A stretch of DNA of 36,348 nucleotides, from assembly GCA_903911145.1 (NCBI GenBank), contig CAIWCD010000027.1, forward strand, positions 1-36,348. The letters are read 5' to 3'. This document shows, in pieces, positions 1-36,348 of this stretch. The notes beneath the pieces were generated by a model. It was given only the letters and a program-made list of their open reading frames with translations, ran no database searches and had not been told where the DNA came from. This DNA is from an uncultured delta proteobacterium (GTDB lineage: Bacteria; Myxococcota; Myxococcia; Myxococcales; 40CM-4-68-19). How positions within the stretch are numbered: the first letter of the stretch is position 1; the number at the start of each line of letters is the position of its first letter. Both the position numbers and the translations under genes were made by a program.

Positions 1-1754
1 GCAACCAGCTCGAGCGCCGACGGCCCGTCCTTGGCGACGCGCACGAAGTAGCCGACCGCATCGAGCATGCGCAACGTGGTGCGCCTCACTGCGGGATCAT
101 CCTCGACCAGCAGCAGAGTCTCCGTGCCGCGACGTCCTGTGCGTTTGCGCGCCAGCAGCGGCGCGGCCTTCGCGCTCTCGTCCGCGCACGGCAGACAAAA
201 ACGGAACGTCGTGCCCTTCCCCTCTTCGCTCTCGCAGCGGATCGCGCCCCCGCTCTGCTTGACGATTCCATCGACCGTGGCGAGTCCCATGCCCGTCCCT
301 TTGCCGATCTCCTTCGTCGTGAAGAACGGCTCGAAGACGTGCGCGACGACCTCTGGTGGCATGCCGAGGCCCGAGTCCGCGACGGTCACCTGCACATAGT
401 CACCAGGCGGAAGCTCACGATAGGCGCGCAACTCAGCGTCGTCGCGCAGCAACATCGATGTGCCGAACGTGAGCTTGCCCCCGTGGGGCATCGCATCACG
501 CGCGTTGACCGCGAGGTTGAGAAGAACCTGCCCGAACTGGATTGGATCGCACAGCGCGAACACCGGCGTCGGCCAGAGATCGCGCTGCATGAGAATGTCC
601 TCGCCGAGCACACGACGCAGCAGCTGCTTGGTCGACAACACCGCCTCGTTGAGATCAAGCGGCACCGGCATGCTGACCTGGCGCCGCGCGAACGCCAGCA
701 GCTGCCGGGTCAGCTCGCGCGCCCGCTCTGCCGCCTCGGCAATCTCCGTCGACAGCTCGCCGACCTCGCCAACACCGACGCCGTGGATTTCCTGAAGACT
801 GTGCGCGTTGCTGAGGATGACCGCGAGGATGTTGTTGAAGTCGTGCGCGATGCCGCCGGCGAGCTGGCCGATGCTCTCGGCCTTCTGCGCCCCATCGAGC
901 CGCTCCCGCAACGCAAGCTCTTCGGTGAGGTCCCGCTTGAGCGCGACGAAGTTGCAGATCTCTCCGTGCTCGTCGCGGATCGGCGCGAGAATCGCCTCCT
1001 GCGTGATCTCCTTCCCACTCTTCGTCCGGCTGATCAGCCGCCCCTGCCAGTGCTTGCCTGCGCGCAGCTGCTCCCAGATGTCCCGATAGAACTCGTCGGT
1101 GTGTCGACCTCCGCGCACGATGCTCGGGGGCTTACCGATCACTTCTGCACTCGAGTAGCCGGTCATCCGCTCGAAGGCAGGGTTGACGTACTCGAGCAGG
1201 CCGGTGATGCCGCAGATGGTGACGTCGGCCGGCGACTGGTCCACCACTTCGGCGAGCATGCGCAGCGACTGCGCCGCCCGCCTCTCCTCGGTCACATCGC
1301 GGATCACCACGACCGAGTGAGGCTTCCCACTCAACGTGAGCATGTTCGCGGAGAGCAGCGCCTCACGCACTTCCCCCGTGCGCGTGCGTTGACGAATCTC
1401 GAGATCTCTCAGCGCACCCATCCCGCGCAGCGCCTCGGTCGCGGCCTTGTTCGCCTCGGGGCTCAAGCTGTGGAACAGGGTCGGAGGCTTGCCGAGGATC
1501 TCGGCGCGCGGATACCCCGTCATCCGAGCAAAGCTCCCGTTGGCCTCGACGACCAGTTGCGCGTCCATATCGACGAGAGCCATCGCATCGCGGCTGACCT
1601 CGAAGGTCTTGTCGAACTTCTCCTCGGCTGCTCTGGCTGCAGCCTTCGCTTCGTCCGCGGCGCGGCGCAGTTGCTCGTTCTCCCGCTCAAGTTCACGGAT
1701 GCGTTCGTCGAGAGAGGAAACTCGCGCTGGCTGCTCGCTGGAGGTGTCGGTCAT
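1..1754 (-). CDS. Hybrid PAS-PAS histidine kinase with C-terminal receiver, truncated by window edge
   Basis: This reading frame is open from an ATG at 1754 to the left edge, so the C-terminus is missing. It begins with a short coiled coil (about residues 10-45), followed by two PAS domains, each containing a MTGY-type motif and ending in an IRDVTEE/KRDLTEE linker. The HisKA phospho-acceptor box reads GGIAHDFNNIL with His near residue 304. A HATPase domain follows (N box NLAVNARDAMP, G boxes ADSGLGMP and GKGTGMGLATV). From about residue 543 a receiver domain begins (LLLVEDDPAVRR). No membrane segment is seen, so it is probably a cytoplasmic sensor. The start overlaps the stop of the upstream sigma-54 response regulator (ATGA), so the two are translationally coupled and probably form one phosphorelay. 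The ligand is unknown. Confidence 0.93.
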   Translation of the reverse strand, partial: MTDTSSEQPARVSSLDERIRELERENEQLRRAADEAKAAARAAEEKFDKTFEVSRDAMALVDMDAQLVVEANGSFARMTGYPRAEILGKPPTLFHSLSPEANKAATEALRGMGALRDLEIRQRTRTGEVREALLSANMLTLSGKPHSVVVIRDVTEERRAAQSLRMLAEVVDQSPADVTICGITGLLEYVNPAFERMTGYSSAEVIGKPPSIVRGGRHTDEFYRDIWEQLRAGKHWQGRLISRTKSGKEITQEAILAPIRDEHGEICNFVALKRDLTEELALRERLDGAQKAESIGQLAGGIAHDFNNILAVILSNAHSLQEIHGVGVGEVGELSTEIAEAAERARELTRQLLAFARRQVSMPVPLDLNEAVLSTKQLLRRVLGEDILMQRDLWPTPVFALCDPIQFGQVLLNLAVNARDAMPHGGKLTFGTSMLLRDDAELRAYRELPPGDYVQVTVADSGLGMPPEVVAHVFEPFFTTKEIGKGTGMGLATVDGIVKQSGGAIRCESEEGKGTTFRFCLPCADESAKAAPLLARKRTGRRGTETLLLVEDDPAVRRTTLRMLDAVGYFVRVAKDGPSALELV

Positions 1755-3193
1755 TGCGTGTCACCCAGGCTTCGCGGCCGCGTTGCGAGCGAAAGTCCGT
1801 GCTCCTTGAGCAGCGCGTAGAGACGCGAGCGAGACAGGCCGGAGACGCGGCACGCCTCCACGACGTTCGCGCCCGACGCCGCGATCAGCGTCTCGAGATA
1901 GCGCTGCGTATCGGCATGCCGATGCGCGGCGAGCGGCTGCAGCGGCGTGTGCTGAGTGGGCGACGGAGGCAGGGAGACAGTCGCGTCGGAGCGAGACCAC
2001 GGATCGCGCTGGTCCGCGACCAGAGCGGACTTGGCGATGTTCGCCCGCAGTTCAGTCGGCAGATGAATCGGCAGGAGGACCTGGTGTCCACGCGCCTTCG
2101 CAACTGCGTGCTCGATTGCATTGAGCAGTTCGCGCACGTTGCCCGGCCACGCGTAGTGCAAGAGCGAAAGTGCGAACGCTGCGTCCATCCCCTTGGTGCC
2201 GTGGCCTTCGCGCAGGCAGATGCGCGACACCGCCGCGACCGCGATCTCGCGCACGTCCTCTCCGCGCTCACGCAGGGGCGGCAACTCGATGGCGATCGCA
2301 CGCAGGCGAAAGAGCAGATCCGCGCGGAACGTGCCCTGCGCGACCATCGCGTCGAGATCGCGATTCGTCGCCGCGACCACCCGAAAGTCGCTGCGCACCT
2401 CGTGATCGGAGCCGACGGGCCGGAACGTTTTCTCCTGCAGCGTGCGCAAAAACGCCTTCTGCACCAGCAGCGGCAACTCCGCGACCTCGTCGAGAAAGAG
2501 CGTCCCGCCGTTCGCCTGCTCGAGGAGTCCGATGCGGCTCTCGACCGCGCCAGTAAAGGATCCGCGGCGATGCCCGAAGAGCATGCTCTCGACGAGCATC
2601 TCCGGCAGCGCAGCGCAGTCGACCACCACGAAGCTCTTCTTTCGACGGGAGCTGTTGCTGTGGATCGCCAGCGCGGCGAGTTCCTTTCCTGTTCCGGACT
2701 CACCCGTGATGAGCACCGGCGCCTCGCTGGCCGCCGCCTGCGCGAGCCGGCTGTAGCAGGCCTTCATCGTGGGACTGCGCCCGATCATGCCGCCGAGGTC
2801 GATGAAGAGCGGCGCGGCCTGCGTCTGTTTGACGTGATAGTCGAGCGCGCGCCCGAGCGAGGCACTGAAGGCAATGAGGTCGTCACCCTTGGTGAAGTAG
2901 TCCCATGCGCCGCCGCGAATCGCGCGCTCCGCATCGGGCGCCGAGCGGTTCCCGCTGAGCACGAGCAACTCGGGCTTGCCCTCTGACTCTACGAAGGTGC
3001 GGATCGAATCGAGACCGTTGCCGTCGGGCAACTTGACGTCGAGGCAGATCGCATCGGGGCCGAACTCTGCCGCAGCGGCGAGACCGTCGACGAGCGTCGC
3101 GCAGAGTCGCACCGCGTGGCCCGCGCGCTCGACCTCGCGCAAGAGCACGCGGCCGAATGCGACGTCATCTTCGACGATGAGGACTTTCGCCAT
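1751..3193 (-). CDS. NtrC-family sigma-54-dependent response regulator
   Basis: This is a 480-aa three-domain regulator. Residues 1-120 are a receiver with acidic pair D9/D10 and phospho-acceptor D52 (ICLDVKLPDG). Residues 135-370 are an AAA+ domain with Walker A GESGTGKE (164-171), sigma-54-contacting loop GSFTGA (211-216; serine replaces the usual alanine of GAFTGA) and Walker B LFLDE (232-236), plus the FRADLLFRL arginine-finger region. After a low-complexity linker, residues about 430-470 form a Fis-type helix-turn-helix (VVEACRVSGLSRSRLYALL). The start has a GAGGGG ribosome site. It precedes and overlaps the hybrid kinase, its probable partner, and lies 57 bp after the fliG-like gene, so all three could be co-transcribed. 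When phosphorylated it should activate sigma-54 promoters; targets are not visible. Confidence 0.95.
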   Translation of the reverse strand: MAKVLIVEDDVAFGRVLLREVERAGHAVRLCATLVDGLAAAAEFGPDAICLDVKLPDGNGLDSIRTFVESEGKPELLVLSGNRSAPDAERAIRGGAWDYFTKGDDLIAFSASLGRALDYHVKQTQAAPLFIDLGGMIGRSPTMKACYSRLAQAAASEAPVLITGESGTGKELAALAIHSNSSRRKKSFVVVDCAALPEMLVESMLFGHRRGSFTGAVESRIGLLEQANGGTLFLDEVAELPLLVQKAFLRTLQEKTFRPVGSDHEVRSDFRVVAATNRDLDAMVAQGTFRADLLFRLRAIAIELPPLRERGEDVREIAVAAVSRICLREGHGTKGMDAAFALSLLHYAWPGNVRELLNAIEHAVAKARGHQVLLPIHLPTELRANIAKSALVADQRDPWSRSDATVSLPPSPTQHTPLQPLAAHRHADTQRYLETLIAASGANVVEACRVSGLSRSRLYALLKEHGLSLATRPRSLGDTQ

Positions 3194-3250
3194 GCGCCCC
3201 TCGTGTCCAGGCCGGCTCGGACAAACGTGAAGGCGGGCACAGTACGCCCG

Positions 3251-4285
3251 TTAGACCATCTTGTCCGCAGCGCGCACGATGGTGATGCGACCCTGTCCGG
3301 CGAGCTCGAGCGCGAGCCCCGCGATCGCGGTCTGCGCCTCCTCCACCTGCGAGAGCCTTACCGCCGCGAGCGCGGCAATATCGTCGGAGAGCATCTGCGC
3401 TGCGCGGGTCGACATACAGCGCAGGAACTTGTCGCGCAGCCCCTGCGGCGCACCCTTGAGGGCCAGCGTGAGCTGCGCGCCGTCGATCTCCTTGAGCACC
3501 TGCTGCAGATCGCGATCGGTGAGCGAGCGCATGTCGTCAAACGTGAAGAGCTTCCCGCGCAGCTCGGCCGCGAGTCCGGGATCATCCTTCTCGATCTCCG
3601 CGACCATCTCGCCCTGCTGCGCGCCCGGTGAGCGGCGCAGGATCTCGAGCGCAGACGCGCGTCCGTCGATGCGGCGCATCCCGCCTGCGATCACGCGGCG
3701 CAGCTCGGTCGCCAGCGCGGCGCCGACCTCCTTGAGCACCTCGGGCGCGACCGATTCGATCGAGGCCATGCGGCGGATGATCTGCGGACGCAGATCGGCC
3801 GGAAGCTTCTCCATCGCCGCTGCGGCACGCTCGGGAGCAAGCGCAGAGAGGACGAGCGCGATCGTCTGCGGCTGCTCGCGGATCAGCACCATCGCGAGCG
3901 ATTCGGGATCGGCCTCCGCGATGGGTCCAAGCACAGCGTCTGGCGCGATCGGCGCCTCGACACCATCGAAGGCGCGCCGGACCGCGTCGCTGCCGAGCGC
4001 CTTCTCCGCCACTTCGCGGAGCATGTCGTCGCCCATGCTGTTCTCGCTGCCGACGCGTCCGCTCTGCTCGATGAACGCACGCAGCGCATCGGGCACGGCA
4101 TTCGGCGGCGCACGTTTCAGCTCGCGCGCGCCCATCGCGACAAGCCGCACCTCGGAGGGATTGAGCAGCTTGAAGATGTTGGTGGCGAGATCGCCGCCGA
4201 GCCCAAGCAGGAGCGCCGCGGCCCGCCGCGCACCGGGACCGGCAGTCTGCCCTTCTTCGCCAAGCTCTGGATCGAGGTCAGCCAC
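3251..4285 (-). CDS. fliG: FliG-like flagellar motor switch protein, outside any flagellar cluster
   Basis: The 344-aa length matches FliG (about 330-350 aa). The N-terminal part has the ARRAAALLLGLG start seen in FliG. The middle ARM-type domain carries a variant of the EHPQ motif (REQPQTIALVLSAL) and the PADLRPQIIRRMA helix. The C-terminal domain retains the torque-helix region (FTFDDMRSLTDRDLQQVLKE) with its acidic and basic residues, followed by LKGAPQGLRDKFLRCMS and a VRLSQVEEAQ segment that aligns with E. coli FliG. The start is GTG at 4285. No other flagellar genes (fliM, fliN, fliF, fliH) are present. The gene runs into a sigma-54 regulator and hybrid kinase. It may be a second FliG copy, part of a dispersed flagellar regulon, or a FliG used elsewhere; family membership is secure, motor function is not. 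Confidence 0.85.
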   Translation of the reverse strand: MADLDPELGEEGQTAGPGARRAAALLLGLGGDLATNIFKLLNPSEVRLVAMGARELKRAPPNAVPDALRAFIEQSGRVGSENSMGDDMLREVAEKALGSDAVRRAFDGVEAPIAPDAVLGPIAEADPESLAMVLIREQPQTIALVLSALAPERAAAAMEKLPADLRPQIIRRMASIESVAPEVLKEVGAALATELRRVIAGGMRRIDGRASALEILRRSPGAQQGEMVAEIEKDDPGLAAELRGKLFTFDDMRSLTDRDLQQVLKEIDGAQLTLALKGAPQGLRDKFLRCMSTRAAQMLSDDIAALAAVRLSQVEEAQTAIAGLALELAGQGRITIVRAADKMV

Positions 4286-4495
4286 GGCGCGCCGATTCGT
4301 CTGCGTTCAGCGAGCGCGGATTCTCGGCGGCGAGGGATGTTCCGGAGCGGAGGACGCAGAGGTTCGAGTTGACGCCAGCGTCCACGAGAAGATCGCCGAG
4401 TGGCGATGGAACGCATGAGCAGAAATTGCGGACTCGAACTCCATTCCGACGGCAAGAGCCCTATGGCTCCAGACGGCATCGAGACAGTGGCGCCT

Positions 4496-6916
4496 TTATT
4501 GGTTGTAAGTCCAGATATCGCCAGAATTGCCTGCGGCGACGAACTGGTTCCCGGCGGCATTCACCGCAACGGTCTGCAGCGCCTGGCCCGACGCAGAGGT
4601 CCCCGCCGTCGAGTTGTACCAGGTCAAACCGTAATCGCCGGAGAGCCAGATATCCTGCGCTGAAGTATCGGTGCCCGCGATGAGGTGCTGGCCCGCGGCA
4701 TCGGATCCGAGAAAGACCCACGCACCGAGATTCCCGCTGTCGGTCCAGGTCGCGCCGGAGTCGTTCGATCTCCAGATATCTCCGTTATTCGCGGCGGCAA
4801 CGAGCTTGTTCCCGCTGGTATCCGAAACGACGGCCCACCATTGAAGCCCCGACGCGGCCGTGCCCGTGCTGCGATTGGTCCAGGCCGCGCCGCCATTCAC
4901 CGACGTCCAGATATCTCCACCATATGCGACGGCGACGAGCTTATTGCCCGTACTATCGGATGCGGTCACCCACCAATCCTGCGTATGCGTCGGACCCGTG
5001 CTGGTGACATCGGTCCAGGTGGCGCCATAGTCGGTCGAGCGCCAGAGATCGCCGCCGCTGGTGCCCGCGCCGGTATAGCTGACGCCGAGCAGATTCTGCC
5101 CATTCGCGCTCGAGGCGACATACCAGCCGCATATCGCCGGAGTATTGCCCGTCGCCGGGTCGGTATATCCGCGGCTGACCCAGCTCCCGCTCATGCCGTA
5201 GTTATCGGAAGTCCAGACGCCGTTATATGCGGTCATACCAACGACATATTTGCCCGACGCACTTGATACCAGCGAACGCCAGGTGAGATTCGCGGCGGGA
5301 GTGCCGACCGTCTGATCGATCCAGGTCGCGCCGTAGTCGCTCGAGGTCCAGAGATCGCCGCCGATGGGATTGGAGACGATCGCGCCCGCGAAGAGATGCT
5401 GGCCGCTCGCGTCCGAGGCAATGGTGCGCCAATCGTGACCCGATGCGGCGGTGCCCGCTGTGCGATTGACCCAGCCGGTGACGACGGTGCTGACGAGCGC
5501 CGAGAGCGGCACGACGATCTGGGAGCGCGCAGGATCGCTGGTATCGAGAACCATCGTGCCCAATCGCGCGAGGGGCGCGGCGGTGCTGAACGGCGTGAAG
5601 AGGACGAAGAGCGTTGAGGATTGGCCGGGCGCAAACGTGAGATGCGCAGGCGTGCTCGGCGCGAGGCTGAACTCGTTGGCGGAATCGTTGGTGCCGATGG
5701 CGATGGAGGTGAGATCGCATTCATTCGTGCCGTTGTTGGCGACGACGACGCTGACGCTCACGGGCGCGCTGGTGGCCCGGACGATGCCGAAGCTGACGGA
5801 GAATGGCGTGACGCTGAGCTCGCCGCAGGGGCCCGCAGTCACGCCCGCAGAGAGAGGAACGAGCAGCGGCGCGTGGGCCGCGCCGGCAACCGAATAGGGA
5901 ATGACCACGTTGTCGAGCGCACTCGTGCCCGCGTGCGCGCTCTCGAACTGCGCGATGAACGACGTGGTCTCAGGCGCGCTGAGCGATGCGGGCCAACCGC
6001 CATCGACGCCGCCGCTGATCGCGATCGAGAAGACGCCGCCATCGGTCTGCATTGTCGGTACGCCGGTCAGCGTCACGGGCTGCGCGCAGTTGCTCCCCGC
6101 GGGCAGCGACTTCGTCGAGACGGTCACGGGCACCCAATCGAGCTGGTTCGCCGGGACGTATCCGAAGTTGACCGGAGATGGAGTCGCCGCGAGTTCGGTC
6201 TGCGAGCCAATGCCGCTCAGCGTGACATCGACGGCCGTGCAGCCACTGCAAGGTGAAATCGAGATCGTCGCCGCGGCCGCGCCCAGCACGGTCGGCGAGA
6301 AGGTCACCGAGAGTTGCGCCGTGCCGCTCGGGGCGAGCGTGGTGTTCAGCGAAGCGGGCGAGATCGCAAATCCCGCAGCCGCTGTGAGCGGCCCCACGGA
6401 TATGGTCTCGCTGCTCTGCGAGACATTCGTGATGGTCAACGTCTGCGCCGCTGAATGCGCGCCCAGTTCGACGCAGCCGAAGTTGAGCGCAGAGGAAGAA
6501 AGTCCGACGGAGAGCTGCACGCCCGTTCCGAGCAGCTGCACATCGCTGGTGGGAGTGATGACTGAATCCGTGACGAGCGTGAGCGTCGCCGTGTGCGCGC
6601 CTGCCGTGGTCGGCGTGAAGCTCACTTGAAGTTGCGTCGAGGCACCCGCGAGCAGCGCCGCCGACGATGGAGCCGCAGCGACGAAATCGGGATCGCCGAC
6701 AATGGTGGCCGAGAGGATATTCAGCGTTCCACCTCCGCCATTTGTAAGCGAAAGCGGAAGCGTCTTCGTCGCGCCGATCTGGACGGCATTAAACGCGAGC
6801 GGATTGGGGCTCACGTTCAGCCCCGGCACTCCCGCGAGCTTCTGGTTCTGGCAATTACAACCGGGCCCGAGCAGCGCCATCAACGGAAGTAAGCGGATCC
6901 ATCCACGTCCGAGCAT
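4496..6916 (-). CDS. Exported (putative lipo)protein with ASH-like domains and seven-repeat beta-propeller
   Basis: The 806-aa protein begins with a hydrophobic signal (RLLPLMALLGPGC) that ends in a cysteine. The lipobox is weak, but this is probably a lipoprotein. Residues about 30-460 hold four ASH/HYDIN-like (choice-of-anchor D) beta-sandwich repeats with the pattern L-x-V-x-P-x-x-x-x-F-G-x-V. Two of them are spotted by SALNFGCVELGAHSAAQTL and PFSVSFGIVRATSAPVSVS. From about 490 to the end I count seven consecutive repeats of the form W-x-x-x-x-S-D-x-S-G-x-x-L-x-A ... GDIWTS-x-D-x-GATW, the BNR/Asp-box pattern, so a complete seven-bladed propeller closes the protein. A function in surface binding or adhesion is an inference. 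No catalytic residues are recognisable. It lies between the fliG-like gene (210 bp gap) and a metallo-beta-lactamase-fold gene. Confidence 0.85.
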   Translation of the reverse strand: MLGRGWIRLLPLMALLGPGCNCQNQKLAGVPGLNVSPNPLAFNAVQIGATKTLPLSLTNGGGGTLNILSATIVGDPDFVAAAPSSAALLAGASTQLQVSFTPTTAGAHTATLTLVTDSVITPTSDVQLLGTGVQLSVGLSSSALNFGCVELGAHSAAQTLTITNVSQSSETISVGPLTAAAGFAISPASLNTTLAPSGTAQLSVTFSPTVLGAAAATISISPCSGCTAVDVTLSGIGSQTELAATPSPVNFGYVPANQLDWVPVTVSTKSLPAGSNCAQPVTLTGVPTMQTDGGVFSIAISGGVDGGWPASLSAPETTSFIAQFESAHAGTSALDNVVIPYSVAGAAHAPLLVPLSAGVTAGPCGELSVTPFSVSFGIVRATSAPVSVSVVVANNGTNECDLTSIAIGTNDSANEFSLAPSTPAHLTFAPGQSSTLFVLFTPFSTAAPLARLGTMVLDTSDPARSQIVVPLSALVSTVVTGWVNRTAGTAASGHDWRTIASDASGQHLFAGAIVSNPIGGDLWTSSDYGATWIDQTVGTPAANLTWRSLVSSASGKYVVGMTAYNGVWTSDNYGMSGSWVSRGYTDPATGNTPAICGWYVASSANGQNLLGVSYTGAGTSGGDLWRSTDYGATWTDVTSTGPTHTQDWWVTASDSTGNKLVAVAYGGDIWTSVNGGAAWTNRSTGTAASGLQWWAVVSDTSGNKLVAAANNGDIWRSNDSGATWTDSGNLGAWVFLGSDAAGQHLIAGTDTSAQDIWLSGDYGLTWYNSTAGTSASGQALQTVAVNAAGNQFVAAGNSGDIWTYNQ

Positions 6917-7050
6917 GCGCGTGCATCCCTTCGCGAAAGAGGGGGCGATGGTATCCCGCGCGGACGACCGTAGGTTGCGGTTCTATTGCACCGCCCGGAA
7001 AGCGCAGGCGCTTCGTGGGCCGTCTCCTGCCATGAAACGCAATCGAGTCG

Positions 7051-8139
7051 CTATTGAGACGCGAACTGTCCGTCGCCCGTGGTGACGAATGTGAGGTCAC
7101 CGTCGCGCTCGGTCGCAAAGAGATGATCACTCGTCTTCACTTGCAGCCAGTTGCTCGTGGAGCCCTGCATGCAGCTGACAGTCCCGTCGAACGAAAGCAG
7201 CGTCCTGCTGCCCGGTCCGCCGAGCAGGTCGGTGACCCGCGAGACGGTTGACGAGCGCGGATGGCAGTAGGTTCGATTCATTCCGAATCCCGGTTTGCCC
7301 GCTGACACGACCGCGATCTTCGGCGCGACCTTGGCAAGAAAGTCCGCTCCCGATGAGGTGTCGCTGCCGTGGTGTCCGAGCTGCAGAAGAGTCGCCGGCC
7401 CCAAGGGATCGAGCTGTGCTTCTTCCTTGACCTCGGCATCCCCCATGAAGAGAGCCGAGCTGTCGCAGTAATCGATTCGAAGGCCAATCGAACAGTCGTT
7501 CTCGTCGCTGTTGCAGGCATTCAGCCACGACGCCGGCACGATCGGCCGGATGCGCAGCGCCTTGCTGCTGGTGACGGGAATCTTGCGATGGGACGGATCA
7601 ACCAGCGTGATGTGAGTTCCGGATCGATTCGCAGCCGCGTGTGCAGCAAGGATCTCCGGCACCGCCGGGTCTCGACCGTTGTCGACGAAATTGACCACAT
7701 GAAACTTCGCCATCAGATCGGCCGCTCCGCCGATGTGGTCCATGTGCTGGTGCGTGACCCAGAGAAGATCGATCGGTTTGCCGGCGAGGTCCTCGGTGAG
7801 TTTGGCGATGAGGTGATCGTGCGCAACGTTGCAGGCCGCGTCGCCACAGCCCGGCGCTTTCGCATCGGCACCCGTGTCAATCAGGATATGCCGGCCATCG
7901 GGAAGCTCGACCATCGCCGCGAGCCCCTGTTCAACATTGTAGAAATGGATGCGCATGGGTTGGTGCGCACTGCAGGTCGCAGCGAGGTCATCCTCAAGCT
8001 GCTCGTCCTGGTCGGGGCCACCGCATCCACCCGGCCCTGCAGGTGCGCCGAACGCGAAGAGACCAAGAATCAGAGCCGCCACCAACGCGCCGCCAGAGCC
8101 CCAGACGAGCCGGTTCTTCGAACCCCGCATCAGCTTCAC
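7051..8139 (-). CDS. Exported ComEC/Rec2-type metallo-beta-lactamase-fold hydrolase
   Basis: This 362-aa protein has an N-terminal hydrophobic segment (residues about 12-33) followed by a glycine-rich stretch with a cysteine (PAGPGGC), so it is exported and perhaps lipid-anchored. The mature part starts MRIHFYNVEQGLAAMVELPDG, the ComEC/Rec2 C-terminal hydrolase signature (HFxNVxQG). The metal motif THQHMDHIGG fits HxHxDH. LFMGDAE supplies the next acidic ligand, and LQLGHHGSDTSSG is the second signature of the ComEC-like branch. There is no competence transmembrane channel, so this is the stand-alone hydrolase type. It may act on extracellular nucleic acid or another phosphodiester; the substrate is not visible. 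Start is GTG at 8139, with an in-frame ATG at 8130 as alternative. It is 150 bp downstream of the dockerin-bearing gene. Confidence 0.85.
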   Translation of the reverse strand: MKLMRGSKNRLVWGSGGALVAALILGLFAFGAPAGPGGCGGPDQDEQLEDDLAATCSAHQPMRIHFYNVEQGLAAMVELPDGRHILIDTGADAKAPGCGDAACNVAHDHLIAKLTEDLAGKPIDLLWVTHQHMDHIGGAADLMAKFHVVNFVDNGRDPAVPEILAAHAAANRSGTHITLVDPSHRKIPVTSSKALRIRPIVPASWLNACNSDENDCSIGLRIDYCDSSALFMGDAEVKEEAQLDPLGPATLLQLGHHGSDTSSGADFLAKVAPKIAVVSAGKPGFGMNRTYCHPRSSTVSRVTDLLGGPGSRTLLSFDGTVSCMQGSTSNWLQVKTSDHLFATERDGDLTFVTTGDGQFASQ

Positions 8140-8289
8140 GCAACCCCCGAAACAGCGCTCGGTCCCACACAGGACGATTGTCTTTGATTACGAATGCGCT
8201 GTGCAATCGGGCAAGTCAATAAACGAGTTCCCACCCGCACCGCGAAGCGTCGATGCGGGACAATTGCCCTTCAGCGATGAAGGGCACCG

Positions 8290-11200
8290 TCAGGGATGCG
8301 AGCCGAATTTCGCCAGCAGCGCCGTCAGGTCGCTGTCGTCGATCGTGCTCGTCGTTCCCGTGAGGTCGACGTTGTAGTCGTAGAGCGGAGCCGCGCTGGT
8401 CGCAGGCGTGGTGCCCATGCGGCTGGCGAGAGCGGCGAGATCGAATCCGTCGATCTGGAGATTGCGATCCCAATCGCCGTCGCCGTCGACACCCTTCGGC
8501 AGGCCTGCCGTCGGATAGATCTCCCAGAGACCGCGCCCGTAGGTCGATGCGCGCAGAAGCGTCCCGTTCTTGGCGATGAAGAGATCGGAGACCCGGACCA
8601 TCGGCAAACCAGCGCCAAAGCGGGCCCACGTCTTGCCGCCATCGGTCGTGCGATAGAGGCCGATATCGGTGCCGGCATAGATCGTCTTATCGGTGGTATC
8701 GGACGGATCGAAGCGCAACACCTCGATGGCGACGTTGGGCAGGTTGGTTCCGCTTCCGTCGCCATGCAGCGTGGTCCAGCTCGCGCCGCCGTTGGTCGTG
8801 AGGAAGATATGCCCGACCGAATCGGGGACCGGCGTGACGTTGTCCGAGAGCACGGGCGACACCGTGCCGACGACATAGACGTTGCCGTCCGTGTTCGACG
8901 AACCGAAGTTGGTGGCGTTGGTGGGGAACGTCATGGTGCTGGTGCCGCGGACGAACATGGTGAGGTCGGTCGAGTACGTGCCCGTGCCTTGAGGCGTGGT
9001 GCTCAGCGTCTGCGTGAACGTGCCGCTCTTGTCTTTGATGACCGCATAGACGCCGCCTGAGAGCGGTGCGCCATAGAGTCGGAACGCGTTGCCGCCGGTG
9101 CCATAAACCTGGGGGGCGGCGACCACGCCACGCACGGTGGCGGTCAACGACGTGGCCGTCATCTTCGTCCAGGCGGGCGCATAGGTGGCCTTGAAGATGT
9201 TGTGATCGGTGGCGCTGATCACCGTGCTGTTCGCGTCGTTCTGCACGGGAGCGAAGCGCGTGATGAACGGCTCGGCATCGCCGTTGGGCAGTGCCGGATT
9301 GGATTGGCTGAACGCGCCGCCGCTGTTGCAGTTGCTCGCGGTCGCAGACGAAGCCTTGCAGAAGATGCGATGGCCCTGGCTCGAATAGACCGAACTCCAG
9401 AGGATGAACGAGGCGCCGGCGTTGCTCGCTGCGGTGGCGCCGAAACCGTCGCCGCCGTTGACCTGATTAAACGTCGTCGACAAGTTGCCGCCGCCCGAAT
9501 CGCGCACGCGGGTGCCGTTGTCCTGGAGGCCGCTGACCACGGTGGCGGCGTTGCCGTCGACCGGATCGCCGGAGCCAATCGAATAACAGAGGTGGGTGGT
9601 CAGGCCCTTGTTGAGCGAGGTCCAGACCACGTTCTGCGCGGTGGAACCGGTGGCGTCGAAGACATTCGTGGAGACGAATATGCCGCCGTCGGAACCGACG
9701 AAGACGACCAGGTTCCCGCCGATGCGCGAGATGGTCGCGGCGTGCCAGTCGGCGTGAACGTAGGGAAGCGTGCCCGAGTTGGTGCTCCCGCCGCCGCCGG
9801 TGGGAAGCCAGTTGGCGACGTTGATCCAGGTCTGGCCGCCGTCCTTGGTGATTGCACCGCAGAGGTTGCCGCCGGTGATCACCTGGTTGCTGTTGCCCGG
9901 ATCGACAGAGATGGCGAGGTCGTACCAGCTCTGGCCGCCAGCGATATTCATATCGGCGCAGTCTCCGCTGGTATTGACCGGCAACGTCGACGCGGTGGCC
10001 GCGGCGGTCCAGCTCGTGCCGCCGTTGGTGCTCTTCATGATGCCCGCGGTCGCTCCGGCGTTGCACTCGTCAGCATTGCCCGCTTCGCCATAGACCACCG
10101 TGTTCGCGGGATTGGACGGATCGCCCGCGCCGAGGGCAATGCGGCCGATTTCTGTGGCAGCGCCCGTGAAGCCTGCGAGCGCGTTGGCTCCGCGCAGCGA
10201 CGTCCAGTTTGCGCCCGAGTCGGTGCTCTTCCAGATATCGCCGAGATTGCCGAGAGTGCAGGTGGTGGTGCCGCCGCAGACGGTGGCCCCCGCGGGAACG
10301 CCACCGCCCCCGGACGGCGCGACCTGGCCAGGGTCGCAAGCCTGAACCCCCGAGGCGAGCCATTGCGACTTGCCATTCGCCGTTCCCAGATAGGCAAACG
10401 TCCAGATCGCTTCCTGCAGCGTCGCGCCATTTGGATTGGGCAGGTCGACGAGCGTGAACGTCGGCGTGGCGCTGGTGGCGTTGGTCGAGCGGAAGAGCGC
10501 AACGTCGGTGGCCACGAGGACCAGATTGGAATCGGTCGGCGAGACGCGGATATCGCGGATCTTCCCGGCCACCGCAAGAGGCGTGCTGCCCTTGGCTCCC
10601 GCGGGATAGTCGCCCTGGAGCTGGATCGGAGCGCTCCAGGTGGCGCCGCCGTCGAGCGAGCGGATCACCTGGCCACCGGACGTGTCGGCAAAATCGCCAA
10701 GACCAACCCAGATCGTATCCGGGCTCTGCCGGTCGAGATCCATCGCGCCGATGGCGAGGTTGCCGATCGTCTCGGTGATCGGGAGCCAATGCGGGCCACC
10801 GACCGTACCGTAATCGTAGGTCTTCCAGATCCCGCCGCCCGAGGTCGCGACATAGACGACGGCGGCGCTGCGAGGATCGACCAGGATGGTGTTGGGCCGG
10901 CCCGTATCATTGGCGATGTATTGACCGGCGTTGTATTCGAAGCGCGCGTCGGCGGGTCCGATGTTGACCCAGCTCTGTCCCGCGACACCCGCAGCGGAGT
11001 TCAGTCCGCCACGCTTTCCCGGCATCAAGTGGGCCCAGCGGCGTGACTCTTCCGCCGCGACCTGCGCGAGATGCTGCTGGTACGCCGCACCGCGAACGCC
11101 GTGATAGGCGAGGTCAGCGAGTCGGCGGCCGGAGGGATCGTCTCCTTCGCGCGCCTCTTCGCCTTCGTCGTCGGCGATCGCGGGGCGCGAAGAAACAGTG

Positions 11201-11364
11201 ACCGTCTCGTCACCATTTCGGATGGCCTTCTCTGTGACCATCAACTGCTGGCGCCATTGGCCCAACCGCCAGCGGCGCACGGCCTTGGCCGCGGGTGCGG
11301 CAAACACGGCCGCAATGGCGACGACGGAGAGGATGCGAAGAGCGCGGCGGATTCGGGGGGACAT
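8290..11364 (-). CDS. Large secreted BNR-repeat propeller protein with C-terminal dockerin-like domain
   Basis: The 1024-aa protein starts with an N-terminal signal (RILSVVAIAAVFAAPAAKA). Many Asp-box/BNR repeats follow between residues about 150 and 940 (SLDGGATW, STDSGANW, STNGGTSW, TKDGGQTW, TTNGGASW, TTDGGKTW), the sialidase/photosystem-assembly/VPS10-like propeller fold. The last about 65 residues resemble dockerin. A first calcium loop matches D-x-D-x-N-x-x-I-D-x-x-D (DWDRNLQIDGFD) and is followed by LAALASRMG. A second degenerate loop (DYNVDLTGTTSTIDDSD) has about five extra residues and is followed by LTALLAKFG. The start ATG shares one base with the stop of the upstream lipoprotein gene (TGATG), so the two are coupled. 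Enzymatic activity is unproven. A role as a surface-tethered binding or sugar-acting protein is inferred. Confidence 0.85.
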   Translation of the reverse strand: MSPRIRRALRILSVVAIAAVFAAPAAKAVRRWRLGQWRQQLMVTEKAIRNGDETVTVSSRPAIADDEGEEAREGDDPSGRRLADLAYHGVRGAAYQQHLAQVAAEESRRWAHLMPGKRGGLNSAAGVAGQSWVNIGPADARFEYNAGQYIANDTGRPNTILVDPRSAAVVYVATSGGGIWKTYDYGTVGGPHWLPITETIGNLAIGAMDLDRQSPDTIWVGLGDFADTSGGQVIRSLDGGATWSAPIQLQGDYPAGAKGSTPLAVAGKIRDIRVSPTDSNLVLVATDVALFRSTNATSATPTFTLVDLPNPNGATLQEAIWTFAYLGTANGKSQWLASGVQACDPGQVAPSGGGGVPAGATVCGGTTTCTLGNLGDIWKSTDSGANWTSLRGANALAGFTGAATEIGRIALGAGDPSNPANTVVYGEAGNADECNAGATAGIMKSTNGGTSWTAAATASTLPVNTSGDCADMNIAGGQSWYDLAISVDPGNSNQVITGGNLCGAITKDGGQTWINVANWLPTGGGGSTNSGTLPYVHADWHAATISRIGGNLVVFVGSDGGIFVSTNVFDATGSTAQNVVWTSLNKGLTTHLCYSIGSGDPVDGNAATVVSGLQDNGTRVRDSGGGNLSTTFNQVNGGDGFGATAASNAGASFILWSSVYSSQGHRIFCKASSATASNCNSGGAFSQSNPALPNGDAEPFITRFAPVQNDANSTVISATDHNIFKATYAPAWTKMTATSLTATVRGVVAAPQVYGTGGNAFRLYGAPLSGGVYAVIKDKSGTFTQTLSTTPQGTGTYSTDLTMFVRGTSTMTFPTNATNFGSSNTDGNVYVVGTVSPVLSDNVTPVPDSVGHIFLTTNGGASWTTLHGDGSGTNLPNVAIEVLRFDPSDTTDKTIYAGTDIGLYRTTDGGKTWARFGAGLPMVRVSDLFIAKNGTLLRASTYGRGLWEIYPTAGLPKGVDGDGDWDRNLQIDGFDLAALASRMGTTPATSAAPLYDYNVDLTGTTSTIDDSDLTALLAKFGSHP

Positions 11365-13118
11365 CAGCGAACCTCCAGCTTGCCAATGGCGAAGTCATTC
11401 GGTCCGGCCACTTCGGATCCTGCCTTGTTGCGCAGGGAGGCGTGGAAACGGCTGCCGAGCGAGGCGCCGTCGAAGACCGTGCCGGTGGTCGCGGCGGACT
11501 TGAGATCGAGTTTGAGGGTGTAGAGGATCTGACCGGAGGTGAGGCTTGCGTCAGCGGTGACCGCTCCGGTGCCGCCGGCCTTCTGCGAGAGGCCGCTCGT
11601 CAGCACACCAGACAGAGGACCGCTCGAGGGGAGCGCGACCGCGATCGCAGCAGGGGCGCTGCCCGGATCGAGCGCGGTTCCCTTGGTGATGGGCGAGGCA
11701 TCGAGCTGCACGCCGCTGCCCGCGACCGGAAGATTGAGCGCCACCGAGTAGCCCGTGAGCGCGGCGTTGACCACCAGATCGAGAACCACCGTCGTGCTGG
11801 TCGAGGCAGAGTTCTTCACCAACCTGACCTTTCCGCCCGCGGCCGGGTTCGTGTAGACGAGCGACGAGCCGCTGACCACCGTCACGGTGACGCCGCTCGA
11901 GGTCGCGCTGATCGACGCGGACGAGTCGGTAACGGTGATGGTCTGCGAGCCGCTGGTGGCGAACGTGGCGCTGAACTGGTGCGCGCCGTGATCGCCGGAG
12001 ACGAAGTCGTACGCCGACGGGAGCGTCGCGCTCGAGTCGCTGCTGGTGAAGGTGACGTGACCTGCGTAGCCCGACAACGTCGCGTTCGAGGAGTCCTGCG
12101 CCGTGACGGTGAAGGTGATGGCCGTCCCTCCCGTCGCGCTGGCGGGCACGTTCGAAAACACGAGGTGCGCGAGCGCGGGCGCGCTCGAGACCGTGCTGCT
12201 GGCGGTGCAGGTGATTGAGTTGTTGTTCTGGTCCTTGGCCGTGACGGACTGGTGACCCGCGGTCTGGAACGTGATCGAAACGTCGCGCTCGCCCGCATCA
12301 GACGACGTGAAAGCGGAGGCCGCAGGCAGCGTCGCCGCACCGTCTGTCGAGGTGTACGCGAGCGTGCCGGTATAGCCGGTCGCCACGCGCGAATTGGCGT
12401 CGAGCAGCTTGACGTGGGCCGTGATGACGGCGCCGGCAGCGGTGTTCGCAGGCACGTTGGAGAACGCACAACTGGTGGCAGGGCCAATCACGACGGAGGT
12501 CGAAACCGTGCAGGTGGCACTCGTCTTCGAGAGCGAACCTGAACTCGCCGTCACCGTCTGCGCGCCGACGGTATTGAACGTGACGTTGAAGCTGTGCACA
12601 CCCGCATCGCCGCTGGTGAAGGTGTAGTCAGCCGGCAGCGTCGCGGACCCATCGGTCGAGGCGAGATGGACGGTGCCGGTGAAGCCGGTGACGACACTGT
12701 TCGAGCCGTCGACCGCCTTGACCTGCACGCTGACACCCGCTCCGGTAGTCGCAGTCGAGGGAAGCGTGACCAGAAACCCGGTCGCCGTGTTCGGTCCCGG
12801 CTGCACGGTGACAGTGGCTGTCGCGGTGCTGCTGCCCGCGCTGTTGGTGGCTGTCAGCGTGTACGTCGTCGTTGCCGTGACCGGGCCGACAAATTGGCTC
12901 GACACGGTGCTCACGTCGCCGACGCCCTGATCGATGGAGAGAGCGGTGAAGCCGCCGGTGATCTGCCAGGCGAGCGTCGACATCGCGCCGCTGTGGACCT
13001 GGGCCGGCGTGGCGGTGAAACTCGTGATCTGCGGCTTCCCCGAGGTGTTGGGGATCGGGTCGGGCGAGCAGCCGAGAGCTGCAGCGGCGAGGGCAATCAG
13101 ACAGGCCAGGCGTTTCAC
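11364..13118 (-). CDS. Ig-like-domain lipoprotein with a possible cohesin-like C-terminal domain
   Basis: I chose the GTG at 13118 because it is followed at once by a signal peptide with a clear lipobox (LAAAALGC) and preceded by an AGGA ribosome site; a longer frame upstream adds 35 implausible residues. The 584-aa product continues with an Ig-like domain common in delta-proteobacterial surface proteins (ITSFTATPAQVHSG ... YTLTATNSAGSS). Three Big/invasin-like repeats follow, each built on TGF/YxGTxxxxSTDGxATLPA and FTSxDAGxHxF. The last about 165 residues are beta-rich (STTVVLDLVVNAALTGYSVA ... GQILYTLKLDLKSAATTG) and resemble a cohesin or anchor domain. The gene is coupled to the dockerin-like protein gene downstream. 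A cohesin-dockerin pairing is an inference, not a confirmed domain match. Confidence 0.75.
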   Translation of the reverse strand: MKRLACLIALAAAALGCSPDPIPNTSGKPQITSFTATPAQVHSGAMSTLAWQITGGFTALSIDQGVGDVSTVSSQFVGPVTATTTYTLTATNSAGSSTATATVTVQPGPNTATGFLVTLPSTATTGAGVSVQVKAVDGSNSVVTGFTGTVHLASTDGSATLPADYTFTSGDAGVHSFNVTFNTVGAQTVTASSGSLSKTSATCTVSTSVVIGPATSCAFSNVPANTAAGAVITAHVKLLDANSRVATGYTGTLAYTSTDGAATLPAASAFTSSDAGERDVSITFQTAGHQSVTAKDQNNNSITCTASSTVSSAPALAHLVFSNVPASATGGTAITFTVTAQDSSNATLSGYAGHVTFTSSDSSATLPSAYDFVSGDHGAHQFSATFATSGSQTITVTDSSASISATSSGVTVTVVSGSSLVYTNPAAGGKVRLVKNSASTSTTVVLDLVVNAALTGYSVALNLPVAGSGVQLDASPITKGTALDPGSAPAAIAVALPSSGPLSGVLTSGLSQKAGGTGAVTADASLTSGQILYTLKLDLKSAATTGTVFDGASLGSRFHASLRNKAGSEVAGPNDFAIGKLEVR

Positions 13119-13309
13119 GGAGGTCCTTCCTTCCCGTTTCGGCTGAGGTCCGCTCGGCCGTGGGAGGCGGGAGGCTGTTACAGGCAGGCGGGCCGCGTGT
13201 CCATCCGCCGCCTTTCGACGCAAGCACGCCGCGTCGCTTCAATCCTTCGGCGCAGCGAAGGTCGACCTGCCAGAACGCAGACAACAACGTTCAGCAGGCG
13301 AATCTGATT

Positions 13310-14485
13310 TCAGCCACCGCGCGGCAGCGCACTCGACACGCGGCCGATCAGTCGGGCGATTGCAATCACGCGAGCGCCGCCGTCGTCGATGTCCTCGAGA
13401 TTTCCCGGCTCGACCAGCAGCGTCCCGTCCTGGAGCCAGAGGCAGCCAAGCCGCTGCGCGGTCATGGTTGCTACGAGCTCTGCCAGCAGCTCCGCAGGCA
13501 GAGCGCGCAGCAACGCGGCGTTGCGCGCGATCTCGTCCGGAGGCCCCTCGAAATAGATGCCGGGCGCGAAGAAGACGCGCTGGTCCGGAACCGCCTTCTC
13601 CTCCTGATCCGGAACCTGGGCAGTGGCCTCGGCCCGGTGGTTGAGGTCGAACGTACCCTCGACCCCATCGGCCGCGACCACCACGGTCACAGAACCGGCA
13701 CCGCCGTTGAGCGTGAGCTTGTGCGCAAGCCCGAGCGCCTCCCACTCGATGTCGATCTCGGTGTCCTCCTCGCGCTCGGTGAGCTTCGCGTCGGGGAGCT
13801 TCGCCGCGATGATGGGAGCGATCGCGTTTGCGAGCGGCCATTCATCGTCATCGTCGCTCTCAGGATCGCTTGTCCGCGACACGATCGTCGGCGCCACGCA
13901 GCCGCGCAGGTTCGCGAGTTCCGCCGTGAGTTGCAGCGTCTCCGCGAGCCAGGCCACCGGGTCGGGAATCTTGTTTCCCTCGTCGAGCATGCTGATTGAA
14001 TGCTCGTGCGGACGCGATTGAATACTGGCGATGCGGTGCTGCTTGACCGTGGTGAGCAGCCGGCCCTGGAACGACGCCGAGAGCGCGTGGAACACAGCCG
14101 CTTCGTCTGTTGCACGCGCGCCCTCCACGACGATACCCGGCGCGAGCATGATCTGGCCGGGCGCTGGCTGGTACTTCGGCGACTCCATCGCAGGGGAGTA
14201 TCGGAGATTCATCGCCACGATCGACCCGGCACAGCGCAGCCCAGCCCGATCCACCGCGCCGTCCATATCGATCACCAGGCGCAGCGGAAACCCACGCAGA
14301 GTGCCCGTCAGCGAGATCTCGTTGTTCTGCGGAGCCGCGACCGTGATCGCTCGCTCAACGCCCGCCGTCGTCGCTACCTTGTCGAGATATTCCTTGCGGC
14401 GCGAGAAGAGCGCTGCCTCCTCGTCGAGCTCTTCGAACCAGTTGGGCCGCGCGTTCCTGCCGAGCAGTCGATCAAGAAATCCCAT
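13310..14485 (-). CDS. Unknown 391-aa protein with internal duplication
   Basis: I do not recognise a family. The protein is soluble, with no signal peptide or membrane span, and starts MGFLDRLLGRN. Its two halves look alike. Residues about 45-185 and 235-385 each contain a short beta-rich part and then the same layout: APGIVVEG versus APGIYFEG, a helix with AxxxALSASFQ versus AxLLRALPAEL, a strand pair (ITSI/QSR-like versus GCLWLQDG), then D-(P/D)-x-x(x)-A and a closing helix (LAETLQLTAEL versus IAIARLIGRV). An acidic stretch (DPESDDDDEW) separates them. It is the first gene of the minus-strand run and is divergent from the heme-sensor kinase. The 261-bp gap between them must hold both promoters. 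Function is unknown. Confidence 0.75.
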   Translation of the reverse strand: MGFLDRLLGRNARPNWFEELDEEAALFSRRKEYLDKVATTAGVERAITVAAPQNNEISLTGTLRGFPLRLVIDMDGAVDRAGLRCAGSIVAMNLRYSPAMESPKYQPAPGQIMLAPGIVVEGARATDEAAVFHALSASFQGRLLTTVKQHRIASIQSRPHEHSISMLDEGNKIPDPVAWLAETLQLTAELANLRGCVAPTIVSRTSDPESDDDDEWPLANAIAPIIAAKLPDAKLTEREEDTEIDIEWEALGLAHKLTLNGGAGSVTVVVAADGVEGTFDLNHRAEATAQVPDQEEKAVPDQRVFFAPGIYFEGPPDEIARNAALLRALPAELLAELVATMTAQRLGCLWLQDGTLLVEPGNLEDIDDGGARVIAIARLIGRVSSALPRGG

Positions 14486-14533
14486 GGTGCTTGTTGTTTA
14501 GCCGAAACGCGTCCAGCGCCCCAAGAGGAGAAG

Positions 14534-14556
14534 TGTTGGATGCGGCGGGAATCGAA
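14534..14556 (-). repeat. Degenerate tmRNA/tRNA 3'-end-like remnant, left copy
   Basis: This 23-bp stretch matches the sequence at 20584-20606 in 21 of 23 positions, same orientation, with mismatches at bases 3 and 8. Read on the minus strand it ends like the T-loop to acceptor end of a tmRNA/tRNA (TTCGATTCCCGCCGC...). It lies in the gap between the 391-aa gene and the kinase gene. It may be an old attachment-site remnant. Confidence 0.5.
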
Positions 14557-14746
14557 GGCAAAGGGAGGCCGGCGAAGCGCCTTTCGATGCTTCTCCGCCA
14601 ATGCGACAGTGTGCCGCGACAGAACTCCGGTCGGTGCGCCTACAGTGATGCAGGGTTGAGCGTCTGCCCGCGCAGCGAAACAGGCCGTCTTCCATTTTAA
14701 TCCGGTCGGCAATAGCCCCTGCCGGCGGTGGCGAAAGCGGTGGACC

Positions 14747-16639
14747 GTGAGCCTCTTGCGCAAAAGCATGACGGTGCGCGCGATCGCTGCCCTGCTCGTC
14801 CCGGTCTCCCTCGGCCTTGCGGGATTAACCGTCTTCTTCGCCACGCATTCGCGCAAGCAGGCGCTGCAGAACCTCGAGGAGTCGTCGGAGGGCCTCGCTG
14901 TCGCTACCGTTCTCACGATTCAGAACGCAATGCTGAGCGGGGAGCCGAAGCACGCAAAGGAGGCGCTCATCTCGATTGGACAGATGAGCATCATCAAGCG
15001 GGTTTCCGTGCTTGATATCGAGGGGGATCTCTTCGCGGACAGCGCCGTGGCAAGCGATGCCGTGCCCGAGCGGAAAGAGGATCTCGCAGCGCTCAAGCGT
15101 GAGGTCGAGAAACTGGCAACCCCAATCGGCGAGCGCCGCGTCGAGCTCAACCATTCCCGGGACGGAAGCCCCTTCTTCCGCGCCATCGTTCCAATCCCAG
15201 CGCGCCAGGACTGCCTGCGATGCCACGACGGGTTCGCGGTCGGTGAGGCGATCGGCTTCCTCGCCGTGGACCGTCGCGCGGCGGCCGAACTCGATAACGT
15301 CGCGGCCAGTGTCCGGCACACCATTGCCTTGGGCGCGTGTGTTCTCCTCCTGCTCGCGCTCTCCATCGTGACGTTGATGCGCGGCCTCGTGAGACCGATC
15401 CAGCAGACCGTCGGCGCACTCGAAGCGGTCGCGGGAGGGGATCTCGGCCGCCGCCTTCCCGTCGATTCCGAGGATGAGCTGGGCCGCATGGCGACTGCAT
15501 TCAATACGGCGACGCAAGCACTCGGTGACGCGCGTGAGCAGGCACAGCGTCTGGCGCTCACGAACGAACTCCTCCTGCGTACCGCCAGCGACGGGATCCA
15601 TGTCCTCGACGTGAATGGAAACCTTCGCCAGGCGAGCGATAGTTTCTGCCGAATGCTCGGATATACCCAGCAAGAGGTCATGCAGTTGAACGTGTGCCAG
15701 TGGGACGCACGCTGGTCTGAGCAAGACCTCAAGAGCGAGGTGCTCCCTCGTCTGCTGCAACAGCAGGAGTTGTTCGAGACAAAGCATCGTCGCAGCGATG
15801 GGAAGATTTTCGACGTTGAAATCAGCGCCGCCGCGGTGGTCATGAATGGCGAGCGGCTGCTCTTCGCCGCCTCCCGCGATATCACCGAGCGGAAACAGGC
15901 GGAGGCTAATCTCAGGATTTCAGCTGCCGAGTTGGCGGAATCTAATCGCCTGAAGGATATCTTCACCGACGTGCTTCGCCACGACATCATTAACCCGGTC
16001 AGCGTTATCAATATGTACAGCAGCATCCTCATCAAGAAGGAGACGGATGCGGAGAAACTCCAGATCCTGCAGCGGATCCGGAAGACCTCGATGGACCTTC
16101 ATGAGATGACGGAACATGCCGCCCGGCTCGCGCTGGTTACGGACGGCGAAGCCCTGGAATGTGTCACCGCGAATCCGGTCGAGATTCTCAGGTCGATGCT
16201 TCCTGACTTTGACCATCTGCGCTCGGCGAAAAACATTACGCTCACGGATCTATCCGGTGACGGGTTTCTCGCCAGCTTCAGTCCGATGATGAAGGATGTA
16301 TTCGCCAATCTCATCTCGAACGCGATCAAATACAGCCCGAACGGGACGCACATTCATATCGCGGTGGAAGACCGGGGGGACTCCTGGCTGCTCTCCGTCA
16401 GGGATCAAGGCAATGGCGTTCCTGACGAGCATAAGGAGGGAATCTTTAATCGCTTCCAACGCCTGAACAAAGAGGGAGTCGCGGGAACGGGTCTGGGGCT
16501 TACGATCACCAGGGAGATCGTGATCCTTCACGGTGGCGAGATCTGGGTGGATGACAACCCGACGGGGGGAAGTATCTTCTTCGTGAAGGTGCATAAGAAT
16601 CCGAAGGCTGCGCCGCGGAAGTTACGCGCCATCGCGTAG
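14747..16639 (+). CDS. Membrane histidine kinase with periplasmic c-type heme motif, HAMP and PAS domains
   Basis: This is a 630-aa sensor kinase with a GTG start at 14747 (in-frame ATG at 14768 as alternative). Transmembrane helices lie at about residues 11-33 and 191-212, enclosing a periplasmic domain of about 155 residues. That domain ends with QDCLRCHDG (C156, C159, H160), a CxxCH heme-attachment motif, placed as in Tll0287-like/DUF3365 heme sensors. HAMP (about 208-262) and PAS (about 272-388) domains follow. The HisKA box is unusual: LRHDIINPVSVI with H412. The HATPase domain has NLISNAIKYSP, RDQGNGVPD and GTGLGLTI. There is no receiver domain, and no response regulator lies next to it. 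It probably senses redox state or a gas via the heme. Before the IS insertion the next gene lay about 64 bp downstream. Confidence 0.92.
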   Translation: MSLLRKSMTVRAIAALLVPVSLGLAGLTVFFATHSRKQALQNLEESSEGLAVATVLTIQNAMLSGEPKHAKEALISIGQMSIIKRVSVLDIEGDLFADSAVASDAVPERKEDLAALKREVEKLATPIGERRVELNHSRDGSPFFRAIVPIPARQDCLRCHDGFAVGEAIGFLAVDRRAAAELDNVAASVRHTIALGACVLLLLALSIVTLMRGLVRPIQQTVGALEAVAGGDLGRRLPVDSEDELGRMATAFNTATQALGDAREQAQRLALTNELLLRTASDGIHVLDVNGNLRQASDSFCRMLGYTQQEVMQLNVCQWDARWSEQDLKSEVLPRLLQQQELFETKHRRSDGKIFDVEISAAAVVMNGERLLFAASRDITERKQAEANLRISAAELAESNRLKDIFTDVLRHDIINPVSVINMYSSILIKKETDAEKLQILQRIRKTSMDLHEMTEHAARLALVTDGEALECVTANPVEILRSMLPDFDHLRSAKNITLTDLSGDGFLASFSPMMKDVFANLISNAIKYSPNGTHIHIAVEDRGDSWLLSVRDQGNGVPDEHKEGIFNRFQRLNKEGVAGTGLGLTITREIVILHGGEIWVDDNPTGGSIFFVKVHKNPKAAPRKLRAIA

Positions 16640-16665
16640 TCTCATGAAATGCACCCGTTGCGTCG

Positions 16666-16692
16666 TGAGCTTGCCCCGATCTCGTGGACACC
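16666..16692 (+). repeat. Left terminal inverted repeat of the IS3-family element
   Basis: Starts TGAGCTTGCCCCG and ends TCGTGGACACC. It pairs with 17889-17915, with two mismatches (positions 14 and 16). Confidence 0.93.
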
Positions 16693-16716
16693 TTCGATGT
16701 GAGGGAGAATCAGTCC

Positions 16717-17013
16717 ATGGAACCGAGAAAGCGACGCAGTTTTACGAGAGAGTACAAGGCCGAGATGGTGGCGCTGTGGAAGCGCAGCGGGAAGAGCATC
16801 GGGGTGATTTCGAAGGAGATGGGACTGACCGAGACATCGCTGCGGGCGTGGGTGAAGCAGGCTGAGATCGATGCCGGGAAGGGACCGCCGGGAGCGATGA
16901 CGACGGAGGAGCGGCAGGAGAATACGCGGCTACGTCGAGAGCTCAAGCAGATGACGATGGAGCGGGACTTTCTCCGAAAAGCTGCAGCGTTCTTCGCCAG
17001 GGGCGGAAAATGA
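16717..17013 (+). CDS. IS3-family transposase OrfA
   Basis: This 98-aa protein is the HTH subunit of an IS3-type transposase. The N-terminus KRRSFTREYKAEMVALWK and the WVKQAEID helix are typical of the HTH_Tnp_1 family. The C-terminal half is a leucine-zipper-like coiled coil (ENTRLRRELKQMTMERDFL, then KAAAFFA). I chose ATG 16717 because it has a GAGGGAG ribosome site nine bases upstream. A frame beginning at GTG 16684 would start inside the terminal inverted repeat. OrfA overlaps the orfB start by ATGA, so orfB translation can be coupled rather than strictly dependent on programmed frameshifting. OrfA appears intact. Confidence 0.92.
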   Translation: MEPRKRRSFTREYKAEMVALWKRSGKSIGVISKEMGLTETSLRAWVKQAEIDAGKGPPGAMTTEERQENTRLRRELKQMTMERDFLRKAAAFFARGGK

Positions 17014-17884
17014 GCTTCGAGCTCGTTACGGCGGAGGACGCGCACTACCCGAAGGCGCTGATGTGCCGGGCGCTCGGGCTCTCCCGCTCCGGGAATCATG
17101 CGTACGAGACGCGGGGGCCGTCGCGGCGCGCGTTGGAAGAACAGAAGCTCGACGTGTTGGTGGCGGCGATCTTCCGCGAGTTGAAGGGTCGCTACGGAGC
17201 GCCGCGCATCGAGAAGGAACTACGCCAACGCAACCACCGCACGAGTAAAAACGGGTGGCTGCGTCGATGGTGCGGCAGGGATTACGGGCACGGCCACGGC
17301 GCCGGTGGCGCCGTACAACGGACTCGAATCATACCCAGCCGATCGCGCCGAATCTCCTCGACCGGAACTTCACTGCCGAGGCGCCGGACCGGGTCTGGGT
17401 TGCGGATACAACCTACCTGCCAGTGCTCGGCGGCTTTATCTACCTCTGCGTGATCCTCGATTTGTTCTCGCGCAAGGTTGTCGGCTGGTCGGTCGATGAC
17501 AGGCTCGACGCCGAGCTGTCCGGCGAGGCGCTGCGGCGAGCGCTCGCGGTACGCCAGCCCGCGCCAGGCCTGCTCTTCCACTCCGACCGTGGCATCGAGT
17601 TCGCGGCTGGAAGATTCCGCGACAGACTCGTCCGCGTCGGCGCGGTACAGAGCATGAGCCGCAAAGGCAACTGCTGGGACAACGCTGTCGCAGAGAGTTT
17701 CTTCTCTACCCTCGAGTTTGAGATGGAGCCGGGCCAAGCCTGGCGCTTCGCAGATGATGCACGGCTGGAGTTGTCCAACTTCATCGACGGCTACTACAAC
17801 CTAAAGAGGCTCCACTCGAGCAACGGCTACCGCAGTCCGAACAACACCGAATCCGATTGGCGTTCTGAAGCCAGGGCAGCATAA
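17010..17884 (+). pseudogene. IS3-family transposase OrfB, single-base frameshift
   Basis: The integrase-like catalytic subunit is split between two frames. From ATG 17010 the frame encodes the HTH_21-type N-terminus (MCRALGLSRSGNHAYETRG ... GRYGAPRIEKELRQRNHRTS). It then leaves the family at an A5 run (17247-17251). One extra A there would restore continuous reading into the -1 frame, which encodes the rve domain. The DDE residues are all present: D in WVADTTYL, D in FHSDRGIEFA and E in NAVAESFFSTLE, with the expected spacing, followed by YNLKRLHSSNGYRSP. The lesion is therefore a single A deletion in a homopolymer, either a real inactivating mutation or a sequencing error. The heptamer does not fit a standard slippery site, since P-site re-pairing would fail, so programmed frameshifting is unlikely. 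Confidence 0.88.
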
Positions 17885-17888
17885 ACTC

Positions 17889-17915
17889 GGTGTCCACGAA
17901 AACGGGGCAAGCTCA
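17889..17915 (-). repeat. Right terminal inverted repeat of the IS3-family element
   Basis: Starts GGTGTCCACGA on the plus strand and ends GGGGCAAGCTCA. It is the inverted partner of 16666-16692, 25 of 27 identical, and is followed directly by the TCG target duplication. Confidence 0.93.
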
Positions 17916-17956
17916 TCGCCTGCTGAATGCCCTGTCGCCGACTTGACGAGGTCTCC

Positions 17957-19468
17957 GTGAAACATGCTCTTCCCGCTCTCGCTGCCCTGCTCTTCGTTTC
18001 TGCCGCGCGCGCCGCTCCTTCCGCACCTGCGCCCGTCGCACCGATCCCTCCGATTGAGCCGAAGATCGCGCGCATGTTCGGCGGCGAGCAGGACGACGTC
18101 GCGTCAGCCATGCTCGTCGACGCGCAGGGAGACGCCTATCTGATCGGAGAGACCAGGAGCTTCTACGATAAGACCTATAATGACTTCCTGATCGTGAAGG
18201 TGAAGGCCGGCGGCTCGCTCGCCTGGGCGCGGACCTATGGCACTCCCGACGCCGAGCACATCTCCAACTATCTCGATGGCACACACGGAGGCTCTGCGCG
18301 CGCGGCCGCGCTGGGTGCGGATGGGAGCGTCTACGTAACCGGTTCGTCGATGGTGTCGGGGCGCCGCGATCCGGTCGCCGCGATCGTGTTCAAGATCACT
18401 CCGGACGGCGATCTCGCCTGGTCTCGAATCTGGCGGCCGGGCTGGGAGAACATGGCGAAGTTCTCCGCTGCGGGCAGCTGCGTGACGGTCTCTGGAAATC
18501 GCGTGTTCGTCGCCGGCCAGACAGGTGCGGGGCTCACCAACGAGGAGGGGATGATCTTCCTCGCGAGCTTCGATGCAGCCACCGGAGAGCAGACGGCCGT
18601 CGTGGCGTCCGATCCCAATCCCACCGTCAACGACCGCGTATTCTCGATGGTGGCCGATGAGAATGGGGTGTGGCTCGCAGGGTGGAATGGCAAGACCAAC
18701 CGCGGCCAACTCACCCGCTTCTCGACCACCAACGACAACCTTGCCCTCGACTGGTCCAGGCAGATTCCGTTGCAGAATCTCGGCAGCACGCTCGCAGACA
18801 TCGACAGGGACGCGGCCGGCAACCTGTATCTCGCTGCCGATATTCACGGCACGGAGACCTGGATCGAAATCCTCAAGCTCGGTCCCGATGGTTCCTTCAA
18901 ATGGGGTCGGCGCTACAACGCTGGGGCCTCCAACGATAAGAACAACACCCGTACCATCCGCGTTCTCGGCGACAAGCTGGTGGTCGGCGGGCGCGTCGGA
19001 CTCGGCGGTGCGCCGACCGAGGCGGATCGCAACTACGGCGATAGCCTCCTGCTCGTCTATACCCTCGAGGGGAAGCTTGTGCGTGAGCTGTACCACTTCA
19101 CGGGGACCGCCAATGACGTGGTGGCGATGGACGCCGTCACCGGCATCGGCGCCTTCGGGAAGACGCTATACGCAGGCGGTTGGATCTGGCCCCACGGCAA
19201 GAATCACGTAGGCGAGTGGCGCGATCCGAACGGCTATCGGGTCAGCCACGCATCCGCGGAAACCAACGCGAGCGACTACGCGCCGATGAACGACGTTCAT
19301 GCCTCCGCGATCGATCTGCCGAAGGCCGCGTCAAGGAAGGGAGAGGAGTTCAAGACCCTCGGGTGGAAGGACGTCACCGCCGCGATGAGTTTTGGAACCC
19401 CGAAGGAACAGAGCACCAAGGGTCACCAGACCCAGTTCTATCTATTCACCTTCGACGGGCTCCTCTAA
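17957..19468 (+). CDS. Exported SBBP-like beta-propeller protein
   Basis: I chose GTG 17957, which has GAGG five bases upstream and begins a clean signal peptide (KHALPALAALLFVSAARA, cleavage after AARA). The 503-aa protein has repeats of the form VDAQGDAYLIGETRS ... DFLIVKVKAGGSLAWARTYG, LGADGSVYVTGSS ... IVFKITPDGDLAWSRIW and DAAGNLYLAADIHG ... EILKLGPDGSFKWGRRY. This is the SBBP/NHL-like propeller pattern (D-x-x-G-N-x-Y-x-x-G ... D-x-x-x-x-K-x-x-x-x-G-x-x-x-W). It is probably secreted or periplasmic; no enzymatic motif is seen. The IS element ends only 41 bp upstream. Its insertion probably separated this gene from the kinase gene, so native expression may be lost or driven from the IS end. 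Confidence 0.82.
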   Translation: MKHALPALAALLFVSAARAAPSAPAPVAPIPPIEPKIARMFGGEQDDVASAMLVDAQGDAYLIGETRSFYDKTYNDFLIVKVKAGGSLAWARTYGTPDAEHISNYLDGTHGGSARAAALGADGSVYVTGSSMVSGRRDPVAAIVFKITPDGDLAWSRIWRPGWENMAKFSAAGSCVTVSGNRVFVAGQTGAGLTNEEGMIFLASFDAATGEQTAVVASDPNPTVNDRVFSMVADENGVWLAGWNGKTNRGQLTRFSTTNDNLALDWSRQIPLQNLGSTLADIDRDAAGNLYLAADIHGTETWIEILKLGPDGSFKWGRRYNAGASNDKNNTRTIRVLGDKLVVGGRVGLGGAPTEADRNYGDSLLLVYTLEGKLVRELYHFTGTANDVVAMDAVTGIGAFGKTLYAGGWIWPHGKNHVGEWRDPNGYRVSHASAETNASDYAPMNDVHASAIDLPKAASRKGEEFKTLGWKDVTAAMSFGTPKEQSTKGHQTQFYLFTFDGLL

Positions 19469-19571
19469 CAGCGTGACTTGCCGTCGCGCAGGCGCAACTC
19501 GTATCCGCCACTCGTTTGGTATCCACTGACGAGGATCACCCCCATAACCGTCGACGAGCCGAGGAGGGGAA

Positions 19572-20540
19572 TTGAGTAATCAGACTCAGGATCGCCTCTT
19601 GACCGTCCTATCGCCGCTCGCCGCGGAGCAACGGCCCAGCGCGTTCGAGCCGGCCGCGCTTCATCCGCTCGCCATCGCGGCAGCCAATCAAGTTCGCGAA
19701 TCGCTGCGCGCCGGATGGATCTCGCCCACCGTTCCCAGCGCTGTTCTCTATGGCCGCGACGGCGGCAAGATGTTCGGCGTCCTCGTCGTGCGGGCGCCGG
19801 ATCAGACCATCGGATTTCTTCGCGCCTTCTCCGGACAGCTCGATGGAACCTGGGACATCGAAGGCTATGTGCCTCCTGTCTTTGATCGCGCGCGCCGCGA
19901 ACAGACCGAGCCGCGCGGCGAAGCGGTGGTGCGAAGGTTCACCGCCCGGATATTGGCGCTCGAGTCTTCTACCGAGTGGGCCGAGCTGCGCTCAGCCGCG
20001 GCCGCATTGGCCCAACGCCACGCGCGCGAAGATCTCGCGCTGAAGCTCTGCCTGCGCGCCAACCGCGCGAGCCGCCACGACGGATCGGGTACCGCTGCCA
20101 CCACGGGCCGCGACGACGAGACGGAGCACCGCAGGGAAAAGAAGCGGATGCGCGAGGAGCGGGAAGCGATCGAGCGAACGCTGGAGAGATTCGCGAGCCG
20201 CCTGCGCCGCATGAAGCAGCTTCGCCTTGCTGCATCGCGCATCTGCTCGAAGCAGCTCTACGACACGTATGCCTTTACCAACGCACAAGGGCAGTCGCGC
20301 ACTCTCTGGGATCTCTGCGCGCCGAGCGCACCACCTTCGGGAACGGGAGACTGCGCGGCGCCGAAGCTGATCGTGCACGCGCTCCGCAATGGCCTTGCGC
20401 CGCTCGCCCTCGCCGAGTTCTGGTTCGGCAAAGCGCCACGCAGCGGAGGGAAGAGCGAAGGCAGCTTCTATCCGCCTTGCAGCGAAAAATGCGGGCTGGT
20501 GCTTCCATTCCTGCTGGGCGATCCGTCTGCCTCGGCTTGA
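19572..20540 (+). CDS. N-terminal-half homologue of RluA-like pseudouridine synthase, catalytic half absent
   Basis: The start is TTG at 19572, with an AGGAGG site just upstream. The 322-aa protein follows, in order, the N-terminal region I know from long RluA-family pseudouridine synthases of gamma-proteobacteria: HPLAIAAANQVRESL, then GKMFGVLVV ... IGFLRAFSGQLDG, GYVPPVFDRARREQ, a long charged coiled coil (about residues 185-235), SKQLYDTYAFTNAQGQSRTL, GTGDCAAPKLIVHALRNGL, LALAEFWFGKAPRSGG and FYPPCSEKCGLVLPFLLGD. Full-length members continue into an RluA catalytic domain with an HRLD motif. Here a stop follows eleven codons after the CSEKC motif, and no catalytic half is found downstream. 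It is either a truncated remnant or a stand-alone RNA-binding module. The stop lies 44 bp before the attachment-like sequence at 20584. Confidence 0.6.
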   Translation: MSNQTQDRLLTVLSPLAAEQRPSAFEPAALHPLAIAAANQVRESLRAGWISPTVPSAVLYGRDGGKMFGVLVVRAPDQTIGFLRAFSGQLDGTWDIEGYVPPVFDRARREQTEPRGEAVVRRFTARILALESSTEWAELRSAAAALAQRHAREDLALKLCLRANRASRHDGSGTAATTGRDDETEHRREKKRMREEREAIERTLERFASRLRRMKQLRLAASRICSKQLYDTYAFTNAQGQSRTLWDLCAPSAPPSGTGDCAAPKLIVHALRNGLAPLALAEFWFGKAPRSGGKSEGSFYPPCSEKCGLVLPFLLGDPSASA

Positions 20541-20583
20541 TACAGCGGCTGGTGCAGACGCACCGCGCGACAGAGCGGCAAAA

Positions 20584-20606
20584 TGGTGGAGGCGGCGGGA
20601 ATCGAA
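20584..20606 (-). other. tmRNA/tRNA 3'-end fragment, candidate attachment-site remnant
   Basis: On the minus strand this reads TTCGATTCCCGCCGC...CCACCA, i.e. T-loop, 3' T-stem and acceptor to CCA of a tmRNA-like end. The 5' T-stem half needed to pair (GCGGG) is replaced by unrelated sequence (TCGTA), so only the 3' end is present. That is how an att copy looks after integration at a tRNA/tmRNA 3' end. Because CCA points left, the inserted DNA should lie to the right. Confidence 0.6.
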
Positions 20607-20862
20607 TACGAGTGATGCGTCTAATGACGAAAGCCCATTAGGGCCTATTAACGCCCTTGAGCGCCGTAATGCCTCGGTGATCTCAGACTCGACGCGAGTT
20701 GCGTTGTCCGCTGAAACGCCTCAAGAGCCCGCAGCGTGTAACGGTGTGACGAGTGACATCCGCGCGGGCTTGGCATCGGCACTGGAAAAATGGGATTCCA
20801 ACGCTGAGGTCTCAGAGCTGAGGCGCGCCCTGCTCTCTGTGCTCCAGGCATTAGAAATCTAG
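20584..20862 (+). other. Small open frame reading through the tmRNA-like end
   Basis: In the frame that turns the tmRNA-like sequence into WWRRRESNTSDASND the reading continues open to a TAG at 20860-20862. Its last part (VTSDIRAGLASALEKWDSN ... ELRRALLSVLQALEI) is amphipathic and looks protein-like. RRRESNP-type and VEAAGIEP-type frames are common artefacts of tRNA/tmRNA ends in annotated genomes. There is no good ATG/SD; GTG codons within it could start a shorter protein. I would not call this a gene without expression evidence. Confidence 0.3.
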
Positions 20863-20920
20863 GCAACGCACCGGCATGATTCGCGTTGACGTGGAGCGAT
20901 CATCAGCTATGGGCCACGGA

Positions 20921-21562
20921 TCAAACGGCCCCGGTTAGCATTTTGAGATCCGCCTCGGCGATCGAGAGAGCAACTCGCAGCTTGGCTCGCTGAGCATCCA
21001 ACTTCGCCACTTTCGGGCTCGGTAGCCCACGGGCAAGGACTTTCTTGATCTTCCCGAGGCGATCGCGGCACGCAGTCCAGTCAGCGAAGGTGCGCTCGAT
21101 CTGCCGCAAGAGCCATCCGCGATAGGTCATGTCGTCGTCTCGATTTAGGTCCAGCAGGTCGATTGTCCAGGTCCCCGCAATCGTCCGGCTGCGAACCTCT
21201 ACTTGGTGATAGCCCAAGTGATGCGACATCTTGTGTTGGCACGGGGCCGGAACGTAGACACCTCGTTTCAATTGCGTTGGTGTCGGCCAGAAGTCCCGCT
21301 TGCGGCTGTTGCAGGCATTGCAGCAGTAATAGAGGTTCGAGTAGTCCGCCTGCAGCTCTGGGAACCTTTTCTGCGGCTTATAGTGATCCACGCCGAACTC
21401 GTTCGGCGTTTTCGGACCGTCCGGCATCCTGCAGTAGACACACTGCCTGCCAAACTCGTCCCGCAAGAAGGGCTTGTACTTGCGGTAATCCGCGAACACA
21501 GGCGGACGTTGCTTGCGCACGTGCCTACTCCGCGGATACTTGAACGGGATCCGGCTCGACAT
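20921..21562 (-). CDS. HNH endonuclease
   Basis: This 213-aa protein has a typical HNH/zinc module. CVYC (C41, C44) and CNAC (C81, C84) form the zinc pairs. FGVDHYKPQKRFPEL supplies the DH (D59, H60) with the general-base histidine, and NLYYCCNACNSRK gives the Asn and Cys positions. The remaining C-terminal region is helical and basic (GKIKKVLARGLPSPKVAKLD), probably for DNA contact. The ATG start overlaps the stop of the 152-aa gene by one base (TGATG), and it is the last gene of a three-gene operon with a TIGR04255-like protein. HNH enzymes in such settings are often nuclease effectors of phage-defence systems. PtuB-like (TIGR02646) membership is possible but not certain. Confidence 0.88.
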   Translation of the reverse strand: MSSRIPFKYPRSRHVRKQRPPVFADYRKYKPFLRDEFGRQCVYCRMPDGPKTPNEFGVDHYKPQKRFPELQADYSNLYYCCNACNSRKRDFWPTPTQLKRGVYVPAPCQHKMSHHLGYHQVEVRSRTIAGTWTIDLLDLNRDDDMTYRGWLLRQIERTFADWTACRDRLGKIKKVLARGLPSPKVAKLDAQRAKLRVALSIAEADLKMLTGAV

Positions 21563-22020
21563 CAGAGATCAGCGAGTAGCTCGTCGGTCTCGCTAAGGAG
21601 ATCGTGAGCCGTCTTGGAACGCTCCGCCGCGGCGCTCAGCCGCTCGTAGTCGTCGGCGGTTACGCGGGGGAAATAGGCGGCCGCCCTTTCCGTGGCGATC
21701 AGCAGCCGAGCTGCTTCTTCGCGGGACAGCTGGCCCCGCACGTACTCCCGCGCAAGTAATTCCTGCCGCGCGAAAACCGCCCGCTCCGCGTCATCGACGC
21801 CACGCCCGATCGGCGATTTCGATTGGGTGGGTTCCTCAAAGATAGGCGCACCTGTCGTGTTCGCTGTCGCTCCCAGAATGTTGGGGGCGACCACGACAAG
21901 CGTCGCGGCCCAACTCGAGATCGCGTCTGCCGGCCGATAGGCTCGCACAAACGGCTTCAGCGTCTCTTCGCCTTGAGGGACCCGATATGGGGGCGTGCTC
22001 GTAACAGTGTTTGCCGGCAC
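21562..22020 (-). CDS. Unknown 152-aa protein between TIGR04255-like and HNH genes
   Basis: I recognise no family. The start is GTG at 22020, two bases after the stop of the upstream gene, and its stop overlaps the HNH gene start. The first about 75 residues are proline/alanine/threonine-rich (TPPYRVPQGEETLKPF, WAATLVVVAPNILGATANTT). The second half is strongly helical and charged (DDAERAVFARQELLAREYVR, LSREEAARLLIATERAAAYF, ERSKTAHDLLSETDELLADL). There is no signal peptide, metal motif or Walker motif. The tight spacing on both sides says that it is translated with its neighbours and probably acts with them, as an adaptor, antitoxin-like or regulatory partner (inference). Confidence 0.75.
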   Translation of the reverse strand: MPANTVTSTPPYRVPQGEETLKPFVRAYRPADAISSWAATLVVVAPNILGATANTTGAPIFEEPTQSKSPIGRGVDDAERAVFARQELLAREYVRGQLSREEAARLLIATERAAAYFPRVTADDYERLSAAAERSKTAHDLLSETDELLADL

Positions 22021-22022
22021 GA

Positions 22023-22760
22023 TCAGTCCTTCCTTCCATCAGGAGATTTACTCATGTGTTCCCGAGCCCTGTCCCCGATCGCCCACTCGAACAGTCTATA
22101 TGTCTGCTCGTGAAAGTGCGACAACATGTCCCGGAGTTGCCCGTTCTCGACATCCTCCGCGAAGAAATCTGAGTCGAGAAAGTATTTTTTTTGATCGACT
22201 GTCACGTTTGGGTCAAGCCCGTGTTGAAACATGAAGCCACTGCCCTTCCCGCACGTCCCCCGTATCTGCTGCCAGCAGAGGGTCGGGCGGCCGAATATCC
22301 CCTGCAGCAGTGGCGCACCAAGTGACTCGTTGATCCAACCGTCCAGTTGCGACGGTCCCACCGGGAGCGCGTTGATGTACCTGAGCCCAACACGAGTGTA
22401 GCGCGGCGTATCGAGGAGGTGATCGATCTGCTTCACGATCCAATAGAGCTTCCCGCTGAACTCGGCGAAGTTCACGTACTGGTTGGTGTCGAGCGAGATG
22501 CTTCCAGACTTCAAACCGACGCGCCACCGCCTATCCAACGACGAGAATGTGTGTCCTGTGGCCTTCTCCGCTTCGGAGCTGCCGATCATCGGAACGACGG
22601 TCACAATCTTCTCGTAGTGCGGATATTCCTTTCGCAGAGCCTTCTGAAAGGCGACTGGCTGCTCCGTCTCCAGCTCCAGGAGCGTCGGGAACCGGATCTC
22701 GCAGATAGCTTGTGCGATCAGGTTGGCGTTGTACTCTTTTTGTACACGCTCCGGGAGCAC
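22023..22760 (-). CDS. TIGR04255 family protein
   Basis: I placed the start at GTG 22760 (AGGA site eight bases upstream; product begins VLPERVQKEYNANLIAQAIC). A longer frame from ATG 22868 adds 36 residues unlike the family. The 245-aa protein has the TIGR04255 layout: an N-terminal NLIAQAICEIRF strand, then FQKALRKEYPHYEKI, TFSSLDRRWRVGLKSGSISL, TNQYVNFAEFSGKLYW and the conserved RVGLRYINALPV. The C-terminal part ends in a helix followed by a charged tail. The family is sporadically distributed in bacteria and its function is unknown to me. It heads a three-gene minus-strand operon with the 152-aa protein and HNH nuclease, and is divergent from the type I RM operon. Confidence 0.75.
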   Translation of the reverse strand: MLPERVQKEYNANLIAQAICEIRFPTLLELETEQPVAFQKALRKEYPHYEKIVTVVPMIGSSEAEKATGHTFSSLDRRWRVGLKSGSISLDTNQYVNFAEFSGKLYWIVKQIDHLLDTPRYTRVGLRYINALPVGPSQLDGWINESLGAPLLQGIFGRPTLCWQQIRGTCGKGSGFMFQHGLDPNVTVDQKKYFLDSDFFAEDVENGQLRDMLSHFHEQTYRLFEWAIGDRAREHMSKSPDGRKD

Positions 22761-23147
22761 CAAGTCCTGTCCGCGGTCGGCCAACGTGCCCTCCCATCGA
22801 TCGTATCGCAGCGCCGCAAGGCAGCATGCCGTCGGCGAACGCGTGTCGTCGCACAATCGAGGCCCCAACGCCAGACCGCCGCAAGTGGCGGTGTTCTTTT
22901 GCTATCCATTTCGAGCGCTGGCCCGCACTCCGCCAGCAGCCACAGACTGGCAGGCGAGTCTCTCGACCATTCGTACGACCAGCGGGTTCCCGTTGTCCGC
23001 GGGACCCCGCGCGCAACGCCACTGCCGTTGAGCCGAGTCGGCCGAAGAGAACCCGTTCAGCTGCTGTCTCCCGCGCGTGCTAACAGTCGCGCACGACGGT
23101 GAAGAGGCGCGCTGATCGAGCGTCTCCGAAGAGCAAGGGGCGCGACG
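22761..23147. promoter_or_regulatory. 387-bp divergent intergenic region
   Basis: It separates the minus-strand TIGR04255 operon from the plus-strand hsdM operon, so it must carry both promoters. I see a hairpin with a T-rich tail at 22875-22900 but no confident -35/-10 pair. HsdM carries its own HTH, so an autoregulatory operator could be here. No convincing gene is present. Confidence 0.45.
22875..22900 (+). terminator. Terminator-like hairpin in the divergent region
   Basis: ACCGCC (22875-22880), loop GCAAGT and GGCGGT (22887-22892) form a six-base-pair GC-rich stem followed by GTTCTTTT. The tail orientation suits plus-strand transcription, although no plus-strand gene lies just upstream. 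It could end a short RNA, act as a leader or be accidental. Confidence 0.35.
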
Positions 23148-24914
23148 ATGGCGTGGTCTGCCGAATGGATAAAGGAAGCTCGGAAGTCGGCGGGCCTCTC
23201 CCAATCTGAACTCGCAGCGAAGCTCGGCGCTGCCCAAGCGCAGGTCAGCCAGTGGGAGACGGGCAAGGTTTCTCCCTCTGCCGACGCGATCGCGAAGCTG
23301 CAGCAGCTCCTCGGCAGCGCGGCCGCCGACACGCCGCCCGCGCCTGCGCCCACAGCATCGGGCCGCGCAAAGAAGCAAGCCGCTCGTCCCTCTGCCGACG
23401 CCGCCGCGGACATCGCGCTCCCCGCCGACGGCAAGCTCACCGTCGACGCCCTCGAGCGGTACCTCTGGTCCGCCGCCGACATCCTCCGCGGCTCGATCGA
23501 CTCGTCCGACTACAAAGGCTTCATCTTCGGCCTCCTCTTCCTCAAGCGCCTCTCCGACCGCTTCGACGAGGAGTGCGCCGCGCTCACCGCCGCGGGCGAC
23601 GATCCCGAGGATCGCGACAATCACCAGTTCTTCGTTCCCACGCGCGCGCGCTGGTCAGAGCTGCAGCGGGTCGCGACCGGCATCGGCGAGGCGCTGAACA
23701 AAGCCTGCTCCGCGCTCGAGCACGACAACGCCTCGCTCGATGGCGTCCTCGCCGGGATCGACTTCAACGACGAGCGCAAACTCGGCGACGCGCGCAATCG
23801 CGACGTCGTGCTCGGCCGCCTCGTGCAGCACTTCTCGAAGGTCGGCCTGAAGAACGAGAACCTCGCCGAGCCCGACATGCTCGGGCGCGCCTACGAGTAT
23901 CTGATCGAGAAGTTCGCCGACGACGCAGGCAAGAAGGGAGGCGAGTTCTACACGCCGAAGAAGGTCGTCGAGCTGATCGTCGAACTCCTCGCGCCGACCG
24001 AGAAGATGCGCATCTGCGACCCGACCTGCGGCTCGGGCGGAATGCTCATCGAGTGCGCGCACTACCTCGAGCGGCACGGCAAGAACGCGAAGAACCTCTC
24101 GCTGTTCGGCCAGGAGAAGAACCTCGGGACGTGGGCGATTTGCAAAATGAACATGCTGCTCCACGGGCTGCCGGACGCACGCATCGAGAAGGGCGACACG
24201 ATCCGCGATCCGAAGCTTCGCGAGGGCGGCGAGCTGATGCTGTTCGACCGCGTGATCGCGAACCCGCCGTTCAGCCTCGACGAGTGGGGGCGAGAGGTCG
24301 CGGAGAACGATCCGCACGGGCGCTTCCGCTTCGGCGTGCCGCCCAAGGGCAAGGGCGATCTCGCGTTCGTGCAGCACATGATCGCGACGACGAACATGAA
24401 GGGAATGGTCGGCGTCGTGATGCCGCACGGCGTGCTGTTCCGCGGCGGTGCCGAGGGTGAGATTCGCGCGGGGATGCTGCAGGAGGATCTCGTCGAGGCG
24501 GTGATCGGCCTACCGCCGAACTTGTTCTACGGCACTGGCATTCCAGCGGCGATTCTCGTCTTCAACAAAGCGAAGCGCGCTGACCGTAAGGGCATGGTGC
24601 TGTTCATCGAAGCGTCTCGAGACTTTCGCGAAGGCAGCGCGCAGAACTATCTGCGCGCTGAGGACGTCACGAAGATCGCCGGTGTGTTCCATGCATTCAA
24701 GGACGTCGAGAAGTACGCGCGCGTTGTGGGCGTCGCCGAGGTCGAGAAGAATGAAGGGAATCTGAATATCAGCCGCTACGTCGAGACCGCCGACGCTGTC
24801 GAGAAGATCGACGTAGTGGGTGCCATCGCGAAGCTGCGCGAACTGGAGGCCTCGCGCGGCGCGGCCGAGGCGCGGATGAACGGGTTCCTGAAGGAGCTTG
24901 GGTATGACGCCTGA
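23148..24914 (+). CDS. hsdM: Type I restriction-modification N6-adenine methyltransferase HsdM with N-terminal HTH
   Basis: The 588-aa protein is longer than usual HsdM because residues 1-55 are an XRE/Cro helix-turn-helix (WIKEARKSAGLSQSELAAKL, then QVSQWETGKVSPSADAIAKL). An Ala/Pro linker follows (about 60-90), then the HsdM N-terminal helical domain (LERYLWSAADILRGSIDSS ... IFGLLFLKRLSDRFDEE). The methyltransferase domain has motif I DPTCGSGGML at about 291-300, the EFYTPKKVVELI motif and catalytic NPPF at about 372-375. It forms the M2S1 methyltransferase with HsdS and methylates adenine. The hsdS start overlaps its 3' end by 11 bases. The fused HTH suggests that the protein can repress or regulate its own operon (inference). 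The ATG has an AAGGGG site upstream. Confidence 0.96.
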   Translation: MAWSAEWIKEARKSAGLSQSELAAKLGAAQAQVSQWETGKVSPSADAIAKLQQLLGSAAADTPPAPAPTASGRAKKQAARPSADAAADIALPADGKLTVDALERYLWSAADILRGSIDSSDYKGFIFGLLFLKRLSDRFDEECAALTAAGDDPEDRDNHQFFVPTRARWSELQRVATGIGEALNKACSALEHDNASLDGVLAGIDFNDERKLGDARNRDVVLGRLVQHFSKVGLKNENLAEPDMLGRAYEYLIEKFADDAGKKGGEFYTPKKVVELIVELLAPTEKMRICDPTCGSGGMLIECAHYLERHGKNAKNLSLFGQEKNLGTWAICKMNMLLHGLPDARIEKGDTIRDPKLREGGELMLFDRVIANPPFSLDEWGREVAENDPHGRFRFGVPPKGKGDLAFVQHMIATTNMKGMVGVVMPHGVLFRGGAEGEIRAGMLQEDLVEAVIGLPPNLFYGTGIPAAILVFNKAKRADRKGMVLFIEASRDFREGSAQNYLRAEDVTKIAGVFHAFKDVEKYARVVGVAEVEKNEGNLNISRYVETADAVEKIDVVGAIAKLRELEASRGAAEARMNGFLKELGYDA

Positions 24915-26174
24915 CGAGTGGCAATCGAAGCCGCTCGGGCGTCTGATCGCAGCTATTGCTGCAGGCGTGAGCGTGAACTCCGAGAGCCGACCGCGCGGCC
25001 TCGGGGAATTCGGTGTCCTCAAGACGAGCGCCGTGACGTACGGCGTGTTTCGACCAGAGCAAAACAAGGTTGTGTTGCCGACGGAGATTGATCGCCTCAA
25101 GGAATCGCCGGTTGCGGGATCTGTCTTGGTCAGCCGCATGAACACCGAGGCACTGGTGGGGGCCGCGGCATATGTGCCCGAGAACTTCGCGGACCTGTTT
25201 CTTCCTGATCGGATCTGGCAGTGCCGTCCCGATCCCGCCGTGGCTGACGGCCGCTGGCTCCATCAACTCCTGAGCAGCCCGCCAATGCGGCGACGGCTAT
25301 CTGAGATTGCTGGCGGTACGAGCGGTTCGATGAAAAACATCGCGCAGTCTCGGTTCCTTGCTCTATCGATCTCCGCGCCGCCGCTCCCCGAGCAGCGCAA
25401 AATCGCCACCATCCTCTCGTCGGTGGACGACGCCATCGAGGCCACGCAGGCGATCATCGACCAGCTCCAGGTCGTGAAGAAGGCGATGATGGCCGAGCTG
25501 CTGACGCGCGGCCTGCCGGGGCGGCACACGCGGTTCAAGCAGACGGAGATCGGGAATGTGCCGGAGGAGTGGGCGCTCACGTCGCTCGGTGCGCTGACAC
25601 AGCACAGCGCCTTTGGACCAAGATTCCCGTCCACTCTGTACGGCGACATTGGCAACGTCGGAAGCGTCCGAACGACGGACATCTCGGACGATTGGGAGAT
25701 CGATTACACAACGGTGCCGAGAGCCACACTCGATCCGAGCGTCGTCGCACCGCACCGGCTTGTGGATGGCGATCTTCTCGTGTCTCGGTCGGGAACCTGC
25801 GGGGTGACGGTGGTCTTTAGGGCGCAGGCTGTCGATATGGTTCCTGCCGCGTTTCTAATTCGATTCAGGCTCCAGAACACGGTTGACCCGGAGTTTGTTC
25901 GCCTCGCAATGATGGAGCCATCCGCGCAAGCCCGAGTGCAATCACTGGCGGCGGGAGGGGTGCAGAAGAACCTGTCGGGTACCAACCTATCCACGCTAGT
26001 TCTTCCATTGCCTCCCTTGGCTGAACAGATCGAGATCGTAGCCGCCGTGGCGATCATAGACGCGCGTCTCCGGGCTGAGCGTCGGCTCCATAAGCAACAG
26101 AAGGAGGCCAAGTCCGCTCTAATGTCCGCCCTCCTCTCGGGCGAGGTCCGCGTGAAGGTCGACGAGGCAGCGGC

Positions 26175-26178
<4 letters not shown>
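24904..26178 (+). CDS. hsdS: Type I restriction-modification specificity subunit HsdS
   Basis: I chose ATG 24904 because AAGGAG lies seven bases upstream, inside the end of hsdM; a TTG at 24898 is less likely. The 424-aa protein has two target-recognition domains. Each is followed by a conserved helical region: APPLPEQRKIATILSSVDDA with IDQLQVVKKAMMAELLTRG in the centre, and LPPLAEQIEIVAAVAIIDAR with KQQKEAKSALMSALLSGEV at the end. The second TRD begins after GNVPEEWALTSLG. It directs both methylation and cleavage to a bipartite DNA target, which cannot be read from sequence alone. Its stop overlaps the hsdR GTG start (GTGA). The TRDs appear less biased in codon use than the conserved helices, as expected for exchanged segments (visual impression). 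Confidence 0.95.
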
Positions 26179-29200
<3,022 letters not shown>

Positions 29201-29204
<4 letters not shown>

Positions 29205-29932
29205 CCGCTGCTGCGCACGTCGTGCAGTGGGGGCGGACGCCGATCCCGTTCGCGATCAGGCGCAGCGGACGGAAGAAGACTGTCTCGATCGCGGTCGAGC
29301 CCGGCGGCGACGTTGTCGTCACCGCGCCGAAGGCGACTGGCGTCGAGCGCCTGCACCGACTCGTCCGCGAGAAGGCACGGTGGATCGTCCAGCACCGCCG
29401 ATTGACCGAGGATCTGGAACCTGCGCCCGCTCGTGAGTTCATCAGCGGCGAGACGTTTCTCTATCGGGGGCGACAGCACCGACTCGTGGTTACGAGCCAT
29501 GCGGGTGCTCCCGAGGTGAAGCTCGAGCATGGCCGGTTCGTCGTGCGACTGCCGAGATCAGCGCGCGCTGCAGCCCGACCTGTCCTCGTCAACGCCGCGA
29601 TGGTGAGCTGGTATCGACGCCACGCGGAGAGGATGCTCCCGGCGCAGGTGGCCGCTTGCGCGCGCAGCCTCGGACTCAGCTCCGTGCCGGTGCAGATCGT
29701 GGCGCAGCAGAAGCGGTGGGCGAGCTGCACTTCAGCGGGATGCGTTCGTATGAACTGGCGGCTCGTGCAGGCTCCGCCGCGGCTCGTGGAGTACGTGGTG
29801 ATGCACGAGCTGACGCATCTGCGCATCCCGAGCCACGGAGAAGCCTTCTGGCGGGCGCTTGGCCGCGCTCTGCCGGGCTATGAGATGCGACGGGATGAGC
29901 TGCGCCGGCTGGGGCCACGGCTCACTTGGTAG
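29201..29932 (+). CDS. YgjP/DUF45-family zinc metallopeptidase in the RM operon
   Basis: The 243-aa protein matches the YgjP-like DUF45/M48-like family. It begins with the beta-rich part (IPFAIRRSGRKKTVSIAVEP, TAPKATGVERLHRLVREKARWI). The signature KRWASCTSAGCVRMNWRLVQAPP follows, then catalytic VVMHELTHLRIPSHGEAFW, with zinc histidines in HELTH (from about residue 201) and a third histidine in the PSHGEAFW segment. It starts ATGA-overlapped with the hsdR stop. Members of this family are known to sit in type I RM operons; the proposed role is processing or regulation of the system, but the substrate is unknown. It has no signal peptide, so it is cytoplasmic. Confidence 0.92.
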
Positions 29933-29957
29933 ACGTACCTTGGGGGGGCCGCCATTG

Positions 29958-30497
29958 ATGTCGCACGAGGAATCGGCATCACAGGAGTCGCTCTGGACGA
30001 TCTACGTTCGCTTGTGGGGGCGAGCCGAGGGTGCTGGGGCCTATGTGAAGTACGAGGCGCACGCCCCATTCGGAGAGGCTGGGTGGTTTCACCCTCACGT
30101 CGACGAACCGTCTCGAGGTCCAGAGATTGTAGTCGTGCGCGCGCACTACGAGGAACGCAGCGCACCAACCAAGGGGCGTACCGACAAGACGCCGGTCAGC
30201 CTGATGCTTGAACTCTGCACACTGGCGCACGAGGTAGGGCACCTCCGCTCTTGGCTGAAGGGCAACCGAACCAAGGAGTACGAGTCGGCGCTGCTGACGA
30301 TGGGAGGCCGGTTGGCGGCGGTCCCGCGCAGAACGCCCCTCCTCGATTCTGGCGATCGCTTGTTGATTGAGAACGAAGAAAAATCAGCATGGCAGTTGGG
30401 TCGGCGGGAACTTCGCGACCTTGGCTTCGTCGATTGGAATGACTTCGATACCGCTGAGCGCGCAGGGCTTGCTGTCTATGCGGAGATCCTTGGCTAG
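29958..30497 (+). CDS. Small protein with HExxH zinc-protease-like motif, last gene of the RM operon
   Basis: The 179-aa protein starts at ATG 29958, 25 bp after the DUF45 gene. The ribosome site is weak. It contains LELCTLAHEVGHLRSWLKGN with an HEVGH motif at about residues 91-95, the zinc site of gluzincins. KEYESAL, about 15 residues later, offers possible further acidic ligands. The N-terminal part has a beta-rich section with FGEAGWFHPHVDEPSRGPEI and IVVVRAHYEERSAPTKG. I do not recognise the family by name; ImmA/IrrE-like or SprT-like folds are options. It sits in the same direction as hsdMSR-DUF45 and so may be a second protease associated with the restriction system. Confidence 0.7.
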   Translation: MSHEESASQESLWTIYVRLWGRAEGAGAYVKYEAHAPFGEAGWFHPHVDEPSRGPEIVVVRAHYEERSAPTKGRTDKTPVSLMLELCTLAHEVGHLRSWLKGNRTKEYESALLTMGGRLAAVPRRTPLLDSGDRLLIENEEKSAWQLGRRELRDLGFVDWNDFDTAERAGLAVYAEILG

Positions 30498-30626
30498 GTG
30501 TCTGTATCCGGGGCAGGAGGTCCCCTGATACGCGCACCCGCCAGCGGGATCGCGTCGTCCTGCCGCTGCGCACGAACGCGGCCCACCTCGTTCGATGGCA
30601 TCCCCTTGCAGCGCCAGCAGTGCCAC

Positions 30627-30655
30627 TTGCCGTGCTGTGTCGTCTAGTGTATACA
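30627..30655 (+). promoter_or_regulatory. Candidate promoter of the serine recombinase operon with TGTATACA palindrome
   Basis: TTGCCG (30627-30632) and TATACA (30650-30655) are separated by exactly 17 bp, a good sigma-70 spacing. The -10 region lies within the perfect palindrome TGTATACA (30648-30655), a possible operator for the downstream ribbon-helix-helix-like protein. The recombinase ATG follows at 30688. Confidence 0.5.
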
Positions 30656-30687
30656 GTGAGTTCTTTCGGACGACAGGAGAGTCGCTC

Positions 30688-31365
30688 ATGACTCGCACGA
30701 TCGCATATCTCCGAGTGTCCACCGACAAGCAGGCGGACAAGGGCGTCAGCCTCGATGCGCAGCGCGCGAAGGTCGCTGCTTACGCGCAGCTGTACGATCT
30801 CGAGTTGTGCGAAGTCATCGTCGACGCGGGCGAGAGCGCCAAGAGCCTCGACCGACCCGGTCTGCAGCGGGCGCTCGCGATGCTCAAGGCGGGTAAGGCA
30901 GACGCGCTGTTGGTCGTGAAGCTCGATCGTCTCACGCGCAGCGTCTCTGACCTCGGTGCGCTGGTGGAGCGGTACTTCTCGCCCGGCAAGGCCGCTCTCC
31001 TCTCGGTCGGCGAGCAGATCGATACGCGGAGCGCCGCGGGCCGCCTCGTGCTCAACGTGCTCGCCAGCGTCTCTCAATGGGAGAGAGAGGCCATTGGTGA
31101 ACGAACGGCAGTCGCCATGCAGCACAAAGCGTCTCTCGGCGAGTACACGGGCGGTGCCGCTCCCTTCGGATTTCGGCTCGCTGCGGATGGCGAGCACCTC
31201 GAGCAGCTACCAGCAGAGCAGGCGCTGCTCGCGGAGGTTCGTGAACTGCGTCGCGCCGGGCTCCCGTTTCGCCGCGTGGCCGGGGAACTGACCAAGCGCG
31301 GGCGCGTCAACCGGAACGGTCGGTCATTCGACGCCGCACGGCTCTGCCGAATGGTGGCGGAGTGA
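30688..31365 (+). CDS. Serine recombinase (resolvase/invertase family), 225 aa
   Basis: I chose ATG 30688, preceded by an AGGAGA site. The N-terminal catalytic domain shows TIAYLRVSTDKQADKGVSLD with catalytic Ser at residue 11, the Arg-containing helix near SLDRPGLQRALAMLKAGKAD, and LLVVKLDRLTRSVSDLG. SQWEREAIGERT begins the long E helix. The C-terminal part (EQALLAEVRELRRAGLPFRR ... DAARLCRMV) is a short HTH-like DNA-binding region. It is much shorter than large serine integrases (450 aa or more), so it should act as a resolvase/invertase-type enzyme or is a compact recombinase family of delta-proteobacteria. The next gene overlaps it by GTGA. It is the only intact recombinase in the island. 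Confidence 0.9.
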   Translation: MTRTIAYLRVSTDKQADKGVSLDAQRAKVAAYAQLYDLELCEVIVDAGESAKSLDRPGLQRALAMLKAGKADALLVVKLDRLTRSVSDLGALVERYFSPGKAALLSVGEQIDTRSAAGRLVLNVLASVSQWEREAIGERTAVAMQHKASLGEYTGGAAPFGFRLAADGEHLEQLPAEQALLAEVRELRRAGLPFRRVAGELTKRGRVNRNGRSFDAARLCRMVAE

Positions 31366-31712
31366 AGCGACGGCGCACAGCGAAGGTCGTCGACCTGCCC
31401 CGTGTGCGCTCCTCTCTGGCTCGCCTGGATCGGCTCGCGGAGCAGCACCCGGAAGTATTCAGACTCACAAATGAAGAGTGGCGCGACGTGATCGTGCAGG
31501 AGGAAGAACGAATGGCAGTCTCGAAAGTGGTGGCCGTACGGCTGCCGGATGCGCTGCTCGCGCGCGTCGCCGCTCACTCGAAACGATTGATCGCGCTCAC
31601 GGGCTTGGAGCCGTCGCGATCCGAGGTGGTCAAGCTCCTCGTCGAGCGTGGCCTCGCCTCCGTCGAGCAAGCAGCGGCCGAGGTGGAGAATGCGAAGTCG
31701 CGGAAGAAGTGA
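31362..31712 (+). CDS. Ribbon-helix-helix-like DNA-binding protein coupled to the recombinase
   Basis: The 116-aa product starts at a GTG overlapping the recombinase stop (GTGA). Residues about 55-97 (VVAVRLPDALLARVAAHSKR ... EPSRSEVVKLLVERGL) have the ribbon-helix-helix layout: a short basic beta strand, then two helices with the SRSEVVKLL turn. The N-terminal part is basic (KRRRTAKVVDLPRVRSS), and the C-terminal tail is charged (VEQAAAEVENAKSRKK). It is probably an accessory DNA-binding or repressor protein for the recombinase. A palindrome in the promoter (TGTATACA) and a 7-bp inverted repeat after its stop are possible binding sites. Confidence 0.65.
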   Translation: MKRRRTAKVVDLPRVRSSLARLDRLAEQHPEVFRLTNEEWRDVIVQEEERMAVSKVVAVRLPDALLARVAAHSKRLIALTGLEPSRSEVVKLLVERGLASVEQAAAEVENAKSRKK

Positions 31713-32073
31713 CGCACGGACACATGCAGACGCCGCATGTGCACGCAGCTGCGAAGCGCGACGAGTTCCCCCTGCACTGCGCATCCAATGCAAGGCGCTA
31801 ATCGCTGCGCGCTGCGGCTCTCGCCGCTAGACGTGCAGCGAGGAACGCTGGCGGTCAACCGTGTGCGGGTTTTTGCCTCGAGTGCAGCAATTGCATCCTT
31901 CTTCGTCGCACAGGATGACCTCATGCGGTTCAAGGACGACAGCCGGACGGGTCGTTGAGCAAGCCGCCGAAAAATGACGGCCAAAGCATCCGGCGCAGCG
32001 TGGTCCTGTAACATTGTCCAGGAGGAGCATCGACGATACGTTGTTGAAATACCTTTGATTTCGGAGATTGTGC
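31713..32073. other. 361-bp non-coding stretch with inverted repeats
   Basis: Just after the ribbon-helix-helix gene is the inverted repeat CACATGC/GCATGTG (31721-31741). No T-run follows it, so it is more likely a binding or recombination site than a terminator. The rest is mixed and less GC-rich, with an AGGAGGAG stretch around 32021 that has no usable start codon nearby. I see no gene. Confidence 0.4.
31721..31741. repeat. Inverted repeat downstream of the recombinase operon
   Basis: CACATGC and GCATGTG are perfect inverted 7-mers with a 7-base spacer. It is a candidate operator or crossover-accessory site for the recombinase operon upstream. Confidence 0.4.
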
Positions 32074-32634
32074 ATGGACAACACGCCCGCGAAATCTCGT
32101 GCACAAACTGATGCACAAGCGTGGTGGACGCCACAACGAAAGGTCGCGCTGCGCCTCACGCTTGAAGGGGACGGGCAGTCGCAGATCGCGAAGAAGATCG
32201 GAGTTCACCGGCACACCGTCGCCGCGTGGCAGATTCATCCGGCTTGGTTAGATCGCGTTCGGCGCGAGCTGCTGGAAAAGCAGACGAGATCAGCGTTGCG
32301 GCGAGCCCACACAGCGGAGGCGATCGCGTGCAGGCTCGAAGAGCTAGTTACGAGGGGACTCCAGAAAAGAGATCTCCGGGTCGGTGAACTCCAAGTCCTC
32401 CTCCGCGAGCTGCGCGAGTACAGCAAGATGGAGCGTGACAACTTCGAGCAGAGATCGACCTCCTCGTTGCCACCGCGAAGGAGATACCTCTCAGAGAAGA
32501 ACCATCCAGCGCCAGCGTGGGCCGCTCCGATGCCAACGCCAGAAGAATCATCGCTCGCCCGAGAGGGGTTTCGCCGGTTCCTCCGTGGAGAAGCAGGCCC
32601 GTCGGCCGCGAAGATCGGACCCGATCCTTCATGA
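32074..32634 (+). CDS. Phage-type HTH protein (terminase-small-subunit/phBC6A51-like)
   Basis: The start is ATG 32074, with GGAG upstream; a TTG at 32068 is less likely. The 186-aa protein has an N-terminal helix-turn-helix (VALRLTLEGDGQSQIAKKIG, then VHRHTVAAWQIHPAWLDRV). This is the layout of phBC6A51-type HTH domains and of small terminase subunits: an LxGxGxSQxxIAxxxGVxRxTVxxW pattern. A helical middle follows (RRAHTAEAIACRLEELVTRG, LQVLLRELREYSKMERDNFE), with a Pro-rich tail. No large terminase is nearby, so it is not evidence of a prophage by itself. It may be a remnant or a regulator. It converges on the gene that ends at 32804, 169 bp away. Confidence 0.65.
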   Translation: MDNTPAKSRAQTDAQAWWTPQRKVALRLTLEGDGQSQIAKKIGVHRHTVAAWQIHPAWLDRVRRELLEKQTRSALRRAHTAEAIACRLEELVTRGLQKRDLRVGELQVLLRELREYSKMERDNFEQRSTSSLPPRRRYLSEKNHPAPAWAAPMPTPEESSLAREGFRRFLRGEAGPSAAKIGPDPS

Positions 32635-32803
32635 TCGCTTCGCGCCATCCTCGGTATCGCCGGGAAGAATCGACGCTCGTTACTGCCGAAGATCGGAAGC
32701 CCGTGAGTCTAGGTTCCCTGAACTGCGCAATAGACGCGTTTATTTTTTTGATCGGATGACCGCCCATCGCTGAGCAGGCATCCGTTGCCGTCGCGCACGA
32801 GAT

Positions 32804-34411
32804 CTACCGTGCGAGTCGGCGCACGTTCCCCAGGTCGCTGAGCGTCGCAGTTATTCGCTGGAACTCGAAAGCGGGCTTCTTTGTTGTCGCCTCGAATCCG
32901 ACAACGACGCCGCAGTCAACCAATAGGAACGGAACCTTCAGTTCCTGCGAATATTCGCGCACCTGATCCAAGTCTGGGCCAGCCCAAGACGGCGCGGCTC
33001 CCCGTATTCGTTGCTTTGCTTCGATTAGAAGCGCTGGCCTGTCCTCCTGATAGATGACGTAGTCCGCGATCCCACCGCTCATCATCCGGACTTGTTGCTT
33101 GAGTCTGTAGCCAGCCTTGACATGCAAACCGGCCAACCGCAGTAGGGGGCCGATGACGTTTTGTTCGACATCACCCTCCAGTCGAAATGCGCCGGTTGGG
33201 ATCGTTCGCCATTGCGCAAGGGTACTCCGGCTGGGGTTGGGAAGGCCAACCCGGCCCCACACTTTTGTATCGAGAATCGAGGGGCGTTTCTTTGAGTACA
33301 CATCCGAAGCTGGGCGTGCTCCGCGCAGTAGCCGAGCGGCCGCCTTGGGGGTTATGGGCTTGCCACTACGTCCGCGAAGATTCTGTGGCCCGCCAGCGGC
33401 CTTTAACTCCGCGAACGAGATTGGAGCGATTCGCGTTGGCGGCTGCAAATCACACCACCACTGATGTTGATTGACACCGGTGAGCGCATTCACCGCGATG
33501 TCGTTGGCCCAATAGGCACCACTGAGCGCTCTTGAAACGAACTGGATGCTCTTGGAGGGCGCAACGAAGTAGATGAATACAAGGTCTCCTGCCTCAACCC
33601 AAGGGCTGCAAGTCCAACGATAGGATTGTCCTTCCTCCCACGCTTTCGCCACGACCTCGTCGCTGTCGAACGATTTCTCGTCCCCAAGTAGGAGCCACGC
33701 GTTTTGAGCAATCGAGCCAGTCCCGGCCCCTTCGGGATTGAAGCCACTCAAGGTGAGCACTTGCTCATCGTAGAACGTGAACCCGTCCTTCCACCCGCCG
33801 GTGGCACTCCCCGCCTTGTCCTCCTCGTCCGGGCAGTAGATCGTAAGGCGGTTCTTCTTGATCACGACCTTGACTGGGACCTTCGAGAGTTCCGCCCAGA
33901 GGAAGTAACTCCCCGGCGTCTTCGTGCTCGCGGAGAAGCCCCGCTTCGCGGCCTCGCCCGGCAGATCGAAACTTGCTGCCGTCTCGGTCTTGGAGACTCT
34001 TGCGGACGTTCTAGCCTTCGCCCTCATGCTCTTCGTGTTCACGCGCTTGCTCCCTCGCCGCTTCGGTATTGAGGAATACTGGCGACGCCCGCCAAGACTC
34101 GTCTCGTCCCCTGCACTCTTCTCGGTGACCTCCTCCGGTTCTCCGTAGGGAGGCGGGTTGAAGATGTGCTCCATCTGAACCGTGTATCCAGTTGGGCTGT
34201 CGTCGAGGTACTTGATCTCGAAGATTGGAGGCCAAGACGTGTCGTCCGCCGAGCCACATTCGGCGCAGAGTGCTCGGTGGCTCCCCTCGGTTGTTCGTGC
34301 TTTGGGAATGCACTGTTTGCAGATCAAGCGGTCGCATGTGCCGTGGCATGAAACCGCATTGTTAGCGCTCACCTTGAGGGCACAGATCGCGCATCGTTTG
34401 AGGGTCCGCAT
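32804..34411 (-). CDS. Candidate modification-dependent restriction enzyme: PHD/RING-like finger, PUA/EVE-like region, PD-(D/E)xK nuclease
   Basis: The start is ATG 34411, sharing a base with the upstream stop (TGATG); GTG 34414 would add one residue. The 535-aa protein has three parts. Residues 5-52 hold eight cysteines spaced like a PHD/RING cross-brace: C-x2-C-x11-C-x3-C-x4-C-x2-C-x14-C-x2-C. A linker with basic low-complexity sequence follows. Around residues 260-350, SYRWTCSPWVEAGDLVFIYF ... IQFVSRALSGAYW ... WWCDLQPP and PISFAELKAAGG resemble a PUA/EVE-type reader domain. The C-terminus has an HSDR_N-like nuclease: EGDVEQNVIGPLLRLAG, then D450 (GGIADYVIY) and E464-A-K466 (LLIEAKQ). I infer a type IV restriction enzyme recognising modified DNA. 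The nuclease call is firm; the reader call is tentative. Confidence 0.7.
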   Translation of the reverse strand: MRTLKRCAICALKVSANNAVSCHGTCDRLICKQCIPKARTTEGSHRALCAECGSADDTSWPPIFEIKYLDDSPTGYTVQMEHIFNPPPYGEPEEVTEKSAGDETSLGGRRQYSSIPKRRGSKRVNTKSMRAKARTSARVSKTETAASFDLPGEAAKRGFSASTKTPGSYFLWAELSKVPVKVVIKKNRLTIYCPDEEDKAGSATGGWKDGFTFYDEQVLTLSGFNPEGAGTGSIAQNAWLLLGDEKSFDSDEVVAKAWEEGQSYRWTCSPWVEAGDLVFIYFVAPSKSIQFVSRALSGAYWANDIAVNALTGVNQHQWWCDLQPPTRIAPISFAELKAAGGPQNLRGRSGKPITPKAAARLLRGARPASDVYSKKRPSILDTKVWGRVGLPNPSRSTLAQWRTIPTGAFRLEGDVEQNVIGPLLRLAGLHVKAGYRLKQQVRMMSGGIADYVIYQEDRPALLIEAKQRIRGAAPSWAGPDLDQVREYSQELKVPFLLVDCGVVVGFEATTKKPAFEFQRITATLSDLGNVRRLAR

Positions 34412-35004
34412 CACGCGATCTCTTCGCCGGAATAGAAGGCGTCAAAAGCGGAGGACTCGACCACGAACGTGCGCCAGCCAGCTTCGCGCAGCGTACCGAC
34501 GGCGGCGGAAAAGGCTCCCTCCGCACTCACCGCGATGGCATCGCCGATGATCACGAGTTGGACTCGCAATGATTTCAGCGGCGATGTTGGACGGGCAGCG
34601 ATCAACCGCATCTTGCGACGCGCGCTAGCCATCCCGCGCGCAATCGCATCAACGATCGCTTCGTCACCCTCCATGCAACATACAACGGGATCGCCACTGA
34701 GAAACGGATGGTGAAAGGTCTCTCCATCCGCGCCGAGGGCTTCGTCGAGTCGAATCCGAACAACGCCAACGCGATCGCGATCACGGATCGACAACAATGA
34801 GGTAACGACGCGATCGGTGAGAATGGCGGACTTCTCTGCTGAGTCTTCTCCGAAACACGTAAACGCCACGCGGGCGAGCGCCTTCCCTGCGCTGGGCAGC
34901 ACCGGCAACGCCGCAACGTCTTCCAGACCGAAAACGCGCATCGGTGCCCGCTTCGCTTGCGAAGATTGCGCGCCAGCCGGGATCGTCTGTGTCTTCGCTG
35001 CCAT
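34411..35004 (-). CDS. Unknown 197-aa protein coupled to the candidate restriction enzyme
   Basis: I chose ATG 35004 because GGAGGA lies directly upstream; the longer frame from 35118 has no such site. I do not recognise a family. The N-terminal 25 residues are disordered (AAKTQTIPAGAQSSQAKRAP). The rest alternates strands and helices: FTCFGEDSAEKSAILTDRVV, DRVGVVRIRLDEAL, DPVVCCMEGDEAIVDAIARG, RVQLVIIGDAIAVSAEG and GWRTFVVESSAFDAFYSGEE. There is no membrane segment or catalytic motif. Its stop overlaps the start of the nuclease gene, so it is made together with it. It may be a partner or control subunit (inference). Confidence 0.75.
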   Translation of the reverse strand: MAAKTQTIPAGAQSSQAKRAPMRVFGLEDVAALPVLPSAGKALARVAFTCFGEDSAEKSAILTDRVVTSLLSIRDRDRVGVVRIRLDEALGADGETFHHPFLSGDPVVCCMEGDEAIVDAIARGMASARRKMRLIAARPTSPLKSLRVQLVIIGDAIAVSAEGAFSAAVGTLREAGWRTFVVESSAFDAFYSGEEIA

Positions 35005-35097
35005 TGTTCCTCCGTCCAGAGGCAACAGTAGTGTCCCCCTCCGACACGCACCGATAACGGAGCGACGCGAGATCAACATCGCCGCTCTCGCTAACAC

Positions 35098-35110
35098 GAC
35101 AGACCCTGTC
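35098..35110. promoter_or_regulatory. Candidate operator GACAG-ACC-CTGTC
   Basis: A perfect 5-bp inverted repeat with a 3-bp spacer lies in the divergent region, 38 bp upstream of the XRE gene start and 94 bp upstream of the 197-aa gene start. It is a candidate binding site for the XRE regulator. Confidence 0.4.
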
Positions 35111-35147
35111 ATATTCAACAGCCCGCGTCCACGCGACGGTCGCTCCC

Positions 35148-35423
35148 GTGCGAAGCGATCGTGTGCGGGACCTGCTGCGCCATCTGGGCGCGAACGTTTG
35201 CCGCACGCGGCTTCGCCGAGGCTTGACGCAGGCTGAACTCGCCGAGCTGGTTTCGATGGAGCCGCGCTCGCTTCAGCGTGTCGAATCCGGGGCTACGTGT
35301 TCGATCAAGACGGTTGCGGCGATCGCGGATGCGCTCGAGGTTCCTGTCGCGAGACTCTTCTTCGAGTCTCAAAAGGCACCCCGCGCGCGCCGTCCGGGTC
35401 GGCCGAAGAAGCGGAGCGTTTGA
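35148..35423 (+). CDS. XRE-family transcriptional regulator
   Basis: The 91-aa protein starts at GTG 35148 (alternatives within the next few codons are possible; no strong ribosome site). The helix-turn-helix is clear: LGANVCRTRLRRGLTQAELA, then ELVSMEPRSLQRVESGATCS and IKTVAAIADALEVPVARLFF, the Cro/C1 pattern with a conserved LTQAELA and ADALEV. A basic C-terminal tail (APRARRPGRPKKRSV) follows, containing an AT-hook-like RPGRPKK. It is divergent from the 197-aa/nuclease operon with the GACAG/CTGTC repeat in between, and is followed by the gene at the right edge. It probably controls one or both operons, as controller proteins do in restriction systems (inference). Confidence 0.88.
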   Translation: MRSDRVRDLLRHLGANVCRTRLRRGLTQAELAELVSMEPRSLQRVESGATCSIKTVAAIADALEVPVARLFFESQKAPRARRPGRPKKRSV

Positions 35424-35470
35424 CGGAAGAGGAGCGATCTCGTCGGGTTGACCATGGGGAGAATGGCTTC

Positions 35471-36348
35471 ATGCCGCGAAGACGAATTCCTGGACGTGTC
35501 GTGCCTCGCACACCGCCCGAGTTGTCGCGCGGGCTCGTAGCCCTTCTGAGAGAACAGAATGTCCTTCGCCGGCAAATTCGCAAAGTGGGGCGTCTCGACG
35601 TTGTTGGCGGCCCTGCGTTGCTCGATGATCCCGTCGCAGGTGTTGGCCGGGAAGATCCAACTCAGTCTGGGACGCCCCTTGGGGAGATCCTGGCGAAGAA
35701 GAGTCCCGGCCCCGGTGCGCCAGTTTCTGAGATCGTGCAGCGCGTGATGCGCGAAAGACGGCTCGCGACCATCAACTACGTTCTTGAAGAGATATCGAAC
35801 CGATTCCCATGGGGGCTATTGGATATGTTCTTCCGCTCCAACTCCGATGAAACGATCATCGAAGCGTGGATCACGTTGAAGGGGATATTTGATGCCGTAG
35901 AAAGTGACTTGGCAACGCGTGAATCGTACAAGGCGCTGCTCAACGCACGAAAGAGCCCATTCAAGCGAACACTCGCGGAGTGGGCCCTAGACTTTCCGAG
36001 AGTTGGGCTCCGAGACAACAACCGACCGCGCCCAGCGAAGGAGCGAGTCGATCGTGTACTGAAATCTGTCGCTTCGGCCCTGGTACAGGAAACGCTTTTC
36101 AGCACAACAGAAAGTGGCTCCGGTCGAGTGAAGGCAACTCAGCTGATCATCGCCGATCTAATGGACCTCGATCCCAAGACAGTCCAGAAAATCGTCGACA
36201 GCAACGCTTGCTCGGTATTCGACAACCATTTGGAAAGGCCTCCGAGCAGGCTCATGCGGGATCTTCTCGCTCGCGCCAAACGTTCTGCCGGAACGAGCAG
36301 AAAAGCGCTAAAGCGGAGAACGAAAACCAAGACTACAAACGTAAAGAA
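35471..36348 (+). CDS. Unknown protein, open to the right window edge
   Basis: An open frame runs from ATG 35471 (GGGGAG upstream; a TTG at 35420 overlapping the XRE stop is an alternative) to the window edge without a stop, at least 292 codons. I recognise no family. The N-terminus is basic (PRRRIPGRVVPRTPPELSRG, then LREQNVLRRQIRKVGRLDVV). A helical region follows (LATINYVLEEISNRFPWGLL, MFFRSNSDETIIEAWITLKG). Further on lies LIIADLMDLDPKTVQKIVDS, which looks like a helix-turn-helix. The end is lysine/arginine-rich (KALKRRTKTKTTNVK). Codons are more AT-rich than in the left half of the window, suggesting foreign origin. It is in the same direction as the XRE gene and may be its operon partner. 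Confidence 0.7.
   Translation, partial: MPRRRIPGRVVPRTPPELSRGLVALLREQNVLRRQIRKVGRLDVVGGPALLDDPVAGVGREDPTQSGTPLGEILAKKSPGPGAPVSEIVQRVMRERRLATINYVLEEISNRFPWGLLDMFFRSNSDETIIEAWITLKGIFDAVESDLATRESYKALLNARKSPFKRTLAEWALDFPRVGLRDNNRPRPAKERVDRVLKSVASALVQETLFSTTESGSGRVKATQLIIADLMDLDPKTVQKIVDSNACSVFDNHLERPPSRLMRDLLARAKRSAGTSRKALKRRTKTKTTNVK

Follow-up and report, generated by a model that had tools for sequence, protein, structure and literature searches.

A predicted modification-dependent restriction endonuclease carrying an eight-cysteine cluster, an EVE-like domain and an HsdR_N-like nuclease in an uncultured delta proteobacterium

The window analysed here is an entire contig of 36,348 nucleotides (CAIWCD010000027.1) from an uncultured delta proteobacterium assigned by GTDB to the Myxococcales. 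On its reverse strand lies a gene whose frame runs open from an ATG at 34411 through 535 codons, with no internal stops, to a stop codon at 32804-32806. This ATG and the stop codon of the upstream gene overlap as TGATG. The gene, its parts and its closest neighbors are as follows.

32804..34411, minus strand: whole gene, a 535-aa protein ordered as putative zinc cluster, linker, EVE-like domain and HsdR_N-like domain (open frame, ATG at 34411)
34256..34393, minus strand: eight-cysteine cluster, residues 7-52, a putative two-zinc cross-brace (treble-clef type) finger (cysteine spacing, sub-threshold Pfam zinc-finger matches)
33737..34231, minus strand: linker, residues 61-225, with a basic stretch (about 110-143) and possibly a beta-rich segment (about 148-215) (inspection of the sequence)
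33302..33724, minus strand: EVE-like (PUA superfamily) putative modified-base reader, residues 230-370 (profiles, AF2 model, fold search)
32852..33199, minus strand: HsdR_N-like PD-(D/E)xK nuclease domain, residues 405-520 (HSDR_N profiles, tblastn, conservation with L178, L186 and L190)
33014..33064, minus strand: catalytic motif D450 ... E464-A-K466 (sequence, conservation)
32951-32965, minus strand: Q483-x3-Y487, downstream of the catalytic motif (sequence, conservation)
34411..35004, minus strand: overlapping upstream gene, 197 aa, putative partner (TGATG overlap, homologues beside nucleases)
35148..35423, plus strand: divergent XRE-type helix-turn-helix regulator (HTH_31, 2.9e-10), which may control the operon

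Taken alone, the C-terminal part matches the Pfam families HSDR_N_2 (E 0.0016) and HSDR_N (0.0047), both under the curated cut-offs, and tblastn against plasmids returns mainly HsdR N-termini (E 1e-3). It shares with the N-terminal domain of HsdR a PD-(D/E)xK signature with D, ExK and Q-x3-Y; an E-x3-E, P-L-L, D, E-x-K, Q and Y are common to all four proteins of the core family described below. These matches, and a motif kept unchanged in three distant relatives, identify residues 405-520 as a PD-(D/E)xK nuclease domain of HsdR_N type with intact catalytic residues, in agreement with the original prediction, whose account of the frame, the pairwise spacing of eight cysteines, D450 and E464-x-K466 proved exact. 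The protein is not itself a type I HsdR: its 535 aa contain no SWI2/SNF2 motor or helicase domain and it has no evident dependence on HsdM or HsdS, while a fused reader stands in for the specificity subunit. A combined alignment of EVE and nuclease parts (A9) was dropped for modeling because its EVE-only rows misaligned across the nuclease, and a single-sequence structure model of the whole protein (pLDDT 34.5) is not reliable.

The middle of the protein required more indirect evidence. Residues 230-370 are unrecognised by Pfam, and the window protein gives no match to the canonical EVE model PF01878 up to E 10; among the four core proteins, three match that model weakly (best 0.0039), below its curated cut-off. 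A tblastn lead came from a relative genome, in the form of an MmcQ/YjbR-EVE-type protein (L007; its MmcQ/YjbR part was named from its sequence and from PMC7641849). That protein led in turn to five plasmid proteins that carry an HNH endonuclease annotation and have an EVE-like N-terminal part. A profile of these six sequences, with the window protein left out, scores the window protein at 15.7 bits versus 7.8 for the best of 20,000 shuffles, and hhalign gives the same pairing a probability of 85%. An AF2 model of residues 230-370 has a pLDDT of 75.9 and a pTM of 0.73, from a shallow alignment of eight sequences whose other rows are EVE sequences and so help set the fold. Foldseek places the EVE structure 2gbs first for this model (9.6e-6), followed by the restriction enzyme VcaM4I (6yex, 1.4e-4) and the EVE protein 1zce; VIA-align gives Z scores of 11.1 for 2gbs, 10.3 for THYN1 with 5mC DNA and 9.3 for VcaM4I (118 residues). 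Since ASCH and YTH structures score just behind the EVE structures in VIA-align, the assignment to the PUA superfamily is firm, and placing the domain in the EVE subtype depends on sequence and fold taken together. On both, residues 230-370 are a diverged EVE domain, and the suggestion of a PUA/EVE-type fold in this region is thereby borne out by leave-one-out profiles, the AF2 model and the fold search. The chromosome also carries an EVE gene (G000:C13), which encodes an ordinary EVE protein separate from the nuclease locus.

What such a domain would read bears directly on function. EVE domains have been implicated in recognition of RNA as well as DNA (PMC7641849), and the matches of our model to YTH and ASCH structures are matches to RNA-binding folds; the domain could then read modified RNA, for example a tRNA modification, in an RNA-targeting or abortive-infection nuclease. 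We consider this quite unlikely, given that the nuclease is nearest to HsdR N-domains, which cut DNA, that a DNA-restriction enzyme and a complex with 5mC DNA are among the solved EVE structures it matches, and that homologues of the core adjoin BREX and restriction-modification genes.

Those homologues are few. A GTDB scan with a three-sequence alignment yielded eight loci. One of them, a protein from an Armatimonadota MAG (L178), matches residues 190-499, which include both the EVE and the nuclease parts; from it a plasmid protein of Deinococcus proteolyticus was reached, and then a second Deinococcus plasmid protein. The core relatives thus number three, from two other phyla only. They (WP_013615767.1, WP_249395091.1 and the L178 protein) share with the window protein an EVE-like plus HsdR_N core, 25-29% identical and with the same catalytic residues; they differ in about 170-220 unlike N-terminal residues that form no finger. 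A leave-one-out profile of the three finds the window protein at residues 237-500 with 44.1 bits (E 1.9e-11), versus 6.1 bits for the best of 20,000 shuffles, and hhalign gives 98.1%. Once the window protein is included, the first half of the profile retrieves canonical EVE proteins and the second half HsdR N-domains, each from many genomes, and the best PDB matches are the EVE protein 2gbs (E 0.034) and, for the nuclease half, McrC (0.89). Scans of IMG/VR with the core profiles returned nothing.

On the plasmid of Deinococcus sp. QL22 the EVE-HsdR_N gene (L190:4995-6542) is divergent from BREX pglZ/brxL; BREX and a type IV enzyme can provide complementary protection (PMC8565348). The QL22 gene is followed by two genes for GTPases, one of them IIGP-like, and by a DarT-family gene. 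The other Deinococcus relative lies near an MmeI-like methyltransferase. The QL22 protein (L190:4995-6539) matches phrog_37753 (function unknown) with E 1e-62, so a family annotation of EVE plus HsdR_N-type nuclease would probably be apt for PHROG 37753.

Other EVE arrangements were seen in passing. Two loci in related genomes (L204:916-1896 and L212:952-1887) have the reverse order, an apparent PD-(D/E)xK-like N-terminal part (by eye) followed by an EVE-like domain that carries an RRNMQG or RGRLQG motif; L204 has no Pfam match. At two more (L201:1201-2286, which was tested, and L203:1051-2322), EVE is fused to a NOV_C (Protein NO VEIN C-terminal) domain.

Bell, Wolf and Koonin (2020, PMC7641849) have classed fusions of EVE to PD(D/E)XK nucleases, often with extra domains, as putative modification-dependent (type IV) restriction endonucleases. 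The window protein resembles that class in its fast-evolving EVE domain, its PD-(D/E)xK nuclease and the defense contexts of its core, so the core itself is not new; it differs in an N-terminal eight-cysteine finger and basic linker, no such finger being described in the consulted part of that account. As for the claimed novelty of the type IV architecture, it therefore holds for the N-terminal addition and not for the core: the new element is an N-terminal zinc finger (putative as to metal and fold) atop a known predicted class.

The cysteines of this finger lie at positions 7, 10, 22, 26, 31, 34, 49 and 52, numbered from the ATG at 34411, in the pattern C-x2-C-x11-C-x3-C-x4-C-x2-C-x14-C-x2-C. 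Random placement of the protein's 12 cysteines puts eight inside 46 residues in only 10 of 200,000 trials; none of 20,000 shuffles reproduced the whole pattern. As in the cross-brace fingers (RING, PHD, FYVE, B-box), there are eight candidate ligands in alternating pairs at compatible spacing, the paired arrangement seen in RING, FYVE and B-box; here they come without a significant profile match and without the PHD histidine, and fold and zinc are putative. Pfam matches are all sub-threshold (zf-RING_5 0.063, Siva 0.063, B-box 0.46, C1_2 0.93, ZZ 6.5), and no PHD model appears among matches up to E 10, a range in which HMMER filters lose most weak matches. The finger had been likened to a PHD finger with its usual histidine replaced by cysteine. 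That identification is not established: the C4HC3 ligand set, with histidine as the fifth ligand, is absent since all eight candidate ligands are cysteine, and PHD with a His-to-Cys change is just one option among several. Cross-brace folds of the RING, FYVE or PHD kind would be compatible with the spacing, which is at least as near to an all-cysteine FYVE-type cross-brace. We infer that the cluster would bind zinc.

Residues 1-66 have no sequence relatives that we could find, and the finger alone gives only chance matches across 195 genomes. Its best resemblance, a half-motif in long membrane proteins (L229, L235, L241 and L242), was not taken as homology. The eight-cysteine pattern searched as DNA in IMG/VR returned essentially low-complexity, cysteine-rich frames. 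The three core relatives have no CxxC anywhere. Of the two outcomes that were to count against the original prediction, an unrelated fold in the middle region did not materialize and absence of the cysteine cluster from homologues did, at least in these three; because they lack it, we treat the finger as something added in this lineage and not as a feature that the family conserves. The linker (residues 61-225) has no family match, and the resemblance of the middle region to nucleolin RRM (E 0.65) was discarded as chance.

For the protein as a whole, no full-length homologue was found among the sampled genomes, plasmids, phages and viral contigs (a GTDB exact-peptide scan, IMG/VR, plasmids, phages, and sets of 99 and 195 related genomes), nor any match in PDB, NCBIfam, PADLOC or PHROGs; weak whole-protein matches (L002-L005) were dismissed as low-complexity or unrelated. 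A skeptic might see in this, and in the long basic linker, a relic that is decayed or chimeric, with a piece of zinc finger joined by chance to a nuclease and no function left. Third-position G+C could be read the same way: it is 0.69 in the nuclease gene versus 0.83-0.89 in fliG, ntrC and hsdR, a difference that is also consistent with recent foreign origin. Decay is nonetheless very improbable for a gene that is fully open over 535 codons and has lost no catalytic residue, whose eight cysteines all fall into regularly spaced pairs, and whose ATG shares bases with the stop codon of the gene upstream, for which homologues exist.

That upstream gene, which has no family match for its 197-aa product, completes the operon; no dedicated cognate methyltransferase is encoded there. 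The nearest methyltransferase found is the HsdM of a type I restriction-modification operon about 8 kb off, on the other strand, with a resolvase between that operon and the nuclease gene.

23148-24914, plus strand: hsdM
24898-26178, plus strand: hsdS
26175-29204, plus strand: hsdR

Several smaller features accompany this operon. Its HsdM carries an N-terminal XRE-type helix-turn-helix, and a YgjP-like metallopeptidase gene overlaps hsdR, the stretch with the type I operon extending over 23148-29932 (plus strand). A 213-aa protein with an HNH endonuclease domain (20921-21562, minus strand) adjoins the operon, with two ORFs (21562-22020 and 22023-22868) upstream of it on the same strand.

Members of the upstream-gene family were located in the window (34411-35118, minus strand) and at three other loci (L247:4579-5965, L248:4441-5001 and L253:325-909). 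In one genome (G045, L247) the homologue precedes a protein with a GmrSD_N domain; in another (G111, L248) it is divergent from, and adjoins, an HNH protein with a weak DCD match; in the third (G138, L253) it sits at a contig end near a ribosomal protein L28-like gene, in a housekeeping context. GmrSD-like and DCD-HNH nucleases are both types linked to modified DNA, and the family is possibly a shared accessory of modification-dependent nucleases. Because of the housekeeping example, the association of partner and nuclease is suggestive and not exclusive.

The same facts might be taken to mean that the nuclease is an effector or helper, cutting when the type I system close by, or the upstream partner, gives the command, with the EVE domain serving only to target it and no modified base acting as the trigger. 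The gene does overlap its upstream neighbor and lie about 4 kb from hsdM/S/R, and partner homologues next to GmrSD-like and DCD-HNH nucleases suggest an accessory that different nucleases share. Yet the type I operon runs on the opposite strand, beyond the resolvase, the core homologues have no evident adjacent copy of the partner gene, and one partner homologue lies among housekeeping genes; we hold such dependence to be distinctly improbable. A more elaborate proposal makes the finger a second recognition module, so that cutting would need a modified base together with a further DNA or protein feature, and at the same time makes the upstream gene one of an accessory family common to EVE-HsdR_N, GmrSD-like and DCD-HNH nucleases. 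Both parts together we think unlikely.

Type IV restriction is the most likely predicted role. Because the two defining domains were tested and are present, the catalytic motif is invariant in all four core proteins, and the neighborhood is one of defense genes, we predict that the protein is probably a modification-dependent (type IV-like) restriction endonuclease. The gene, the domain identities, the catalytic motif, the finger-less core in other phyla and the defense neighborhood were computed; from them we infer that the protein would bind zinc, recognise a particular base and flip it, cleave, and counter phages. The closest structural guide to how these might fit together is VcaM4I, an EVE-HNH enzyme that flips 5mC or 5hmC into a pocket walled by Y130 and W82, with Q128 acting as a wedge, and whose variants were assayed for restriction of T4gt phage (PMC7897488). 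VcaM4I (PDB 6yex), like the window protein as predicted here, unites an EVE base-flipping reader and a nuclease in one protein; it differs in placing EVE first and HNH last, where the window protein has a PD-(D/E)xK nuclease and a putative zinc cluster. Because identity between the two EVE domains is only about 17-18%, base-contacting residues cannot be mapped confidently from one to the other.

In the mechanism that we propose, the EVE-like domain (230-370) would flip a modified base, probably a modified cytosine, from incoming phage or plasmid DNA into its pocket; the HsdR_N-like domain (405-520, with D450, E464, K466 and Q483) would then cut nearby in a metal-dependent reaction, probably as a dimer. 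The finger and basic linker would most likely be a lineage-specific addition that contacts DNA or protein, or restrains the nuclease.

In the literature examined, EVE-PD(D/E)XK enzymes are predicted and the structurally characterised EVE restriction enzyme is of the EVE-HNH type. The core family described here (the window protein, the Armatimonadota MAG protein and the two Deinococcus plasmid proteins) offers concrete candidates for restriction of modified phage DNA by an EVE domain joined to an HsdR-type nuclease. If active, such enzymes would be an addition to the tools for mapping modified bases, and the finger, together with a partner gene that may be shared, prompts the question of how nucleases of this kind are controlled.
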